Assembly: GCA_017433825.1 (NCBI GenBank) | Contig: JAFRGL010000006.1 | Coordinates: 1 to 64,000 of the forward strand | Source of the DNA: Eubacterium sp. | Lineage (GTDB): Bacteria > Bacillota > Clostridia > Lachnospirales > Lachnospiraceae | DNA length: 64,000 nucleotides | Direction: 5' to 3' | Position numbers and translations under genes: made by a program | Shown here: one piece after another, positions 1-64,000 of the stretch | Numbering within the stretch: the stretch's first letter is position 1 | Layout: the number at the start of each line of letters is the position of its first letter | The notes under the pieces: generated by a model | What the model was told of the DNA's origin: nothing | Database searches by the model: none | What the model saw: only the letters and a program-made list of their open reading frames with translations

Positions 1-225
1 ACCTGCAAGAATGTATTTTACCTGATCCAGAATCTGCACTTCCTGGAAAGCGGGTGCTTTATCCTGCGCAAGACAGATTTGAAGGAAGCGGCTGCGGAGG
101 AAGACCGGATCATTCTGGAATTGGCCGATCTGCCGGACGGTTACGATTTCGATCAGGCGTTTACTTCCCTGTTCGCCTGGTGCCAAAATGCTTTTGCACG
201 CATCGAACACCTTGGAGGAAAATGA
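1..225 (+). CDS. C-terminal fragment of an unrecognised protein
   Basis: An open frame runs in from the left edge and ends at TGA 223-225, leaving 74 C-terminal residues. The fragment begins TCKNVFYLIQNLHFLESG and ends with an amphipathic, partly acidic stretch. I do not recognise a family. Its stop lies about 20 bases before the next start, so it is probably the upstream member of the same transcript. The only support is that the frame is open and well spaced to its neighbour. Confidence 0.55.
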   Translation, partial: TCKNVFYLIQNLHFLESGCFILRKTDLKEAAAEEDRIILELADLPDGYDFDQAFTSLFAWCQNAFARIEHLGGK

Positions 226-245
226 AAGGAAAACTGAGATAAAAC

Positions 246-1172
246 ATGGAAACGGAAAGACTGATTATAGATCAGATTAAAGAGACCGATAAAGAGGATT
301 ACTTTATCAATATCTCGCATGACAATAAAGTGTTGGAAACCTTTATCTGCCGGTATGCAGATACAATGGAGGAATTTGATTTTTCCTCTTATCCGGGAAG
401 GCAGGACCTGTTCGCGATCCGGCTGAAGGATACGGGGAGGCTCATCGGTATCATTTTATACTTCGATGAAAAAGAAGATTCCTGTGAGATCGGCTACGGG
501 ATCGGTTCCGGGTTCTGGAATCAGGGGTACGCAACTGAGGCGGCCTCGCGGTTTCTGGAATACCTGTTCCGGCAGAAAGGAATGCGTACGGTATATGCAT
601 CTTTCTTTACCGGGAATGATGCCTCCCGCCGTGTGATGGAGAAATGCGGCATGACCTACGATCACTTTTCAGAGAAAGAACTGACCTATCTGGGTGTAGA
701 GCGGGATCTGACTTATTATGCGATTCACCGAAAATATATAACTTTGCGGGACGAGCCTGAGCTGAAGGACGCAGCGGCGGCGTGGTTCCACAGCAAATGG
801 GGCGTTCCGGAGCAAGCCTATCTCGACTGCATGACAGCTTATCTGAACCGGGAGACGGAATATGGCTGGTATCTGTGCCTGGATGGGGACAGAATCATCG
901 GCGGGATGGGCGTGATCGAGAACGATTTCCATGACCGAAAGGATCTGACGCCTAATGTCTGCGCGGTCTGCACCGAAGAAGCTTATCGGGGTCAGGGCAT
1001 TGCCGGACGACTGTTGAATATGGTGGTAGAGGATATGCGGAGCAAGGGCATTTCTCCCCTCTATCTTGTTACTGACCATACAGGCTTCTATGAGCGTTAC
1101 GGCTGGGAGTTTTTCTGCATGGTACAGGGCGATGGCGAGCCGGGGATGACAAGGATGTATATCCACCGCTGA
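246..1172 (+). CDS. tandem GNAT N-acetyltransferase (two GNAT domains)
   Basis: The 308-residue product reads as two acetyltransferase domains in series. Residues 1-160 are RimJ/RimL-like, starting METERLIIDQI, with an acetyl-CoA loop-like GFWNQGYATEA and a CGMTYD strand. Residues 165-308 form a second GNAT with EEAYRGQGIAGRLLN, a classic acetyl-CoA binding loop (R/Q-x-x-G-x-G/A), and an ERYGWEFF end. A purine-rich GAAAGGA lies upstream. The second domain has the better-preserved cofactor loop. The substrate is unknown. It is followed at 43 bases by a hydrolase gene and heads a GNAT-rich stretch. Confidence 0.85.
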   Translation: METERLIIDQIKETDKEDYFINISHDNKVLETFICRYADTMEEFDFSSYPGRQDLFAIRLKDTGRLIGIILYFDEKEDSCEIGYGIGSGFWNQGYATEAASRFLEYLFRQKGMRTVYASFFTGNDASRRVMEKCGMTYDHFSEKELTYLGVERDLTYYAIHRKYITLRDEPELKDAAAAWFHSKWGVPEQAYLDCMTAYLNRETEYGWYLCLDGDRIIGGMGVIENDFHDRKDLTPNVCAVCTEEAYRGQGIAGRLLNMVVEDMRSKGISPLYLVTDHTGFYERYGWEFFCMVQGDGEPGMTRMYIHR

Positions 1173-1215
1173 CAGAAGAGCGAAGAGGAATGAACTGGAG
1201 GTAAAAGGGATCGTT

Positions 1216-1830
1216 ATGCATATGAATGAGGTAGTATTGTATGTCCACGGCAAAGGCGGCTGCGTCGGGGAGAGTGAACACTATAAGCCGCTGTTTCCTG
1301 AATGTGATGTCGTCGGCCTGGATTATAAGACTTTTACGCCACGGGAAACCGGGAAGGAAATACGGCAGGCGGTCATGAAGCTGAATGCGAAATATGACGG
1401 TATCGTCCTGATTGCCAACAGCATCGGTGCTTTTTTCTGTATGAATGCCGGGATCGATGCGATGATCCATTCCGCATACTTCATTTCTCCCATTGCAGAT
1501 ATGGAGAAGCTGATCCTTAACATGATGTCCCGGGCTAATATATCGGAGAAAGAACTGGAAGAGAAAGGTGTGATTCCAACTTCGTTTGGCGAGGATCTGT
1601 CCTGGGATTATCTGTGTTATGTACGTGATCACCCTGTCTGCTGGACTGTTCCAACCAGGATTTTGTATGGCAGCCAGGACAACCTGACATCCTATGAAAC
1701 GATTGCTGCGTTTGCAAAGGCTCAAGGTGTCGAATTAACCGTGATGGAAGAAGGAGAGCACTGGTTCCATACGGATGCTCAGATGCAATTTCTGAATAAC
1801 TGGATTATAAACGGAAGGAACATAAGTTGA
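1216..1830 (+). CDS. alpha/beta hydrolase family protein
   Basis: The 204-residue protein has an alpha/beta hydrolase outline: YVHGKGG oxyanion region near residues 9-15, a nucleophile elbow IANSIGAF with Ser69, Asp155 in YGSQDNLT and His182 in GEHWFH. The elbow reads A-N-S-I-G, so the first glycine of the usual G-x-S-x-G is an alanine. No signal peptide is present, so it should be cytoplasmic. A GGAGG box lies 11 bases before ATG 1216; ATG 1222 is an alternative start. The substrate cannot be told. Neighbours are GNAT enzymes and a lipid-type transferase, with no clear pathway. Confidence 0.8.
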   Translation: MHMNEVVLYVHGKGGCVGESEHYKPLFPECDVVGLDYKTFTPRETGKEIRQAVMKLNAKYDGIVLIANSIGAFFCMNAGIDAMIHSAYFISPIADMEKLILNMMSRANISEKELEEKGVIPTSFGEDLSWDYLCYVRDHPVCWTVPTRILYGSQDNLTSYETIAAFAKAQGVELTVMEEGEHWFHTDAQMQFLNNWIINGRNIS

Positions 1831-1886
1831 AAGCGTCGATTCGAAATGAAGCAGACTAAGAAAAAGGAAAAGAGGCGCGGACATTG

Positions 1887-2375
1887 ATGGCAAACGCAAT
1901 CACAGTTTTCAGAATAGCTGCCAGTATCGTTCTGTTTTTCTGTCCGGCCTTCTCCCCTGTATTTTATCTTTTTTACATAGCTGCCGGGCTGTCTGATATG
2001 CTTGACGGATTTGTGGCAAGAAAAACAGATACCGTAAGCCTCCTTCGGGCAAGGCTGGATACGATTGCAGACTTTGTGTTTGTGGTCGTATGCCTGATCA
2101 AATTGCTTCCGGTCCTGCGTATTCCCGCATGGCTGTATGCTTGGATCGGAATCATTGCCTTTATAAAGGCTGTGAATATCGTTTCGGGATTTGCCATACA
2201 GAAGAAGCTTGTGGCTGTTCATTCGGTTATGAACAAAGCAACAGGAGTGCTGCTGTTTCTGTTACCATTGACCCTCCCCGCTGTTCCGCTGAAATACTCT
2301 GCGATTGTCGTCTGTGCGGCGGCTACGTTCGCCGCCATTCAGGAAGGCCGTAATACCGAAAAGGCATTGACTTAA
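1887..2375 (+). CDS. CDP-alcohol phosphatidyltransferase family membrane protein
   Basis: This 162-residue hydrophobic protein has several membrane segments and the family signature GLSDMLDGFVAR followed by LDTIAD, which supplies the four metal/substrate-binding aspartates (Asp37, Asp40, Asp58, Asp62). These enzymes move a phospho-alcohol group between CDP-linked and acceptor substrates in phospholipid synthesis. The second motif glycine, expected four residues before Asp58, is Arg54 here. Length is short but within the range of PgsA-like enzymes. ATG 1887 is chosen over TTG 1884; AGAGG lies 11 bases upstream of it. The acceptor cannot be predicted. Confidence 0.75.
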   Translation: MANAITVFRIAASIVLFFCPAFSPVFYLFYIAAGLSDMLDGFVARKTDTVSLLRARLDTIADFVFVVVCLIKLLPVLRIPAWLYAWIGIIAFIKAVNIVSGFAIQKKLVAVHSVMNKATGVLLFLLPLTLPAVPLKYSAIVVCAAATFAAIQEGRNTEKALT

Positions 2376-2406
2376 TAATCTATCTGTGGTATTAATTTTT
2401 TAGTTG

Positions 2407-2412
2407 TATAAT
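2407..2412 (+). promoter_or_regulatory. putative -10 box for the leader-attenuator transcript
   Basis: TATAAT at 2407-2412 would place the transcription start near 2419, only about 18 bases before the leader ORF start at 2437. No good -35 box is seen 17 bases upstream; TTGACT at 2367 is too far away. The call rests on the perfect -10 and its position just before the leader ORF. Confidence 0.45.
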
Positions 2413-2436
2413 CTAAAGGAAAGCGAGGTATTCATA

Positions 2437-2502
2437 ATGCGTGTTGTAAGAATTGAGATTGTAAGTGAACATAGTATGATGACCTCGGTTTCTGCCATCT
2501 GA
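2437..2502 (+). CDS. 21-codon leader peptide of the GNAT-RsgA gene
   Basis: A small frame ATG 2437 to TGA 2500-2502 encodes 21 residues beginning MRVVRIEIVSEH and ending TSVSAI. GAGGT at 2425-2429 sits 7 bases before the ATG, a good ribosome binding site. The frame is followed 32 bases later by an intrinsic terminator and then by the 527-codon gene. Codons 14-18 (bases 2478-2489) can pair with the 5' arm of the terminator, so the ribosome's position on this ORF could decide whether transcription continues. I do not recognise the peptide sequence. The design matches leader peptides of inducible ribosome-protection and antibiotic-resistance genes, which is an inference here. Confidence 0.65.
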   Translation: MRVVRIEIVSEHSMMTSVSAI

Positions 2503-2534
2503 TTCGATTAGGACAGATATATTTTGATATTCAG

Positions 2535-2570
2535 ACCGCGGCATCTCTTGTTGCGGTTTTCTTTTGCTTT
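2535..2570 (+). terminator. attenuator terminator upstream of GNAT-RsgA gene
   Basis: ACCGCGGCA (2535-2543) pairs over nine positions, two of them G-U, with TGTTGCGGT (2549-2557) around a TCTCT loop. TTTCTTTTGCTTTTT follows. It lies between the leader ORF and the TTG start at 2657, inside the transcript rather than after a full gene, so it should act as an attenuator. Bases 2478-2489 in the leader ORF are complementary to 2535-2545 with ten base pairs, one bulge and one mismatch, giving a competing antiterminator. Confidence 0.75.
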
Positions 2571-2656
2571 TTCGGCAGTTTTCCGTTATGAAAGGGTCTC
2601 CATACTATCAGGGTAATTTCGTATTGATCATTTAAACTATACAAGGAGACTTAAAA

Positions 2657-4240
2657 TTGAATAATATTATTATCAGGCAGGAAACAAAGGAAGACTATTA
2701 TAGCACTGAACTGATGACAATGCGGGCTTTCTGGAACATACACGGACCCGGATGCAATGAGCATCTGCTCGTGAACAAGCTTCGCAGCGCTGATGAATAT
2801 CTGCCGGAACTGAGCCGTGTGGCAGAGCTTGACGGAAAAGTAGTGGGGGCTGTTTTTTATTCCAGGGCCAGGGTGGCAGATGGCGATAAAGAACATGAGG
2901 TATTAACATTCGGGCCGCTTGCGGTGGACCCTTCCTGCTTCAGTATGGGAATAGGCGCGCTTCTTCTGAAAGAAACGATAGCGCTGGCCAAAGGATCCGG
3001 ATATAAAGGAATCGTGATCTGCGGCGAGCCGGAGTATTATCCCAGGCATGGTTTTATGACCTGTGATCACTTTGATATCCATCATCCGTCATTTGGAAAC
3101 TCCGATGCCTTTATGGCACTTCCGCTGAATGACGGCTTTGAAGATATCCATGGATACTTTTACGAAGCGCCTGTCTTTGAGGAGTGCGGGGATGAAAAGG
3201 AGATAGAAGAGTTTACGAAGCGTTTTCCTTATTACAAGCCTTTAAAGCTTTCCTGCCAGTGGCTTCATGTAGAAAAACTGGGAAGAATTTCGGAGGTCAG
3301 CAAAAACAGCTATAAGATCAGGTTCTGGGAGCAGGAGATACCGGCGAAGCTGAAAGGAAGCTTTTATGAAGAAGATTCCGATAGACTTCCGGTCACAGGC
3401 GACTATGTGACATTCATGTATAACAGGCAGGGAGATTCCGTAATCCTCTCCGTCTGTGAGAGGCAGAGCTTTTTGCAAAGGCCCGACCAGGCGAAAACAG
3501 GTGTGATGCAGTATATGGCAGCCAATGTGGATTACCTTTTCATCGTCACGTCACTTAACGAAGACTACAGCTATAACCGTATAGCGAGATACGTGAGCAT
3601 AGCCATTCAGGGCGGAGCAGAGCCTGTTGTAATCCTGACAAAATCCGATCTTTGCACAAATCCCGGAAGATATGTGCGTGAGGTGGAGCAGATATCAGAT
3701 AAAGTGCGTGTCCATGCGGTTTCAGTTCTGTATGACATTGGGCTTGAGGAACTGAAGGAATACATGACACCGGGAACCACCATATGCCTGATGGGGTCAT
3801 CCGGTGCGGGAAAATCAACGTTAATCAATTACATTACCGGTGAAGAGGTCATGAAGACATCCGGTATCAGGGAAGGTGACGACAAGGGAAGACACACAAC
3901 CACATACCGGAAACTCCTCGAACTTTCAAACGGTGTTACGATCATAGATACGCCGGGTATGCGGGAAGTCGGTATGGCGGGTGTTCAGGATGGGATAAAC
4001 GAAACCTTTTCAGACATCGTTGATCTGGAGAGACAGTGTAAATTCAGTAACTGCAGACATGAAACCGAGCCGGGCTGTGCAGTAAGGGCGGCTATCCGAA
4101 GCGGAGAATTATCTGCAAAGAGATATGAGTTGTATAAAAGCCTGGGCAGGGAGAATGAAAACAACCATGCCATGAAAAAGGTAATATCCAAGTGGGCAAA
4201 AGCCTATAAAAAGAATAATAAGAGGAATATGTGGGATTGA
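2657..4240 (+). CDS. GNAT acetyltransferase fused to RsgA-type ribosome GTPase
   Basis: The 527-residue protein joins two modules. Residues 1-175 are a GNAT domain (VDPSCFSMGIGALLL cofactor loop, YYPRHGF). Residues about 200-520 are an RsgA/YjeQ-type circularly permuted GTPase: an OB-like region (205-275), G4 TKSD 328-331, G1 GSSGAGKST 380-388, G2-type GRHTTT 411-416, G3 DTPGMRE 431-437, and a zinc site C461, C466, H468, C474. Canonical RsgA acts in late 30S subunit assembly and has no GNAT domain. The start is TTG 2657 with AAGGAG eight bases upstream. Expression is probably set by the leader ORF and attenuator just upstream. A target on the ribosome is likely from the GTPase half; what is acetylated is unknown. 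Confidence 0.88.
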   Translation: MNNIIIRQETKEDYYSTELMTMRAFWNIHGPGCNEHLLVNKLRSADEYLPELSRVAELDGKVVGAVFYSRARVADGDKEHEVLTFGPLAVDPSCFSMGIGALLLKETIALAKGSGYKGIVICGEPEYYPRHGFMTCDHFDIHHPSFGNSDAFMALPLNDGFEDIHGYFYEAPVFEECGDEKEIEEFTKRFPYYKPLKLSCQWLHVEKLGRISEVSKNSYKIRFWEQEIPAKLKGSFYEEDSDRLPVTGDYVTFMYNRQGDSVILSVCERQSFLQRPDQAKTGVMQYMAANVDYLFIVTSLNEDYSYNRIARYVSIAIQGGAEPVVILTKSDLCTNPGRYVREVEQISDKVRVHAVSVLYDIGLEELKEYMTPGTTICLMGSSGAGKSTLINYITGEEVMKTSGIREGDDKGRHTTTYRKLLELSNGVTIIDTPGMREVGMAGVQDGINETFSDIVDLERQCKFSNCRHETEPGCAVRAAIRSGELSAKRYELYKSLGRENENNHAMKKVISKWAKAYKKNNKRNMWD

Positions 4241-4302
4241 CAGGTGAGAATTGGTCATACTGAATCACGGAAGATATTTGAAAATAAAAGGAGAAAATCA
4301 TT

Positions 4303-5988
4303 ATGATAATAAAACTGGAACCGGTAAATGATAATAATAAGGATGCGGTTCTGGCCCTTTCCGTACGGGAAGATCAGCCTTTCGTTGCAACAAATGAGGT
4401 TTCGCTGCGGCAGGCGGCGGAAACGAATGAAGAGCACCCCGGTGCTGCGCGCCCGTTTGCGATCTATGCGGACGGCCGGCTGGTCGGATTCTGCATGTTT
4501 GCCGTGAATCCGGAGGACGAAGATGAAGACGACAGATACTATCTCTGGCGTTTCATGATCGACAAGGCCGAGCAGGGAAAAGGCTGCGGTCAGGCTGCTC
4601 TGGCAGAGATCATCCGCTATTTCCGAACCCTCGGGGCGGATCGGATACTGCTTTCCACCGAACCTGAAAACGAGCGCGGGCTGCACGTGTATCACAAGGC
4701 TGGATTCCATGAGACCGGGTGTATTGACTGCGGAGAAGCCGTCCTGAGACTGTGGCTGGAGAAAAAAACGAAAAAAGAACGGGACAAGTTCCTTTTCTAC
4801 AATGTCGATGTGAAAGAGCGCCTGCGGATCAGGGAGAAAAAAGGCTACGGCGTGAGCATTGCCATCGCAAGCGGAGATGACCTCAGTACCTACTGCACCG
4901 GGAGCGGCCGCTTCGGGCAGGACTTTCCGGTGAATCCGGATATGCTGTTCCAGGCGGGCTCTGTATCGAAACCCATGTTTGCGCTGACACGTCTGCGGTA
5001 CGCGGACAAGGGGGTTATTGATCTTGACGCGGATATTTCGGGCATTGTGCCGGAATTCGTCAGAAAAGGGCCGGTGACCTTCGCTGCCCTGCTAAGCCAC
5101 ACGGCCGGCTTCAACCTGCACGGCTTCCCCGGATACCGGGCAGATCACGAGCCGTTTACGCTCGAAGACGTGCTGAACGGTAAGGGGATTACGCCGAAGC
5201 TCAGAAAGATTCGCCCGTACGGCAAACAGCATATGTACTCCGGCGGCGGCTTCACGCTGGCTGAACTTGCCTTCATGAGGATCACGGGAGTGACCCTGCG
5301 GGAAGCATTTCAGAAGGAGGTTGCCGGGCCTTTGGGCCTGAAGCGCACCGGCTTTTTCCAGCCGCTTGACGAGGAGCTGGTCGCAAACGCGGCGTTTGGC
5401 GGCAGACTTGCCGAAAAGGAAGACCCCGCCCATGGTTATCATTATTATCCCGAGCATGCAGCCGCGGGCCTTTGGACCACACCGACGGAGCTGGTCAGGA
5501 TAGGCCGTGCCATTTCCAAAAGCTTCAAGGAAGGCGGCCTGCTCAGAAAAGAGACCGCAAGGCGCATGCTGACACCGGTCATGGATGGCTACGGCCTGGG
5601 CATTTATAACCTCCGGGGCGATATCGGCTATCATGACGGATGTAACGAAGGCTTCCTGACGACATGGATGTTCTCCCTGAGGGAAGATTTGTGTGTGGCG
5701 AGCATGTTCAACCGGTCCACTGACGAACTTGACTGGAAACAATCCTATATTGCCATCGAGCTGTTCCAAACTGCGGAGGAGGAGCTGGCGGAGATGCCGG
5801 GCAGGAGGAGCTTAAAAGCCTTGTGCGGCAAATACGAGCATCCCGGGGATGCCGATTTCTGCGTGGATGAGGTTTTTCTTGAGGACGGAAAACTGTTCGC
5901 GAAGTTCATCGACGAGGAACAAGGTTCCTTTACCGGTCAGCTCTATCCTATCGAAAAAAGACTTTCGGACGCAAGGGCGGCTTCTTGA
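4303..5988 (+). CDS. GNAT acetyltransferase fused to a beta-lactamase-like serine hydrolase; frameshifted tail
   Basis: Residues 1-155 are a GNAT domain with EQGKGCGQAAL (about 90-100). Residues about 165-530 are a class C beta-lactamase/DD-peptidase-fold hydrolase with SVSK 220-223 (catalytic Ser and Lys), LLSHTAGF, and Y312-S-G where Tyr-x-Asn is usual; HDG near the C-terminus fills the KTG position. There is no signal peptide, unusual for a cell-wall enzyme, so it may act on a cytoplasmic ester or amide. The frame ends at 5988, but a -1 shift at the A6 run at 5955-5960 would continue as TFGRKGGFLKLTF and stop at 6045-6047, which looks like the natural end. Confidence 0.85.
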   Translation: MIIKLEPVNDNNKDAVLALSVREDQPFVATNEVSLRQAAETNEEHPGAARPFAIYADGRLVGFCMFAVNPEDEDEDDRYYLWRFMIDKAEQGKGCGQAALAEIIRYFRTLGADRILLSTEPENERGLHVYHKAGFHETGCIDCGEAVLRLWLEKKTKKERDKFLFYNVDVKERLRIREKKGYGVSIAIASGDDLSTYCTGSGRFGQDFPVNPDMLFQAGSVSKPMFALTRLRYADKGVIDLDADISGIVPEFVRKGPVTFAALLSHTAGFNLHGFPGYRADHEPFTLEDVLNGKGITPKLRKIRPYGKQHMYSGGGFTLAELAFMRITGVTLREAFQKEVAGPLGLKRTGFFQPLDEELVANAAFGGRLAEKEDPAHGYHYYPEHAAAGLWTTPTELVRIGRAISKSFKEGGLLRKETARRMLTPVMDGYGLGIYNLRGDIGYHDGCNEGFLTTWMFSLREDLCVASMFNRSTDELDWKQSYIAIELFQTAEEELAEMPGRRSLKALCGKYEHPGDADFCVDEVFLEDGKLFAKFIDEEQGSFTGQLYPIEKRLSDARAAS

Positions 5989-6047
5989 AGTTGACCTTCG
6001 GCAGGGACTGCCTGATGTATGACGATTTCACCTGCAGAAAAATTTAA
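5955..6047 (+). other. frameshift site and displaced C-terminal coding tail
   Basis: At GAAAAAAG near 5954-5961 one extra A would keep reading in a frame that runs 28 codons to TAA 6045-6047, with a hydrophobic and charged pattern like a beta-strand end (GGFLKLTFGRDCLMYDDF). In the sequence as given, the annotated frame instead ends in SDARAAS. The cause could be a sequencing indel in the homopolymer, a real truncating mutation, or transcriptional slippage on the A run. Confidence 0.6.
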
Positions 6048-6089
6048 AACAGTTTTTCCTTTCCATGAAAAACAAGGGATCAATATAAT

Positions 6090-6641
6090 ATGAAACACAG
6101 CGGAACACAAAGACTGGAATCTGAGCGACTGGTTCTCAGAAGATTTGTCATGGAAGATGCCGGAGCGATGTACCGCAACTGGGCTTCTGACAGTGACGTG
6201 ACAGAATTTCTGACATGGCCGGCACATACGGATGAAGAAGTAAGCAAAGCCGTACTGAAAGACTGGGTCAGTCAGTACGGAAAGGATAATTATTATCAGT
6301 GGGCGATTGTGCTGAAAGAAAACGGAGAGGAGCCCATCGGAAGCATTTCAGCGGTTTCCATGAATGACGACATTGACATGGTCCATATAGGCTACTGCCT
6401 CGGGAAAAGATGGTGGCATCTTGGAATCATGTCGGAGGCCCTGAAAACGGTAATGGATTATTTCTTTGATACAGTCGGGGCGAACCGTATCGAAAGCCGG
6501 CATGACCCGAATAATCCGCATTCCGGGATGGTTATGAAAAAATGCGGAATGAAATACGAAGGCACCATGAAAAGTTCAGACAGAAATAACCGGGGCATCT
6601 GCGATGCGTGCTGGTATGCTCTTTTGAGGTCCGAACGATAG
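6090..6641 (+). CDS. RimJ/RimL-type GNAT N-acetyltransferase
   Basis: This 183-residue protein follows the RimJ/RimL GNAT outline: LESERLVLRRFVMEDA at residues 9-24, IGYCLGKRWWHLGIMSEAL as the beta-4/cofactor region, and HDPNNPHSGMVMKKCGM for the second half. The usual W-G-x-G-hydrophobic loop reads WWHLGIM, a common variant in this subfamily. It may acetylate a protein N-terminus or a small molecule; nothing nearby decides this. A strong bidirectional terminator follows 47 bases downstream. Confidence 0.85.
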   Translation: MKHSGTQRLESERLVLRRFVMEDAGAMYRNWASDSDVTEFLTWPAHTDEEVSKAVLKDWVSQYGKDNYYQWAIVLKENGEEPIGSISAVSMNDDIDMVHIGYCLGKRWWHLGIMSEALKTVMDYFFDTVGANRIESRHDPNNPHSGMVMKKCGMKYEGTMKSSDRNNRGICDACWYALLRSER

Positions 6642-6684
6642 TATTTCAACTTATAAACAGCTGAAAAACAGTGTAAAGAAGTAC

Positions 6685-6715
6685 AAAAGGCGCCGGAAAC
6701 CTCCGGCGCCCTTTT
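6685..6715. terminator. bidirectional intrinsic terminator
   Basis: GGCGCCGGA (6689-6697) pairs perfectly with TCCGGCGCC (6702-6710) around AACC, flanked by AAAA before and CTTTTT after. It lies between a plus-strand GNAT gene and a minus-strand small membrane protein gene and can serve both. Confidence 0.9.
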
Positions 6716-6728
6716 TAGGAATGAAATA

Positions 6729-6977
6729 TTATTCTTCTTTCTCTTCTTCTTTTTTCTCTTCGTCTTCTTCCTCGAAGTAATCATCCAGGTCGTCTTCATA
6801 GTCTTCCTGCAGATCTTCCAGATAATCCGGAACGAAATGACGGTAGAGAAGATAGACAATGCCGCAGATGGCGGCGATGACGCCGATAACGGCAAGGAAA
6901 ACAACAAACGGGTTCGTTTCGTTCTTGCGGGTATCCCTTGACTTAAGGAATTCAATCCAGTCTTCAAATTTCATCAT
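6729..6977 (-). CDS. small membrane protein with acidic C-terminal tail
   Basis: The product (about 82 residues) begins MMKFEDWIEFLKSRD, has one membrane segment (PFVVFLAVIGVIAAICGIVY) and ends in a long Asp/Glu-rich tail, DDLDDYFEEEDEEKKEEE. I do not recognise a family. The start is uncertain: ATG 6977 or ATG 6974 have GGTG upstream, while TTG 6989 would add four residues. The tail should be cytoplasmic by the positive-inside rule, but this is only inferred. It is convergent with the GNAT gene and divergent from the radical SAM gene. Confidence 0.7.
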   Translation of the reverse strand: MMKFEDWIEFLKSRDTRKNETNPFVVFLAVIGVIAAICGIVYLLYRHFVPDYLEDLQEDYEDDLDDYFEEEDEEKKEEEKEE

Positions 6978-7102
6978 ACAAATCACCAACCTTATATTAA
7001 TCTGGGTTAATTTACTATTAAACAGAAGCAGTATAACACATTGAAAATAAAAGCGCTACTGTTTTATTCTGAAAAGATTGGTGGAAATTTACAGTTTTTT
7101 CA

Positions 7103-7128
7103 TTGGACACTTTTACAAAAGCGTCCAA
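7103..7128. promoter_or_regulatory. 26-bp dyad, operator-like
   Basis: TTGGAC-a-CTTTT-ac-AAAAG-c-GTCCAA is an inverted repeat with 11 matched pairs per half and one mismatch. The centre is only two bases wide, which suits a dimeric DNA-binding protein better than an RNA hairpin. It sits between two divergent genes, about 55 bases upstream of the -10 box at 7182. No regulator can be named. Confidence 0.5.
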
Positions 7129-7158
7129 AAATGTCACGGATTTTCATGATTGAACCCT

Positions 7159-7187
7159 TTACTGAATGGCTGACGGTACTATATAAT
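7159..7187 (+). promoter_or_regulatory. putative promoter of the radical SAM gene
   Basis: TATAAT at 7182-7187 lies 17 bases after a poor -35 candidate TTACTG (7159-7164). The gene starts 73 bases after the -10. The weak -35 with a strong -10 would suit an activated promoter; the 26-bp dyad lies just upstream. Confidence 0.5.
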
Positions 7188-7260
7188 CATCCGCGGATTA
7201 CACGTTATCACTATATTTAGTATATTTTATGTCAAACAACACAAGAACGGAGAAAGAGTA

Positions 7261-8637
7261 ATGAACGTCGGAAAAAAGATTAAAATGGCAGCAATCGAAA
7301 AAGCCGTTCAGGCCGCACTTGCTTATCTGGAGAAAGATCCCGAGAACAACGCCCTGAAGGTTATGGACCTTGTAGACAAATTCTGCCCGGACGGCTGGTA
7401 CAACAGCCAGAGAAAACTTGTCCGTGAAGCCCTGGAATCCAAGGGCCACTGGTATCAGCTGACCCAGGCTGTTTACGCACTGGATCCCGGTGTCCGCAAA
7501 GCCTTCTTCCAGAACTTCATGATCAACGCCTCCTTAAAGGGCAGCATCATGCAGAATGAAGTTTCCGAGAAATACAACTGCAACGCCCCTTGGGCTATCC
7601 TTATGGATCCCACTTCCGCCTGCAACCTGAAGTGCAAAGGCTGCTGGGCTGCGGAATACGGCAATCAGCTGAATCTTACCCTTGAAGATATGGATTCCAT
7701 CATCAGACAGGGCAAGGAGCTTGGCTGCTTCATGTACATCTATACCGGCGGCGAACCGCTCGTACGCAAGAAAGACATCATCACCCTGTGCGAAAGACAT
7801 CCCGAATGTGAGTTCCTTTCCTTCACCAACGGCACCCTTATCGATGAAGACTTCTGCAAGGAAATGCTCCGCGTGAAGAACTTTGTTCCCGCTATTTCCG
7901 TAGAAGGCTTCGAAGAAGCCAACGATGACCGCCGCGGCCAGGGCGTTTACGAGAAGGTTATGCATGCCTGCGAACTGCTCAAAGCCCACAAGCTGCCCTT
8001 CGGTCATTCCATCTGCTACACCAGCAAGAACTATAAGGACGTTACCAGCGAGAAGTTCTTCGATCAGATGATTGACAAAGGTGCTCTGTTTGCATGGTAC
8101 TTCCATTATATGCCGGTTGGAAAAGGCGCCGTTCCGGAGCTGCTTCTTTCCCCCGAACAGAGAACAGAAGTTCTGCGTGCCCTCCGTCACTTCAGAAACA
8201 CCAAGCCGCTGTTTGCGCTTGACTTCCAGAATGACGGCCAGTATGTTGGCGGATGTATTGCCGGCGGACGCCGCTACTTCCACATCAACGCCAAAGGCGC
8301 CTGCGAACCCTGCGTATTCGTTCATTACTCTGATGTAAATATTCATGACAAGTCCCTGCTGGATGTTTTAAGAAGCCCGCTGTTCCAGGCTTATCATGAC
8401 AACCAGCCCTTCAACCACAACCATCTGCGTCCCTGCCCGATGCTGGAGAATCCGGAGAAGATCGAACAGCTCGTTAAGGAGACCGGCGCTGTGAACACAG
8501 ACTACCAGAACCAGGAAGAAGTTGAAGAGCTTACTGCCAAGACCCATCCCTATGCTGACAGATGGGCTCCTGTAGCGGAAGAGCTTTGGAAGGAAGTTGC
8601 CCGTCCGAAGGATCTCGTAAACTACGACGGCAGATAA
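7261..8637 (+). CDS. radical SAM enzyme with C-terminal cysteine-rich region
   Basis: The 458-residue protein has an N-terminal helical extension of about 105 residues, then a radical SAM core with CNLKCKGC (C121, C125, C128) for the 4Fe-4S cluster and YTGGEP as the SAM-binding strand. The C-terminal part holds further cysteines (GGCIAGGRR, CEPCVF, CPML) that could bind an auxiliary cluster, as in SPASM-type enzymes. The substrate is unknown; no peptide precursor or partner is next to it. Codon use is strongly biased to C-ending codons, like fhs, suggesting high expression. A strong terminator follows, so it is probably monocistronic. Confidence 0.88.
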   Translation: MNVGKKIKMAAIEKAVQAALAYLEKDPENNALKVMDLVDKFCPDGWYNSQRKLVREALESKGHWYQLTQAVYALDPGVRKAFFQNFMINASLKGSIMQNEVSEKYNCNAPWAILMDPTSACNLKCKGCWAAEYGNQLNLTLEDMDSIIRQGKELGCFMYIYTGGEPLVRKKDIITLCERHPECEFLSFTNGTLIDEDFCKEMLRVKNFVPAISVEGFEEANDDRRGQGVYEKVMHACELLKAHKLPFGHSICYTSKNYKDVTSEKFFDQMIDKGALFAWYFHYMPVGKGAVPELLLSPEQRTEVLRALRHFRNTKPLFALDFQNDGQYVGGCIAGGRRYFHINAKGACEPCVFVHYSDVNIHDKSLLDVLRSPLFQAYHDNQPFNHNHLRPCPMLENPEKIEQLVKETGAVNTDYQNQEEVEELTAKTHPYADRWAPVAEELWKEVARPKDLVNYDGR

Positions 8638-8658
8638 TTTAAACAAACATGAACTTCG

Positions 8659-8690
8659 GCTCCCCTGCATGATATGCGGGGGAGCTTTTA
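8659..8690 (+). terminator. intrinsic terminator of the radical SAM gene
   Basis: GCTCCCCTGCAT (8659-8670) pairs with ATGCGGGGGAGC (8674-8685) over 12 positions with one G-U pair, followed by TTTTATTT. Confidence 0.9.
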
Positions 8691-8741
8691 TTTGTCTGCG
8701 GATTCTTCTTTGGTGCTTCAGGCGGTCCTGCCCGAAATAAC

Positions 8742-8770
8742 TTGAAAACGGGGCAGTTATACTTTATAAT
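8742..8770 (+). promoter_or_regulatory. sigma-A promoter of cysE-fumC operon
   Basis: TTGAAA (8742-8747) and TATAAT (8765-8770) are separated by exactly 17 bases, about 48 bases before the cysE start. Confidence 0.85.
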
Positions 8771-8818
8771 TATTAGTCAGTTTTGAAACCTTTACAGCCT
8801 GAAAAGGAGGCTTTTTTC

Positions 8819-9613
8819 ATGAAGAACTATATCGGACTTCCGGAGTCTGTTTCGAAGATTATCAGTCATTTTTTCGCCGCGTGCTTCCCGCTGCATTTCG
8901 GGCAGTACAACCGGTTCATTGACGAGGAACGGAAAAGGGAGGTGGAGACCACCAAGGTAATGGAAGCCCTGGCGGATGCTGCAGCGTATTTCCTGGATGA
9001 CGAAAACCAGATTAAAGAACTGATCACAGAGGTACGGAAACGCCTTCCCGATATCCGGAAGGTTATTGATACGGATATCCAGGCGGCTTATGAGGGCGAT
9101 CCGGCGGCAAAAAGCACGGATGAGATTATCCTTTCCTATCCGGGCTTCAGGGCAATTTCCGTCCACCGCCTGGCGCATGAGCTGTATCTTCTGAAGCTTC
9201 CCGTGGTTCCCAGGATGCTGTCCGAAGAAATGCACAGCGTAACCGGTATCGACATCCATCCCGGCGCGACCATCGGCAATTATTTCTTTATTGACCACGG
9301 AACGGGCGTGGTAATCGGCGAAACCACCACCATAGGCGAGCATGTGAAGCTGTACCAGCATGTAACCTTAGGCGCGAAGAGCTTTGAGGCCAACGAAGAC
9401 GGTACCCTGGTCAAGGGGCTTAAAAGGCATCCGGATATCGGCGACCGGGTGGTTATCTATGCCGGCGCCACAATTTTAGGCGGCAATACCAGAATCGGTG
9501 ACGGCGCTGTAATCGGCGGCAATACCTGGATCACTTCATCGGTGGATCCCGGGGAGACGGTAACAATCCGTATCTATGATCACAACAAAGGGGTCAGGGA
9601 AGAAGATGTCTGA
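8819..9613 (+). CDS. cysE: serine O-acetyltransferase
   Basis: The 264-residue enzyme transfers acetyl from acetyl-CoA to L-serine, the first step of cysteine synthesis. It has an N-terminal helical domain, then hexapeptide repeats of a left-handed beta helix (HPGATIGNYFFIDHGTGVVI, GATILGGNTRIGDGAVI). The catalytic-type histidine is in IDHGTG and conserved acidic residues lie in DTDIQAAYEGDP. The size matches the longer EpsC/SatA-like branch. ATG 8819 is chosen because AAAGGAGG lies eight bases upstream; a TTG at 8783 has none. It overlaps fumC by eight bases, so the two are translationally coupled. There is no T-box or other riboswitch in the short leader. Confidence 0.9.
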   Translation: MKNYIGLPESVSKIISHFFAACFPLHFGQYNRFIDEERKREVETTKVMEALADAAAYFLDDENQIKELITEVRKRLPDIRKVIDTDIQAAYEGDPAAKSTDEIILSYPGFRAISVHRLAHELYLLKLPVVPRMLSEEMHSVTGIDIHPGATIGNYFFIDHGTGVVIGETTTIGEHVKLYQHVTLGAKSFEANEDGTLVKGLKRHPDIGDRVVIYAGATILGGNTRIGDGAVIGGNTWITSSVDPGETVTIRIYDHNKGVREEDV

Positions 9614-10994
9614 GATGGAATACCGCACCGAGCACGATTCCCTCGGTGAAGTGCAGGTGCCGGCGGATAAGTACTGGGGCGCACAGACACAGAGAAGCGT
9701 GGAGAATTTCCGTATCGGTGTCGGAACGGAGACCATGCCTTTGGAAATCATCCGGGCTTTCGGCATCCTGAAACAGGCCTGCGTGCAGGCCAACAAGGAG
9801 CTGGCTCCGGAGAAAATGGATGTGAAGAAAGCACATTTTCTGGACAGGGCCTGCCGGAAAGTGGCGGATGGTGAATTAAATGACCAGTTCCCGCTGGTGG
9901 TGTTCCAGACCGGCAGCGGCACCCAGACCAATATGAACGCGAATGAAGTCATTGCCCATACGGCGCATCTGATGGCTTCCGGAAATATTGATTTTCACCC
10001 GAATGACGATGTGAACATGAGCCAGTCTTCGAATGATACCTTTCCTTCGGCCATGCATATCGCGGCGAAGCTTCTGATCGAAGAGCGGCTTCTTCCCGCG
10101 CTGGAAAGCCTGATTTCCGCATTCTGGATGCTGGAGGAAAACAGCAGGGGTATTGTCAAATCCGGGCGCACCCACCTGCAGGACGCAGTTCCGATTGCCT
10201 TCAGCCAGGAAATAAGCGGCTGGCGCAGTTCCCTGGAAAGGGACCGGGAACTGATACGTACGGCTGCGGGTCCTTTAAGCGAGCTGGCCATCGGGGCCAC
10301 GGCAGTGGGTACTGGCTTAAATGCTCCGAAGGGGTTTGACGTATCCGTATCGGAGAAGGTGAGTCAGATTACGGGCAGCAGGTTTGTGCCCGCGGCAAAC
10401 AAGTTCCACGCCCTTACATCCAGGGATGAGCTGGTCTTCGCCCATGGCGCCATGAAGGCTTTGGCCTGCGATCTGATGAAGATTGCCAATGACATCCGGT
10501 GGCTCGCTTCCGGACCGAGGCTGGGGCTGGGCGAGATTTCCATCCCGGAAAACGAACCCGGGTCATCCATCATGCCAGGTAAGGTGAATCCCACCCAGTG
10601 CGAAGCGGTGACCATGGTGGCTGTTCAGGTCTGCGGAAACGATACCGCTGTGTCCATGGCGGCATCCCAGGGCAATTTCGAACTGAATGTTTTCCTGCCC
10701 GTTATGATTTACAATTTCCTTCAGTCCGGAAGACTGCTGGCGGATGTGATGGAATCATTTGAAAAAAACTGCGTAAGGGGTATCCGGCCGAATAAGGAGA
10801 AGATGACGGAGAACCTGCATTTGTCCCTGATGACGGCAACGGCATTGAGCCCTTACATCGGGTACGAGAATACGGCCAAAACCGTACAGACCGCCCATAA
10901 GGAAGGTATTTCCTTAAAAGAAGCCTGTGTGAAGCTGGGCTTTTTAAGCCCGGAGGAATTCGACAGACTGTATCATCCCGAAGAGATGGTTTAA
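9606..10994 (+). CDS. fumC: class II fumarate hydratase
   Basis: The 462-residue protein belongs to the fumarase/aspartase superfamily. The signature GSSIMPGKVNPTQCEA with GK rather than AK after MP, and ADKYWGAQTQRSVENF near the N-terminus, point to fumarase C rather than aspartase. It interconverts fumarate and L-malate. Other superfamily motifs are SSNDTFPSAMH and SGRTHLQDAVPI. Start ATG 9606 lies inside the 3' end of cysE; a weak AGGGA precedes it. With citrate synthase further along, it suggests a partial TCA pathway. Confidence 0.92.
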   Translation: MSEMEYRTEHDSLGEVQVPADKYWGAQTQRSVENFRIGVGTETMPLEIIRAFGILKQACVQANKELAPEKMDVKKAHFLDRACRKVADGELNDQFPLVVFQTGSGTQTNMNANEVIAHTAHLMASGNIDFHPNDDVNMSQSSNDTFPSAMHIAAKLLIEERLLPALESLISAFWMLEENSRGIVKSGRTHLQDAVPIAFSQEISGWRSSLERDRELIRTAAGPLSELAIGATAVGTGLNAPKGFDVSVSEKVSQITGSRFVPAANKFHALTSRDELVFAHGAMKALACDLMKIANDIRWLASGPRLGLGEISIPENEPGSSIMPGKVNPTQCEAVTMVAVQVCGNDTAVSMAASQGNFELNVFLPVMIYNFLQSGRLLADVMESFEKNCVRGIRPNKEKMTENLHLSLMTATALSPYIGYENTAKTVQTAHKEGISLKEACVKLGFLSPEEFDRLYHPEEMV

Positions 10995-11024
10995 AAAAGG
11001 AACTGACGATAAAGGAGAATATTG

Positions 11025-12914
11025 ATGAAAAGAAGAATCACAGCCCTTATTCTTGCTGTCTGCATGGCGGCAGGAGCCGCAGCCTGTACGAAGAAAGACG
11101 ACGGAGGCTCAAAAGGACAGGAGAAAAGCACACAGACGGAATCACAGACTTCGGAAAGAAGTGCGCAGGTGCAGTCACAGTCTTCGGAAGGAAGTGAGAC
11201 TTCTTCATCCTCATCCGGACAATCAGTATCGGAAGAGGAAGCGTATGGACCGGTTCTTACTTACAGCACGAACAAGGTAATTCCCGATTATTATCACTAT
11301 GAAGACGATGCCTACATCCATTCCTGTGACCGTATGGCGGAAGCTGCGGAACAGGGGAATGCGGAAGAAGCGCTGGATCTGTATGACAGGCTGCATGCCG
11401 GTGCCCTGGCAATTGTGGATCTGGACTATGCGGTTTACCTGCAGTATTCCAGGGATGTGTCGGACGAGTACCTCTCCGATGAAGTGGTCTATGCGGACGA
11501 TATGGAAACCGAAGCGGTGGACTATTTCCTCACCTGCTGTCACGAAATGACCGAAAGTCCCGTGGCTGACGACTTCCTTGCCCATATCGGAAAGGACGCG
11601 TACCAGGCCTATGTGGACTACGAAAGCATTCCGGATAAGGTCTTCGAACTGTACAACAGGGAATCCGTCCTGGAAGACGAATACAATACCATCATAGCCG
11701 ACCTTACAGCCTACAGTACGACCTACAAGGGCAAAACCGTAACACTGGAGGATATGTATTCCGGCGACGCCTGGGATGTTTACGGCAATGACAGGAACGC
11801 CCTGTACTCAGATTACCTGGAGCTGTCGAAAGAACTGAACAATGACGCAGGAGCAGTGTATGTACAGCTGGTGGAACTCAGAAAGGAAATCGCGAAGGAA
11901 TACGGCTATGACAGCTACGTGGATTTCTGCTATGAAAACGTCTACGGCAGGGATTATACCGGGAGTGATTCCCAGATTTTCTGCGACGCTATAAAAGCCG
12001 ACATTGCGCCTGAATTCGGCGCTGTGGTTTATGACTACCTGGGCGACAGCCTTTCCGATGAAATGAGTTATACGCCGGATGATTATCTGGATTACCTTAA
12101 GAAATTCCTTTCGAAGATGTCGCCGGACGAGGTGGACGTGCTGGAGACCCTTAAGAAGGATAACCTGCTGGATATGGAATACGGCCAGAACCGTATGAAT
12201 TCCAGCTATACCATTGACAATTATACCAACCAGTCGGGTTATATTTTCATTGACTGTGACAAAACATTTTCGGATTTCATAACACTTACCCACGAATTCG
12301 GCCATTTCAGCCACGCCCTTTTAGTGCCCGCTGCGAATCCTTTGACGGATATGGGCAATTATGACGTGCTGGAAATCCATTCCACCGGGCTGGAGTATAT
12401 GATGACGGCGTATTACGAGGATATCCTGCCCATTAAGTCAGCGGAAGAGTACGTCAATTACGAGATGATAAACGGACTGTATTCCGTGGTGACCGGCTGC
12501 CTGTATGACGAGTTCCAGCGCAGAATCTATGACAGCAGGATTGAGATGGACTTAAATGATATCAACAACCTGTTCATGGACCTGGTTTATGAGTATGGCT
12601 GTGAAGACCTGTTCGATGAGAATGACTGGATTATGGTCAGCCACAATTTTGATTCCCCGCTGTATTATATCAGCTATGCGGTAAGCACCTTGTCTGCCCT
12701 GGAAATCTGGGAGATTTCCCGCCACAATCCGAAACGTGCGGTGGACATCTGGAAAACCGTGCTCCTGTCGGACGATACGGTGGAAACCTACGGTGAGATT
12801 ATCGAAAAGGCAGGCCTTTCCGAAGCATTTGACAGGGAAAAAGCCGAAAGCATCTGCCGTAACGTGCTGGAAGCCCTGGAAAGCGGGCATATCCGTTTTA
12901 AGAAAGCGGCCTGA
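11025..12914 (+). CDS. M3-family oligoendopeptidase, lipoprotein
   Basis: The 629-residue protein starts with a lipoprotein signal ending GAAACTKKD (lipid-attached Cys near residue 21) and a Ser/Glu-rich linker to about residue 70. The remainder resembles PepF/M3 metallopeptidases, with the zinc motif HEFGH at 423-427 and the third-ligand region EIHSTGLEYM downstream. Most M3 oligoendopeptidases are cytoplasmic, so surface anchoring is notable. ATG 11025 has AAAGGAG seven bases upstream. It follows fumC by 30 bases and probably shares its transcript. It likely trims peptides outside the cell for uptake. Confidence 0.88.
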   Translation: MKRRITALILAVCMAAGAAACTKKDDGGSKGQEKSTQTESQTSERSAQVQSQSSEGSETSSSSSGQSVSEEEAYGPVLTYSTNKVIPDYYHYEDDAYIHSCDRMAEAAEQGNAEEALDLYDRLHAGALAIVDLDYAVYLQYSRDVSDEYLSDEVVYADDMETEAVDYFLTCCHEMTESPVADDFLAHIGKDAYQAYVDYESIPDKVFELYNRESVLEDEYNTIIADLTAYSTTYKGKTVTLEDMYSGDAWDVYGNDRNALYSDYLELSKELNNDAGAVYVQLVELRKEIAKEYGYDSYVDFCYENVYGRDYTGSDSQIFCDAIKADIAPEFGAVVYDYLGDSLSDEMSYTPDDYLDYLKKFLSKMSPDEVDVLETLKKDNLLDMEYGQNRMNSSYTIDNYTNQSGYIFIDCDKTFSDFITLTHEFGHFSHALLVPAANPLTDMGNYDVLEIHSTGLEYMMTAYYEDILPIKSAEEYVNYEMINGLYSVVTGCLYDEFQRRIYDSRIEMDLNDINNLFMDLVYEYGCEDLFDENDWIMVSHNFDSPLYYISYAVSTLSALEIWEISRHNPKRAVDIWKTVLLSDDTVETYGEIIEKAGLSEAFDREKAESICRNVLEALESGHIRFKKAA

Positions 12915-12936
12915 GTATTTTTTCCGTTAATTTAGA

Positions 12937-12975
12937 GCACCCCCTTAAGCCGGACAAAACCGGTTAAGGGGGTGC
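12937..12975. terminator. hairpin between convergent genes
   Basis: GCACCCCCTTAAGCCGG (12937-12953) pairs with CCGGTTAAGGGGGTGC (12960-12975) with one bulged G, around ACAAAA. The stem is very stable but the following T tract is poor (CCTCCTTTG), so termination strength is uncertain. It separates two convergent genes. Confidence 0.65.
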
Positions 12976-13003
12976 CCTCCTTTGTTATGGAATTGTTTTA
13001 CAG

Positions 13004-14797
13004 TCAGTCTTTGGTTGCGTACATGAAGTATACCATGCCCATGGTGTTGTAGCCTACTTTGTCAACCGCCTTGTTCATGCACTGGAACTGGGTGTAGTAG
13101 TACAGCGGGGATACCGGGAAGCCGCCGGGTGTGAAGAGGATGGATTCCGCTTCGTAAAGGGCGTTGTCGCGCTCCGTTCCTGCCAGCAGGGATTTGGCAA
13201 GGGCTACATTGGCGTCGTAGTCAGCATTGGACCACTGTCCATAGTTGTAGGAGTTACCGGTTACATACAGCTCGGAGAAGCTGGTGGCGTCATTGAAATC
13301 AGGAAGCCATCCCATGCGGGCAATGTCGAATTTACCGGCCTCAAGGTCGTTCATGTAGGTGCCCCATTCCTGGTTGGAGAGGGTGATGTCCAGACCGAGG
13401 ACGCTCTTCCAGTCTGATGCGCAGGCTTCTGCGATGGACTTGTTCGCGTCAGAGGTATTGTAATTGTACTGAAGCGTCTTGTTGGGATCCCAGGCGCCGT
13501 CCTGGACGGCTTCATTGTAGAGATCCTGCGCGAGCTCGCAGCGTCCTGCATAGGTGCTCAGGTCGTAGTCCGGGTAAGCTTCAGCCAGTCCGTCGTACAG
13601 CGCGCCGAGGTCGTAGTGTTCCTTGAAATCATTTTCTTCGGAATCGGTAATGCCTTCGGATACCAGGCCTGTGGCCGGTTTCTGTCCACCCTGGGTAACC
13701 TTTTCGACGATGTTGTCACGGTCAATGGAAAGGGTCATGGCGGCACGAACGCGCCAGTCGTTAATCGTTACGGTGTTCAGGTACAGGAAATAGGTGCCCA
13801 TCTTCGGGGTGATGTAGGATTCACCTTCTTCCACAAGCTGGGCTATCATATCGGTGGGATAATCATCGATATAGTCATAAGAGCCGCTCTGGTAGTTTTT
13901 AAGGATGGTAGCGGAATTATCCTGCAGCCACCAGATGATGGTATCCGGGCCCAGGTTTTCGTAATCATAGTAGTAGGGGTTCTTTTCCATCTTCATATAG
14001 GAATCATGAACCCATTCGGTCATGACATAAGAGCCGTTGCAGACCATGGATTCCGGCTCCGTCCAGGTGGAATTGCCCTCCACCACGTCTTCGCGAAGCG
14101 GAGCCAGCTGGTTGAAGGCCGCGACCTCTTCAAAGTAGGCGCAGGGATTCTGCAGGGTTACCACGAAGGTTTTGTCATCAGGAGCGGCAACGCCCAGTGC
14201 GTCATACGGCATCTCTCCGTTCTGGATGGCTTCCGCGTTCAGGACAATGCCGTTCAGGATGTAGCCGTAATCGGAAGCGTTGTCCGGGTTGACGATCCGC
14301 TGCCAGGAATAGACGAAATCATAAGCCGTAACGGGTTTACCGTCGCTCCAGAAAATGTCATCCCTTAAATGGAAGGTCCACACGGTAAGGTCTTCCGAAA
14401 TCTCAAAGGAGGCTGCCTGGCCGGGAACAATCTCGGTTGCATACAGTCTGCTGCCGGGTACGATTTCCTCATTGCCCATTTCACGCTTTAAAAGGCATTC
14501 GAAGAGGTGGGCGGAATAGTTGGCCGCATCCACGGTGTCAAACATGTTCGGGTCGATGGTTTCCGGTTCGGAGGCGATACAGGCATTGATGACTACGCCT
14601 TCTGCTTCGACTTCCGGAAGTGCGGATGATACTTCGGATGCTTCACCTGCCGCTGAAGAGCTTTCAGCTGCTGAAGAAGCTTCGGCTGCGGAAGATGCGG
14701 CAGACTGGCTTTTGGCATCCTCTCCTCCGGATGAACCGCAGGCGCATAAGGAAAGCGCCATACAGCCTGCAAGAATAAATGCTGCGAATTTTTTCAT
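13004..14797 (-). CDS. peptide ABC transporter substrate-binding lipoprotein (SBP family 5)
   Basis: The 597-residue protein begins MKKFAAFILAGCMALSLCAC, a lipoprotein signal, followed by a Ser/Ala/Glu-rich linker. The mature part resembles OppA/DppA (family 5): VINACIASEPETIDPNMFD at the N-lobe, TVWTFHLRDDIFWSDGKPV and AYDFVYSWQRIVNPDNAS. OppA-type proteins deliver oligopeptides to a membrane importer. No permease or ATPase genes are adjacent, so it is an orphan that must work with an importer elsewhere. AGGAGG lies upstream and a sigma-A promoter is visible. It faces a secreted M3 peptidase gene, which fits joint peptide use. Confidence 0.9.
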   Translation of the reverse strand: MKKFAAFILAGCMALSLCACGSSGGEDAKSQSAASSAAEASSAAESSSAAGEASEVSSALPEVEAEGVVINACIASEPETIDPNMFDTVDAANYSAHLFECLLKREMGNEEIVPGSRLYATEIVPGQAASFEISEDLTVWTFHLRDDIFWSDGKPVTAYDFVYSWQRIVNPDNASDYGYILNGIVLNAEAIQNGEMPYDALGVAAPDDKTFVVTLQNPCAYFEEVAAFNQLAPLREDVVEGNSTWTEPESMVCNGSYVMTEWVHDSYMKMEKNPYYYDYENLGPDTIIWWLQDNSATILKNYQSGSYDYIDDYPTDMIAQLVEEGESYITPKMGTYFLYLNTVTINDWRVRAAMTLSIDRDNIVEKVTQGGQKPATGLVSEGITDSEENDFKEHYDLGALYDGLAEAYPDYDLSTYAGRCELAQDLYNEAVQDGAWDPNKTLQYNYNTSDANKSIAEACASDWKSVLGLDITLSNQEWGTYMNDLEAGKFDIARMGWLPDFNDATSFSELYVTGNSYNYGQWSNADYDANVALAKSLLAGTERDNALYEAESILFTPGGFPVSPLYYYTQFQCMNKAVDKVGYNTMGMVYFMYATKD

Positions 14798-14846
14798 TTT
14801 TCAAGTCCTCCTGTAATTGATGTTGAAAAACAAAACAGTTTGGGTT

Positions 14847-14875
14847 ATTATTACACCAAGTTTGACTTTCGTCAA
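14847..14875 (-). promoter_or_regulatory. sigma-A promoter of the oligopeptide-binding protein gene
   Basis: Read on the minus strand, TTGACG (14875-14870) and AATAAT (14852-14847) are 17 bases apart, about 50 bases before the start codon. The -35 region carries a small inverted repeat, TTGAC-gaaa-GTCAA. Confidence 0.75.
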
Positions 14876-14957
14876 GTAAATCATCAAAGTAAATTTAATA
14901 AATATGCAAATAATATTCAAATTAACGAAAAATCATACGTAAAACAGGAGGATTATA

Positions 14958-16151
14958 ATGTTTGTATTAAAAAACTGCCGTCTGATTCCATATTTGACGG
15001 AAGGCTTTGACGGCGAAACCGCGGATATCGTGGTAGACGGGAAATACATAAAGGAAATTCTTCCGGCGGGAAAGGAATCGTTTTGCGGCATGGAGTCTGT
15101 CGACATGCAGGGAAGGACGGTGCTTCCCGGCTTTTTTGACATGCACTGCCATCTGGAGTTTACCGATCAGGATTACGCGGCTTCCTTAAGGCGCAATGCG
15201 CAGGAAATGCTCCTGGACTGCCTTGACTATGCGAAGCAGTTCCTGAAGATGGGCTTTACCACGGTCCGGGACTGCGGGAGTGACTTCTACGCGAATGTTT
15301 ATACCAGGGATGCGGTGAAAAGGGGGACGGCCGCCGGTGCGAGAATTATCACCTGCGGTAAAATCCTCACCCCTTCCACAAAAGGAAACGCCACCTTCGG
15401 AAATATGTACCAGGAAGTGGACGATCCTGCGCAGATGATGCATTTTGCCCGTAAGGAAATGGAAAACGGGGCGGATTTCCTAAAATACATGGTAACAGGC
15501 GCGGTTTTAAACGATGGCGGGAAACCCGGGCAGATCATCGCCACGCCGGAGGAAATCGCCGCTCTTGTGAAAGCGGCGGATTTCCTTGGAACGTATGTGG
15601 CGGGCCACTGCCACGGAACGGAAGGAATCAGACAGGCCATCTTAAACGGTGTGCGCACGATTGAGCACGCAAGCTACATGGACGAGGAATGCGTGGAGCT
15701 TATCGTGCGGAAAAACTGTGAGGTTTTCACTGTTCCGACACTGGCGATTACCTATACGATAACCCTGCCGGAATTTAATAAGGATGTGCCGCAGGAATAT
15801 ATCGAAAAGGATACGGCGACTATTGTACCGACCATAAACGGCATCCGTATGTGCGAGGAAGCGGGAATAACCGTAGGCTTCGGCACCGACCTGGACCTTT
15901 ATCATGCGAAATTATGTCCCGGCCTGGAGTTCCGCGCCAGGTCCGAACTGGGGCTTCCCAATGAAATGATCCTGAAGCAGGCCACTGTCAACTGTGCGAA
16001 AATCGCAGGCCTTGACGACGTGCTGGGAACGGTCAAAGCCGGTAAATATGCGGACCTGGTGGCGGTGGACGGCCGCCCGGATGAGGATATGAGCTGCCTG
16101 TACAGGCTGCCGGACTATGTCTTTAAGGAAGGAAAGCTTTTCACGGAATGA
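14958..16151 (+). CDS. amidohydrolase family protein (imidazolonepropionase/prolidase-like)
   Basis: The 397-residue enzyme carries the metal-dependent amidohydrolase set: DMHCHLEF (HxH), a candidate carboxylated lysine in FLKYMVTG, GHCHG, IEHAS and GFGTDLD with the catalytic Asp. The closest type by pattern is the Xaa-Pro dipeptidase/imidazolonepropionase-like branch (COG1228). CAGGAGG lies upstream. Its stop overlaps the next start in ATGA, so it is coupled to an S9 peptidase gene. That pairing suggests dipeptide or cyclic-amide hydrolysis, but the substrate is not proven. Confidence 0.85.
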   Translation: MFVLKNCRLIPYLTEGFDGETADIVVDGKYIKEILPAGKESFCGMESVDMQGRTVLPGFFDMHCHLEFTDQDYAASLRRNAQEMLLDCLDYAKQFLKMGFTTVRDCGSDFYANVYTRDAVKRGTAAGARIITCGKILTPSTKGNATFGNMYQEVDDPAQMMHFARKEMENGADFLKYMVTGAVLNDGGKPGQIIATPEEIAALVKAADFLGTYVAGHCHGTEGIRQAILNGVRTIEHASYMDEECVELIVRKNCEVFTVPTLAITYTITLPEFNKDVPQEYIEKDTATIVPTINGIRMCEEAGITVGFGTDLDLYHAKLCPGLEFRARSELGLPNEMILKQATVNCAKIAGLDDVLGTVKAGKYADLVAVDGRPDEDMSCLYRLPDYVFKEGKLFTE

Positions 16152-18040
16152 AAAACATCAGGATTGAAACCTTAAAGGAAATCGCTTATCCCTCTTGCCC
16201 CAGGCTGTCGCAGGACGGAAGCAGGCTGGTTTACAGGGTGTACCGTTTCGATACGGAAAGCAACGGCTATCCGGCAAAAATGTACCTGTACGCCGCAGGG
16301 GAAACGAAAGCCCTGCCGGAAGCGGACAACTGTACGGATTACGCATGGATGGACAACAACAGGCTGCTTCTTGCGGAAAAGAAGGATGCGGATACGTCTT
16401 TTTTTGTACTGAACACCAATACCGGGGTTAAGTCGCTGATGTATACCCTGAAGGATGATGTACAGTATTTCCGTATTTTTGCGGACGGAAGCCTGTGCTT
16501 GGTCTGCAGGACGGATCTGTACGGAAACCGGTCGGACAAGTGGTCCGAAATCCGTGAAATTCCTTTCTGGGGCAGCGGCAGGGGCATTTTCGCGGGCTTC
16601 AGGAACCGCCTTTTCATTTATAAACCCTATACGAAAGAACTAAGAGCCATAACCCCGGAGGACTTTTCGCTGGAGCATCTGTCGGTATACGGCAGCACAG
16701 CAGCCTTTTCAGGCACTTCCTACAGGGATGTTTACGACCCGCGGGTCGGCGTTTACCTGTATAAGGACGGCCGTACGGAAGAGCTGGCAGGCCCGAAAAG
16801 CCTGTATGTGACGGATTTATGCTGCATGAAGGACTGCGTCATGCTGTCAGCCACGGACAGGAAGCAGGCGGATGCCTGGCAGCCCCAGGATGTGTTCCGG
16901 CTTTCCTTTGACGGAAAACTGGAAAACCTGATTCCCTGGGATACCACCTGGTTTACGGATACCTCCCTGTCCGATGTCAGCTACGGCGCTTCCGGATACG
17001 GCTGCGCGGATGGGGAAACCTTTTATTTTACGAAGGCGGACCGGGCCGGGGCAGCACTTTATAAAATGGATAAAAACGGAAAAGTTTCACCGGCGTTTGA
17101 CAACACATCCAAAGGTGCGGACAGCCCGGACGCGGCAGAAGGCCATGTGGTTTACCGACTGCTTTCGGAAGCTTCCGGCCCGGAACTGTACCTGGACGGA
17201 AAGAAGATTACATCTGTTAATGACGCCTTTTCGGAAACTTTCACGGTGCGCCAGCCGGAATACATCCCTTTTAAGAACAGGAACGGGGATGAAATCGACG
17301 GATGGATTATTTATCCTGCAGGCTATGAAAAAGGAAAGAAATATCCCGCCATACTGAATATCCACGGCGGGCCGAGATGCTATTACACGGACCTGCTTTT
17401 CCATGAAATGCAGGCGGAAGCGTCAGAAGGGTATTTTGTTATATTCTGCAATCCCAGGGGCAGCGACGGAAGAAACCGCGCCTTCGGTGACCTGTACGGA
17501 AAATACGGCAGCATTGACTACGAAGACATCATGGATTTTACGGACCATGCTACGGTATTTGAACCGGACCTGGATGCGGAACGCATCGGGGTATGCGGCG
17601 GAAGCTACGGGGGCTTTATGGTGAACTGGATCATCGGACATACAAACCGGTATGCCGCCGCGGTAAGCCAGCGGAGCATTTCCGACTGGATCATGGATGA
17701 GTTTGTCTCGGAAATCGGCTATTACTGGACACCCTCGGAGATGGCTGCGGAAGCAGACGAAGACCCGGAAAAACTGTGGGACATGTCCCCTTTGAAATAC
17801 GCGAAGAACGCGCGGACCCCTACGCTTTTCATCCATTCGGATGAGGATTATCTCTGCCCCATAGCAGATACCGCCGCGATGTTTACCGCCTTGAAAAGGA
17901 GGGGCGTTGATTCGAAATTCGTTATCTTTCACGGGGAAAACCACGGCCTTTCCAGGACCGGAAGCCCGCAAAGCCGGCTGAAGCGCCTGACCGAAATTCT
18001 CGGATGGTTTGAAGCGCATCTGAAAAACGGAAAAGCATAA
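16148..18040 (+). CDS. S9 family prolyl oligopeptidase-type peptidase
   Basis: The 630-residue protein has an N-terminal beta-propeller-like half and a C-terminal alpha/beta hydrolase half. Catalytic Ser486 is in GGSYGGFM, the Asp lies in HSDEDYLCP and the His in GENHGLS. HGGPRCYYTD forms the oxyanion region. These features match acylaminoacyl/S9C peptidases. There is no signal peptide, so it acts on internalised peptides. ATG 16148 overlaps the amidohydrolase stop by four bases. Confidence 0.9.
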   Translation: MKNIRIETLKEIAYPSCPRLSQDGSRLVYRVYRFDTESNGYPAKMYLYAAGETKALPEADNCTDYAWMDNNRLLLAEKKDADTSFFVLNTNTGVKSLMYTLKDDVQYFRIFADGSLCLVCRTDLYGNRSDKWSEIREIPFWGSGRGIFAGFRNRLFIYKPYTKELRAITPEDFSLEHLSVYGSTAAFSGTSYRDVYDPRVGVYLYKDGRTEELAGPKSLYVTDLCCMKDCVMLSATDRKQADAWQPQDVFRLSFDGKLENLIPWDTTWFTDTSLSDVSYGASGYGCADGETFYFTKADRAGAALYKMDKNGKVSPAFDNTSKGADSPDAAEGHVVYRLLSEASGPELYLDGKKITSVNDAFSETFTVRQPEYIPFKNRNGDEIDGWIIYPAGYEKGKKYPAILNIHGGPRCYYTDLLFHEMQAEASEGYFVIFCNPRGSDGRNRAFGDLYGKYGSIDYEDIMDFTDHATVFEPDLDAERIGVCGGSYGGFMVNWIIGHTNRYAAAVSQRSISDWIMDEFVSEIGYYWTPSEMAAEADEDPEKLWDMSPLKYAKNARTPTLFIHSDEDYLCPIADTAAMFTALKRRGVDSKFVIFHGENHGLSRTGSPQSRLKRLTEILGWFEAHLKNGKA

Positions 18041-18085
18041 AGGCTTTCCTGCTTTAAAGTGCAGTAATATTTGAAGGGAATACCG

Positions 18086-18114
18086 TTGACGCATACAGGC
18101 AATTGGAGTATAAT
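18086..18114 (+). promoter_or_regulatory. sigma-A promoter of the uppP operon
   Basis: TTGACG (18086-18091) and TATAAT (18109-18114) are separated by 17 bases, 46 bases before the TTG start. Confidence 0.9.
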
Positions 18115-18159
18115 AGCGGTTAATAATTTTACCGATTATACAAAAAGGAGCCCGATTAT

Positions 18160-19047
18160 TTGTTAAATATACTAAAGGTTGTACTTCTGGGTATAATCGA
18201 GGGCATCACCGAATGGCTGCCCATCAGCAGCACCGGCCACCTTATCCTTTTCGGAAAGGTCTTAAACCCCTCCTTTTCCCCGGAATTTACGGCGGTTTTC
18301 AATGTTGTTATCCAGCTGGGAGCCATCATAGCCGTTATCGTATTATTTATCGGAATGATCTGGCCTTTCCATACGCCGGCAAAAGCGGCGGAAGAGAGCT
18401 GGTTTAAGAAGGAGGCTTCCTCGCCCATATTGCGCAGCCTGCAGAATTTTGCGGACAGGTTTGTCTACATGGACCGGATTATCCTGTGGCTGAAGATCAT
18501 CGTTTCTTCCATACCGCCTCTGATTCTCGGCATGCTGTGCGAAGACTGGTTCGAGGAACATCTGCACAAACCGGTTCCGGTGGCAGTGCTGCTCATCATC
18601 TGGGGTTTTATTTTCCTTATTGTAGAGTCGAAGAAGAGGAAGGCAAGGGTAAAAACCACGAAAAAGATCACCTTCCTGCAGGCCTTCATTATCGGCATTT
18701 TCGAGGCACTGGCTATCATGCCGGGTACTTCCAGGTCCGGTTCGACTATCATCGGCGGCCTGCTTTTGGGCCTTTCCAGACCCTGTGCCGCCCAGTATAC
18801 GTTTTTCCTGGCCATTCCGGCCATGGCAGGCGCTTCCGTCATCAAGCTTGCGGGCTATGAGGCAGCCTTTACGGGCATTGAGATTGCCTCCCTTATAATC
18901 GGCATGATTGTTGCCTTCCTGGTTTCCCTTTTGGTTATCCGCAAACTGATGGCCTTCATCAGGAAACACACCTTCAAAGGCTTCGGCTGGTACAGGATTG
19001 TCCTGGGCATTATCGTGATTGTCTGTGCTGCGGCAAAGCTTATATAA
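18160..19047 (+). CDS. uppP: undecaprenyl-diphosphatase
   Basis: The 295-residue multi-pass membrane enzyme removes a phosphate from undecaprenyl diphosphate, recycling the lipid carrier for peptidoglycan synthesis and giving bacitracin tolerance. Signatures are EGITEWLPISSTGH near residues 14-27 and PGTSRSGSTIIGG. The start is TTG 18160 with AAGGAG nine bases upstream; no ATG fits. It heads a run of close genes down to nrdR. Confidence 0.94.
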   Translation: MLNILKVVLLGIIEGITEWLPISSTGHLILFGKVLNPSFSPEFTAVFNVVIQLGAIIAVIVLFIGMIWPFHTPAKAAEESWFKKEASSPILRSLQNFADRFVYMDRIILWLKIIVSSIPPLILGMLCEDWFEEHLHKPVPVAVLLIIWGFIFLIVESKKRKARVKTTKKITFLQAFIIGIFEALAIMPGTSRSGSTIIGGLLLGLSRPCAAQYTFFLAIPAMAGASVIKLAGYEAAFTGIEIASLIIGMIVAFLVSLLVIRKLMAFIRKHTFKGFGWYRIVLGIIVIVCAAAKLI

Positions 19048-19070
19048 AACATTTTGATAAGGAAGAATCT

Positions 19071-19541
19071 ATGTTTGTCCATTGTCTGATTACCTTTCTG
19101 GTGGCCATGGTTCCCATTGTGGAATTAAGGGGCGCCATCCCCATCGGGGTAGGCCTCGGCGTGCCTACTGCGGCAGCCTACGTGCTGGCGGTTATCGGAA
19201 ATATGATCCCCGTACCTTTTATCTATTTCTTCGCGAGGAAGATCCTTCGCTGGGGAAAAGATAAACGGTTTATCGGGAAATTCTGCCGTTTCTGCCTGAA
19301 AAAAGGTGCAAAAGGCGGAAAGAAGCTGCAGGCAAAGGCAAAGGGCGGCGTTTTTCTTGCCCTGTTCGCATTTGTAGCTATCCCGATTCCCGGCACAGGC
19401 GCCTGGACCGGGACGCTGGCGGCCAGTATTTTAAAGCTGGATTTTAAAAAGAGTATTATTGCGGTTATCCTGGGTGTGCTGGTGGCCGGCATCATCATGG
19501 GTATGATTTCGGCAGGCATATTCGGACTTATCAGGGGGTAA
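19071..19541 (+). CDS. small multidrug export family protein (COG2426)
   Basis: The 156-residue protein has about four membrane segments and the family pattern PIVELRGAIPIGVGLGV at the start and FVAIPIPGTGAWTG in the middle, with a basic loop (KKGAKGGKKLQAKAK) between. The family is named small multidrug export protein, but its true substrate is not established. It follows uppP by 23 bases with AAGGAAG before the ATG. Confidence 0.8.
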   Translation: MFVHCLITFLVAMVPIVELRGAIPIGVGLGVPTAAAYVLAVIGNMIPVPFIYFFARKILRWGKDKRFIGKFCRFCLKKGAKGGKKLQAKAKGGVFLALFAFVAIPIPGTGAWTGTLAASILKLDFKKSIIAVILGVLVAGIIMGMISAGIFGLIRG

Positions 19542-19550
19542 AATATTAAG

Positions 19551-20126
19551 ATGAAAGAACTGGAAGAGAGAATCTTAAAAGACGGCAGCGTGCGGCCCGG
19601 TGACATCATCAAGGTGGATAATTTCCTGAACCACCAGATAGACATAGCATTGATAGACCGTATGGCGAAGGAATGGAAGAAACTGTTTGCGGATAAGGAA
19701 ATCAATAAAATCCTGACCGTCGAAGCTTCCGGCATTGCCCTTGCGGCCGTTACGGCACTGGAGTTTTCCGTGCCCATGGTATTTGCGAAGAAATCCGCGA
19801 CCACAAACATTGACAAAGAAGTATATTCCGCCAAAGTCTATTCCTACACCCATCAGAACGAGTACAACCTCATTGTCTCGAAGAAATATCTGGGTCCGGA
19901 AGACAAGGTGCTGATTATAGACGACGTGCTGGCAAACGGAAAGGCGCTTGAGGGACTCATAGCGGTGGTACAATCTGCCGGTGCATCCGTCTCCGGTGTG
20001 GGTATCGCCATTGAAAAGGGATACATGCCCGGAGGTAAAATCGTAAGAGATATGGGAATCCAGGTGGAATCCCTTGCCATTATCGCTCACATGGATGATC
20101 AAACCGGCAAAATTGAATTTGCCTGA
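19551..20126 (+). CDS. xpt: xanthine phosphoribosyltransferase
   Basis: The 191-residue enzyme converts xanthine and PRPP to XMP in purine salvage. The PRPP loop is KVLIIDDVLANGKA and the N-terminus LEERILKDGSVRPGDIIKVD is typical of Xpt. It starts only nine bases after the upstream gene, so a purine riboswitch, common before xpt, is absent. The nearest Shine-Dalgarno, AGGGGG, lies 12 bases before the ATG, a long spacing that may rely on coupling. Confidence 0.92.
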   Translation: MKELEERILKDGSVRPGDIIKVDNFLNHQIDIALIDRMAKEWKKLFADKEINKILTVEASGIALAAVTALEFSVPMVFAKKSATTNIDKEVYSAKVYSYTHQNEYNLIVSKKYLGPEDKVLIIDDVLANGKALEGLIAVVQSAGASVSGVGIAIEKGYMPGGKIVRDMGIQVESLAIIAHMDDQTGKIEFA

Positions 20127-20150
20127 GAAAGAAAACGGAGGTAACGGAAT

Positions 20151-20600
20151 ATGAGGTGCCCGTTTTGCGGACAGGATAATACCCGGGTTGTGGACTCCAG
20201 ACCCGTGGAGGAGAGCAATACCATCAGGAGACGCCGCATGTGCGATTCCTGCGGAAGAAGATTTACCACTTATGAAAAGATAGAGACCATCCCCCTTATC
20301 ATCATCAAGAAGGATCAGAACCGGGAACAGTATGACCGGGCGAAGCTGGAAGGCGGTATCTTACGCGCCTGCCACAAAAGGCCGGTTTCCGTTACGGATA
20401 TCAACAATCTGGTGGACAAGGTGGAAGTGGACATCTTCAACCGGGAGGAAAAGGAGATCCCCAGTACCGTCATCGGTGAGCTTGTCATGAATTACTTAAA
20501 GGACCTGGATCCGGTTGCATACGTCAGATTCGCGTCCGTATACAGGGAGTTCAAGGACGTCAATACGTTCATGGACGAGCTGAAAAAATTCCTGGAATAA
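20151..20600 (+). CDS. nrdR: transcriptional repressor NrdR
   Basis: The 149-residue regulator has an N-terminal zinc ribbon (MRCPFCGQDNTRVVDSRP, then CDSCGRRF) and an ATP-cone domain after residue 45. NrdR represses ribonucleotide reductase genes when dATP is high. Length and motifs are complete. GGAGGT precedes the ATG. It lies downstream of xpt, giving a nucleotide-metabolism link, and 16 bases before the aminotransferase gene. Confidence 0.95.
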   Translation: MRCPFCGQDNTRVVDSRPVEESNTIRRRRMCDSCGRRFTTYEKIETIPLIIIKKDQNREQYDRAKLEGGILRACHKRPVSVTDINNLVDKVEVDIFNREEKEIPSTVIGELVMNYLKDLDPVAYVRFASVYREFKDVNTFMDELKKFLE

Positions 20601-20616
20601 ATAAAGGAGAAACATC

Positions 20617-21834
20617 ATGAGAACTTTCGGAAAATCACATAAGCTTGACAATGTATTATATGACGTAAGAGGACCGGTGCTTGAGGAAGCCACCCGGATG
20701 GAAGCGGAAGGTAAGAAAGTCCTGAAGCTGAACATCGGCAATCCCGCGCCGTTTGGTTTTTCCGCGCCTGATGAAGTTATCGGAGATATGATGTCCAATG
20801 TGCAGTACAGCCAGGGCTATTCCGATTCCAAGGGCCTTTTTGCTGCCCGTAAAGCCATTATGCAGTATTACCAGCTCCGCCATGTGGAAGGCGTGGGCGT
20901 AAATGATATCTACACCGGCAACGGCGTAAGCGAACTTATCAATGTATCCATGTCGGCACTTCTGGACGACGGTGACGAAGTACTGGTACCCGCGCCGGAC
21001 TATCCCTTGTGGACAGCCTGCGTCACCCTGGCCGGCGGCAAAGCCGTGCATTACATCTGTGACGAGCAGTCCGACTGGTATCCGGATATCGAGGACATGA
21101 AGAGCAAGGTGACGGATAAGACCAAAGCCATCGTGCTCATCAACCCGAACAACCCCACCGGCGCTTTGTATCCTCTGGAAATCCTGCAGCAGATTGTGGA
21201 AATCGCAAGAGAGCATGAGCTGATGCTTTTCTCCGACGAAATCTATGACCGCCTGGTCATGGACGGCCTGAAGCATACCTCCATCGCCTCCCTGGCTCCG
21301 GACCTTTTCTGCGTCACCTTCTCCGGCCTTTCCAAGTCCCACATGGTGGCCGGCTTCCGTATCGGCTGGATGGTTATTTCCGGCAACAAGGACAAGGGCA
21401 GGGACTACATTGAAGGCCTGAATATGCTGACCAACATGCGTCTGTGCTCCAATGTACCGGCCCAGACCATCGTGCAGACCGCTCTTGGCGGCTACCAGAG
21501 CGTGGAGAACTACATCAAGCCCGGCGGAAGAATTTACGAGCAGCGCGAAGTCGTATACAATGCGCTGAAGAACATTCCCGGCGTATCGGTGGTTAAACCG
21601 AAGGCGGCTTTCTATATTTTCCCGAAGCTGGACAAGGAAAAGTTCAATATCACCAGCGACGAACAGTTTGCCCTGGACCTTCTGCATGAAAAGCAGGTGC
21701 TCATCGTACACGGTACCGGCTTCAACTGGCCCGGACAGGACCATTTCCGGGTTGTATACCTGCCGAATGTCACTGTTTTAAACGAGTGCATGGGCAAGCT
21801 GGCGGACTTCCTTTCCACCTACAGACAGAAATAA
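20617..21834 (+). CDS. alaA: PLP-dependent aminotransferase, AlaA-like
   Basis: The 405-residue class I aminotransferase matches the alanine/valine-forming AlaA (YfbQ) type: KLNIGNPAPFGF near residue 38, NPNNPTGALYP, SDEIYDRLV, and the PLP lysine in SGLSKSHMVAGFRIGW. It probably makes alanine from pyruvate and glutamate. AAAGGAG precedes the ATG. A long hairpin lies between it and citrate synthase. Confidence 0.88.
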   Translation: MRTFGKSHKLDNVLYDVRGPVLEEATRMEAEGKKVLKLNIGNPAPFGFSAPDEVIGDMMSNVQYSQGYSDSKGLFAARKAIMQYYQLRHVEGVGVNDIYTGNGVSELINVSMSALLDDGDEVLVPAPDYPLWTACVTLAGGKAVHYICDEQSDWYPDIEDMKSKVTDKTKAIVLINPNNPTGALYPLEILQQIVEIAREHELMLFSDEIYDRLVMDGLKHTSIASLAPDLFCVTFSGLSKSHMVAGFRIGWMVISGNKDKGRDYIEGLNMLTNMRLCSNVPAQTIVQTALGGYQSVENYIKPGGRIYEQREVVYNALKNIPGVSVVKPKAAFYIFPKLDKEKFNITSDEQFALDLLHEKQVLIVHGTGFNWPGQDHFRVVYLPNVTVLNECMGKLADFLSTYRQK

Positions 21835-21839
21835 AACGG

Positions 21840-21888
21840 ATGCCGCGGGGTACGACGGAATGGGTTTCCGTACCGTAAACCGCGGCAT
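21840..21888 (+). other. long imperfect hairpin between alaA-like gene and citrate synthase
   Basis: ATGCCGCGG (21840-21848) pairs perfectly with CCGCGGCAT (21880-21888). Inside, GGTAC can pair with GTACC and CGGAA with TTCCG. No T tract follows; CAATAAAGGAG, the next gene's ribosome site, comes directly after. It is therefore not a typical terminator and may be a processing or stability element. Confidence 0.6.
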
Positions 21889-21907
21889 GACAATAAAGGA
21901 GTACTAT

Positions 21908-23272
21908 ATGGCTGAGTATAAAATCGGACCTTCACCCGAAGTAATCGATCTTGCGGACAAAGCTTCGGACGAATGGAAGCTGGACTTAAGCCTTTTCGGT
22001 AAATATGACGTAAAAAGAGGCCTGCGTGACATCAAGGGCAAAGGCGTGCTGGCCGGCCTGACCAAGGTCAGCGACGTTATCGGCTTCGATGAGTCCACGG
22101 GCGAGCGGATTCCCAGCCGCGGCCGCCTGTATTACAGGGGCATTGACATCAATGACCTGATAAACGGCTTTATGAGCGAGAAACGCTCAGGCTTTGAGGA
22201 GGCCGCCTACCTTCTGCTGTTCGGCAACCTGCCCAATTCGCAGCAGCTTAAAGATTTTATAAACGTTCTGCAGTCCTTAAGGACGCTGCCGAAGAACTTT
22301 GTCCGGGACGTGGTTTTAAAGGCCCCCAGCAACGATATCATGAACACCCTTTCCAGGAGTGTCCTGACGCTTTGCTCCTATGACCCGCTGGCGGATGATA
22401 TTTCCCTGCCCAACGTTCTGCGCCAGTGCCTGATGCTGATTGCAGTCTTCCCGATGCTTTCGGTGTACAGCTACCAGGCATACCGTCATTACGAACAGGG
22501 TAAGAGCCTGTATATCCACAATCCCAAGGACAGGCTTTCCGTGGCGGAGAACATCTTAAGGATGCTGCGTTCCGATAAATCCTATACCAGGACGGAAGCC
22601 AAGGTGCTGGATCTGGCCCTCGTGCTGCACATGGAGCACGGCGGCGGCAACAACTCCACCTTCACGACGCACGTGCTTTCTTCCTCCGGCACCGATACCT
22701 ATTCGGTAATCGCGGCGGCTTTAGGCTCCTTAAAAGGACCGAAGCACGGCGGCGCCAACATCAAGGTGGTAAAGATGTTCGACGAGATGAAGCAGGAAGT
22801 CAGGGACTGGGATGACGAGGACGAGGTTAAACAGTACCTTCGCAGGCTGTTAAACCGGGATGCCTTCGACAGGAGCGGCCTGATTTACGGTATCGGCCAC
22901 GCGGTTTACACCCTGTCCGATCCGAGAGCGGAGGTGTTCAAATCCTTCGTCCGGGAGCTGGCAAGGGAGAAAGGCCTGGAAGACCAGTTCAGGCTTTATG
23001 AGAGCGTGGAAAGGCTCGCACCTGTGGTGATGGCCGAATCCCGGGGCATGATCAAGCCTGTCTGCGCCAACGTGGACTTTTATTCCGGTTTCGCCTACAG
23101 CCTTCTTCGGATGCCAGTGGAGCTGTATACGCCCATGTTCGCCTGCGCACGTATCGTCGGCTGGAGCGCGCACCGTCTCGAGGAGCTGACCAACGTGGAC
23201 CGCATTATCCGTCCGGCATACGTGAATGTAAAGGACAAGGATCCCTACATCCCGATGCAGGAGCGGAAATAA
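21908..23272 (+). CDS. gltA: citrate synthase
   Basis: The 454-residue enzyme condenses oxaloacetate and acetyl-CoA. The family features are YRGIDINDLI near the N-terminus, LHMEHGGGNNSTFTTHVLSS, GPKHGGANIKVVKM with a catalytic His, and GIGHAVYTLSDPRAE with the second His. ATG 21908 is chosen because AAAGGAG lies seven bases upstream. It is longer than the usual 370-430 residues because of an N-terminal extension. With fumC it fits an incomplete TCA cycle making glutamate precursors. Confidence 0.93.
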   Translation: MAEYKIGPSPEVIDLADKASDEWKLDLSLFGKYDVKRGLRDIKGKGVLAGLTKVSDVIGFDESTGERIPSRGRLYYRGIDINDLINGFMSEKRSGFEEAAYLLLFGNLPNSQQLKDFINVLQSLRTLPKNFVRDVVLKAPSNDIMNTLSRSVLTLCSYDPLADDISLPNVLRQCLMLIAVFPMLSVYSYQAYRHYEQGKSLYIHNPKDRLSVAENILRMLRSDKSYTRTEAKVLDLALVLHMEHGGGNNSTFTTHVLSSSGTDTYSVIAAALGSLKGPKHGGANIKVVKMFDEMKQEVRDWDDEDEVKQYLRRLLNRDAFDRSGLIYGIGHAVYTLSDPRAEVFKSFVRELAREKGLEDQFRLYESVERLAPVVMAESRGMIKPVCANVDFYSGFAYSLLRMPVELYTPMFACARIVGWSAHRLEELTNVDRIIRPAYVNVKDKDPYIPMQERK

Positions 23273-23301
23273 AATTGGATACACCCGATTATTTACACTG
23301 C

Positions 23302-23323
23302 CCGGTGCCGAATGCGGCGCCGG
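23302..23323 (+). other. GC-rich hairpin after citrate synthase
   Basis: CCGGTGCC (23302-23309) pairs with GGCGCCGG (23316-23323), with one G-U pair, around GAATGC. No T tract follows, so it is at best a weak terminator before the TPP riboswitch. Confidence 0.4.
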
Positions 23324-23349
23324 CGGCGATTAAATAATAAATAATTAAC

Positions 23350-23434
23350 GCTAGGGGAGCAGATGCTGAGATTGGCCCTTTTCGGGCCGGGACCCTCATG
23401 ACCTGAACCGGATAATGCCGGCGTAGGGAAGCAT
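23350..23434 (+). promoter_or_regulatory. TPP riboswitch (THI element)
   Basis: The sequence holds the conserved parts of the thiamine pyrophosphate aptamer in order: CTAGGGGAGC, GCTGAGAT, a variable GC-rich arm, GGGACCC, GACCTGAACCGGATAATGCC and GGCGTAGGGAAGC. It lies 56 bases before thiT. TPP binding should lower ThiT production. Confidence 0.97.
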
Positions 23435-23456
23435 GAAGAACAATCACTCATCGTCC

Positions 23457-23481
23457 CCTCCCAGGCAAAATGCTAAGGAGG
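23457..23481 (+). promoter_or_regulatory. anti-Shine-Dalgarno hairpin, expression platform of the TPP riboswitch
   Basis: CCTCC at 23457-23461 can pair with GGAGG of the thiT ribosome site at 23477-23481. The overlapping TCCCCT (23454-23459) can instead pair with AGGGGA (23353-23358) in the aptamer. No terminator is present, so control is probably at translation: TPP holds the aptamer strand and frees CCTCC to cover the ribosome site. Confidence 0.55.
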
Positions 23482-23489
23482 AATTTTTT

Positions 23490-24059
23490 ATGTCACAAAA
23501 CACAACAGGCAAACAGATTGCACTAAGGCTGGCTTTTTCCGCAATGGCGGTTGCCCTGGCTTACGTCACAAGCTTTATCCGGCTGTTCAGGATGCCTTTA
23601 GGCGGCTCGGTAACCCTTTTTTCCATGCTTTTTATCGCACTTGTGGGTTACTGGTTCGGTCCGGTATGGGGGCTGTCCGTAGGCTTTATCTACGGTATCC
23701 TGCAGTTTCTGCAGGGCGGGTATTTCCTGACGCCGTTCCAGGTATGCTGCGACTATCTTTTAACCTTCGCGGCGCTGGGGCTGTCAGGCTTCTTGCGGAA
23801 CAAAAAACAGGGGTTAATCAAAGGCTATATCCTGGGCATTGTCGGAAGAGGGTTTTTCGCTTCCCTTGCAGGATATCTTTACTGGTTTGAGTACATGCCC
23901 GAGAACTTCCCGGAATCCATCAAATTCCTGTATCCGGTTATTTACAACTTTGCATACATCCTGGTGGAAGCGCTGATTACTGTAATTGTTTTAAGCCTGC
24001 CGCCGGTGCAGAAAGCCATGGTGACGGTGAAGCATATGGCGGAAGGAAAGAGAAGATAA
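23490..24059 (+). CDS. thiT: energy-coupled thiamine transporter ThiT
   Basis: The 189-residue membrane protein is the thiamine-binding S component of an ECF transporter: six hydrophobic segments, LAYVTSFIRLFRMPLGGSVT near the start, GFIYGILQFLQGG, and FLYPVIYNFAYILVEALIT. The ECF ATPases and T subunit are not in this window. ATG 23490 is chosen because AAGGAGG lies eight bases before it; the ATG at 23433 is inside the riboswitch. Riboswitch control confirms the thiamine role. Confidence 0.94.
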   Translation: MSQNTTGKQIALRLAFSAMAVALAYVTSFIRLFRMPLGGSVTLFSMLFIALVGYWFGPVWGLSVGFIYGILQFLQGGYFLTPFQVCCDYLLTFAALGLSGFLRNKKQGLIKGYILGIVGRGFFASLAGYLYWFEYMPENFPESIKFLYPVIYNFAYILVEALITVIVLSLPPVQKAMVTVKHMAEGKRR

Positions 24060-24145
24060 GTATCTAATATAAAAAGAAGCACGCAGACTGCCGGCGGAAA
24101 GAATATAATACTCCGGCGGCCAATCCCTCATGAAAGGAAAATGAA

Positions 24146-25495
24146 ATGGAAAAGAAATTCGACGACATGCTCTGTGCAAAGCATCTGGCGGGAATGGTAA
24201 AATTCCCCACCGTATCAAATGCCAAATCCGCTCTTATGGATTTTGAACCGTTTTACGGACTGCACGACTATCTGGAGAAAACCTATCCCCTGGTTCACAA
24301 ACACCTGAAAAGGGAGGTCATCGGCAAAGCCGCGCTTCTGTATACCTGGAAAGGCACCGGCAAAAGCAAAAACCTGCCGGTGATGTTCACCGCACACCAG
24401 GACGTGGTGCCTGAGGGAGAACTTTCCGGCTGGAATTATCCGCCCTTTGAAGGAAAGATGGCCGACGGACGGCTGTGGGGCCGCGGCACCGGCGACTGCA
24501 AGAGCAATATCATGGCCCATCTGGAAGCGGTGGAAGCGCTGCTGGCGGAAGGCTTCACGCCGGATTTCGACATTTATCTGGGGTACGGCTGGAACGAAGA
24601 GGTCATGGGCGGCGATGACAATTCTGCCGCGGCCCTCTGTCAGACCCTGAAGGACAGGGGCGTTACCTTAGGCCTTCTGATTGACGAGGGAAGAGGCCCC
24701 GGACCGGACCCGATGAGCGGGATCACCGAGCCGGTGGAAGGCATTTCCACCTGTGAGAAGGGCTATGCGGATGTGAAGATTTATATTAAGGACAAGGGCG
24801 GCCATTCCATGGCGCCTACGGACAAATGCATCATCGCGGACCTTGGAGAAATCGCAAGGGACCTGGTGAATAACCAGTATCCCTACCGCATCGTGGAAAC
24901 GGTTGCGCAGGAGTACAAGATGAAGGGCCGCCTGATGGGGGAAAAGGGCGTCGTCCTCGCCAACATGGAAAACGATTTTGACGCGGTGCTCCCCCTTATC
25001 GCGGAGAATCCCTTCCTTGCGGCCATGTTCCACACCACCACGGCGGTTACCATGTCTTCCGGCAGCGCCCAGGCAAATATCCTGCCCACGGAAGCCTCCA
25101 TTACCGTGAACTTCCGGCTGCTTCCCGGAGATACGGTGGAAAGCCTTCTTGTGCATGTGAAGGATATTGTGAAGGACAGGGCGGAAGTGGAGCTTTTAAA
25201 GGGCGTTGACCCCTCGCCCCAGTCCAGGACGGATTCCGCAGGCTACCTGTGTGTGAAGGAACTGTATGAAGAGATGGTTCCGGGCGTTCTGGTCTATCCT
25301 TCCATGGTGCCCGGCGGTACGGACGCGAAGAATTACCATCCCGTCTGCGATACCGTTCTTCGCTGCGGCGGCTTCTCCATGGGAGAGGACGGCGGTGCCC
25401 ACAACTACAACGAGCACGTGGTTATCGAAGGCCTGGGCAAGGGACCGGAATTCTTCTATCTGCTGATGAAAAAGTACGGGGATTTTACCGTATAA
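24146..25495 (+). CDS. M20 family metallopeptidase
   Basis: The 449-residue protein has the M20 di-zinc set: TAHQDVVPEG, GRGTGDCKSNI, the catalytic NEEVMGG, LLIDEGRG and a late His in YNEHVV. GHSMAP and MSSGSAQANILPTEA are typical of the dimerisation and product-side regions in the carboxypeptidase PM20D1/CPS1-like branch. It likely removes residues from peptides or N-acyl amino acids. No signal peptide is seen. AAAGGAAA precedes the ATG and a strong terminator follows. Confidence 0.88.
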   Translation: MEKKFDDMLCAKHLAGMVKFPTVSNAKSALMDFEPFYGLHDYLEKTYPLVHKHLKREVIGKAALLYTWKGTGKSKNLPVMFTAHQDVVPEGELSGWNYPPFEGKMADGRLWGRGTGDCKSNIMAHLEAVEALLAEGFTPDFDIYLGYGWNEEVMGGDDNSAAALCQTLKDRGVTLGLLIDEGRGPGPDPMSGITEPVEGISTCEKGYADVKIYIKDKGGHSMAPTDKCIIADLGEIARDLVNNQYPYRIVETVAQEYKMKGRLMGEKGVVLANMENDFDAVLPLIAENPFLAAMFHTTTAVTMSSGSAQANILPTEASITVNFRLLPGDTVESLLVHVKDIVKDRAEVELLKGVDPSPQSRTDSAGYLCVKELYEEMVPGVLVYPSMVPGGTDAKNYHPVCDTVLRCGGFSMGEDGGAHNYNEHVVIEGLGKGPEFFYLLMKKYGDFTV

Positions 25496-25501
25496 ACGGG
25501 A

Positions 25502-25543
25502 AACACCGGGTTAGCCGCAAAAGACGGCAGCCCGGTGTTTTTT
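25502..25543 (+). terminator. intrinsic terminator after M20 peptidase
   Basis: AACACCGGG (25502-25510) pairs with CCCGGTGTT (25531-25539), with an inner GCCG/CGGC stem, followed by TTTTTT. Confidence 0.92.
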
Positions 25544-25553
25544 CATCCTTTTC

Positions 25554-25661
25554 AGACCTTTGAAAACGGTATGATACACAAGACAGCGGCTGATACCCGG
25601 TTTCCTTTGGCACAAATGACAAATCCAGGTGAAAAATACTGACAGAAGTTACAAAAGGTCT
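25554..25661 (+). other. possible structured element upstream of fhs
   Basis: AGACCTTT (25554-25561) is the exact reverse complement of AAAGGTCT (25654-25661). Inside, GAAAACGGTAT (25562-25572) pairs imperfectly with ATACCCGGTTTC (25593-25604). It lies between the upstream terminator and fhs and does not match the tetrahydrofolate riboswitches I know. It could equally be chance in a promoter region; a weak TTGAAC-17-TAACAT promoter lies after it at 25665-25693. Confidence 0.3.
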
Positions 25662-25732
25662 TTCTTGAACCTGCAGATTTTTTGTGATAACATAATTCTA
25701 AACTACTTAAATTATCTGTAAGGAGGATAAAC

Positions 25733-27412
25733 ATGGGTTACAAATCTGATATTGAGATCGCCCAGGAATGCGAACTGAAAGATATTCGCGAAATCGCGAA
25801 GAAGCTGAATCTGACTGAGGATGATCTGGAGCTTTACGGCAAGTATAAAGCGAAACTGGATTATAATCTTCTGAAGACCACCCCGGGATCAGGCAACAAG
25901 GCCAAACTGATCCTGACCACTGCTATCAACCCCACTCCCGCCGGCGAAGGCAAGAGCACGACCACCGTTGGTGTTGCTGACGCGCTGGCACGTCTTGGCA
26001 AGAACGTTATGGTTGCATTAAGAGAGCCCTCCCTCGGCCCGGTATTCGGTGTTAAGGGCGGTGCTGCAGGCGGCGGCTATGCCCAGGTTGTTCCGATGGA
26101 AGATATCAACCTTCACTTTACCGGTGACTTCCATGCCATCGGTGCTGCCAATAACCTCCTTGCAGCTATGGTCGACAACCACATCTACCAGGGCAATGAG
26201 CTGGATATCGACCCCAGAAGAATCACCTGGCACAGAGCAGTAGATATGAACGACAGACAGCTTCGTAACGCTGTTGACGGACTTGGCGGCAAGGCCCAGG
26301 GTTATGTCCGTGAGGACCACTGGGATATCACCGTTGCTTCCGAGGTTATGGCTGTATTCTGCCTGTCCACCTCCATTGATGACCTGAAGGAAAGACTTGC
26401 CCGTATCGTTATCGGCTACAGCAGAGCCGGCAAGCCCATCACCGCTGGTGACTTAAATGCCCAGGGCGCTATGGCTGCCCTTCTGAAGGATGCCCTTAAG
26501 CCCAACCTTGTACAGACCCTCGAGGGAACTCCCGCATTCGTACACGGCGGCCCGTTCGCCAACATCGCCCACGGCTGCAACTCCGTGCTTGCTACCCAGA
26601 TGGCCATGCATTTCGCTGACTACGTTGTAACGGAAGCCGGCTTCGGTGCTGACCTCGGCGCTGAGAAGTTTATGGATATCAAGTGCCGTATGGCAGGCCT
26701 TAAGCCCGATGCAGTTATCATCGTAGCTACCGTTAAGGCTCTGAAGTACAACGGCGGCGTTCCGAAGGCTGACGTTCAGAAAGAGAACCTGGAAGCCCTT
26801 GAAGCCGGTATCCCGAACCTCTTAAAGCATGTTGAGAACATCAAGAACGTGTTCGGTATCCCCGCAGTGGTTGCCCTGAACAAGTTCGTCACCGATACCG
26901 ATGCCGAAATCGAACTGGTTACCAGAAAATGTAAGGAACTCGGCGTTAACGTTAAGCTCTCCGAAGTTTGGGGCAAGGGCGGCGAAGGCGGCCTTGAACT
27001 GGCTGAGGAAGTTGTTCGTCTGTGCGATCAGCCCAGCGAGCTTCACTATGCTTACGAGCTGGATATGCCCATCACCGAGAAGATCGAAGCCATTGCCACC
27101 AAGGTTTACGGCGCTGACGGCGTAGATTTCGCTGCTGCTGCCAAGAAGGAAATCGACAACCTGACCAAGATGGGTTATGACAAGATTCCGGTATGTATGG
27201 CCAAGACCCAGTACTCCCTGACCGATGATGAGAAGAAGCTTGGCCGTCCCACCGGCTTCCGCATCACCGTTCGTGACGTCACCCTGTCCGCAGGCGCAGG
27301 CTTCATCGTAGCCCTTACCGGCTCCATCATGAAGATGCCCGGACTGCCCAAGGTTCCCGCAGCCGAGAGAATCGACGTGGACTCCACCGGCAAGATCAGC
27401 GGCCTGTTCTAA
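25733..27412 (+). CDS. fhs: formate--tetrahydrofolate ligase
   Basis: The 559-residue enzyme makes 10-formyl-THF from formate, THF and ATP, the entry of formate into the methyl branch. The nucleotide loop [10 protein letters not shown] is at residues 67-76. [20 protein letters not shown] and [11 protein letters not shown] are family signatures. TAAGGAGG precedes the ATG. Codon use is extremely biased, so expression should be high. A strong terminator follows but fchA begins 28 bases after it, so some read-through is likely. The cluster fhs-fchA-folD-fau is a full formate-to-methylene-THF set. Confidence 0.97.
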
Positions 27413-27477
27413 AGACAATATTTTCTTAAGACGAACCGCGGGAAACGATTCTGTTTCCTTCATAGAACGCCTTATCA

Positions 27478-27504
27478 GGGGCCCGGAACCCGGGCCCCTT
27501 TTTT
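27478..27504 (+). terminator. intrinsic terminator after fhs
   Basis: GGGGCCCGG (27478-27486) and CCGGGCCCC (27490-27498) form a nine-pair stem with a three-base loop, followed by six T. It sits between fhs and fchA and probably sets a higher fhs level than the downstream genes. Confidence 0.92.
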
Positions 27505-27532
27505 AAAATTTTCAGGTAGGAGGACTATTGAT

Positions 27533-28159
27533 ATGAGCTTATATCATGAAACCTGCGAAGAGTTTACAAAGCTTACCTACTCCAAGGCTCCGGCACCCGG
27601 CGGCGGAAGCGTTGCTTCCCTCGTGGCTTCCCTTGGCGCTGCCTTAGGCGGCATGGTAGGAAACCTTACCACCGGCAAGAAGAAATATGCCCAGTACGAA
27701 GAGGATATCCAGAGACTGCTTTCCCAGACGGAAGAACTGCGCGCCAGATTCCTTCGCATTATGGATGACGACGTGAACAACTTCCTTCCCCTGTCCAAAG
27801 CCTACGGCATGCCCACAACGACAGACGAAGAGAAAGCTTTAAAGGCTGCCGAGCTGGAGAAATGCCTTAAGGCTGCTGCCGGCGCCCCCCTGGAGCTGAT
27901 TTCCGCCTGCGCGGAAAGCGTTCCCCTTTTCGAGGAGCTTCAGGAAAAAGGCTCCAAGCTGGCGCTTTCCGATGTGGGATGCGGCATTGCCCTTATCAAG
28001 GCAGCTTCCGACTGCGCGTGGCTGAATGCCCTCATCAACATCAACATGATCAAGGATGAGGCCTACGTAAACGAAATCAAGGACAAATACATCCCCATGG
28101 TTGCGGATACCGCAAAGAAATGTGACGCAATCTATGCCGCAGTTGCCGCGGCCCTTTGA
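27533..28159 (+). CDS. fchA: methenyl-THF cyclohydrolase of the cyclodeaminase family
   Basis: The 208-residue helical protein belongs to the formiminotransferase-cyclodeaminase/FchA family, recognised by APAPGGGSVASLVASLGAAL at residues 20-39 and GMVGNLT. In Clostridia the stand-alone form hydrolyses 5,10-methenyl-THF to 10-formyl-THF. Its place between fhs and a FolD that has lost cyclohydrolase residues supports that role over formimino-THF deamination. GTAGGAGG lies upstream. Confidence 0.88.
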   Translation: MSLYHETCEEFTKLTYSKAPAPGGGSVASLVASLGAALGGMVGNLTTGKKKYAQYEEDIQRLLSQTEELRARFLRIMDDDVNNFLPLSKAYGMPTTTDEEKALKAAELEKCLKAAAGAPLELISACAESVPLFEELQEKGSKLALSDVGCGIALIKAASDCAWLNALININMIKDEAYVNEIKDKYIPMVADTAKKCDAIYAAVAAAL

Positions 28160-28222
28160 TTCACACAGGGATTAAGAGAATACGTAAAATAAAAATACAT
28201 ACAAATACGAAAGGAATCAGTT

Positions 28223-29128
28223 ATGTCAGCTAAACTTTTAAGCGGAAAAGAAGTAAGCGAGAAGATGCTCGCCGATGTACTTGCGGATTCTGAAGCGCTT
28301 CGTGAGAAGGGTATTGTTCCCAAACTTGCCATCTTAAGACTGGGCGAGGATCCGGGCAGCATTTCCTACGAGAAGAGCATCATTACCCGTATGGCCAAGA
28401 GCAAAATCGAGGTTGAGTCCATTGTTATGGACGTTACCGTATCCCAGGAAGAGTTCGTTGCCAAGATTCAGGAAGTAAACGCCGACAAATCCATCAACGG
28501 CTGCCTGATCTTCAAGCCCCTTCCGGCACAGATCAATGAAGACGAGATCAAATACCTCCTGGCTCCCGAAAAGGACCCGGATGCCTTAAACCCCACCAAC
28601 CTGGGCAAACTGATGATCATGGACAACAAGGGCTTCTTCCCCTGCACCGCAGAAGGCGTTATGGAGCTTCTGAAATACTATGAGATCGATGTTAAGGGCA
28701 AAGACATCACCATCATCAACAACTCCAACGTATTCGGCAAACCCCTGGCCATCATGCTGACCAACGAGTTTGCTACCGTAAGCATCTGCCATATCTTCAC
28801 CAAGTCCGTTAAGGAATACACCTTAAAGAGTGATATCGTTATCACCGGCTGCGGCGTATACGGCCTGCTTACCCCGGATATGTTCAAGGAAGGCACCATC
28901 GTTATCGACGTTGCCATGGCCCAGAAGAAGGATGCCAACAAGCAGTTCGTTCTGGACGAGAACGGCAAGAAGATCCGTACCGGCGACTGCCGTGAGGACT
29001 GTGTGGAGAAGGCCGGCATGATCACCTCCGCGACCCCGGGCTGCGGCGGCGGCACAGGCCCCATCACCACCGCTCTTCTTGCGCAGCACCTGATCAAGGG
29101 CTGCAAGATGCAGAATGGCATCGATTAA
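28223..29128 (+). CDS. folD: methylene-THF dehydrogenase of the FolD family, cyclohydrolase residues lost
   Basis: The 301-residue protein has the FolD fold: N-terminal folate domain and a nucleotide domain with INNSNVFGKPLAIMLT. FolD proteins normally have Tyr-x3-Lys; here Tyr49 is followed by EKS and then Ile53, so the catalytic Lys is absent. The Gln of the GxLVQLPLP motif is Phe97 (GCLIFKPLP). In the human enzyme the matching Lys56 and Gln100 are needed for cyclohydrolase activity but not for dehydrogenase activity. It is therefore probably a dehydrogenase only, with FchA from the same cluster doing the other step. It overlaps the next gene by 14 bases. Confidence 0.9.
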   Translation: MSAKLLSGKEVSEKMLADVLADSEALREKGIVPKLAILRLGEDPGSISYEKSIITRMAKSKIEVESIVMDVTVSQEEFVAKIQEVNADKSINGCLIFKPLPAQINEDEIKYLLAPEKDPDALNPTNLGKLMIMDNKGFFPCTAEGVMELLKYYEIDVKGKDITIINNSNVFGKPLAIMLTNEFATVSICHIFTKSVKEYTLKSDIVITGCGVYGLLTPDMFKEGTIVIDVAMAQKKDANKQFVLDENGKKIRTGDCREDCVEKAGMITSATPGCGGGTGPITTALLAQHLIKGCKMQNGID

Positions 29129-29687
29129 GGAAGTCAAATCCGAGCTTCGGAAAGCGACAAGGAAGGCGCTCCGGGCTTTAAACGCGGAAGAAAGAGCCGC
29201 ATCGGACAAAGCCATCTTTGAACAGGTGGTAAACTTTTCGGAATACGAAAAAGCGGAAACCGTATTTCTCTATGTAGGCATTGACTGGGAAATCAACACA
29301 ATGCCCCTGATTGAGGATGCGCTTTCCAAAGGAAAGAAGGTATCCCTGCCGCTTATTACCGGAGATGGCATTATGGAAGGCCGGTATATCGAAAGCCTGG
29401 ATGACCTGACTGCCGGCGCTTTCGACATTCCCGAACCGAAGGCGGAGACAAAGTTCACCGCTATGGAGGAAATCGACCTGGCGCTCATTCCCTGTGTTGC
29501 CTGCGACGCGTCATGCATGCGTCTGGGGCAGGGAGGCGGCTTCTACGACAGGTTCATGAAGAGCAGAAGCTTCAAGACCGCGGCGCTGTGCCGGGGCATT
29601 GCCCTTCTGGATAAGATTCCTGCCGGAAGATACGATCTTCCCGCGGACTATGTCATTACCGAAGACAGGATATACTGTAAAGCTTGA
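29115..29687 (+). CDS. fau: 5-formyltetrahydrofolate cyclo-ligase
   Basis: The 190-residue enzyme turns 5-formyl-THF back to 5,10-methenyl-THF with ATP. Signatures are an N-terminal KSELRKATRKALRAL, FLYVGIDWEINT, and the phosphate loop RLGQGGGFYDRFM. It starts inside the end of folD (14-base overlap), with no strong ribosome site of its own, so coupling is likely. It completes the folate C1 cluster. Confidence 0.92.
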   Translation: MASIKEVKSELRKATRKALRALNAEERAASDKAIFEQVVNFSEYEKAETVFLYVGIDWEINTMPLIEDALSKGKKVSLPLITGDGIMEGRYIESLDDLTAGAFDIPEPKAETKFTAMEEIDLALIPCVACDASCMRLGQGGGFYDRFMKSRSFKTAALCRGIALLDKIPAGRYDLPADYVITEDRIYCKA

Positions 29688-29700
29688 GGAGATTTAAGTC

Positions 29701-29919
29701 ATGAAAAAGGCCAAAAGAGTATTTGCCATGATTGGCGTTATCCTGATCCTGGCCATGTATGTACTGACCATTGTCTTTGCCTGCATGAAAAGCCCGCAGG
29801 CGAAGCAGCTTCTCACAGGCGCTATTATCTGTACCATCGCCGTGCCGGTGGTGATTTATGCCATTACCCTGGTGATTAAAAACGCCGAAAGCAGGAACGG
29901 CGGGGACGGACAGCAGTAG
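29701..29919 (+). CDS. small two-pass membrane protein
   Basis: The 72-residue protein has two hydrophobic segments, VFAMIGVILILAMYVLTIVF (about 7-26) and LTGAIICTIAVPVVIYAITL (about 38-57), and a polar C-terminus ending GGDGQQ. GAGGAG lies upstream. It is the last gene before the terminator of the folate cluster. I do not recognise a function; similar short proteins are common at the ends of Clostridia operons. Confidence 0.7.
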   Translation: MKKAKRVFAMIGVILILAMYVLTIVFACMKSPQAKQLLTGAIICTIAVPVVIYAITLVIKNAESRNGGDGQQ

Positions 29920-29935
29920 AATAAACTCAAATTGC

Positions 29936-29973
29936 AGAAGGCAGGACCGTAAAAGGTTTCTGCCTTCTTTTTA
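29936..29973 (+). terminator. intrinsic terminator of the folate cluster
   Basis: AGAAGGCAG (29936-29944) pairs with CTGCCTTCT (29960-29968), with ACC/GGT inside, then TTTTT. Confidence 0.9.
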
Positions 29974-30009
29974 ATGCATTTCTTTCACCGTTTTTTCATA
30001 AACACTAAA

Positions 30010-30038
30010 TTGATTTTTCACAACAGATGAAGTATAGT
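30010..30038 (+). promoter_or_regulatory. sigma-A promoter of the zinc-ribbon/DUF5685/J-domain operon
   Basis: TTGATT (30010-30015) and TATAGT (30033-30038) are 17 bases apart, 41 bases before the TTG start. Confidence 0.8.
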
Positions 30039-30079
30039 ATACATTGGCTTAGATTATGAATCACAAGGAGTGAATAATT

Positions 30080-30481
30080 TTGAACAGAATCCGTGATTTT
30101 TTCGCAAGGCTGATGCAGGGCAGATACGGCTATGACGGACTGAACCGTTTCCTGTACGTGGTGACTCTGGTGCTTTTGATTGTCAGTGCCGCCACCAGGC
30201 GCCCGGTCCTGGCATTTATCGCCATTGCGCTTATTGTGTATACGTATTTCCGCATGTTTTCCAGGGATTTTTCTGCAAGGGAGCGTGAGGAAGCAGACTA
30301 CCAGCGCCTGAAAAATAAAATTATTTCCTTCTTCAGAAATCTGAAAAGAAGGCTTACGGACAGGGAGCACCGGTACTTCAAATGCCCGAACTGCGGCAAA
30401 CAGCTTCGTGTACCGAAAGGAAAGGGAACCATATCCATCCGCTGCCCGCAGTGCAGGCAGTCATTTACCAAACGGACCTGA
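30080..30481 (+). CDS. membrane protein with C-terminal zinc ribbon
   Basis: The 133-residue protein has two hydrophobic segments (about residues 24-38 and 43-58), a basic linker and a zinc ribbon CPNCGKQLRVPKGKGTISIR then CPQC. The start is TTG 30080 with AAGGAG nine bases before. The function is unknown. It heads an operon with a DUF5685-like gene and a J-domain gene, which hints at a protein-quality or membrane-assembly role; that is inference. Confidence 0.75.
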   Translation: MNRIRDFFARLMQGRYGYDGLNRFLYVVTLVLLIVSAATRRPVLAFIAIALIVYTYFRMFSRDFSAREREEADYQRLKNKIISFFRNLKRRLTDREHRYFKCPNCGKQLRVPKGKGTISIRCPQCRQSFTKRT

Positions 30482-30494
30482 AAAGAGGACATAA

Positions 30495-31325
30495 ATGCTC
30501 GGAAACATCATGGTAAACAGCGAAGAGCTGAAAGGAAAGGAATTTAAGGTATACCGTCAGTTTTACTGCGGGGTCTGCCAGGACTTAAGGGATGAATACG
30601 GCCAGCCCGCAAGGCTGGCGCTTACCTACGACTGCGTGTTCCTGTCGGTGCTTTTGACCGCTTTGTATGAAGAACCGGTTAAAGAGCAGACAGGACCATG
30701 CCTGGTGCATCCCTTTGATACCAAAAAAATACGGTTCAGGAACAAATACACGGCCTACGCGGCGGATTTGTGCATACTTCTTACCTACCACAACCTGATG
30801 GATGACTGGCTGGACGAGAAGAAGAAACGTTCCATCGCGGCGGCGGCCATGCTGAAAAAGGCCTACAAAAAGACTGCCGCGAAATATCCCCGCCAGGTGA
30901 AGGCCATCCGCCGTTATATCGGCTCCCTGCATATGGTGGAGAAGGAGAACTCAAAGGACCTGGACCGGGCAAGCAGCCTTACAGGGCATCTTTTTGAAGA
31001 ACTGTACGACATTGCCGGCGACGTCTGGAGCCCGGATCTGCGGCAGATAGGCTTTTATCTGGGCAAGTTCATTTACCTGATGGATGCCTATGAAGACGTG
31101 GAAAAGGATATGAAAACCGGCAGCTACAATCCGTTTATCCAGATGTTCGGCGAAGACGGTTTTGACGAGAAGGCAAAGGAAATCCTTCTGATGGTTGCCA
31201 CCGGGGCCGCAAGGGCCTTCGAGAGGCTGCCGATTGTACAATATGCAGACATCCTGCGCAATGTGCTTTATTCGGGAATCTGGGTAAAGTATCATGAAGT
31301 GAAGGAAAAAAGAGGTAAAGAATGA
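30495..31325 (+). CDS. DUF5685-like protein
   Basis: The 276-residue protein has the N-terminal pattern of this Firmicutes family: [20 protein letters not shown] followed by [29 protein letters not shown] acidic stretch and a later [18 protein letters not shown] give two Asp-rich helices resembling the metal-binding helices of isoprenoid-synthase-like folds, but no activity is proven. It overlaps the J-domain gene by four bases (ATGA), and this pairing is the main clue. The family name is given with moderate certainty. Confidence 0.65.
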
Positions 31326-32002
31326 AAAATCCCTACGATGTTCTCGGCGTAAAAAGAGACGCCGATATGGACGAGGTGAAAAAAGCATACAGGAACTTAA
31401 GCCGGAAGTATCATCCGGACGCCAACGTGAACAATCCCAATAAGGCCGCGGCGGAAGAAAAGTTCAAGGAAGTGCAGGCTGCCTACCAGGCGATTGTCAA
31501 GGAGAAGGAGAATCCCGGCTCCGGCGGCGCCTACGGCTTTGATTTTGACGGCGGAAGCTCCGGCGGGAGCAGTTATTATTCCGGCACCGGCAATTATCAG
31601 GGCTACCAGGGATACGGCTACGGCGGCACCGAGGAAATGCGTACAGCAGCCTCCTACATCAACATGGGCAGGTACCGGGAAGCCATCAACATCTTAAGCG
31701 GCATCAACAACCGCAACGCCACCTGGTATTACTTAAGAGCCTGCGCCTCCGCGGGCCTGGGAGATATCATCCAGGCAAGGACAGACGCGGAAATCGCCTG
31801 CAACATGGAGCCCTCCAACCAGCAGTTCCGCGAGCTTTATGCAAGGCTTTCCGGCCAGGACGGCTGGTACCAGGACAGGGGAGAAAGCTACGGTATGCAG
31901 GGCTGCTCCGGAAGCAGGAGCTCTGCGGCCTGCTGCGCCATTATGGCGATGTGCTGCTGCTGCGGGTCCATGGGCAGGATGCCTTTGCTCTGCTGGTGTT
32001 GA
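31322..32002 (+). CDS. J-domain (DnaJ-like) co-chaperone with Cys-rich C-terminus
   Basis: Residues 1-65 are a J domain ([23 protein letters not shown] in YHPDANVNN), which stimulates a DnaK-type ATPase. A Gly/Ser/Tyr-rich linker follows (about 60-100), then TPR-like helices ([19 protein letters not shown]). The last 35 residues contain clustered Cys ([17 protein letters not shown]). It is not DnaJ itself, lacking the zinc-finger and client domains. Its partner is probably the DUF5685-like protein, with which it is coupled. Confidence 0.85.
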
Positions 32003-32069
32003 AATATTTAAACCCGGCATTTTAAGCATCACTGAATCAGCCTGATGAAAACTGTCCGAAAGGAGAACT

Positions 32070-33938
32070 ATGTCGGATAAACAGGACAATAACAAGAAAA
32101 AAGACGATAAAAACAAAAATCAGAATCTTCTGATTATTATCATCCTTGCTGTGATATTTGCCTGCGTGCTGCTGCTGATACGGACCAGGTTTACCGGCAG
32201 CAAGGAAGAGGAGATTACCTACGACCAGTTCACCGCCATGGTGGAGGAAGGCAGTATTTCGAAAGTTGTGGTTAAAGACGGAAAACTGCTGCTGTTCATG
32301 AAAAACGAAAAAGGCGAGCCGGAAGAGGAATACTCAAAAACGGTTCGGCTTATCGGTACGGAGGACGGCTTAAACGAGCTGCTTAAAGATACGGGAATCG
32401 AGTATTCCAAGGAAACCGCCAGCGCGGCGGCAACCGCCCTTTCCTCCGTAATAAGCCTTGTCATACCCCTGCTGATTTTCATCCTTTTCCTGAATGTGGT
32501 CTTAAAGAGGACGGGAGGCATGATGGGTTTTGCCAGGAGCAAGGCCAAGCCCTACGTCCAGAAGGAAACGGGGGTCACATTTGCTGACGTGGCAGGTGAG
32601 GATGAGGCCAAGGAATCCCTGCAGGAAATGGTGGAATTCCTGCACAACCCGGAAAAATACAAGGCAATCGGCGCGGCCCTTCCCAAAGGCGCGCTTCTCG
32701 TAGGCCCTCCCGGCACCGGCAAGACTTTGCTGGCCCGCGCGGTGGCAGGCGAGGCCAATGTGCCTTTCTTTTCGATTTCAGGTTCGGAATTTGTGGAAAT
32801 GTTTGTGGGCGTCGGCGCTTCCCGTGTCCGTGATCTCTTCGAGGAGGCGAAAAAAGAATCCCCCTGCATCATTTTCATCGATGAGATCGATGCCATCGGA
32901 AAAACCAGGGATTCCCGGTACGGCGGCAATGACGAAAGAGAGCAGACCTTAAACCAGCTGCTGGCGGAAATGGACGGCTTTGACAACTCCAGCGTCATCC
33001 TGATCTTAGCTGCCACCAACCGGCCGGAAGTGCTGGACCCGGCGCTTTTGCGTCCCGGCCGTTTTGACCGGCGGATTATCGTGGACCGGCCGGACATCAA
33101 GGGCCGTATCGAGATCTTAAAAGTACATGCCCAGAAGATTAAGCTGGACGATACTGTTGATTTCAGGGAACTTGCCCTGGCTACGGCAGGCGTAGTGGGT
33201 TCCGATCTCGCCAATATCATCAATGAAGGCGCCATCCTTGCGGTCAAGTACGGCAGGGAGGCTGTATCCCAGAAAGACCTTCTCGAAGCTGTCGAGGTTG
33301 TCCTTGTAGGCAAGGAAAAGAAGGACAGGGTCTTAAGCGAGAAGGAAAAACGCATTGTTTCCTACCACGAGGTGGGCCATGCCCTGGTAACGGCGCTGCA
33401 AAAGGACGCGGAGCCGGTGCAGAAGATTACCATCGTGCCCAGGACCATGGGTGCTTTGGGCTATGTCATGCAGGTGCCTGAGGAGGAGAAATACCTGAAT
33501 ACCAGGACCGAGCTGGAGGCCATGGTTGTTTCCGCACTTGCCGGAAGGGCTGCCGAGGAGCTGGTGTTTGATTCGGTTACCACCGGCGCGGAAAACGATA
33601 TCGAACGGGCCACGGAAATCGTCCGGGCAATGATCACCCGGTACGGTATGTCCGATACCTTCGGGCTTATGAGCCTGGAAAAGGAAGCCAACCGCTACCT
33701 GGACAACAGGATGTATTTAACCTGCGGCGACGCCACGGCCACGGAGATTGACCACGAGACCATGCGGCTTTTGAAGGAATTCTACGTTAAGGCAAAAGAA
33801 CTCCTGTCTGCCAACCGGGACGTCCTTGACAAAATCGCGGATTTCCTGATTGAACGGGAGACCATTACCGGAGCCGAATTTATGGAGATTTTCCATCAGG
33901 TTCAGGCGGAAAGAGAAGAAATCGCATGTCCTTCGTAA
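32070..33938 (+). CDS. ftsH: ATP-dependent zinc metalloprotease FtsH
   Basis: The 622-residue membrane AAA+ protease has two N-terminal membrane segments (about 22-37 and 128-145), Walker A GPPGTGKT, Walker [10 protein letters not shown], the second region of homology RPGRFDRRI and the zinc site HEVGH. It degrades unassembled membrane and regulatory proteins. AAAGGAG precedes the ATG. The last 13 bases overlap uvrC, so the two are coupled. Confidence 0.94.
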
Positions 33939-35797
33939 TTGAAGACGAACTGAAAAAACTGCCCGCATCCCCCGGGGTCTACATCATGCATGACGCCGGG
34001 GATGATATTATTTACGTGGGAAAGGCCGTGGTTTTAAAAAACCGGGTGCGGCAGTATTTCCAGGGCAGCAGGAACAAAAGCCAGAAGATAGCAAAGATGG
34101 TGCCCCAGATTGCCCGCTTTGAGTACATCGTTACGGATTCGGAGATGGAAGCGCTGATTCTGGAGTGCAACCTCATCAAAACCTACCGGCCGAAATACAA
34201 CACCCTTTTAAAGGATGACAAGGCTTATCCCTACATCCGGGTTTCGGTGGAGGAGGAGTTCCCGAGGATAATCTACTCCCACCGGATGAAGAAGGACAAA
34301 TCCAGATATTTCGGACCTTACAGCGCTGCTGCGGCGGTAAAAGAGACCATCGACCTGGTCCGCAAGCTGTACAGTATCCGGAACTGTTCAAAGAAAATTC
34401 CCTCAAAGGCAGCCGAGGCGGAAGGCCCCTGCCTTTATTATCATATCCATCAGTGCGATGCGCCGTGCATCGGGAAAATTTCCGCAGAAGACTACGGAAA
34501 GCTGGTGGACGGCGCCTTAAAGTTTTTAGGCGGCGATGACCGGCAGGTGCTGCAGGACTTAAACGCAAAAATGAAGAAGGCGTCGGAAGACCTGCAGTTT
34601 GAACAGGCAGCCCTTTACAGGGACCAGATAGAAGCGGTGAAGCGAATCAGGCAGAGCCAGAAAGCGGCCTTCGGAAGCGGGGACGACAATGATATCGTCG
34701 CGCTGGCCTGCAGGGAGAACGAGGCGATTGCCCAGGTATTCTTCGTGCGTGAAGGACGTCTCATCGGAAGGGAACATTACTATCTGAAAACCGCGCCGGA
34801 CGAGGAACGAAGCGAGATTATGGCCGGTTTTATCAAACAGTATTATGCTGAAACACCCTTTATACCAGCAAAGCTGATGCTTTCCGAGGAAACAAAAGAC
34901 GCCCAGCTCCTGTCGGAATGGCTTTCTGACAGAAGAGGTGCAAAAGTAACGCTTACCGTTCCGAAAAAAGGCACCAGGGAGAAACTGGTGGAGCTCGCGG
35001 TGCACAATGCGGAAATCCTTCTGGAGCAGGATGTGAACCGCCTGAAGAACGAGGAAAGCCGGACCCGCGGCGCAGTGGAAGAAATCCGCTCGCTTCTCGG
35101 GCTTCAAAGCGCGGACCGGATGGAGGCTTTCGATATTTCGAACATCAGCGGCTTTTCCGCTGTGGGCTCCATGGTGGTTTACGAAGAGGGGAAGCCGGTG
35201 AGGAACGACTACCGGAAATTCCGCATAAAGGCAGTGGACGGCCCGAATGATTACGCCAGCATGGAAGAGGTGCTGACCAGGCGTTTTGAACGGGCAAAGG
35301 CAAATGATGCCGGCTTCGAAAAGCTGCCGGACCTTTTGTTAATGGACGGCGGCAAAGGCCAGGTCAATATCTGCCTGAAGATCCTTGACCGGCTTGGCCT
35401 TGACATACCGGTGGCCGGCATGGTAAAGGACGACAGGCACCGTACCAGGGGCATTTATTTCAATAACCTGGAACTGCCGATTGACAAAGATTCGGAAGGC
35501 TTCCGGCTGATTACCCGGATACAGGATGAAGCCCACCGTTTTGCCATAACCTACCACCGTGCTTTGCGGGGCAAAAACCAGGTGCATTCCATTCTGGATG
35601 ATATTCCCAATATCGGTCCGAAGAGGCGCAGGGAACTGATGCGGGTTTTTGAAAACCAGGAAGCCATAAGGGCTGCTTCCGTGGAGGAGCTTGCTGCGAT
35701 TCCTTCCATGGATATGCGTTCCGCCCGGTCGGTCTGGGATTTCTTTCACAATACAAACGGACAGGAGGACGAAGATGGATTACATCAGACTGAATGA
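33926..35797 (+). CDS. uvrC: excinuclease ABC subunit C
   Basis: The 623-residue nuclease makes both incisions in nucleotide excision repair. Domains in order are GIY-YIG ([19 protein letters not shown] at about 14-32), a Cys-containing middle, the UVR helix pair ([18 protein letters not shown]), an RNase H-like nuclease with FDISNISG and [11 protein letters not shown], and a C-terminal HhH pair ([15 protein letters not shown]). It starts inside ftsH and its end overlaps hprK by 23 bases. Confidence 0.95.
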
Positions 35798-36713
35798 TTT
35801 GGTTGAGAAGCTGGAGCTGATAGAGTATACACCGGAAATGGATATGGAGGACCGACGGATTTATATTCCGGAAGTAAACCGTCCCGCGATACAGCTGACC
35901 GGTTTTTTCAAGAAATTCCAGAATAAAAGGGTACAGGTTATCGGCAACGTGGAAATCCTCTATATGAACAGCCTGAAGAAGGAGGAAGCCCTTTCTGCTT
36001 ACGAAAATCTGGTTTCCAGAAATGTGCCCTGCGTTATCTTTACCAACAGCTTAAGACCATACAAAGACATACTGGCCATCAACAGGAAATACAATGTGCC
36101 GGCCTACGGCACGCCCAAGAAGACTTCGCCCTTTGAAGCAGAACTTATCCGCTATCTCAGTGAAGAACTGGCGCCTACCATTACCCTGCACGGCGTTCTG
36201 GTGGACGTTTTCGGTGAAGGCGTGCTGCTGATGGGTGAAAGCGGCATCGGCAAAAGCGAAGCGGCCCTGGAGCTTGTAAAGAGAGGCCACCGGCTTATCA
36301 GCGACGACGCGGTGGAAATCCGCAAGTTCTCCGAGGATATACTTGTGGGCACCGCCCCGGACATTACCCGGCATTTCATTGAACTGCGGGGAACCGGCAT
36401 TATCGACGTAAAGACCCTGTTCGGTGTGGAAGCCGTGGAGGAAACCCACGAGATTGACGTGATTATCAAGCTGGTGGAGTGGGATAATGACGCGACGTAC
36501 AACCGCCTGGGCCTGGACAAGGAATATACCGAGATTCTGGGAAACAAGGTGGTAACCTACACCATCCCCATCCGTCCCGGCAGGAATGTGGCAGTTATCA
36601 CGGAGACGACTGCGCTTAATCACCGTCAGAAGAAAATGGGTTATGACGCGGCCGCGGAGCTTACCAGAAGGATTCAGGAGAGAATCCTGGAGAAGAGAAG
36701 ACAGAAAGAATGA
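35775..36713 (+). CDS. hprK: HPr kinase/phosphorylase
   Basis: The 312-residue bifunctional enzyme phosphorylates HPr on a serine and removes that phosphate, the key sensor of carbon catabolite control in Firmicutes. The Walker A loop is GESGIGKS at 154-161, preceded by [12 protein letters not shown]. The family signature [15 protein letters not shown] follows. ATG 35775 is chosen because AGGAGG lies seven bases upstream; it lies within the end of uvrC. It overlaps glcK in ATGA, so sugar sensing and sugar phosphorylation are co-translated. Confidence 0.95.
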
Positions 36714-37648
36714 AAAAATACGTATTCGGTGCCGATTTGGGCGGCACAACCGTCAAGCTTGGTTTTTTTACAACCGAAGGAAAGCTTTTAAACAACTGGG
36801 AGATCCCCACGGATAAATCCGACGGCGGCAGCCATATCATAGCGGATATCGCCGCCAGCATAGACGGCTTCCTTTTCGGCAGCGGCATTCCGAAGGATGA
36901 AGTGGAAGGCATCGGCCTGGACGTGCCCGGTGCAGTATCAAAGGACGGCCTGGTGCTAACCGGCGTGAATATCGGCTGGGAAGGCACGAAAGATGCGGCA
37001 GGAGAACTGTCTGCCCTTACCGGGCTTGCTGTGGCCTGCGCCAACGACGCGAACGCGGCGGCGCTGGGAGAGCAGTGGATGGGCAGCGGGAAGGATACGG
37101 ACAGCCTTTTAATGGTAACCCTGGGAACAGGGGTAGGCGCAGGCGTTATTATCGGCGGCAGGATTGTAGCCGGCGCCCACGGTTCTGCAGGCGAAGTCGG
37201 CCATACAGCCCTGTTCCCGGAGCTTACGGAGAAATGCGGCTGCGGCAATTCCGGCTGCTTTGAACAGGTATGTTCCGCCTCCGGCATGGTAAAAAAAGCG
37301 GAAGCGTATCAGAAGGACGGCTGTTTTGCGGGCATTCCCATGGAAGAAGTGACACCTTTGGCCATCTATAAGGCAATGGAAAGGAAGTTGCCGGAAGCGG
37401 AAGCTGTCTGGGCTTCCTATACGGAGGACCTGGGCAGGGGGCTTGCTGTTTTCGCATCCGTCCTTGACCCGGACATCATCATAATAGGCGGCGGGATTTC
37501 CCATGCGGGGGAAGCGCTTCTTTCGCCTGTGCGCGAATCTTACCGGAAGCATGTTTTCTATCCCGCAAAAGACACGCCCATCGTGCCTGCCATGCTGGGC
37601 AACAATGCGGGTATTTACGGCAGCGCGAGAATGGTGCTTAACCGGTAA
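36710..37648 (+). CDS. glcK: ROK family glucokinase
   Basis: The 312-residue kinase phosphorylates glucose with ATP. ROK signatures are the N-terminal FGADLGGTTVKLGFF phosphate loop, LDVPGAVSKDG, NDANAAALGE with the catalytic Asp, and the zinc motif CGCGNSGCFEQ. The gene overlaps hprK by four bases and ends a run from ftsH. A hairpin terminator follows 32 bases later. Confidence 0.93.
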   Translation: MKKYVFGADLGGTTVKLGFFTTEGKLLNNWEIPTDKSDGGSHIIADIAASIDGFLFGSGIPKDEVEGIGLDVPGAVSKDGLVLTGVNIGWEGTKDAAGELSALTGLAVACANDANAAALGEQWMGSGKDTDSLLMVTLGTGVGAGVIIGGRIVAGAHGSAGEVGHTALFPELTEKCGCGNSGCFEQVCSASGMVKKAEAYQKDGCFAGIPMEEVTPLAIYKAMERKLPEAEAVWASYTEDLGRGLAVFASVLDPDIIIIGGGISHAGEALLSPVRESYRKHVFYPAKDTPIVPAMLGNNAGIYGSARMVLNR

Positions 37649-37680
37649 TTTTTAATAATCATTTTTTGAAGACAGGAAAA

Positions 37681-37704
37681 GCGGCGGTCATGAAAGACCG
37701 CCGC
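37681..37704. terminator. bidirectional hairpin terminator
   Basis: GCGGCGGTC (37681-37689) pairs perfectly with GACCGCCGC (37696-37704) around ATGAAA. The T tract is weak on the plus side (CTTATT) and better on the minus side (CTTTTCC), where it ends the lipoprotein gene. Confidence 0.8.
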
Positions 37705-37734
37705 CTTATTAATTTCCGGTATTAACTGAATAGC

Positions 37735-39681
37735 TTATTCTGCGATAAACTCGAAATAAATCTGCGGGTGGGTATCAGAGGGGAAGAAGTCGAAGCATAC
37801 TGCCTGGCCGGTTTCCTCATTGTACCATGCAAAGTTCTTCAGGGTTCCCACGTTGCCGGGGGACACAGGCAGGAAGCCTGCATCTTCAAGAACGGGGGTA
37901 TATCCGTCAAGGAATGCTTCCGCTGCGGCATTATCCGCATAGTCCTGGCTGACCGTAAAGAACAGTTTGTAGTCTTTGTCGTAACGCGCCTTTTCGAAAT
38001 CGACAAGGTCGCGGCAGCCGATGGGCTCGGTAAGGTCAGGAGCCGGGATGCCTGCTTCACTGATGAGGCTCTTGGCTTCTTCGGCATTGATATAAGCCTC
38101 GGCTTTAAACCGGAAGGTTACCTGGCCGTCGCCTTTCATAAGGTATCTGAAATCAGCATAATTGTTTGCGGAAACATAACGTTCATCGGGATCTGTGGAA
38201 ACGTCATCCTTAAGCGCTTTGAAATTGAACTCGCTTAAGTCTTCTCCCAGCTGGTGATGGGATTCCTCTTCCTCGACCTCCGGTTCATCATTGGCTTCCA
38301 GGGTGAAGCCTGCATCTACAAGGGCTTCCTTGTACTGTTCCACGTATGCCCTGGCAGCGTCATCGTCGGCAAAGGTCATATCGGTATAAAGCACAGTGTC
38401 GTAAGTGAAGAAATACAGCCAGCCTTCGGTTGCCTCATCGGCATGGTCCAGGGCAGATACTTCCGAAATTGCTTCGGATTCAGGCAGTACAGGATAGCCG
38501 TTTTCGCTGATTACGGCGTTAATGTCATCCAGGGTGTCGTAGGAAGGCATGTCATACCATTTTCTCGCAATCAGGTCGGCACCGTTGTTGTACTTTACAT
38601 TGACAGAGACATAGCAGTTGTATTTCGGTCTGATAAGCTTGCGGTACCAGGTCTGGGTAAGACCGTCTTCGCCGGTCTCCTCAGCCTTTTCAAAACCTTC
38701 ACTTTCCAGAAGGGCAAGATAGGCGTCTATGTCTTCCTGCGTTGCATGGGAGTCACGGATGCTTACCTGGTCATCCCACACGAAGTTCTCTCCGTCAATC
38801 AGGAAAGCATAGCTGGCAAAAGAGGGGAAGGGCAGTGCATCATATCCGTAGGGCTGAATGAATACGGAGTTGAAGACGAAGTAATCACCGTCGCTCCACT
38901 GGGTGGGCGCTTCCGGATAAACGGGGCTGGTCATCCAGGCATCGGCGAGGGCGTTGGTTTCGGCATTGCCGAAGGTTACGATAATATCGATATCGTCCGG
39001 GAAAATACGGGCTACCACATCATCGTCCATTTCAGCCGTAATGCGGGCGGATGCGGGATCTTCCGCATCCAGTGTCAGGTATACTTCGTGCATCAGCTTC
39101 AGCGTGCTGTCGCCGTATCCGGCCAAGGCGCCTACCGTCTTTTTCACAATAGGTTCATAAGATACAAAGGAAAGCGGGTTTTCCTGCGTATTGTAGAACA
39201 GGTTGTAGATATTGCCGTCGGAGACTGCCGGGTCAAGCCAGTAGCTTAGGAGTCTGGAACTGGCCATGTCCATGGCGGTGCCTTCGCCGATGAAGGAAGC
39301 GTCTTTCATGCCTTCTTCGTCAAAGAATGCCTGGAATACTTCATTGTTGACGCTCATTACGGCAAAATCATTGTACATGTCTTCCGCATATTCGAACGTG
39401 ACCTGGTCCTCGGAAGCAACGGTCGTTTTCAGGAAACCTGCGGATTCGATGACGTAGTTGCCTTCCTCGACTTTGGCAAGGAAATTGTCCATTGCTGCTT
39501 CGGAAATTTCAGCAGCGGAACGTCCGTCTTCAGAAGACGCGCTTGAGGAAGACGCGGCTTCAGAAGATGAAGATGCGCTTGCAGAGGAACCCTCCTGTGA
39601 AGGTTCGTTCCCGCTGCAGGCTGCGAGCATAAGCGTGGAAGCTGCTGCGGCCAGCAAAAGTGTTAATCTCACCTTTTTCAT
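37735..39681 (-). CDS. lipoprotein of unknown function with AGF-type repeats
   Basis: The 648-residue protein starts MKKVRLTLLLAAAASTLMLAACSG, a lipoprotein signal, followed by a Ser/Ala/Glu-rich spacer. I do not recognise a family. Three segments share an ending: AYLALLESEGF, QYKEALVDAGF and GYTPVLEDAGF, each preceded by an acidic, Ala-rich helix and followed by a strand-rich stretch, so it seems to contain repeated small alpha/beta units. It is rich in Asp, Glu and Tyr. GGGAGGT lies upstream, 53 bases after the end of the extended PBP tail, so it may be transcribed with the PBP gene. A cell-surface role is likely. Confidence 0.75.
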   Translation of the reverse strand: MKKVRLTLLLAAAASTLMLAACSGNEPSQEGSSASASSSSEAASSSSASSEDGRSAAEISEAAMDNFLAKVEEGNYVIESAGFLKTTVASEDQVTFEYAEDMYNDFAVMSVNNEVFQAFFDEEGMKDASFIGEGTAMDMASSRLLSYWLDPAVSDGNIYNLFYNTQENPLSFVSYEPIVKKTVGALAGYGDSTLKLMHEVYLTLDAEDPASARITAEMDDDVVARIFPDDIDIIVTFGNAETNALADAWMTSPVYPEAPTQWSDGDYFVFNSVFIQPYGYDALPFPSFASYAFLIDGENFVWDDQVSIRDSHATQEDIDAYLALLESEGFEKAEETGEDGLTQTWYRKLIRPKYNCYVSVNVKYNNGADLIARKWYDMPSYDTLDDINAVISENGYPVLPESEAISEVSALDHADEATEGWLYFFTYDTVLYTDMTFADDDAARAYVEQYKEALVDAGFTLEANDEPEVEEEESHHQLGEDLSEFNFKALKDDVSTDPDERYVSANNYADFRYLMKGDGQVTFRFKAEAYINAEEAKSLISEAGIPAPDLTEPIGCRDLVDFEKARYDKDYKLFFTVSQDYADNAAAEAFLDGYTPVLEDAGFLPVSPGNVGTLKNFAWYNEETGQAVCFDFFPSDTHPQIYFEFIAE

Positions 39682-39734
39682 AATTCTACCTCCCTGAAAT
39701 GATGAAATTACAGTTGACAGTTTTGAGATTTATA

Positions 39735-39881
39735 TCAATCACCGGCCTCCGCCTCTTCGCCCGGCTGTTCTTCCGGTTCTTCGGTATGAGGCTGCGGTGT
39801 ATGATGTTCGAGGCCCGGCTTGGGCGGTACGTAAATTGTGGGTACCGGCGTCGGCGTGGGTGTGGGCTTGTGGGCCGTTCA
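39735..39881 (-). pseudogene. detached Pro/Thr-rich C-terminal tail of the PBP, beyond an in-frame TGA
   Basis: After TGA (39881-39879) the PBP frame stays open for 47 codons to TGA 39737-39735. It encodes TAHKPTPTPTPVPTIYVPP and then an acidic end, typical of the low-complexity tails of class A PBPs in Clostridia. It has no start or ribosome site of its own. Many homologous tails have a cysteine where the TGA lies, before a short x-x-His (here T-A-H). Confidence 0.65.
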
Positions 39882-42203
39882 GGTGACGGTGGGCTCTTTG
39901 CCGGCTTCGAAAAACTCCGTGATCACGTTGCAGCCCTGGCCGGCGAGAAGACCGCTGGCAGCACAAAGCTTGACCGGCTTTACGGTGGAAGGAACTTCAA
40001 AGCCCTTAAGCGGAAGGCCTTCGTGAATGCGGTTCATAATCCGGGTGTACAGCTGCTGCTGGTAGTTTCTGTAATCGGGCGGGAGCTCCGCGCCGACGTC
40101 ATACCCGGCCCAGATAGCCGCTGTATAATAAGGCGTATAGCCTGCGAAAACCATATCCCTGTAAATGGTGGTGGTACCGGTTTTGCCTGCCAGGACCATG
40201 CCGTCCAGCTGGAAGGAAGTACCGGTGCCGAAGCTGACCACGTCCATCATGGCGCTGGTCAGGAGGAAGGCCGTGCTTTCGGAGAATACCCTTGTGCTTT
40301 CCGGTTCATTGGACAGGATGACATTTCCTTCCGAGTCCGTTACCTTTGTATAGTAGACCGGCCTGTTGTATACGCCCTTGTTGGCAATGGCGGCATAAGC
40401 GGCTGTCAGCTCCACGTTGGTGACGCCGTTTGTCAGACCGCCCAGGGCCAGCGGCTGGATTACGTCGCCGTTGGACGTGCTGTCCACAAGGGTGGTAAAG
40501 CCCAGACGGGTAAGGTAATCATAGCCGGTCCGCGGTGAGATGGTGGTAAGCGTTTTGATGGCCGCTACGTTTACGGACTGCTCGATGGCTTCCCGGATGG
40601 AGATTTCGCCTCTGTACTGACCGTCGGAATTGTGCACCGGCGTGCCGTCGGAATAATTGTAGGGTTCATCCACCACGCGGCTGGCAAGGTTGATAACGCC
40701 CAGGTCCAGGGCCGGTCCGTAGGTGGAAAGAATCTTGAAGGTGGAACCCGGCTGCCTGGTGGAATCAGAAGCCCGGTTTAAGGTCAGGCTTGCCGTCTTC
40801 CTGCCGCGGCCGCCGATAATGCCTAAGATATGGCCGGTTTTCTGATCGATGACCGTCATGCAGGCCTGGGGCTGTTCGGTAAAGCTGGCGCGCTCGGCAA
40901 TTACGGTATCCGTTTCGGTCAGCACGTGGTCCTTGTACAGCTGGATGAAATACCGGGCCTCATCCTCGGATTCGAAGAGAAGGTCGAAGTTTTCATCCAT
41001 ATTTTCACGGAAATATTTCTGCAGCATTTCACGGCTGTAATGCTGCCGCTCGCCGTTTTCATGGTCGACGGACAGGGCCCAGTCCAGTGCAATAACCGGG
41101 TCGTTGGGGAAATTTTCCTCATTTTCGAATTCCTCGGTCATTATCTGCTGAATTCTCGGGTCCTCCGTGGAGTAAATACGAAGGCCGCCGCTGTAAACAG
41201 CCATGGAAGCCTGGATTTCGGTATAGCCCTTCTTCGTAATCAGGTCATGCTGCACCTGGTCGACCAAAGCATCCACGAAATAGGAATAGGCAGCCTCGTC
41301 CGAGGTATGGCCGGTCTCCTGGATCCGGGAATAGACATCGTCGTTAATGGCTTCCTGGTATTCTGTCTGCGTGATATAGTTCTGCTCCAGCATGTTCTTC
41401 AGGACCTTTTCCCGGCGCTCCGCGTTGTATTCCGGATACCGCCTGGGATTGAACCGGGAAGGATTCTGCGGGATGGCAGCAAGCACCGCGCATTCGGAAA
41501 GCGTCAGATCCCTGGCGCTTTTGCCGAAATATGTCTGGGCGGCGGTTTCCACGCCGTAGGAGCCCGCGCCGAAATTGACGGTATTCAGGTAATTGCCAAG
41601 AATAACCGCCTTGGGATCCTTGCCCTGGGCCGTCAGGTACTGCTCCAGTTCAATGGCCAGGTACTGCTCCTGAATCTTACGCTTGATGCTCTCAAACTTG
41701 GTTTCCTGCGTCCAGTCCGTAAAGACATTGTTCTTCAAAAGCTGCTGGGTAATGGTGCTGGCGCCTTCCGTCCTGGAAAAACCTGTGCTTACAGCCATCA
41801 CCAGGGCACGCACCATACCGATGGGGTCCACGCCTTTATGTTCGTAGAACCGGGCGTCTTCTATGGCAACAATGGCATGCTGCATGTTCAGCGGGATTTC
41901 CTCAATGGAAACGGAAACACGGTTGCCGGAACTTAAATTCAGTTTCTGAATCTGGTTGCCTTCGTTATCATATATGAAGCTTGCCTGGCCGACAGGCACG
42001 ATATTCACATCGCTGATATCGGGACAGGTGGCGAGAATACCGCTGTATGCGCCTATTCCGAATGAAATGCCCAGTACCAGAACCGCAACAATCACAAGCA
42101 GCAGAATCTTGGCGGACAGAACACCCGCCCACTTGCCGCGCATTATCTGTTTCGATTCAAGCTGTTCGGTTTTGGCCTGAACACCTTCTCTGCCGAAATT
42201 CAT
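39879..42203 (-). CDS. class A penicillin-binding protein (transglycosylase/transpeptidase)
   Basis: The 774-residue bifunctional enzyme polymerises and cross-links peptidoglycan. It has one membrane segment (about 33-58), a GT51 domain with catalytic Glu115 in IEDARFYEHKG, GASTITQQLLKN and KRKIQEQYLAIELE, and a transpeptidase domain with STFK 487-490, SVN 543-545 and KTGT near 674. ATG 42203 is chosen because AGGAGGTG lies just upstream. The frame ends at TGA 39881 in a place that looks premature; the rest of the tail is open beyond it. Both catalytic domains are complete, so function is probably kept. Confidence 0.92.
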   Translation of the reverse strand: MNFGREGVQAKTEQLESKQIMRGKWAGVLSAKILLLVIVAVLVLGISFGIGAYSGILATCPDISDVNIVPVGQASFIYDNEGNQIQKLNLSSGNRVSVSIEEIPLNMQHAIVAIEDARFYEHKGVDPIGMVRALVMAVSTGFSRTEGASTITQQLLKNNVFTDWTQETKFESIKRKIQEQYLAIELEQYLTAQGKDPKAVILGNYLNTVNFGAGSYGVETAAQTYFGKSARDLTLSECAVLAAIPQNPSRFNPRRYPEYNAERREKVLKNMLEQNYITQTEYQEAINDDVYSRIQETGHTSDEAAYSYFVDALVDQVQHDLITKKGYTEIQASMAVYSGGLRIYSTEDPRIQQIMTEEFENEENFPNDPVIALDWALSVDHENGERQHYSREMLQKYFRENMDENFDLLFESEDEARYFIQLYKDHVLTETDTVIAERASFTEQPQACMTVIDQKTGHILGIIGGRGRKTASLTLNRASDSTRQPGSTFKILSTYGPALDLGVINLASRVVDEPYNYSDGTPVHNSDGQYRGEISIREAIEQSVNVAAIKTLTTISPRTGYDYLTRLGFTTLVDSTSNGDVIQPLALGGLTNGVTNVELTAAYAAIANKGVYNRPVYYTKVTDSEGNVILSNEPESTRVFSESTAFLLTSAMMDVVSFGTGTSFQLDGMVLAGKTGTTTIYRDMVFAGYTPYYTAAIWAGYDVGAELPPDYRNYQQQLYTRIMNRIHEGLPLKGFEVPSTVKPVKLCAASGLLAGQGCNVITEFFEAGKEPTVT

Positions 42204-42228
42204 GTGGCACCTCCTGTAAAACCATATA

Positions 42229-42257
42229 AGTATACCATTAAACCTTGTTTCTTTCAA
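42229..42257 (-). promoter_or_regulatory. sigma-A promoter of the PBP gene
   Basis: On the minus strand TTGAAA (42257-42252) and TATACT (42234-42229) are 17 bases apart, with TGG before the -10 giving an extended -10. The spacer holds GAAACAAGGT (42251-42242), which also occurs just before the divergent yigZ promoter. Confidence 0.85.
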
Positions 42258-42305
42258 GTGAAGTAAGTGAACATACTGTGAAACATGAAGCGGACGCGGC
42301 TTAAG

Positions 42306-42349
42306 GAAACAAGGTAAACCTTGCCTGTTGGGAAAATTGCGTTTATACT
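42306..42349 (+). promoter_or_regulatory. sigma-A promoter of yigZ-like gene with upstream shared 10-mer
   Basis: TTGCCT (42321-42326) and TATACT (42344-42349) are 17 bases apart, 37 bases before the start. GAAACAAGGT at 42306-42315 lies just upstream of the -35. Confidence 0.75.
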
Positions 42350-42386
42350 TAATCTACAATTAAGGAAGAATGCGGGGGAAGGAAGA

Positions 42387-43016
42387 ATGAATCCCTACAG
42401 AACCGTAGAGGGGGAGAGTGCCGGGGAATATACCGAAAAGCGCTCCCGCTTTATTGCCGCGCTGGCGCCGGTTTCCTCGGAGGAGGAAGCGCTGGCCTTT
42501 ATTGAAAGCAAAAGGAAAACCTACTGGGACGCCCGGCATAACTGCTTTGCCTATATTATCGGGGGAAATCCCGGCATTTCCAGGGCGGGAGACGACGGCG
42601 AGCCTTCAGGCACCGCCGGCCGGCCCATGCTGGAGGTGTTAAAAGGCGCACAGCTTTCCGATGTCTGCCTGGTGGTCACCCGGTATTTCGGCGGTACGCT
42701 TTTAGGCACGGGCGGCCTGGTGCGGGCTTACACGGCCGCGTCCGAAGAAGCTGTGGCGAATGCGCAGCTGGTGCTTATGCAGCCGGGTATACGGATGACG
42801 GTTTCCGCCTCCTATTCCGACGCGGGCAGGCTTACCGGCATTTTCGCAAAATACGGCGCAGTGGTGCTTTCCTCCGATTATACCGATAAAGTGGCCTTTA
42901 CCCTGCTGGTTCCCCCGGAAACTAAAACGCAGCTTGTTTCCGCCGTTGAAAATGCCACCGCCGCCCGGGCGGAGACGGAAGAGGCGGGAGAGGAATACTA
43001 CCGCACGAAGGCTTGA
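42387..43016 (+). CDS. YigZ/IMPACT family protein
   Basis: The 209-residue protein has the UPF0029/IMPACT N-domain: YWDARHNCFAYIIGG, DDGEPSGTAGRPML and TRYFGGTLLGTGGLVRAYT, followed by a ferredoxin-like second domain. Its exact cellular role is not settled; eukaryotic IMPACT regulates translation control, and bacterial members may bind nucleic acid. ATG 42387 has GGGGAAGGAAG upstream. Confidence 0.9.
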   Translation: MNPYRTVEGESAGEYTEKRSRFIAALAPVSSEEEALAFIESKRKTYWDARHNCFAYIIGGNPGISRAGDDGEPSGTAGRPMLEVLKGAQLSDVCLVVTRYFGGTLLGTGGLVRAYTAASEEAVANAQLVLMQPGIRMTVSASYSDAGRLTGIFAKYGAVVLSSDYTDKVAFTLLVPPETKTQLVSAVENATAARAETEEAGEEYYRTKA

Positions 43017-43041
43017 AAGCAAAATGAAACCATGCTAAAAT
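43013..43041 (+). promoter_or_regulatory. sigma-A promoter of the SMR pair
   Basis: TTGAAA (43013-43018, overlapping the yigZ stop) and TAAAAT (43036-43041) are 17 bases apart, and TGC before the -10 makes it an extended -10. The SMR gene starts 82 bases later. Confidence 0.7.
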
Positions 43042-43122
43042 ACTATGATCGGAGCGGACGGACAGAAACCGGAAATGCCCTGCCCGCTGCTTCGAAAACA
43101 GACTGCAAAGAAGGATTTGTTT

Positions 43123-43482
43123 ATGGACAGAACGACAAAGGCGAAGTCTTATATACAGCTGCATCTGAATATCGCGCTGTTTTCCCTGACCAGCCTTTTT
43201 GCCAAGCTGGCATCCATCCAGCTGAACCAGTACGGACTGAAAAGCAAATTATTATATCTGTTCCTGTTTCTGATGATTGCCAACTGCGGTGTTTACGCGC
43301 TTTGCTGGCAGCAGGTAATTAAGAAATTTTCCCTTTCCACCGCTTATGCGAACAAGAGTGTATATATACTCTGGACCCAGGTCTGGGCTGTGGTCATTCT
43401 GCATGAGAGCCTTTCCGTCAGGAATATCATAGGCATGCTGGTGATTATTATCGGCGTCATCGTGGTGGCAAAATATGAATAG
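43123..43482 (+). CDS. SMR-like small membrane transporter, first subunit
   Basis: The 119-residue protein has four hydrophobic helices in the layout of small multidrug-resistance/EamA-half transporters (AYANKSVYILWTQVWAVV, GMLVIIIGVIVVAKYE). ATG 43123 is chosen, with AAGGA upstream. It overlaps a second similar gene by eight bases, so the two probably form a heterodimer. Such pairs can export drugs or flip lipid-linked sugars. The N-terminus is basic rather than signal-like. Confidence 0.75.
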   Translation: MDRTTKAKSYIQLHLNIALFSLTSLFAKLASIQLNQYGLKSKLLYLFLFLMIANCGVYALCWQQVIKKFSLSTAYANKSVYILWTQVWAVVILHESLSVRNIIGMLVIIIGVIVVAKYE

Positions 43483-43816
43483 GGTATTTATGCTGATCAT
43501 GCTGGCGGGCACCTTTGTTTCCTCCATTTCCCAGATCCTTTTGAAACAAAGTGCCAACGCCGAGCATAAATCCCGCCTGCGGGAATACCTCAACTGGCGG
43601 GTTATTGTTGCCTATCTGATGTTTTTCGGCGTCCTCCTTTTGAATACAGTCTGCTATACCAGGGTGGATTTGAAATACGGCGCGGTCATCGACAGCGCGG
43701 CTTATATCTTCGTACTCATCCTTTCCCATGTCATCTTAAAGGAGAAGATTACGAGGGGCAAGCTCATCGGCAATCTTATCATCGTTGCCGGCATACTGAT
43801 ATATACCATAGAGTAG
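43475..43816 (+). CDS. SMR-like small membrane transporter, second subunit
   Basis: The 113-residue protein has four membrane helices, an ISQILLKQSANAEHKS loop and a YIFVLILSHVILKEKITRGK region, as in SMR/EamA half-transporters. It overlaps the first subunit and lies nine bases before the DUF512 gene. The substrate is unknown. Confidence 0.75.
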   Translation: MNRVFMLIMLAGTFVSSISQILLKQSANAEHKSRLREYLNWRVIVAYLMFFGVLLLNTVCYTRVDLKYGAVIDSAAYIFVLILSHVILKEKITRGKLIGNLIIVAGILIYTIE

Positions 43817-43825
43817 GACGGATGA

Positions 43826-45208
43826 ATGAGTACCCACAGACAGATTATTACCGGGGTGGAAGAAGGCAGCATTGCGGAAGAACTGCAGCTTGAACCCGGC
43901 GATGAGCTCCTTTCCATCAACGGGCAGGAGATTGAGGATATTCTCGACTACCATTTCCTGTCGGAGGACGAATATCTGGAAATCCTCATCCGGAAGGCAG
44001 ACGGTGAGGAATGGCTTCTGGAGGTGGAAAAGGACGCGGACGAGGCGCTGGGGCTTGTCTTTGAGGAAAGCCTCATGGACAGCTACAGGAGGTGCCGGAA
44101 CAACTGCATTTTCTGCTTTATCGACCAGATGCCGGAGGGCATGCGGCCCTCCCTGTATTTCAAGGATGACGATTCCAGGCTTTCATTCCTCCAGGGCAAT
44201 TACGTGACGCTTACGAATATGGATGACGCGGATCTGGATCGGATCATCCGCTACAACCTGTCGCCTATCAATATTTCCTTCCAGGCAATGAACCCGGCCT
44301 TAAGGTGCAGGATGCTGAATAACCGGTTTGCCGGGGACGTGTTCGAAAAAGCGGCGAAGCTGACAGGCGCGGGCATTCAGGTAAACGGCCAGATTGTGCT
44401 GTGCAAGGGCGTAAATGACGGAAGCGAACTGGATTATTCCCTTAAGAAGCTGGAAGAGCTGGGGGATAACCTGGTCAGCGTATCCGTGGTGCCCGTGGGA
44501 CTGACCGACTGGAGGCAGAACCTGCCGCCTCTTTCCCCCTTTGACAGTGAGGACTGCCGGAAGGTGGTTTCCCAGATAGAGAAATGGCAGGCCCATTTCA
44601 GGACCGTTTTCGGCCGGAACCTGGTCTACGCTTCGGACGAATGGTATCTTGCCGGCGGGCTGCCCCTGCCGGAGGATGAAGCATATGACGGCTATGTGCA
44701 GCTGGAAAACGGCGTGGGCATGGTACGGCTCCTCGACGAGGAGACGAAGGAAGCCTTAAGATGCCGGAAAGGTGATGACCGGAAGGGGAGGGTTACCATC
44801 GCCACCGGGCGCCTTGCGGCGCTGGCGCTGACAAGCCTTGCGGAACAGATTACAGAGAAATATCCCGGCCTTTCCGTCCGGGTTATCCCCATAGAAAACC
44901 GGTTTTTCGGAAGCCGGATTACCGTTGCCGGGCTGATTACGGGAAGAGACCTTACCGGGCAGCTGCAGGGCAAAGACCTGGGAGACCGGGTGCTGATATC
45001 TTCCTGCATGCTGAAGGCGGACGAAGACATTTTCCTGGATGACATGACGCTTTCGGAAACGGAGGAACTGCTGAATACGCCTCTTTATGCCGTGGATTCG
45101 GAGGGGGAAGCCTTCGTGAACGCGGTTATCGGGGATTTTACAGATTACAACAGATCAAGGAGACAAACCTATGAGCAAACCGGTGATAGCAGTTGTTGGA
45201 AGGCCTAA
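43826..45208 (+). CDS. DUF512 family protein with PDZ and radical SAM-like cysteines
   Basis: The 460-residue protein starts with a PDZ-like domain (VEEGSIAEELQLEPGDELLS at about 11-30), then a radical-SAM-like region with CRNNCIFCFIDQMPEGMR, and a C-terminal DUF512 domain (ATGRLAAL, NRFFGSRITVAGLITGRDL). The Cys spacing C-x3-C-x2-C suits a 4Fe-4S cluster. Its function is unknown, but it is widely found next to der in Clostridia. Its last 38 bases overlap der. Confidence 0.88.
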   Translation: MSTHRQIITGVEEGSIAEELQLEPGDELLSINGQEIEDILDYHFLSEDEYLEILIRKADGEEWLLEVEKDADEALGLVFEESLMDSYRRCRNNCIFCFIDQMPEGMRPSLYFKDDDSRLSFLQGNYVTLTNMDDADLDRIIRYNLSPINISFQAMNPALRCRMLNNRFAGDVFEKAAKLTGAGIQVNGQIVLCKGVNDGSELDYSLKKLEELGDNLVSVSVVPVGLTDWRQNLPPLSPFDSEDCRKVVSQIEKWQAHFRTVFGRNLVYASDEWYLAGGLPLPEDEAYDGYVQLENGVGMVRLLDEETKEALRCRKGDDRKGRVTIATGRLAALALTSLAEQITEKYPGLSVRVIPIENRFFGSRITVAGLITGRDLTGQLQGKDLGDRVLISSCMLKADEDIFLDDMTLSETEELLNTPLYAVDSEGEAFVNAVIGDFTDYNRSRRQTYEQTGDSSCWKA

Positions 45209-46496
45209 TGTGGGCAAATCCACCCTGTTCAATGCGCTGGCCGGAGAGCGGATTTCCATCGTGAAGGATACTCCCGGCGTGACCAGGGACCGGATTTATA
45301 CCGATATCACATGGCTGGACAGAAGCTATACCCTGATCGATACCGGCGGTATTGAGCCGGACAGTTCGGAGATTATTCTAAGCAGGATGCGGGAACAGGC
45401 CCAGATTGCCATTGATACCGCAGACGTGATTGTTTTCATGACAGATGTGCGCCAGGGGCTGGTGGACGCGGATTCCAAGGTAGCTGACATGCTCCGCAGA
45501 AGCGGCAAGCCCGTGGTCCTTGCAGTCAACAAGGTGGACAATTTCAAAGAGCAGTCGATGGACGTTTTCGAGTTCTACAACCTCGGCATCGGAGAGCCGG
45601 TTCCGATTTCGGCGGAAGGCAAGCAGGGGCTGGGAGAGCTTCTGGACGTGATTGCGGAGAAATGCCCGGAAAGGCCTGATGCGGAAGAGGACGAAGACAT
45701 CCCGAAGATTGCCGTCGTGGGCAAGCCCAATGTCGGCAAATCATCCATTATAAATAAACTTCTGGGTGAAAACCGGGTTATCGTTTCACCGATTGCCGGC
45801 ACCACCCGTGATGCCATCGATACGAAAATCACATTCTCCGGCCGGGAATATGTATTCATCGATACGGCCGGCCTGCGCCGCAAGAGCAGGATTAAGGAAG
45901 ACCTGGAGCGTTACAGCATTATCCGGACCGTTTCCGCCGTGGAACGCTGCGATGTCTGCGTCATCGTCATTGACGCGTCGGAAGGCGTTACCGAGCAGGA
46001 TGCGAAGATAGCCGGCATTGCCCATGAAAGGGGCAAGGGCATTATTATCGCGGTCAATAAATGGGATGCGGTGGAGAAGAACAATGATTCCGTGAAGGAA
46101 TATACCAGGGATATCCGCAATGTGCTCTCGTTCATTCCCTACGCGGAGATACTGTTTGTGTCCGCGCTCACCGGCCAGAGACTGACAAAGCTTCTGGAAA
46201 TGGTGGACGTGGTGCTGCAGAATCAGAACATGCGGGTGGCCACCGGTGTGCTCAATGAAATCCTTACGGAAGCCGTGGCCATGCAGCAGCCGCCTTCCGA
46301 CAAGGGAAAGAGACTGAAGATTTTTTATATGACCCAGGTGTCGGTGAAACCGCCCACCTTTGTCATTTTCGTCAACGATAAGAAACTCATGCATTTTTCC
46401 TACCAGCGTTATCTGGAAAACAAACTGCGGGATGCCTTCGGTTTCGGCGGCACCGCCATCCACTTTATTATAAGAGAACGTTCGGAGAAACAGTAA
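45171..46496 (+). CDS. der: ribosome-associated GTPase Der (EngA)
   Basis: The 441-residue protein has two GTPase domains in tandem, unique to Der: first P loop GRPNVGKST with DTGG and NKVD, second GKPNVGKSS with DTAGLRRKSR and NKWD, then a KH-like C-terminal domain. It acts in 50S subunit maturation. AAGGAG lies before the ATG. The order DUF512-der-plsY-gpsA is conserved in Clostridia. Confidence 0.96.
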   Translation: MSKPVIAVVGRPNVGKSTLFNALAGERISIVKDTPGVTRDRIYTDITWLDRSYTLIDTGGIEPDSSEIILSRMREQAQIAIDTADVIVFMTDVRQGLVDADSKVADMLRRSGKPVVLAVNKVDNFKEQSMDVFEFYNLGIGEPVPISAEGKQGLGELLDVIAEKCPERPDAEEDEDIPKIAVVGKPNVGKSSIINKLLGENRVIVSPIAGTTRDAIDTKITFSGREYVFIDTAGLRRKSRIKEDLERYSIIRTVSAVERCDVCVIVIDASEGVTEQDAKIAGIAHERGKGIIIAVNKWDAVEKNNDSVKEYTRDIRNVLSFIPYAEILFVSALTGQRLTKLLEMVDVVLQNQNMRVATGVLNEILTEAVAMQQPPSDKGKRLKIFYMTQVSVKPPTFVIFVNDKKLMHFSYQRYLENKLRDAFGFGGTAIHFIIRERSEKQ

Positions 46497-46497
46497 A

Positions 46498-47136
46498 ATG
46501 GAACGAATCGTCAGTCTCGTAATCGGTTATGCCTTCGGCCTCATCCAGACCTCATACATCCTCGGACGGCTCAAAGGCATCGATATCCGTACAAAAGGAA
46601 GCGGGAATGCGGGGACCACCAATACCTTGAGGGTGCTTGGCATGAAAGCCGGGCTCGTCACCTTTATCGTGGATATCCTCAAATGCATCGCGGCGGTTGC
46701 GGTTGTGCGGCTGATTTACCGCGGAAACGCGCTGGGGCTGCTTTACGGCGTCTATGCCAGCGCAGGCTGTATCCTGGGCCATGATTTCCCCTTCTATCTG
46801 GGATTCAGGGGCGGAAAGGGAATAGCTGCCTCCGCGGGCATGATCATAGCCTTCGGGGATTGGAGAATCATACTTATCTGCATTGCCTGCTTTTTCATAC
46901 CGGCCATTGCAACGAAATTCGTCTCCCTGGGTTCAATCTGCCTGGAGATCGGGTTCTTTGTCAGTATCCTGGTATCCTGTATATTAAGAAGGTACCCGCT
47001 TCCGGGACCTGCGACTGCGGAAATATGCATCGTTTTCGGCCTTTTGTCCCTTTTGGCTGTCGTACAGCACCGGGCAAACATCAAAAGGCTGGTTTCCGGT
47101 ACGGAAAACAAATTCTCAATACATCATTCAGCGTAA
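46498..47136 (+). CDS. plsY: glycerol-3-phosphate acyltransferase PlsY
   Basis: The 212-residue membrane enzyme acylates glycerol-3-phosphate from acyl-phosphate, the first step of phospholipid synthesis. Signatures are SGNAGTTNTLRVLG, GHDFPFYLGFRGGKGIA and a late VVQHRANIKRL. It begins one base after the der stop and is followed by gpsA, which makes its substrate. Confidence 0.95.
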   Translation: MERIVSLVIGYAFGLIQTSYILGRLKGIDIRTKGSGNAGTTNTLRVLGMKAGLVTFIVDILKCIAAVAVVRLIYRGNALGLLYGVYASAGCILGHDFPFYLGFRGGKGIAASAGMIIAFGDWRIILICIACFFIPAIATKFVSLGSICLEIGFFVSILVSCILRRYPLPGPATAEICIVFGLLSLLAVVQHRANIKRLVSGTENKFSIHHSA

Positions 47137-47152
47137 ATCGGAGGAAACTTAC

Positions 47153-48145
47153 ATGGCTAATATCGGTATTATCGGTTCAGGAAGCTGGGGAACGGCCATT
47201 GCCTGGCTTTTATGCGGCAACGGCCATCAGGTGACGCTGTGGTCTTACCTGGAAGAGGAGACCGAAATGTTCAAAGCCCATCACCAGAACACGGACAAGC
47301 TGCCCGGTGTCATCCTGCCGGATGACGTGGTATACACCTGCAGCCTGGAAGAGGCTGTTAAGGACAAGGACCTGCTGGTGCTGGTGGTGCCTTCGCCGAC
47401 GGTCCGCGCGACTGCCCGCAATATGAAACCGTATGTATCGGACGGCCAGGTCATCGTCAACCTGTCCAAGGGTATTGAGGAGTCCACCCTGATGATTATG
47501 ACGGACGTAATAGAAGAAGAAATCCCCCAGGCGGACGTGGCGGTGCTTTCCGGGCCCAGCCATGCCGAGGAAGTGGGAAGGGGGCTTCCCACCACCATTA
47601 CCGTAGGAGCCCATGACAGAAAAACCGCCGGCTATATCCGCGACCTTTTCATGAACCAGGTTTTCCGCGTCTACAGCTCGAAGGATATGCTGGGCATTGA
47701 AATCGGCGCTGCACTGAAAAACGTGATTGCGCTGGCAGCCGGCATGAGCGACGGACTGGGCTACGGCGACAATACAAAGGCAGCCCTCATCACCCGGGGC
47801 ATCGCGGAGATTTCAAGACTCGGAGAAGCCATGGGGGCTGACAAGTCCACGTTTTTCGGGCTTTCAGGCATTGGCGACCTGGTGGTTACCTGCGCATCCG
47901 TACACAGCCGGAACCGCAAGGCCGGCTATCTGATGGGCCAGGGGCTTTCCATGGAGGAAGCCATGAAAGAAGTCCGCATGGTGGTGGAAGGCGTGTATTC
48001 CGCGAAAGCCGCCCTGGCGCTGGCGGAAAAGTACAATGTGGAAATGCCCATTGTAAGCGAAGTAAACAAAATACTGTTCGAAGGCAAATCCCCGAAGGCA
48101 GCAGTGCTGGAGCTGATGCAGCGCATGCGCAAGGACGAAGACTGA
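47153..48145 (+). CDS. gpsA: NAD(P)H-dependent glycerol-3-phosphate dehydrogenase
   Basis: The 330-residue enzyme reduces dihydroxyacetone phosphate to glycerol-3-phosphate. The Rossmann loop is IGSGSWGTAIAWLL at residues 6-19. SKGIEEST, LSGPSHAEEV and GAALKNVIALAAGMSDGLGY hold the catalytic Lys residues. CGGAGG lies upstream. It directly feeds PlsY upstream. Confidence 0.96.
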   Translation: MANIGIIGSGSWGTAIAWLLCGNGHQVTLWSYLEEETEMFKAHHQNTDKLPGVILPDDVVYTCSLEEAVKDKDLLVLVVPSPTVRATARNMKPYVSDGQVIVNLSKGIEESTLMIMTDVIEEEIPQADVAVLSGPSHAEEVGRGLPTTITVGAHDRKTAGYIRDLFMNQVFRVYSSKDMLGIEIGAALKNVIALAAGMSDGLGYGDNTKAALITRGIAEISRLGEAMGADKSTFFGLSGIGDLVVTCASVHSRNRKAGYLMGQGLSMEEAMKEVRMVVEGVYSAKAALALAEKYNVEMPIVSEVNKILFEGKSPKAAVLELMQRMRKDED

Positions 48146-48178
48146 CCGGGCGGGAAATAAACCGAAGGATCATGATTC

Positions 48179-48201
48179 GTTAATAGATTTTAACTTTTTT
48201 T
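48179..48201 (+). terminator. weak intrinsic terminator after gpsA
   Basis: GTTAA and TTAAC form a short AT-rich stem around TAGATT, followed directly by seven T. Confidence 0.4.
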
Positions 48202-48258
48202 AATGATCTGTTCACAGGCTGAACAAAATAAAGTTGTACTATCACAATCACGGAGAAC

Positions 48259-48278
48259 ATGATATAAGAATATATCAT
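48259..48278. other. AT-rich palindrome upstream of zinc-ribbon gene
   Basis: ATGATATA (48259-48266) and TATATCAT (48271-48278) are exact reverse complements with AGAA between. It could be an operator or part of the leader of the gene at 48335; no clear promoter pair is seen around it. Confidence 0.3.
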
Positions 48279-48334
48279 AGAGACCATAGAAACTGTATAT
48301 CCAAAAAGATTCTGTTAGGAGGAAACAAAGAGTA

Positions 48335-48841
48335 ATGTTAGAAAATTTAGGACAGAAGATTGCCAATGGCGTTAACGAAGCTAAAAACAAAACCGAGATC
48401 CTCGGCCTGAAGGGTAAAATTTCATCTGCAAAGAAGGAAAGAGATGCCCTGTTCACCCTCATCGGTGAGAAATGCTATGCTGCATGCAAGGACGAAGTTC
48501 CCGAGTATCTGAAGGACCTCTTCGAGCAGACTTCTGCCATCGACGAGACCATCAAAGGTTTTGAGTCCCAGATCAGAGATCTTTCCGGCATCGTTGTATG
48601 CCCGAACTGCGGCGCAGAGCTTTCAAAAGAGAGCAAATTCTGTACCGTATGCGGCACCAAGCTTCCCGAAATTGAAAAGCCGGCTCCAGAACCCCAGGAG
48701 GGTGTATGCCCGGTATGCGGCGCCAAGGTTGATCCCGAAGCCACCTTCTGCTTCATGTGCGGAACCAGACTGATTCCGGAAGCAGCTCCGGCGGAGGAAG
48801 AAGCCGCACCTGCCGAAGAGCAGGAACCCACCGAAGAATAA
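48335..48841 (+). CDS. double zinc-ribbon protein
   Basis: The 168-residue protein has an N-terminal helical region (LENLGQKIANGVNEAKNKTE), then two zinc ribbons, CPNCGAELSKESKF with CTVCGTKLP and CPVCGAKVDPEATF with CFMCGTRLI, and an Ala/Pro/Glu-rich tail. No signal peptide is present. Function is unknown; these ribbons usually mediate protein or nucleic acid contacts. AGGAGG lies 12 bases before the ATG. Its codon use is biased, suggesting good expression. Confidence 0.8.
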   Translation: MLENLGQKIANGVNEAKNKTEILGLKGKISSAKKERDALFTLIGEKCYAACKDEVPEYLKDLFEQTSAIDETIKGFESQIRDLSGIVVCPNCGAELSKESKFCTVCGTKLPEIEKPAPEPQEGVCPVCGAKVDPEATFCFMCGTRLIPEAAPAEEEAAPAEEQEPTEE

Positions 48842-48852
48842 CCGGTAAATGA

Positions 48853-48887
48853 AAGGTGGCTCGGCGAAAGCCGGGCCACCTTATAAT
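48853..48887 (+). terminator. hairpin terminator after zinc-ribbon gene
   Basis: AAGGTGGCTCGGC (48853-48865) pairs with GCCGGGCCACCTT (48870-48882) around a GAAA tetraloop. The following TTATAATA is a modest T tract. Confidence 0.75.
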
Positions 48888-48943
48888 ACAATGCGGATGC
48901 GCATGGCTATTATTACTGAAATGATATGTAAGGAAGACCACAG

Positions 48944-51097
48944 ATGGAGCGGTTCATACCTGTTATCGGTATTCTTCTGATAGCCTTCATACTGATTATT
49001 GATGTGCTGGCACACAAAAAGCTCCTGATTCGGCGGAGACTGCGGGATTGGGTTTTTTTGTGTGTTTTATTTGTTGCGCTCCTGGGCGGTCTTCTCTTTG
49101 CGGTGTATGAAAGCCGGGAAGATACCGGCAGTGACGATACAGGCGTTTACCTGGCATACCGGTACCTGGCGGAGGGGGATTCCAGGACTGCCATTGACGT
49201 TATCCAGTCCAATGACAAGGCGACGCAGGAGCACCGTGAACTGGTGGGCGTAATGGCTGCCGCCGTCAATGAAGACTATGAAGAATTATACTTTTCCACA
49301 CTGCGTTATATGCGCAATGACGACTATGACTACGGCCAGGCCCAGATATGCACAAGCCTGAACGAACTGGCTTCCAGAGGGCTGAAGGGACTGAAGGTAA
49401 GCAGTACGGAACTGGACAGTCTGATTAACAAAAGCTTCAGCCAGCTGAACCTGGGCAGCAGCCCCGGATGGGAGCTGTACTATGACATTGACCGGGCGGT
49501 CAGGCTTTCTGCCGCCGAGGATGTGAATGAGGAAGATGTTCTGACCATCAGACGGTCATTCCCGGAAGACCGGGAGGCCTGCCTGATCGCCATGAATTAT
49601 TATATAAGGAACAACCGTTTTGATGAAGCCAGACAGGTGGCGCTCGACCTCATCGAACAGAAAGAAGAGCAGAGGGATTATGCGCTTCTTGCCAGCCTTT
49701 ACATGCAGGAGGCTTATGTCGCGAATGCGGCCGGGCTGACCTCTTCGGAGGATTCGGAGATTTCGGGTTATCTGGAAAAGGCGGAAACAGCCGCCGGAAA
49801 GGCCGCGCAGGCTTCCGGTTCCAAGTCCAGGAAGGAAGAGTACCTGGAAGAAGCGGATGACAATTACCGGGAAGCCGCACGGGTGGTTTACCGGCGTGTG
49901 CTGAATTATATAGACAGCAAGCAGGTTGTCCAGAGGGATGACTGCGGTTATCTGGACCTGCAGAAGGTCAAGCTGGAACTGCTTCTCGGGGAATATGATG
50001 CCGCATGTAAGGATTTTGACTCGCTGGTGAACCGTTCTTCGGACCTGCGGGACACTTCTGTAATCAAAAACCATCTTATCAACGTGGAATCCGCCAGAAG
50101 GGCGCTGTACCTGGCTTCTGACGCCGCGGAGATAAACCGCTGCGAGCAGGCGCTGAAGAAGGCGGTCTTTGACCTTATAGCAGCGCATGCACTGACTGTA
50201 GTTCCCTGCGACTATGAGAATGTCAACAGTGAAAGCAGGATTCTCCTGTATTCCCTGCTTAAATTCAAAAGGCCGGTGGTGAATTTCGTTAAAACTGCTT
50301 CAGATAAGGCCGGAAGGGCTGTATTTACCATGGATTTCAGTTTCATGAAGGACGGCATATTCGGTTCCGAGCAGTTCTACAAGGACGACATCACCCTTTA
50401 CGTTAACAATAAAGCCGACGCAAAATTTGATATGTCGGCCGCCATCGGCGCTTCCGGAAGATACCTGGCTGTTGTAGCCGGGCTGTACCATAATGAAAGT
50501 GCCGGAGACGGTGGGAATTTCAGGTATCTGCAGGAAACCCTGAAACTGATCGGAAGGGATGAAGACCTGGCCCGCCATTATGTGCTGGTGAACTCTCTGT
50601 CCGCGTCGGAGGAAAACCGTCCTACCGGCGTACGGGAGGATTATATGGCCGCAGTCAGGGCCATGGACCCGGTACATGAAGAGGATGTGCACGCCAATCT
50701 CGTCCGTGCCGTCAATGTCATGAGAAACAGGACTGAGGATCAACGCACGCTGCTTTTTGTAACCGACGACGCGGAAATGGCCGCTGAAGACCTTACTGAC
50801 GACCTTATGCAGAAGGCAGCGGAAGCCAATATATACATTTATGTTATCGTAACGGGTGAAAAACCGGAAAATGATACCCTGTCATCCCGCCTGTCCGTAT
50901 ACGGCGGTGCGGCTGCCTTTGCTGAATACGGCTGTGCTTATGAACAGACGGAGATATTTATCACGAACCTTATCAAGAACCGGTACGTCATCACGGTGGC
51001 CCAGCCGGAGACCGGTGAAGCCGTCTGGGATTTCCGTCTGGAATTCAATGACCTGGATGTGACGGCGAAGACGGTTTACGGAAAGGAGGCGCAGTAA
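48944..51097 (+). CDS. membrane protein with TPR-like helices and VWA-like domain
   Basis: The 717-residue protein has two N-terminal membrane segments (about 5-22 and 37-56), then an extracytoplasmic helical region with TPR-like repeats (about 65-410), and from about 450 a VWA-like fold: FTMDFSFM as first strand, NLVRAVNVMRN, LLFVTDDAE and IYIYVIVTGE. The metal site seems degenerate: DxSxS reads DFSFM and the Thr site is Asn. I do not recognise a named family. The next two genes overlap it by one base and then by 17, so the three are one unit. It may be a scaffold for a surface complex. Confidence 0.75.
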   Translation: MERFIPVIGILLIAFILIIDVLAHKKLLIRRRLRDWVFLCVLFVALLGGLLFAVYESREDTGSDDTGVYLAYRYLAEGDSRTAIDVIQSNDKATQEHRELVGVMAAAVNEDYEELYFSTLRYMRNDDYDYGQAQICTSLNELASRGLKGLKVSSTELDSLINKSFSQLNLGSSPGWELYYDIDRAVRLSAAEDVNEEDVLTIRRSFPEDREACLIAMNYYIRNNRFDEARQVALDLIEQKEEQRDYALLASLYMQEAYVANAAGLTSSEDSEISGYLEKAETAAGKAAQASGSKSRKEEYLEEADDNYREAARVVYRRVLNYIDSKQVVQRDDCGYLDLQKVKLELLLGEYDAACKDFDSLVNRSSDLRDTSVIKNHLINVESARRALYLASDAAEINRCEQALKKAVFDLIAAHALTVVPCDYENVNSESRILLYSLLKFKRPVVNFVKTASDKAGRAVFTMDFSFMKDGIFGSEQFYKDDITLYVNNKADAKFDMSAAIGASGRYLAVVAGLYHNESAGDGGNFRYLQETLKLIGRDEDLARHYVLVNSLSASEENRPTGVREDYMAAVRAMDPVHEEDVHANLVRAVNVMRNRTEDQRTLLFVTDDAEMAAEDLTDDLMQKAAEANIYIYVIVTGEKPENDTLSSRLSVYGGAAAFAEYGCAYEQTEIFITNLIKNRYVITVAQPETGEAVWDFRLEFNDLDVTAKTVYGKEAQ

Positions 51098-52518
51098 TGA
51101 AGAAGAGAGCATTCCTGCTTGTCTGCCTGATTACGGCGGTACTCCTTACGGCAGTTCCTGTGTCCGCTGCAGAGCCGGAAATTTCGGTTTCCGAAACTTC
51201 AGAAAACGAAGCTGTTCCGTCCGGGACTTCGGAAATATCCGTCGTGGAAACGTCGGAAATATCCGTTGCGGAAACGGACGAAATATCCGCTGAGGACGAA
51301 ACGGATGGAACCGATGTCCTTCAGCCTGCGAGGCCCAATCCTTACGACGTGGACCGTGTGTCGGTTAAATCCTTAAAGATTTCCAGGGCCGGCGGAGGCA
51401 GATATACGGCCCGCTGGGAACTGGAAAACGTGACGGAGGAAGTGAATGTCCGTCTTTATGCGGGCCAGTCCCGGAAACGCCTGTCCGGAAACCTGCTGGG
51501 AAGTACTCAAAGCGGTGAAACCGGAAGCCTGTACATCACCATGCCGGATGTGGACAGCGGCTACTATATTTTCTATATTGTGGTCACCGAACCGGACGGC
51601 AACGTGTCCTACGGTTTTGCCGAGGATGCCGTTTATTATGACAATACTGCGCGGGCAGATGCGCCTGACCATGTAAAGGCTTGCGTTAACGACAGTATCC
51701 TGTATATTATCAATGATGACAATACAGTCCTGAATGTGGATTTCTACGACAGGGAAACCAAAGCCTTCCTGGAAAGAAGGGTGGTTGACCTTTATCCTGC
51801 GGAGATACGTCTGGACAAGCCGCCTTCCGCCTATGAAGTACTGGTATCCGACGGAACCGCAAGCAAAGCGGGCAGGACCACTTATGTCTCGCTGCCGGAG
51901 AAGGCTTCCGCCTACCACTTTATCGGTTCGGACAAGACGGTTACCAACAGCCCTGCATTTGAGTTTTCGCTCCTTCCTCCCTGCGAGAACAGTACGGTTT
52001 CGGCCTATGAGGGGAATACAAAGAGAACCGTAAGCGCCCTGGATAACGGACATTACTGGGTGAAGCTGGCAGAAGGGGAGAATACCATCACATTTATCGC
52101 GGAAGATGACGCCGGCAGGGTTTATGCAGACAAATACACACTTGTTCTGGACACGGAAGTGCCTGTCATCAGCCTTAACAACGGTATTGACGTCATCAAT
52201 ACCGAGGAAAGCGTCATTTACCTGGAAGGCACTGTCAGCAAAGACGCAAAGGTTATCTGTGACGGCGAAGCCATGGAAATGACCGGAAGCTGCTTTATCG
52301 CGAAGAAGAACCTTAATTACGGCAGCAACGAGGTGGAGATTACTGCGCAGGACGCAGCCGGCAATATCGGCAGCGTTACGGTGACGGTGGAACGTACCTA
52401 CTGGACCGGCAGCCTTATAAAACTTATTATTGTTGTAGGCGTGGCTGTGCTTTTGTTTGTCGGGGAAATAGTGATACTTGGCATGGGTATAAAGGAGAGG
52501 CATGAAAGAGGCAATTAA
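51097..52518 (+). CDS. secreted beta-sandwich (Ig-like) protein with C-terminal membrane anchor
   Basis: The 473-residue protein has a signal peptide (LLVCLITAVLLTAVPVSAAE), a low-complexity segment with repeated SEISV and ET units (about 30-70), several strand-rich domains with Asp-Gly turns (VVTEPDGNVSYGF, FIAEDDAGRVYADKY, ITAQDAAGNIGSVTV), and a C-terminal membrane helix (LIKLIIVVGVAVLLFVGE). The late domains resemble bacterial Ig-like folds. Its start overlaps the previous stop in TAATG. It probably stands on the cell surface beside the VWA-like protein. Confidence 0.75.
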   Translation: MKKRAFLLVCLITAVLLTAVPVSAAEPEISVSETSENEAVPSGTSEISVVETSEISVAETDEISAEDETDGTDVLQPARPNPYDVDRVSVKSLKISRAGGGRYTARWELENVTEEVNVRLYAGQSRKRLSGNLLGSTQSGETGSLYITMPDVDSGYYIFYIVVTEPDGNVSYGFAEDAVYYDNTARADAPDHVKACVNDSILYIINDDNTVLNVDFYDRETKAFLERRVVDLYPAEIRLDKPPSAYEVLVSDGTASKAGRTTYVSLPEKASAYHFIGSDKTVTNSPAFEFSLLPPCENSTVSAYEGNTKRTVSALDNGHYWVKLAEGENTITFIAEDDAGRVYADKYTLVLDTEVPVISLNNGIDVINTEESVIYLEGTVSKDAKVICDGEAMEMTGSCFIAKKNLNYGSNEVEITAQDAAGNIGSVTVTVERTYWTGSLIKLIIVVGVAVLLFVGEIVILGMGIKERHERGN

Positions 52519-52741
52519 GAAAAGACTCGTCAATATCATATTCCTGGGCCTTTCGGTTATCTTTGTGCTGCGGTTTATTTATGCGGTTACAGCCACCTCT
52601 GGCGAGAAACTGCTGTTTATGAACAGCACAGCCGGCAGGAACCTGATTCAGATGCGTTCCAGCTCCTTTATGTGGTTCGTTATCTTTCTGGCGGTATATT
52701 TTGCCATAAAATTTATGACTTACGACCCAAAAAAGAATTGA
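52502..52741 (+). CDS. small two-pass membrane protein of the VWA-like module
   Basis: The 79-residue protein has two hydrophobic segments (IIFLGLSVIFVLRFIYAV and FMWFVIFLAVYFAIKFM) joined by a polar loop and a basic C-terminus. It overlaps the previous gene by 17 bases, which ties it to the module. Its stop codon TGA lies inside the -35 box of the rplM promoter. No family is recognised. Confidence 0.65.
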   Translation: MKEAIKKRLVNIIFLGLSVIFVLRFIYAVTATSGEKLLFMNSTAGRNLIQMRSSSFMWFVIFLAVYFAIKFMTYDPKKN

Positions 52742-52766
52742 CAGACGAAAGACGTTGAAATATAAT
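52738..52766 (+). promoter_or_regulatory. consensus sigma-A promoter of rplM-rpsI
   Basis: TTGACA (52738-52743) and TATAAT (52761-52766) match the consensus perfectly with a 17-base spacer, as expected for a ribosomal protein operon. The -35 overlaps the upstream stop codon. Confidence 0.95.
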
Positions 52767-52772
52767 GTACTG

Positions 52773-52946
52773 GCGTGAGCGCTGAAAAGGGAGGATTATT
52801 CACGAAATCTGCGCCCTTTTTGCGCATCCGGCAGCTGTAAGCCAAAGCCCCGGCCAGGCTGCCCTGCGGGATGTAAAGCCATCCGGACAGTGGTTTAATC
52901 CCGGTATTTTCAATATGAACGAGCAATTAAATAGGAGATTGTATCC
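52773..52946 (+). promoter_or_regulatory. structured leader of rplM mRNA
   Basis: About 174 bases of untranslated leader separate the promoter from rplM. It can form three hairpins in a row: TGCGC/GCGCA (52810-52814 with 52822-52826), GGCAGC/GCTGCC (52830-52835 with 52858-52863) and GGATG/CATCC (52869-52873 with 52880-52884). An L13 leader that allows autoregulation is known in other Firmicutes (Rfam L13_leader); whether this belongs to it needs a covariance search. Confidence 0.5.
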
Positions 52947-53375
52947 ATGAAGACTTTTATGGCTAACCCTGACAAGATTGAGAGAAAATGGTTTGTGGTG
53001 GATGCAGAAGGCGCAACCCTCGGCCGTCTTTCCACAGAAGTCGCCTCAATCTTAAGAGGTAAGAAGAAACCGGAATATACCCCCAATGTGGATACCGGTG
53101 ATTACGTAATCGTTGTTAACGCAGAGAAGATTAAAGTTACCGGCAAAAAGCTGGACCAGAAGATTTACTACCGTCACTCCGACCATGTAGGCGGCCTGAA
53201 GGAGACCACTCTACGCGAGATGCTTGCCAAGAAGCCCGAGAGAGTTATCGAACTTGCCGTTAAAGGCATGCTTCCCAAGGGACCCTTAGGAAGAGCCATG
53301 GGAAAGAAGCTCTTTGTTTATGCTGGTGCCGAGCATCCGCATACAGCTCAGAAACCGGAAGCGCTTGCGCTTTAA
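52947..53375 (+). CDS. rplM: 50S ribosomal protein L13
   Basis: The 142-residue protein shows the L13 pattern: [20 protein letters not shown] at the start, [33 protein letters not shown] and [19 protein letters not shown]. It is an early-assembling 50S protein. TAGGAGA lies upstream. It is paired as usual with rpsI, 16 bases downstream. Confidence 0.98.
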
Positions 53376-53391
53376 TTGAGGGAGGAAAGAT

Positions 53392-53784
53392 ATGGCCAGT
53401 GCAAGATTTTACGGAACAGGCAGAAGAAAAAAATCAGTAGCCAGAGTATATCTGGTACCCGGAACAGGCAACATCACCATCAACAAGAGAAGCATTGACG
53501 AGTATTTCGGCCTTGAAACCCTTAAGGTTACCGTTCGTCAGCCCCTTGCTGCTACCGATACAGTTGATAAATTCGACGTCCTCGTGAACGTTCACGGCGG
53601 CGGCTACACCGGTCAGGCCGGTGCTATCCGTCACGGCATCTCCAGAGCCCTGGTTCAGGCTGATGCGGAATACCGTCCCGCCTTAAAGGCAGCCGGATTC
53701 CTTACCCGTGACCCGAGAATGAAAGAACGTAAGAAGTACGGTCTCAAGGCTGCCCGTCGCGCTCCGCAGTTCAGCAAACGTTAA
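53392..53784 (+). CDS. rpsI: 30S ribosomal protein S9
   Basis: The 130-residue protein has [19 protein letters not shown] at the start, [19 protein letters not shown] in the middle and the conserved C-terminal RRAPQFSKR whose tail reaches the P-site tRNA. GGGAGGAAAG lies upstream. A terminator follows. Confidence 0.98.
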
Positions 53785-53803
53785 TCGAAACTTCAAAAAG
53801 TCC

Positions 53804-53838
53804 AAAAGCCCTGGAAACCCGTTTTCCGGGGCTTTTTT
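53804..53838 (+). terminator. intrinsic terminator of rplM-rpsI
   Basis: AAAAGCCC-t-GGAAA pairs with TTTCC-g-GGGCTTTT around CCCGT, ending in six T (53833-53838). Confidence 0.92.
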
Positions 53839-54001
53839 GTCTGAATCTCTTTGATTTGTTTTCACAGTTTTGAAGAAATATTATCGAAATACAGTCGGTA
53901 ATACTCTGGATGCTGCTCTTTTGGGCTTCAGTAGTTAAAAGAAAAGGTAATTCTTTTAGAAGCGAGAGCCTGGAGGGATGCAATACAGTCTTGAATCAGC
54001 A
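53839..54001. other. intergenic stretch with no recognised feature
   Basis: This AT-rich stretch of 163 bases between the rpsI terminator and the next promoter shows no convincing frame, hairpin or repeat. Confidence 0.6.
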
Positions 54002-54030
54002 TTGAAAAAATGTTGCTATTATAATATAAT
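54002..54030 (+). promoter_or_regulatory. sigma-A promoter of the GNAT gene at 54200
   Basis: TTGAAA (54002-54007) and TATAAT (54025-54030) are 17 bases apart. A second overlapping TATAAT lies at 54020-54025. The gene starts about 163 bases after the expected transcription start, leaving a long leader. Confidence 0.8.
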
Positions 54031-54135
54031 ATTTTTACAAATTAAATATCGGTCATCGGAGGACAGTACGCCGTAGCGTAGGGGATCGTAAAGTGAAAGC
54101 TTTGCAGGCCGCCTGTTGGATAAGATGTCGAGTGA

Positions 54136-54180
54136 GCTCGGAGCATTTGGCTTTTGCCTTGTGTTGCCGAGCCATTTTTA
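54136..54180 (+). promoter_or_regulatory. terminator-like hairpin in the leader of a GNAT gene
   Basis: GCTCGG-AGCA (54136-54145) pairs with TGTT-g-CCGAGC (54162-54172), with an inner GGC/GCC stem around TTTT, followed by CATTTTTA. It ends 20 bases before the GNAT start and just before its ribosome site (GAAGGAGG), so it could be an attenuator. A 19-codon frame, ATG 54125 to TGA 54182-54184, runs through the hairpin, but its ribosome site is weak. Confidence 0.5.
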
Positions 54181-54199
54181 TTGAAGGAGGATTTTTAGT

Positions 54200-54790
54200 A
54201 TGGCAAACATTACTCTTACCCGGCTTACTGAGGATGACCGGGAGCAATTCATCCTCGACAATCAGTACGCATTCAAATATGGGGCAATGGAAGAATTCGG
54301 AGAGCGTGATAACCACTTTGAGGAGGAGGGCGAGATCATTTCCCGAAAAACGATAGAAAACAGTATCGATAATGGTGTTGCTTATCGTATCAGGGAAGAT
54401 GGCAAAATTGTCGGGGGGCTGGTACTGACAATCAATGAAATGACGCAGCATAATCATCTGGACCTGTTATTTATCACGCCGGCGGTACACAGCAAAGGCG
54501 TTGGCACGGCTGCCTGGAAGGAAGTGGAACGCCTGTATCCGGAAACAAAAATCTGGGAGACATGTACTCCTTATTTCGAGACCAGGAACATCCACTTCTA
54601 TGTCAATAAGTGCGGATTCCACATCGTCGAGTTTTTCAACAGCCACCATCCGGATCCGCATGATCCGGAAACCGGGGAGGTAAATAACCTTGACGGCGAG
54701 GAACCCGACGGCATGTTCCGGTTTGAAAAACAGGTAAACTACCCACCTGCTCCTGCTGGAATTATTCACACACTTTTGCATCGTATATGA
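54200..54790 (+). CDS. GNAT family N-acetyltransferase
   Basis: The 196-residue protein matches small clostridial GNATs: MANITLTRLTEDDREQFIL, then LLFITPAVHSKGVGTAAWKE with the cofactor loop HSKGVG, and FYVNKCGFHIVEFFNSHHPD. The C-terminus runs about 18 residues past the usual end at FRFEK. GAAGGAGG lies upstream. The leader contains a terminator-like hairpin, so its expression may be conditional. The substrate is unknown. Confidence 0.85.
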   Translation: MANITLTRLTEDDREQFILDNQYAFKYGAMEEFGERDNHFEEEGEIISRKTIENSIDNGVAYRIREDGKIVGGLVLTINEMTQHNHLDLLFITPAVHSKGVGTAAWKEVERLYPETKIWETCTPYFETRNIHFYVNKCGFHIVEFFNSHHPDPHDPETGEVNNLDGEEPDGMFRFEKQVNYPPAPAGIIHTLLHRI

Positions 54791-54811
54791 AGTTTGACTT
54801 CGGTTCCCGGA

Positions 54812-54840
54812 TTGAGGTTCATTCGCATTTGTGGTATGAT
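54812..54840 (+). promoter_or_regulatory. sigma-A promoter of the propeller-phosphatase gene
   Basis: TTGAGG (54812-54817) and TATGAT (54835-54840) are 17 bases apart, with TGG before the -10 as an extended -10, 50 bases before the GTG start. Confidence 0.75.
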
Positions 54841-54889
54841 AAATTATGTCATTCTCATCACTGACAAATCCAACAAGGAGTTACAACAG

Positions 54890-57800
54890 GTGAAAACGAT
54901 TAAGAAAAAACTGATTAGAGTTTTGGCAGCAGTCATACTCCTTATGCTGATCTTTACCGGGGCTGGAGGAGCGGTGTCTGCAGACAGTGAGTCTGACTGG
55001 GACGAGATGAGTTTTGAAGCCCAGAACAATTACAGGATATTCGATATCGACTCGGGTCTGCCGTTTTTAGGCTATATGGCAGTCGCACAGACACCGGACG
55101 GTTTTATTTATACAGGCGGTTACGGCGGACTGGTGCGTTATGACGGCAGGAAATTTGAGCGCCTTTCCGGTGTTGACAGCGTGGTCAGCCTCTGCGTCGT
55201 GAAGGACGGAGGTCTGTGGATCGGTACGAATGTCGGCATTCTTGTGCATATGTCCCCGAACGACGAAATGACCTACTATGGAAAGGAACAAGGCCTGGAC
55301 GTTGTGTCCATCCGTGCTATCTGCGCTGACGCGGCAGGCAACGTGGTATTCGGAACGGACCAGGGGGTCTATGTATTGGATACTGCCGGCTCAATCCGCC
55401 TTATTGACGACGAACGGCTGCACCAGTGCTATGTCAATCAGATGAGCAGTGATGACGACGGCGTAATTTACGGTTCTGACTACAACGGGAATGTGTTTGT
55501 GATACGGGACCTGAAGGTTGAATATTATTTTGACGGCGCGTCCATCGGCAAATCGGTTCAGACAGTCAGCGGTGATTCCCTGAAGAAAGGTTATATCTAT
55601 ATCGGCACCACGGGTTCGGAAATCCTTCACGGCAGCCTTGCCCAGCCCATAGATACCTTTGAAGTGATTTCCGTTCCCGGACTTATGAACATCAATGCCA
55701 TCATATATAATGACGGGCGGCTGTGGATCTGCTCCGACGGCGGTGTCGGTTTCATCGATAAAAACAAAAATTTCACGAAACTGTCCGACACAGCATTCAA
55801 TTCCGGTGTCGCGATGTGTGCTGACTATGAGGGCAATCTTTGGTTTGCTTCCTCCAGAAACGGACTCATCCGTATCAGCACCAGCGATTTTGCTGACCTT
55901 AACCAGATGACAAGGGAACTGAACGACCGTGTGGTCAATACCACATGGATGGAAGACGGACTGCTTTATGTGGGTACCGATACAGGCCTTCTGATTCTGA
56001 ACAGCAAAGGGGAAACGGTCGACAAGCCTGTTTACTCTTATCTGAAAAATGCCCGTATACGTGTCATAAAAGGGGACAGCAAGGGAAACCTGTGGTTTTG
56101 TACATTCAGTGATTACGGCCTGATGTGCCGCAGGGCAGACGGGGAAATCGTGAATTATACCCAGGAAGACGGCATGCTGTCCAACAACATCCGTACACTG
56201 TACGAGATGGAGGACGGTACGATAGCCGTCTCTGTAACCGGCGGTGTGCAGCTAATGCGAAACGGAAAGATAGTACAGTCTTTCAGCGAATCCGAAGGTA
56301 TACCGACTAACTCTATCCTGTCTTTGTGTGAAGACTTCGAAGGCCGGCTGATATTAGGCACAAACGGAAGAGGACTGTATATGATAGAAGGAGACCGGGC
56401 GGTACCCTATCCAATCGCAGATGAACTGGATAACGGTGTTATCATGGGTATCAAAAGGGATGACAGCCGTCATTGCTTCTGGCTTATTACAGGCGGTTCC
56501 TTAAGCATTCTGAAAGACGGTGTCGCGCAGCTGCTTGACTATTATCCCCCGGAGCTTAATTCAAACGGCTGTTATGATGTGCTGTGCGCGGATACCGGAA
56601 AGGTTTTCCTGATGTGCAACACAGGTATCCTGGTGATGGACGGCGACGATCTGATGGCCGGGACGGTTACGGAATACGAGCATTATAATTCAAAAAAAGG
56701 CCTGCCTCACATGGTTACACCAAACTCCAGAAGCTTTGTAACAAAAAACGGCGATGCCTATGTGGCCTGCAGTGACGGCCTTATCCGCGTGAATCTCAAT
56801 AATATCCAGGCGACAGGCGTGACACCCATCCTTTCAATTCCTTTTGTGGAAATTGATACGGATGAGAAGCCGCAGCGTCTGACCGACGGCGAAACCATAA
56901 CCATTTCTGCAAGCACCCGCCGTCTGAGTATTTATCCTTACGTGCTTTCATACGGGCTGGACGACCCGAAGGTCTCTTATTATCTGGAAGGCTTCGACCG
57001 TGTGCCTGTAATAAGCTCCAAAGAAGATTTGGGCCAGGTCAGCTATACAAACCTTAAGGGCGGCAGTTACACCTTCCATCTGAAGCTGGAGGACGGATCA
57101 GAAGGAGGCCCCAGTGCTTCCGTAACCATTGTGAAGCTTAAAGCTTTCTATGAGCAGCCGGTATTCTGGGCCGCTGTGATTGCAGCGGTTGTACTGCTGA
57201 TCGCATGGATCGTGCGGCAGATGCTCAAAAAGCAGGCACGCATGCTGGAGAACAAGGCCAGGGAAGAGCAGCGCAGGAAGGAAGAGGAGAGGATAAGCCG
57301 CGAGCTGAATATGGCAGCCAGTATACAGGCAGGTGCACTGCCCAGTATCTTCCCGGCTTTTCCGGATCGGAAAGAATTTGATATTTATGCATCCATGACT
57401 CCTGCGAAGGAGGTCGGCGGCGATTTTTATGATTTCTTCATGGTAGACGACAACCATCTGGGCATGGTGATCGCAGACGTATCTGACAAGGGTGTGCCTG
57501 CCGCGCTTTACATGATGTCCGCCAAGATGACCATCAGCAGCCATGCCAAGATGGGAAAATCGCCCAAAGATGTGCTGGAGGCCGCAAACACTGCACTGAC
57601 CTCCGGTAACAATGAAGAAATGTTTGTTACGGTGTGGCTGGGCATTCTGGATTTGAAGAGCGGACTTCTGACTGTGGCCAATGCCGGACACGAATGCCCG
57701 ATTCTTATGCAGCCGGGCGGAAAATTCGAAATCATAAAGGAACGCCACGGTTTTGTACTGGGCGGCATGCCGAATATCAAATACAGGGAACATGAGCTTT

Positions 57801-58051
57801 TGCTTAAACCGGGAGCCAAACTGTTTGTCTATACGGATGGCGTGCCGGAGGCCAGCAATGAAAAACAGGAGTTCTTCGGCCTCGAAAGGACCGTTTCGGC
57901 ATTGAATCAGAATGTGGATGCAGCGCCGCAGGAGATTTTGGAAAACGTGCATATCGCCGTAAACCAGTTTGTAGCGGGAGCTCCCCAGTTTGACGATCTG
58001 ACTATGATGTGCCTGCAGTATAACGGAGTGCAGGAAAGTCAGAATCAGTAA
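54890..58051 (+). CDS. membrane sensor: beta-propeller, Y_Y_Y domain and PP2C/SpoIIE phosphatase
   Basis: The 1053-residue protein has an N-terminal membrane/signal segment (about 9-27), two-component-regulator propeller repeats across the extracytoplasmic part (about 45-660; units such as GLWIGTNVGILVHM and GNLWFASSRNGLIRI), a Y_Y_Y-type strand domain (about 670-747), a membrane helix (about 753-775), a charged coiled coil, and a PP2C/SpoIIE-type Ser/Thr phosphatase (about 813-1045) with metal Asp residues in GGDFYDFF, VIADVSDKG, YTDGVPEA and FDDLTMM. The start is GTG 54890 with AAGGAG nine bases upstream. RsbU-like output suggests it controls an anti-sigma-factor antagonist; no such partner gene is next to it. 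Confidence 0.85.
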   Translation: MKTIKKKLIRVLAAVILLMLIFTGAGGAVSADSESDWDEMSFEAQNNYRIFDIDSGLPFLGYMAVAQTPDGFIYTGGYGGLVRYDGRKFERLSGVDSVVSLCVVKDGGLWIGTNVGILVHMSPNDEMTYYGKEQGLDVVSIRAICADAAGNVVFGTDQGVYVLDTAGSIRLIDDERLHQCYVNQMSSDDDGVIYGSDYNGNVFVIRDLKVEYYFDGASIGKSVQTVSGDSLKKGYIYIGTTGSEILHGSLAQPIDTFEVISVPGLMNINAIIYNDGRLWICSDGGVGFIDKNKNFTKLSDTAFNSGVAMCADYEGNLWFASSRNGLIRISTSDFADLNQMTRELNDRVVNTTWMEDGLLYVGTDTGLLILNSKGETVDKPVYSYLKNARIRVIKGDSKGNLWFCTFSDYGLMCRRADGEIVNYTQEDGMLSNNIRTLYEMEDGTIAVSVTGGVQLMRNGKIVQSFSESEGIPTNSILSLCEDFEGRLILGTNGRGLYMIEGDRAVPYPIADELDNGVIMGIKRDDSRHCFWLITGGSLSILKDGVAQLLDYYPPELNSNGCYDVLCADTGKVFLMCNTGILVMDGDDLMAGTVTEYEHYNSKKGLPHMVTPNSRSFVTKNGDAYVACSDGLIRVNLNNIQATGVTPILSIPFVEIDTDEKPQRLTDGETITISASTRRLSIYPYVLSYGLDDPKVSYYLEGFDRVPVISSKEDLGQVSYTNLKGGSYTFHLKLEDGSEGGPSASVTIVKLKAFYEQPVFWAAVIAAVVLLIAWIVRQMLKKQARMLENKAREEQRRKEEERISRELNMAASIQAGALPSIFPAFPDRKEFDIYASMTPAKEVGGDFYDFFMVDDNHLGMVIADVSDKGVPAALYMMSAKMTISSHAKMGKSPKDVLEAANTALTSGNNEEMFVTVWLGILDLKSGLLTVANAGHECPILMQPGGKFEIIKERHGFVLGGMPNIKYREHELLLKPGAKLFVYTDGVPEASNEKQEFFGLERTVSALNQNVDAAPQEILENVHIAVNQFVAGAPQFDDLTMMCLQYNGVQESQNQ

Positions 58052-58081
58052 AAGCGTGTTGGGAATAAGCAGGAGGAAAAA

Positions 58082-59254
58082 ATGGCTTTGAATTTTCAGT
58101 TCTATCAGAAAACAAAGGTATTGGTCGGTGCGGGTGCAGTAAAGCAGCTGGGAGAGCTGGCAGATCTGATAGGAGGCAGGAAAGCCCTTGTGGTTGCGGA
58201 TCCGGGTATTACAGCTGCCGGTATCGCACAAAAGGTGCTGGATGTGCTTAAAGACAGCGGCATGGAAGCTGTTTTGTTCGATGGAAATGAACCCAATCCG
58301 CCCATTACGGCCTGTGAGAAGGGATATGAAGTCTGTCAGAGAGAGAAATGCGATTATGTCATAGGTGTGGGCGGAGGATCTAATCTGGACTGCGCGAAAG
58401 GCATTAATATTCTTCGGTTCAATCAGGGACCGCTGATTCAGTATGCCAATATGGCAAAGCCTTTTGATGTGGGAAGCGGACTGATTATGATTCCGACAAC
58501 GTCCGGTACCGGTTCGGAAATGTCTGACGGTGCCATACTTTCCGACGAAAACCATATTAAGCAGAATTTCATCGCGGACAGCGCCTTTGCCGACTATGCG
58601 ATTCTTGATCCTGAATTAATGACCGGCATGCCGCCGCAGCTTACTGCATTTACAGGGCTTGATGCGCTGGCACATGCTTTGGAATCTGTTACCGGCACAC
58701 TGTCGAATCCTTATCTCGAGTTCGTTTGTGAACAGACGGTCCGTGATATAGCCCGTTACCTTCCCCGCGCGGTTGCCGACGGAAATGACCTGAAAGCACG
58801 CGAGAAAATGGCGGTTGCGTCCAATATCGGCGGATTCGAGCTTGTTTACGGCCATACGTGTGCCGGGCATTCCATTGCGCAGACTGTGGGAGCATTCTTT
58901 AATGTTCCGCATGGTGCCGCATGCGGTTACGTTACTCCCTGGATTACCGAGTACAACGCGGCTGCAGTACCGGAAACCGTCAGGACAATGATGGAAGCCA
59001 TGGGTCTGGTATTTGACGGTACCGAATCGCCGGTTGAAATAGGCGCAAAATCCCGGGATTTCCTGCTTGATTTTGTTTACAATAAATGCAAGGTACCGCC
59101 GCTGGCTGAAGCTTTCCCTGATTATGATGAGAGCCGGTTCGAAGAATGTGCAGCCGCCTGCAGGTCGGAGTTTTTCCAGCAGTTCAACCCGCGCAGAATG
59201 AGTAAGGATGACTGCCTGGAGATTATCAGAAAAATGTATGCTTATGCGGTATGA
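58082..59254 (+). CDS. iron-containing alcohol dehydrogenase
   Basis: The 390-residue enzyme is of the Fe-ADH family (group III): GVGGGSNLDCAKG nucleotide site near residues 96-108, IPTTSGTGSEMSDGAI, and metal ligands in GLDALAHALE (Asp, His) and the stretch from YGHTCAGHSIAQ to FFNVPHG (His, His). It likely reduces an aldehyde or ketone with NAD(P)H; the substrate is unclear. GGAGG precedes the ATG by six bases. It follows the phosphatase gene by 30 bases and may be co-transcribed with it. Confidence 0.9.
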   Translation: MALNFQFYQKTKVLVGAGAVKQLGELADLIGGRKALVVADPGITAAGIAQKVLDVLKDSGMEAVLFDGNEPNPPITACEKGYEVCQREKCDYVIGVGGGSNLDCAKGINILRFNQGPLIQYANMAKPFDVGSGLIMIPTTSGTGSEMSDGAILSDENHIKQNFIADSAFADYAILDPELMTGMPPQLTAFTGLDALAHALESVTGTLSNPYLEFVCEQTVRDIARYLPRAVADGNDLKAREKMAVASNIGGFELVYGHTCAGHSIAQTVGAFFNVPHGAACGYVTPWITEYNAAAVPETVRTMMEAMGLVFDGTESPVEIGAKSRDFLLDFVYNKCKVPPLAEAFPDYDESRFEECAAACRSEFFQQFNPRRMSKDDCLEIIRKMYAYAV

Positions 59255-59288
59255 TGCCGGCTAAATGAACAAAGAAGAGGAAAAAGCA

Positions 59289-59783
59289 GTGCCTGGAATG
59301 ACGGTTTTCAATAAGCCCAAACTGAAAGAACTCTGGTTCCGGCAGAAGTTCATGTCGGATGAGGACACCATGTCTTATAATCATGTCTGGGGCGGGACGA
59401 TACCTTTCCCGGAAAGCGACTGGGAAGACTGGTATGAGCACTGGCTGGTTAATCATGGAAACAACAGGTTCTATCGGTATCTGGCAGATACAAAGAATGG
59501 TACCTTTGTCGGAGAAGCCGCATATCATTTCGATGAGAAACGGAAATTCTTTCTGGCTGATGTGATCGTTGCGGCAGAATACCGTGGCAAGGGTTATGGC
59601 AGGGAAGGCCTCCGGCTGCTGTGTGACGCAGCAAAGGCAAATGGCGTCGATGTGCTCCGGGATGATATTGCCATTGACAATCCGGCGATCCGAGTGTTCT
59701 TAAAAGCCGGGTTCACAGAGGAATTCCGCACGGATGAAATCATTATGCTGAAGAAAGACTTGAAACCAAGCCCGGGGAAATAA
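59289..59783 (+). CDS. GNAT family N-acetyltransferase
   Basis: The protein (about 165 residues) has FNKPKLKELWFRQKFMSDED, HVWGGTIPFPESDWEDWYEH and the cofactor loop EYRGKGYGREGLR, typical of a clostridial GNAT group. The start is uncertain: GTG 59289 has GAGG eight bases upstream and is preferred; ATG 59298 and ATG 59265 are alternatives, the last without a ribosome site. It lies 34 bases after the dehydrogenase stop. Confidence 0.8.
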   Translation: MPGMTVFNKPKLKELWFRQKFMSDEDTMSYNHVWGGTIPFPESDWEDWYEHWLVNHGNNRFYRYLADTKNGTFVGEAAYHFDEKRKFFLADVIVAAEYRGKGYGREGLRLLCDAAKANGVDVLRDDIAIDNPAIRVFLKAGFTEEFRTDEIIMLKKDLKPSPGK

Positions 59784-59833
59784 TCGTTATCGGATGTTCC
59801 GGATGAGGCAAAAAACTAAAAGGAAACGCAGAA

Positions 59834-60625
59834 ATGAGCACCAGAAAAGAAATCGTAAGCAGTTTTTATGGCCAGAACGATGAGGATAAACGGCTGGAAA
59901 GAACCCGCCATGGTCAGCTTGAGTATTATACCACCATGACCTACATCCATCGGTATGCGGATAAGAGCTCCAGAATCCTTGAGGTTGGCGCCGGACCCGG
60001 CAGATATTCCATTGCGCTTGCAAAAGAAGGAATGGATGTAACCGCCGTCGAGCTGGTTGAAAGCAATCTCGCAATTCTGAAAGAAAACAGTAAGGGTTTA
60101 AAAAATCTTACATCATACCAGGGGGATGCAACCAACCTTGGCATGTTTGAAGATAACTCCTTCGATGAAACGCTGATTTTTGGCCCGATGTACCATTTGT
60201 ATGAACCAGATGAGGTAAACCGTGCGATTGATGAGGCAATCCGGGTCACAAAACCGGGAGGCGTGATCCTGTTCGCGTTTATTTCCGTATTTGCTATCAT
60301 GTACGCAAACTACTTTTACGGAAGATGGACGGAAGGCCAGGAAGAGAATTTTACGGAAGACTATCAGGTAAGGCACTTTAAGGAGCAGCTTTTCACCGGA
60401 TACGATATAGCTGAATTTGAGAAACTGTTTCATGAAAAGCCGGTTGAATGGATAACAACGACAGGCGTGGACGGCCTTCTGGAGCCCATTGAAAAACGGC
60501 CGGATTTTTACCTTTCAGACGAGGATTTTAAAGCCCTTGCACAGTGGTATCTGGCTTTTTCCGAAAAAAGAGAATTGCTGGGAAACACGAACCACCTTCT
60601 GTATATTTGCCGGAAAAAACCATGA
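59834..60625 (+). CDS. class I SAM-dependent methyltransferase
   Basis: The 263-residue protein has the Rossmann methyltransferase motifs: ILEVGAGPGRYSIALAKEG (motif I, about 50-68), VTAVELVESNL (motif II), and DETLIFGPMYHLYEPDE (motif IV), followed by RVTKPGGVILFAF. The acceptor is unknown. AAGGAAACG lies upstream. The hairpin at 60633-60655 probably ends the transcript. Confidence 0.88.
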   Translation: MSTRKEIVSSFYGQNDEDKRLERTRHGQLEYYTTMTYIHRYADKSSRILEVGAGPGRYSIALAKEGMDVTAVELVESNLAILKENSKGLKNLTSYQGDATNLGMFEDNSFDETLIFGPMYHLYEPDEVNRAIDEAIRVTKPGGVILFAFISVFAIMYANYFYGRWTEGQEENFTEDYQVRHFKEQLFTGYDIAEFEKLFHEKPVEWITTTGVDGLLEPIEKRPDFYLSDEDFKALAQWYLAFSEKRELLGNTNHLLYICRKKP

Positions 60626-60632
60626 AGCTTAA

Positions 60633-60655
60633 TAAAACGGGAAGTATCCGTTTTA
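60633..60655 (+). terminator. hairpin terminator after methyltransferase
   Basis: TAAAACGG (60633-60640) pairs perfectly with CCGTTTTA (60648-60655) around GAAGTAT. The T run is within the 3' arm, so strength is moderate. Confidence 0.5.
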
Positions 60656-60699
60656 CCGGACTGTCACAGAAACCCTGAAACAGGAGTAATGCTTAAATA

Positions 60700-61440
60700 A
60701 TGGACCTGACAAGGAAAAAAGGACTGAATTCCAACCAGATAAAACTCATCGCAATCGCAGCGATGACAATTGACCACGTGGTCTGGCTCCTGTTCCCGGG
60801 CTGCCAGAAAATATGGTGGGTAATGCTTCTGCACGTCGTAGGAAGGCTGACAGCGCCGATTATGTGGTTCTTTATAGCTGAGGGATTCCATTATACCAGG
60901 AATGTCGGGAAGTATATTTTCAGGCTGTTTGTTTTTGCGGTCATATCTCATTTTGCCTACAATTTTGCAGGCGGAATACCGTTTATCCCGAACGGAATGT
61001 TTAATATGACCAGTGTGATGTGGTCGCTGGCGTGGTCGGTTGTCCTTATGGTCATCTTTACAACGGACCGTCTGCCCCAGTGGGCCAAAATCGTACTTAT
61101 GATTGCAATCTGCTTCATTACATTTCCCTCTGACTGGTCCACAATTGCGGCAATGTGTCCGGTGTTTTTATACCTGAACCGCGGCAATTTCAAAAAGCAG
61201 TCACTTGCCATGCTGATATGGACAGCCATGTATGCCGCTGTGTATTTTATCTTTCTGGACAAACCCTACGGGATTCTCCAGATGTGTACCCTGCTGTCGC
61301 TGCCGATCCTGAAGCAGTATAACGGTGAAAGAGGAAGCTGGAAGGGCATGAAATGGTTCTTCTATATTTATTATCCCGCGCATCTGTTTGTAATCGGTAT
61401 CATCAGGGTAATGATGGGAGGCGGCAGCATCTTTCCGTAA
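60700..61440 (+). CDS. TraX family membrane protein
   Basis: The 246-residue protein has about seven membrane segments and the TraX-like features IKLIAIAAMTIDHVVWLLF near the start, VGRLTAPIMWFFIAEGFHYT, and a late YIYYPAHLFVIGIIRV. TraX acetylates pilin in the F plasmid, but chromosomal Firmicutes members have no known role and no conjugation genes are near. AGGAG lies 13 bases before ATG 60700, an unusually long spacing. Confidence 0.85.
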   Translation: MDLTRKKGLNSNQIKLIAIAAMTIDHVVWLLFPGCQKIWWVMLLHVVGRLTAPIMWFFIAEGFHYTRNVGKYIFRLFVFAVISHFAYNFAGGIPFIPNGMFNMTSVMWSLAWSVVLMVIFTTDRLPQWAKIVLMIAICFITFPSDWSTIAAMCPVFLYLNRGNFKKQSLAMLIWTAMYAAVYFIFLDKPYGILQMCTLLSLPILKQYNGERGSWKGMKWFFYIYYPAHLFVIGIIRVMMGGGSIFP

Positions 61441-61498
61441 CCGGTCGGGATGGCCAGGGCTTTTTAAGGCCTGTTTTTGAAAATCTGCATGGCCGGTA

Positions 61499-61527
61499 TT
61501 GGAAGACTGCCCTTTTTCAGTTATAAT
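61499..61527 (+). promoter_or_regulatory. sigma-A promoter of the HD-domain gene
   Basis: TTGGAA (61499-61504) and TATAAT (61522-61527) are 17 bases apart, 47 bases before the start. Confidence 0.75.
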
Positions 61528-61574
61528 TATACCCGGACAATGTCTGATATCCGCTTAAAATGAAGGTGTACATT

Positions 61575-62225
61575 ATGCAAATGGAATTAATCCGGAAAAC
61601 GGAAGCTTTTCTGAGAGAGAAATTTGATGAAGGCAGGTACTTTTCCGCCCATCCTCTGGAGAAGGCCTATCGTCTGGAACATACCTGGCGGGTTGCGAAT
61701 ATCGGCAGGAAAATCGCGGCAGCCGAAGGCTTTGACGAAACGGAAATGGTGATTGCCTGTCTGCTGCATGATATTTCCTACTGTCAGGATATGACGGAAG
61801 AAGACTGGAGAAACCACGGAAGAATATCCGCGAAGATTGCCAGGCCGTTTCTGGAAACCTTAAGCCTGCCGCCGGAACGCCTGGAGGATATCTGCTACGG
61901 TATTGCAATCCATGTGGACGAGAAGGCGGATTTTCCCGGCAGGAAAACCGCATTTGCCATGACTGTCTGCGAGGCTGACAACATCGACCGTTTCGATGTG
62001 TACCGTATCCACGAAAATCTAAGCAACGACGGCTTCCTTAAAATGCCTTTTCCCGAAAAGCAGGAGTATGTGACAAAACGGCTGGCACGTCTTCGGGAGC
62101 TGCTTGAAATCCGCTTCAGCACCCGGACAGCCCGGGAAATCTGGACCGAAAGGCTGCAGTTTTATATTCTCTTTTTTGAAAAGCTGGCGGAACAGCTAGA
62201 CAACAGCTGCGGTCTGGCGGAGTAA
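61575..62225 (+). CDS. HD-domain phosphohydrolase
   Basis: The protein (about 216 residues) has an HD domain: His in RLEHTWRVANIG, the LLHDISYC His-Asp pair, GRISAKIARPFL, and a late CEADNIDRFDVYRI with the distal Asp. Such proteins are metal-dependent phosphohydrolases, often on nucleotides. ATG 61575 is chosen because AAGGTG lies six bases upstream; ATG 61560 and 61581 are alternatives. The substrate is unknown. Confidence 0.8.
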   Translation: MQMELIRKTEAFLREKFDEGRYFSAHPLEKAYRLEHTWRVANIGRKIAAAEGFDETEMVIACLLHDISYCQDMTEEDWRNHGRISAKIARPFLETLSLPPERLEDICYGIAIHVDEKADFPGRKTAFAMTVCEADNIDRFDVYRIHENLSNDGFLKMPFPEKQEYVTKRLARLRELLEIRFSTRTAREIWTERLQFYILFFEKLAEQLDNSCGLAE

Positions 62226-62268
62226 GGCCGGGTTCATTGAAGACGGGCAGAAGATTTGCAAAAACGGG

Positions 62269-62304
62269 TTGACAACAGCAAATATGTATGATACAACATA
62301 TTTG
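62269..62304 (+). promoter_or_regulatory. promoter and palindromic operator of the OhrR-type gene
   Basis: TTGACA (62269-62274) is a consensus -35; TACAAC (62292-62297) is 17 bases further. CAAATATGT (62279-62287) and ACATATTTG (62296-62304) are exact reverse complements separated by eight bases and cover the spacer and the -10. A dimer bound there would block the promoter, as expected for autorepression. Confidence 0.75.
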
Positions 62305-62329
62305 TACAAAACATAATGGAGGAAGAACG

Positions 62330-62770
62330 ATGGAATACGATTATCATGAAGCGATGAAGCTGGCGAACCAAATCTGCTTTCCGCTTTATGCAGCGGCCCG
62401 GAATGTAACCGGCCTTTATACACCCTTGCTGAAGCTGCTGGGACTGACTTATACACAGTATATTGTTTTCCTGGTTCTTTGGGAGAAGGACGGCATATCT
62501 GTTTCGGAAATCGGCGAAAAGCTCATGCTGGACAACGGCACCCTTTCTCCCCTGCTGAAGAAGATGGAGCAGGCCGGCTACATTACAAGGGAGAGGAGCC
62601 GGGAAGATGAACGGGTGGTTGTCATTTCCCTGACAGAAGAGGGGAAAACACTTCAGGAGAAAGCGAAGGACATTCCCTTAAAGGCTGCGGCCTGTGTCAG
62701 CCTGCCGCCGGAAAAAGCAAAGATGCTGTATGATTTGCTTTACGAACTTTTGGACAATCAGAAAAATTGA
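62330..62770 (+). CDS. MarR-family regulator, OhrR type
   Basis: The 146-residue protein has a winged helix (VSEIGEKLMLDNGTLSPLLK, RSREDERVVVISLTEEG) and the OhrR-type N-terminal cysteine, Cys16 in NQICFPLYAAAR, which in OhrR senses organic peroxides. ATG 62330 is chosen because GGAGGAAG lies upstream. It overlies a palindromic operator in its own promoter and lies 35 bases before a glutathione peroxidase gene, which together support a peroxide-response role. Confidence 0.88.
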   Translation: MEYDYHEAMKLANQICFPLYAAARNVTGLYTPLLKLLGLTYTQYIVFLVLWEKDGISVSEIGEKLMLDNGTLSPLLKKMEQAGYITRERSREDERVVVISLTEEGKTLQEKAKDIPLKAAACVSLPPEKAKMLYDLLYELLDNQKN

Positions 62771-62805
62771 AATGAATTAATCATGACTACGAAAGGAGCA
62801 GTAAA

Positions 62806-63357
62806 ATGAAAACAGTCTATGATTTCACAGTAAAAGACAGACAGGGAAACGATGTCAGCCTGGCAGAGTATCAGGGCAAGGTGCTTCTGATCGTCAACAC
62901 CGCAACAGGCTGCGGCTTTACACCTCACTATGAACCCCTTGAAGCAATGTACAAGGAAATGAAGGATAAAGGATTTGAGATCCTGGACTTCCCGTGCAAC
63001 CAGTTTGCAAACCAGGCGCCGGGAAGCGATGACGAAATCCATGAATTCTGCACGGTGAAATTCGGAACGGAATTCCCCCAGTTTAAGAAGGTGGATGTAA
63101 ACGGCGAGACTGCCGACCCGCTTTTTGCGTTCCTTGCCACCGAAAAGCCTTTTGTAAGCTTCGGGAAAGGTCTGAAGGGCCTGGCGCTGAAGAAGTTTTC
63201 CGATATGAACAACAAGACATTCGGAGACAAAGCTTATATCGGCTGGAACTTCACCAAGTTTCTGGTAGACCGTGAAGGCAAGGTAATCGCCCGGTTTGAG
63301 CCCACGGTGGATATGAAGGAAGTCCGCGCGGCAGTAGCGGCGGAGCTTGCGAAATAA
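62806..63357 (+). CDS. glutathione peroxidase family protein (thiol peroxidase)
   Basis: The 183-residue protein has the GPx pattern: NTATGCGFTPHY with peroxidatic Cys36 (TGC, not selenocysteine), LDFPCNQFANQAPG, and WNFTKFLVDREG with the conserved Trp and Asn. Bacterial members usually use thioredoxin rather than glutathione. AAAGGAG precedes the ATG. It is the likely target of the OhrR-type regulator encoded just upstream and should remove hydroperoxides. Confidence 0.93.
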   Translation: MKTVYDFTVKDRQGNDVSLAEYQGKVLLIVNTATGCGFTPHYEPLEAMYKEMKDKGFEILDFPCNQFANQAPGSDDEIHEFCTVKFGTEFPQFKKVDVNGETADPLFAFLATEKPFVSFGKGLKGLALKKFSDMNNKTFGDKAYIGWNFTKFLVDREGKVIARFEPTVDMKEVRAAVAAELAK

Positions 63358-63408
63358 AAAGCAGTCATATACATTTAGACAATTCACAAAGGAAAGGATG
63401 GAAACAGG

Positions 63409-64000
63409 ATGGTAATCAAGGCTGTAAAATTGTACGAAAACGGGTTTATGACACAGCTGCTGGCCTGCGGAGGAGAGGGAACGGAAGGAATTGACCCGGC
63501 CGTAAAATACCGCTCAAGTCTGCAGAACTTCGTAATTGACACCGGCAGTGAGGTTATCCTGGTGGATACGGGAATGCCTGCCGAAGTACCGGACGCCGTG
63601 CCGGATGAGAAGACTCTCATTTACATGGGAACCAAGGTAAAAAATTACGTGGACGCGCTGGCTGAAGCCGGATACCAGCCCGAACAGGTTACAAAGATAC
63701 TCATTACCCACAAGCACGCTGACCATACCGGAGAAATCCGCAACTTTCCGAATGCGAAGGTCTACGCTTCCGCCGAAGAAGCAAAGGCTGATGAGCTGAA
63801 GATTTATCCGAACGTGGTTCCGGTGGAATTTACGGACGGACCGTATGCCAACTTTGAGAAAAGCCAGAAGATTGTGGACGGGATTTATTACATTGAGGCG
63901 AAAGGCCACACCACAGGCAACAGCATCGTGATTGTGGAAGACGGCGGCCTGTATTATATGATACACGGGGATGTGACATATACGGATGAAGCACTGTATG
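63409..64000 (+). CDS. metallo-beta-lactamase-fold hydrolase, partial
   Basis: The gene starts at ATG 63409 and runs off the window after 197 codons. The fold signature THKHADHTG gives the HxHxDH zinc motif, preceded by FVIDTGSEVILVDTGMP. GHTTGNSIVIVEDGG and IHGDVTY supply the next His and Asp. This layout resembles lactonase and glyoxalase-II-like hydrolases; the substrate is open. It lies 51 bases after the peroxidase gene and may be part of the same transcript. Confidence 0.85.
   Translation, partial: MVIKAVKLYENGFMTQLLACGGEGTEGIDPAVKYRSSLQNFVIDTGSEVILVDTGMPAEVPDAVPDEKTLIYMGTKVKNYVDALAEAGYQPEQVTKILITHKHADHTGEIRNFPNAKVYASAEEAKADELKIYPNVVPVEFTDGPYANFEKSQKIVDGIYYIEAKGHTTGNSIVIVEDGGLYYMIHGDVTYTDEALY

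Follow-up and report, generated by a model that had tools for sequence, protein, structure and literature searches.

RsgA is a maturation factor of the 30S ribosomal subunit, and the locus studied here raises the question of whether an additional, GNAT-fused RsgA is controlled by the ribosomes that translate a short ORF in front of it. The initial annotation of the window, i.e., the whole stretch of 64,000 nt analyzed here, had proposed such a control for transcription. The elements considered are the following.

2367..2395, + strand: predicted promoter TTGACT-17-TATTAA (TTGACT 2367-2372, 17 bp, TATTAA 2390-2395), transcription start expected near 2402
2424..2429, + strand: R1, ribosome site of the leader ORF (GAGG 2425-2428), can pair with 2482-2487 (H1, anti-antiterminator)
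2437..2502, + strand: leader ORF (ATG 2437, TGA 2500-2502), 21 codons plus stop, translation predicted
2471..2484, + strand: R2a, ORF segment, can pair with R5 (H4), covariation with 2595-2608
2483..2491, + strand: R2b, ORF segment, can pair with R3 (H2, antiterminator) or R1 (H1, guard helix)
2533..2542, + strand: R3, terminator 5' arm and target of R2b, from alignment and fold
2550..2566, + strand: R4, terminator 3' arm (2550-2559) and T-rich tail, from alignment and fold
2595..2608, + strand: R5, GGTCTCCATACTAT, can pair with R2a (ON) or the gene ribosome site (OFF)
2645..2650, + strand: R6, fusion-gene ribosome site GGAGAC, can pair with 2596-2601 (H5)
2657..4240, + strand: GNAT-RsgA fusion gene, 527 aa, TTG start

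The domain composition given for the regulated gene was confirmed. Both the RsgA GTPase domain (PF03193, E 3.2e-46, 157.8 bits vs. a cut-off of 30) and the GNAT domain (PF00583, E 2.5e-6) were detected, and GTPase motifs are visible by eye. The protein passed the TIGR00157 model (145.2 against a cut-off of 100); with NF008931, the nearest equivalog model for RsgA, it scored 174.4 and remained under the cut-off of 360. Contig C6 of this genome encodes a second RsgA above the cut-off, the fusion thus being an accessory paralogue. No leader match was found at the C6 RsgA locus.

Within the window alone, nothing beyond chance was seen. The fold of 2419-2660 is no more stable than that of shuffled sequences (z -1.33; equalled or surpassed in stability by 22 of 200 shuffles), and three terminator-like sites were counted against a shuffled mean of 3.0, i.e., no excess over chance. 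Rfam at curated thresholds returned only a TPP riboswitch for the window and no match for the leader element; a permissive search of 2370-2700 gave two matches that fell well short of the respective gathering thresholds (17.8 vs. 43 and 16.9 vs. 50 bits). The leader device is judged real because of the comparison with relatives. Of the 80 loci kept, the best among 181 relatives, 77 have the leader, 70 identified by motif and seven by a covariance model. The other three are L102, with no leader in the 517 bases upstream of it, L115, whose match begins at residue 14 and where no leader was seen, and L089, which is not judgeable. Contig ends truncate three of the leaders (L059, L062 and L096), L096 retaining only the last 48 bases, and the leader of L110 is located about 560 nt upstream. 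Cultured Butyrivibrio isolates such as LC3010 and INlla21 carry the element as well. Four RsgA relatives of 52-70% identity (L023, L025, L030, L031) gave no leader match with the covariance model, and a DNA search for the leader in seven genomes of the genus recovered the window's own copy alone (1/7).

The 21-codon ORF with a good ribosome site, as first annotated upstream of the fusion gene, encodes MRVVRIEIVSEHSMMTSVSAI in the window. Among the distinct loci, ORF length is 20-24 codons in 73 of 73; in 70 of 73 the stop is located exactly 18 nt behind the first base of ACCTCGG, and the ACC codon is in frame in 65 of 65 loci. Codon differences are mostly nonsynonymous, while frame and stop position stay fixed. 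This conservation of geometry, frame and stop, which is what the short ORF of a ribosome-mediated attenuator would be expected to display, supports the view that a short upstream ORF with its ribosome site is kept by selection and, as predicted, translated. In the 60 bases 5' of GAGG, a promoter-like pair scoring at least 9.5 was present at 51 of 65 loci (window included) vs. 7 of 65 mononucleotide-shuffled ones. For pairing analyses, 43 of 65 loci were aligned (alignment A1). The remaining 22 have long linkers, are near-duplicates or are distant, the distant ones including L107, L108, L109 and L111; an R5 scan of these four gave no good R5, and leaving out the 22 loci somewhat favours the R2a:R5 helix. 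Motif picking required [AG]CCTCGG plus GAGG, and the invariance of GAGG and CCTCGG in A1 is therefore partly built in. Covariance-model matches were chosen without this requirement, and the ACCTCGG core of R2b was found in them as well.

The clear intrinsic terminator annotated behind the leader ORF is present at 2533-2566, with an 11-pair stem (2533-2559), a loop of five and a T-rich tail. The ten-pair helix between 2478-2489 and 2535-2545, assumed to remove its 5' arm, can be formed as well. It contains a T-C mismatch (2485:2539) and a bulged A (A2482), and the conserved portion is rather 2483-2491 with 2533-2541. The ORF segment R2b is thus able to pair with R3, as proposed, but covariation of H2 is weak and it loses at equilibrium. 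On the tree, five of the H2 pairs together display a single two-sided change in the fusion clade, and the near-invariance makes the covariation support there weak; some compensating changes occur at the edge of H2 in distant relatives. In folding of the complete leader RNA of the 43 homologues the terminator prevails wherever the ribosome is placed and also without one (mean P 0.96-1.00), so that the antiterminator can act only kinetically. According to these models, antitermination would have to rest on the kinetics of folding. For RNAs that end 3 nt beyond R3, the probability of the antiterminator in the 43 homologues is 0.79 when a ribosome occupies codon 1, 0.00 when it occupies the stop codon and 0.10 without ribosome. 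Even with the ribosome on the start codon H2 is transient: it was formed in 32 of 43 RNAs terminating with the last base of R3 (0.11 for the window), in 36 of 43 ending 3 nt later (window 0.85), in 21 of 43 ending halfway through R4 (window 0.93) and in 0 of 43 ending at the end of R4.

A putative second, translational lock was overlooked in the initial annotation, and it is on the ORF side of this lock, R2a with R5, that the evidence is strongest. On the protein tree H4 shows 16 two-sided compensatory vs. six two-sided breaking events, and also 15 one-sided breaks. The energy of R2a with its own R5 is -14.1 vs. -11.5 kcal/mol with other partners, and 0 of 10000 partner permutations were as good; the own R5 ranked first for 11 of 20 distinct R2a sequences and 18th for one. 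In the ON structure 92.3% of cells are paired and seven pairs have two-sided changes, values reached by 0-2 of 500 shuffles, and slid versions of the structure pair only 20-53% of cells. H5 is paired in 93.4% of cells (43 sequences), yet without two-sided compensatory change on the tree. For the OFF set, two of five measures do not rise above shuffles. The expectation that two exclusive pairing options covary was hence borne out mainly for a helix which had not been noted before: covariation is strong for R2a:R5, moderate for the terminator, weak for the originally claimed R2b:R3 in the fusion clade and absent for R5 with the gene site and R1 with R2b. The latter two pairings appear conserved but are too invariant for independent proof. 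By folding, the gene ribosome site is predicted to be closed unless R2a takes R5, and the probability of the closing hairpin in the full-length RNA of the 43 homologues is 0.18 when a ribosome occupies codon 1, 0.77 when it occupies the stop codon and 0.67 without ribosome.

H1 is paired in 95.3% of cells with almost no variation among the 43 aligned sequences, in which GAGG is invariant. It is thus too invariant for covariation, and it would have to pair around a ribosome. The models predict that this guard helix keeps the system OFF when the leader is untranslated. Folding with and without a blocked leader had been suggested earlier; while the segment 2419-2660 itself stays at shuffle level, folding of the 43 homologues with masked ribosomes depends on ribosome position. 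They are predicted to be OFF without ribosome or at the stop codon and ON mainly at codons 1-3. The direction of control, with termination for a ribosome at the stop and read-through for a ribosome held early, thus agrees with the original proposal, but the ON range is narrower. In the window it comprises codons 1-2 and, more weakly, codon 3. At codons 9-11 the mean probability of H2 is 0.29-0.38, which is not needed by the model proposed here.

We assign a probability of about 80% to the reading of the leader as a double attenuator through which ribosomes control an accessory RsgA paralogue. During normal translation of the leader, a ribosome at the stop codon would cover R2b and the terminator would form; in any read-through RNA the gene ribosome site would be kept closed by R5. 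Without ribosome, R1 would pair with R2b and the system would again be OFF. A ribosome held on the first codons, e.g., by drug-stalled initiation or very early elongation, would cover R1 and leave R2 free. R2b could then capture R3 before R4 is made, so that transcription would continue, and R2a could subsequently capture R5, so that the gene ribosome site would open. At the level of sequence comparison, the ORF geometry and the R2a:R5 helix are demonstrated, and the dependence on ribosome position is predicted by folding. We infer that the inducers are translation inhibitors and that extra RsgA may help ribosomes through this stress, much as HflXr in Listeria.

Related leaders are located in front of different genes. 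Since the search model was built on fusion leaders, the proportions behind distant leaders are biased: RsgA genes, fused or not, follow 32 of 64 classified leaders plus one remnant. Among the 64 loci in which the leader core is present, 15 (and one remnant) have a stand-alone RsgA gene behind it and three a GNAT. Weaker relatives of the leader precede ABC exporters (10 of 64 loci, and 15 of 23 in another count), which presumably are BmrC-like; a peptidase and other genes were also found. Seven weak matches (E 0.0024-0.0075) were left out of these gene counts. Of 13 loci without classified gene, 11 are likely chance matches as they have no CCTC core (L148, L162, L163, L164, L178, L181, L183, L184, L185, L187, L188). 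Two loci without classified gene, L139 and L144, do have the CCTC core. R5-like pairing was compared with 200 dinucleotide shuffles at each of 27 loci, counting the shuffles as strong. The window gave 4 and GNAT-type, peptidase and hydrolase leaders 0-14; stand-alone RsgA leaders gave 0, 4, 17, 17, 21, 26 and 26, ABC exporter leaders 9 (L189), 14 (L141) and 37-160 (other eight), L138 136 and L144 67.

Several other explanations have to be weighed. The leader could be mainly a translational switch, with a leaky terminator and little effect of R2b:R3, the conserved control being the removal of R5 from the gene ribosome site by R2a. This would be in line with the covariation, by far the best for R2a:R5, and with the minimum-energy fold of the window with a ribosome on the start codon, in which the terminator persists inside the R2a:R5 helix. 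However, CGGTT of R2b, which lies outside R2a:R5, is kept together with R3, with the edge compensation in distant relatives and H2 formation in 36 of 43 folds described above, and ABC exporter leaders keep an R2b-like core and a terminator while eight of ten tested show no R5-like pairing beyond shuffles. We regard this switch as unlikely, and slightly more so an autoregulation by RsgA or 30S supply, in which the leader would read mature 30S and extra RsgA would answer a 30S maturation defect without any drug. The many RsgA genes behind the classified leaders, although enriched by construction, and the predicted role of an initiating ribosome fit such a loop, but related leaders also serve exporters, GNATs, a peptidase and others, and the models predict OFF when no ribosome initiates.

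Attenuation by an amino acid or by the nascent peptide, in which a particular codon or a stalling peptide is sensed, is improbable. Codons 7-11 (E-I-V-T-E) are alike in many loci, but the leader has no run of one amino acid, and the predicted ON positions, mainly codons 1-3, lie upstream of them. By inspection, changes in codons 8-11 are mostly nonsynonymous with third positions kept, the reverse of a peptide constraint, and peptide-specific stalling was dropped on these grounds. Chance, i.e., a short ORF beside an unrelated terminator, would suit the terminator count and fold energy of the window alone; it is refuted by the comparison with relatives (77 of 80 loci, plus covariation) and practically negligible. 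The double attenuator is thus preferred.

Erm-type translational attenuators likewise use a leader ORF to govern the accessibility of the gene ribosome site, but by peptide-specific stalling; the present leader, in contrast, has a non-conserved peptide and, in addition, a terminator. No report on leader control of RsgA or GNAT-RsgA fusions was found in the literature searched, with subscription papers and preprints outside its scope, which agrees with the statement of the initial annotation. Nevertheless, precedent is closer than assumed there, in the form of vmlR and hflXr. For the vmlR leader of Bacillus subtilis, which belongs to an ABC-F antibiotic resistance factor, the published model comprises a uORF in an anti-antiterminator hairpin, an antiterminator, an intrinsic terminator and a hairpin partly closing the gene ribosome site, both locks being opened in the induced fold; initiation on the uORF is the step at which lincomycin and retapamulin arrest the ribosome (PMC9226507). 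The likeness to the device predicted here is one of layout, with the same two locks. The vmlR uORF has three codons (MIN) vs. 20-24 codons here (PMC9226507). In the present leader, unlike vmlR, R2 is part of the ORF itself, so that a terminating ribosome would cover it, and gene and clade differ. As to a single fold that opens both locks, opening of the gene ribosome site is predicted for a ribosome on codon 1 (closing-hairpin probability 0.18 in the 43 homologues), and opening of the terminator only in truncated transcripts. The gene hflXr (lmo0762) of Listeria, with its leader rli80, is likewise an accessory ribosome-GTPase paralogue under leader-ORF transcription attenuation with another copy elsewhere in the genome (PMC6310831). 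It differs in being an HflX paralogue instead of RsgA (30S), in its 14-codon ORF with an RLR motif, which the present leader does not have, and in the translational lock, which is predicted for the present leader (PMC6310831). The B. subtilis ABC exporter BmrCD is induced by lincomycin, erythromycin and chloramphenicol via a leader ORF (PMC4191407). There, bmrB resembles the present leader in control type, a leader ORF and terminator controlled by ribosomes, but has 53 codons with the terminator within the coding region, vs. 20-24 codons here (PMC4191407).

The predicted design corresponds to the vmlR model; switches of this type have been described for antibiotic-resistance genes, and none for RsgA turned up in the literature searched. 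At somewhat less than even odds, we tentatively suggest that accessory RsgA paralogues, often GNAT-fused, are inducible 30S rescue or drug-tolerance factors, switched on by start-codon-trapped ribosomes via an unnamed clostridial attenuator family whose further targets are ABC exporters, GNATs and others, in a shared RNA-wired translation-stress regulon. RsgA could thus be an inducible response to ribosome-targeting drugs, in addition to the Tet(M)-type protection GTPases. HflXr would be another factor beside which it could be placed (PMC6310831). The switch is linked to a wider set of leaders in front of exporters and acetyltransferases, without Rfam match at the window, and such leaders could reveal new drug-response genes through RNA instead of protein. 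The host bacteria are relatives of Butyrivibrio, common in the rumen, and a testable on-switch is named here for their additional RsgA.

The element in front of the GNAT-RsgA fusion gene is a real, conserved double attenuator. The initial annotation had read a leader ORF and a terminator at this place, and comparison with relatives bears this out.

Features around the element (window positions)
246-1172, + strand: protein with two GNAT domains
1216-1830, + strand: small hydrolase-like protein (weak match)
1887-2375, + strand: CDP-alcohol phosphatidyltransferase-family protein
2367-2372 (TTGACT) and 2390-2395 (TATTAA), + strand: predicted promoter, directly upstream of the leader
2437 (ATG) to 2500 (TGA), + strand: leader ORF with a GAGG ribosome site in front
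2533-2559, + strand: stem of the intrinsic terminator downstream of the leader ORF, then a T-rich tail
2645-2650, + strand: gene ribosome site GGAGAC, preceding the TTG start
2657 (TTG start), + strand: GNAT-RsgA fusion gene, 527 residues, GNAT N-terminal and RsgA GTPase C-terminal
4303-5988, + strand: GNAT fused to a beta-lactamase-family domain

Five helices were considered. H1 pairs the leader ribosome site (2424-2429) with ORF segment 2483-2491, H2 (antiterminator) pairs the same segment with the terminator 5' arm (R3, 2533-2542), and H3 (terminator) pairs R3 with the 3' arm (2550-2559) of R4, a segment that includes the T-rich tail (2550-2566). H4 joins ORF segment R2a (2471-2484) to R5 (2595-2608), and H5 joins R5 to the gene ribosome site. 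Taken by itself, the window shows no excess over shuffles in terminator count or in leader fold energy; the case for an attenuator rests on comparison with relatives. Rfam gave no credible match for the leader element; its single match at gathering threshold in the whole window is a TPP riboswitch (23343-23446, + strand, 70.7 bits). A promoter similar to that of the window was found at 51 of 65 loci, versus 7 of 65 after shuffling. The TTG start codon (2657-2659) is shared by 35 of 43 aligned loci; this weak start is kept through selection or descent.

For the comparison, 181 relatives in named genomes, mostly Butyrivibrio and other Lachnospiraceae, were narrowed to the best 80. The leader was recognized by motif in 70 of them and by covariance model only in 7 more (L116, L117, L118, L110, L059, L062, L096). 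At L110 it lies about 560 nt upstream of the gene; at L059, L062 and L096 it is cut by contig ends, and L096 retains just 48 bases. Among these 80, L102 and L115 show no leader, and the sequence of L089 begins within the gene, leaving no leader region to judge. ORF geometry was compared in 73 loci, with identical sequences removed and loci of a 299-genome protein search added. The ORF has 20 to 24 codons in all 73, and its stop starts exactly 18 nt past the start of ACCTCGG in 70 (exceptions L014, L016, L112). ACC is in frame in 65/65 loci. Aligned ORFs differ in length by multiples of three, the stop varies between TGA, TAA and TAG, and codon differences are nonsynonymous for the most part. 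Translation and stop position thus look selected and the peptide sequence does not. In the plain codon comparison, third positions at codons 8-11 are conserved and the others variable, and none of the helices H1-H5 accounts for this. The consensus of codons 7-11 (2455-2469) is GAG ATT GTA ACT GAA. The contig of L111 is labelled as a Myxococcales MAG; its leader peptide is identical to those of the Lachnospiraceae loci L108 and L109, possibly through a binning error.

Covariation was analyzed in 43 aligned leader homologues out of 65 loci. The ON set (H4 and H2) is paired in 92.3% of cells, with two-sided change at 7 pairs; its five measures were reached by only 0 to 2 of 500 shuffles, and sliding it out of register left 20-53% paired. 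As the OFF set (H1, H3 and H5) scarcely varies, two of its five measures are not above shuffle level (218 and 392 of 500), although 93.7% of its cells are paired. By Fitch reconstruction on a protein tree, two-sided events in H4 (12 pairs) were compensatory in 16 cases and breaking in 6; a further 15 events broke a pair through a change on one side. Two-sided compensatory events numbered 7 over five pairs of H3, one over five pairs of H2 and zero over six pairs of H5. R2a binds its own R5 with a mean of -14.1 kcal/mol, versus -11.5 kcal/mol for the R5 of other loci. None of 10000 partner permutations was as good, also among the 20 distinct R2a, 11 of which rank their own R5 top. ORF geometry and H4 are established by this sequence comparison, and the complementarity of R5 to the gene ribosome site is conserved, without covariation. 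H2 is backed to some extent by distant relatives, in which pair 2490:2534 is T-G, T-A, A-T or G-T, besides several non-pairs.

In folding, a mask of 32-33 nt stood for the ribosome; it takes no account of the ribosome's bulk or of its unwinding of RNA. When transcripts ended 3 nt past R3, H2 formed with the start codon masked in 36/43 homologues (mean P 0.79, window 0.85), with no ribosome in 2/43 and with the stop masked in 0/43. With the start codon masked, the count was 32/43 when the transcript ended at the end of R3 (window 0.11), 21/43 halfway through R4 (window 0.93) and 0/43 at the end of R4. Along the ORF, mean P(H2) was 0.79, 0.79, 0.64 and 0.33 at codons 1, 2, 3 and 4. It was 0.12-0.17 for codons 5-8, higher again (0.29-0.38) for codons 9-11, and zero from codon 13 on. 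P(H4) started at 0.74 with the ribosome on codon 1 and was down to 0.50 on codon 4 and 0.02 on codon 8, and the hairpin closing the gene site went up from 0.18 to about 0.8. The ON state is thus predicted chiefly with ribosomes on the first leader codons; in the window leader it forms at codons 1 and 2 only, and partly at 3. The earlier idea that an early-stalled ribosome frees the antiterminator holds in these folds for a start-held ribosome. Once R4 is complete, the terminator prevails in every ribosome state. Antitermination would then, as deduced from the folds, have to be settled while the polymerase makes R4.

In the published model for the vmlR leader of B. subtilis, a uORF lies inside an anti-antiterminator hairpin and there is a terminator; a hairpin partially shuts the gene ribosome site, the induced fold opens terminator and site, and lincomycin and retapamulin stall initiating ribosomes on the uORF (PMC9226507). 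The window leader is predicted to follow the same logic. Other published cases are HflXr of Listeria, a paralogue of a ribosome-acting GTPase controlled by a 14-codon leader attenuator (PMC6310831), and BmrCD, which is under control of the bmrB leader and inducible with several drugs that act on the ribosome (PMC4191407). The present element is a double attenuator of this known kind acting on RsgA, a target for which our literature search found no description of such leader control. We infer that the leader senses drug or translation stress and that the extra RsgA plays a protective role.

A second RsgA above the Pfam cut-off is encoded on another contig (C6) of the same genome; its locus (L165) has no leader match with the covariance model, which makes the fusion an accessory paralogue. 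GSSGAGKST, DTPG and TKSD, which we take to be GTPase motifs, and a C/H cluster were seen by eye in the fusion protein, and solved RsgA structures span its residues 207-502 at most. Among 299 evenly drawn family genomes, 47 match the protein (E 1e-60 or better), most in the RsgA part only and a few in the GNAT part only. The matches in G051, G060, G105, G166, G176 and G186 cover only, or almost only, the GNAT half (about 43-55% identity); this GNAT domain therefore has relatives that lack this RsgA part. The surrounding genes look like accessory cassettes.

A covariance model from leader to terminator, built from 46 sequences, matched 38/348 family and 27/295 order genomes. We sorted 64 loci by gene content within 1.5 kb downstream, with Pfam run on ten representatives: 17 GNAT-RsgA fusions, 16 stand-alone RsgA (including L176, a remnant without leader core), 10 ABC exporters, 3 GNATs, 2 M3 peptidases (L173, L175), 1 hydrolase (L174), 1 NFACT, 1 ABC_ATPase and 13 with none of these, 11 of them without leader core. 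Another model, built on 30 diverse members, matched 44/348 family and 11/341 class genomes; 23 further loci were inspected, of which 15 have ABC exporters (two of them just 29% identical to the reference, one behind an intervening gene), 2 ABC_ATPase, 1 RsgA and 5 none of these. The exporters are presumably BmrC-like. Their leaders (L140-L143, L145, L177, L180, L182, L186, L189, L193, L201-L204, L206-L208, L210, L211 and others) have a leader ORF, a GC-rich terminator and mostly a CCTC core (TCTC in L208, CCCC in L214). They and the present leader form a larger attenuator family. R5-like pairing is present before GNAT-type, peptidase and hydrolase genes and, where tested, mostly absent before exporters. 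Five of 17 stand-alone RsgA genes (L116, L117, L118, L121, L137) retain, by eye, the first GNAT residues, as though after an in-frame excision of the domain. At L139, past position 1501 (- strand), a GNAT-type leader is followed by a transposon-like gene in place of GNAT, putatively TnpB/OrfB-like by eye. RqcH is a ribosome quality-control factor; at L138 and L190 a similar leader is followed, 556 nt downstream, by an NFACT/RqcH-like gene (PF05833), a candidate target. ABC_ATPase genes (PF09818) stand behind such leaders at L179, L205 and L213.
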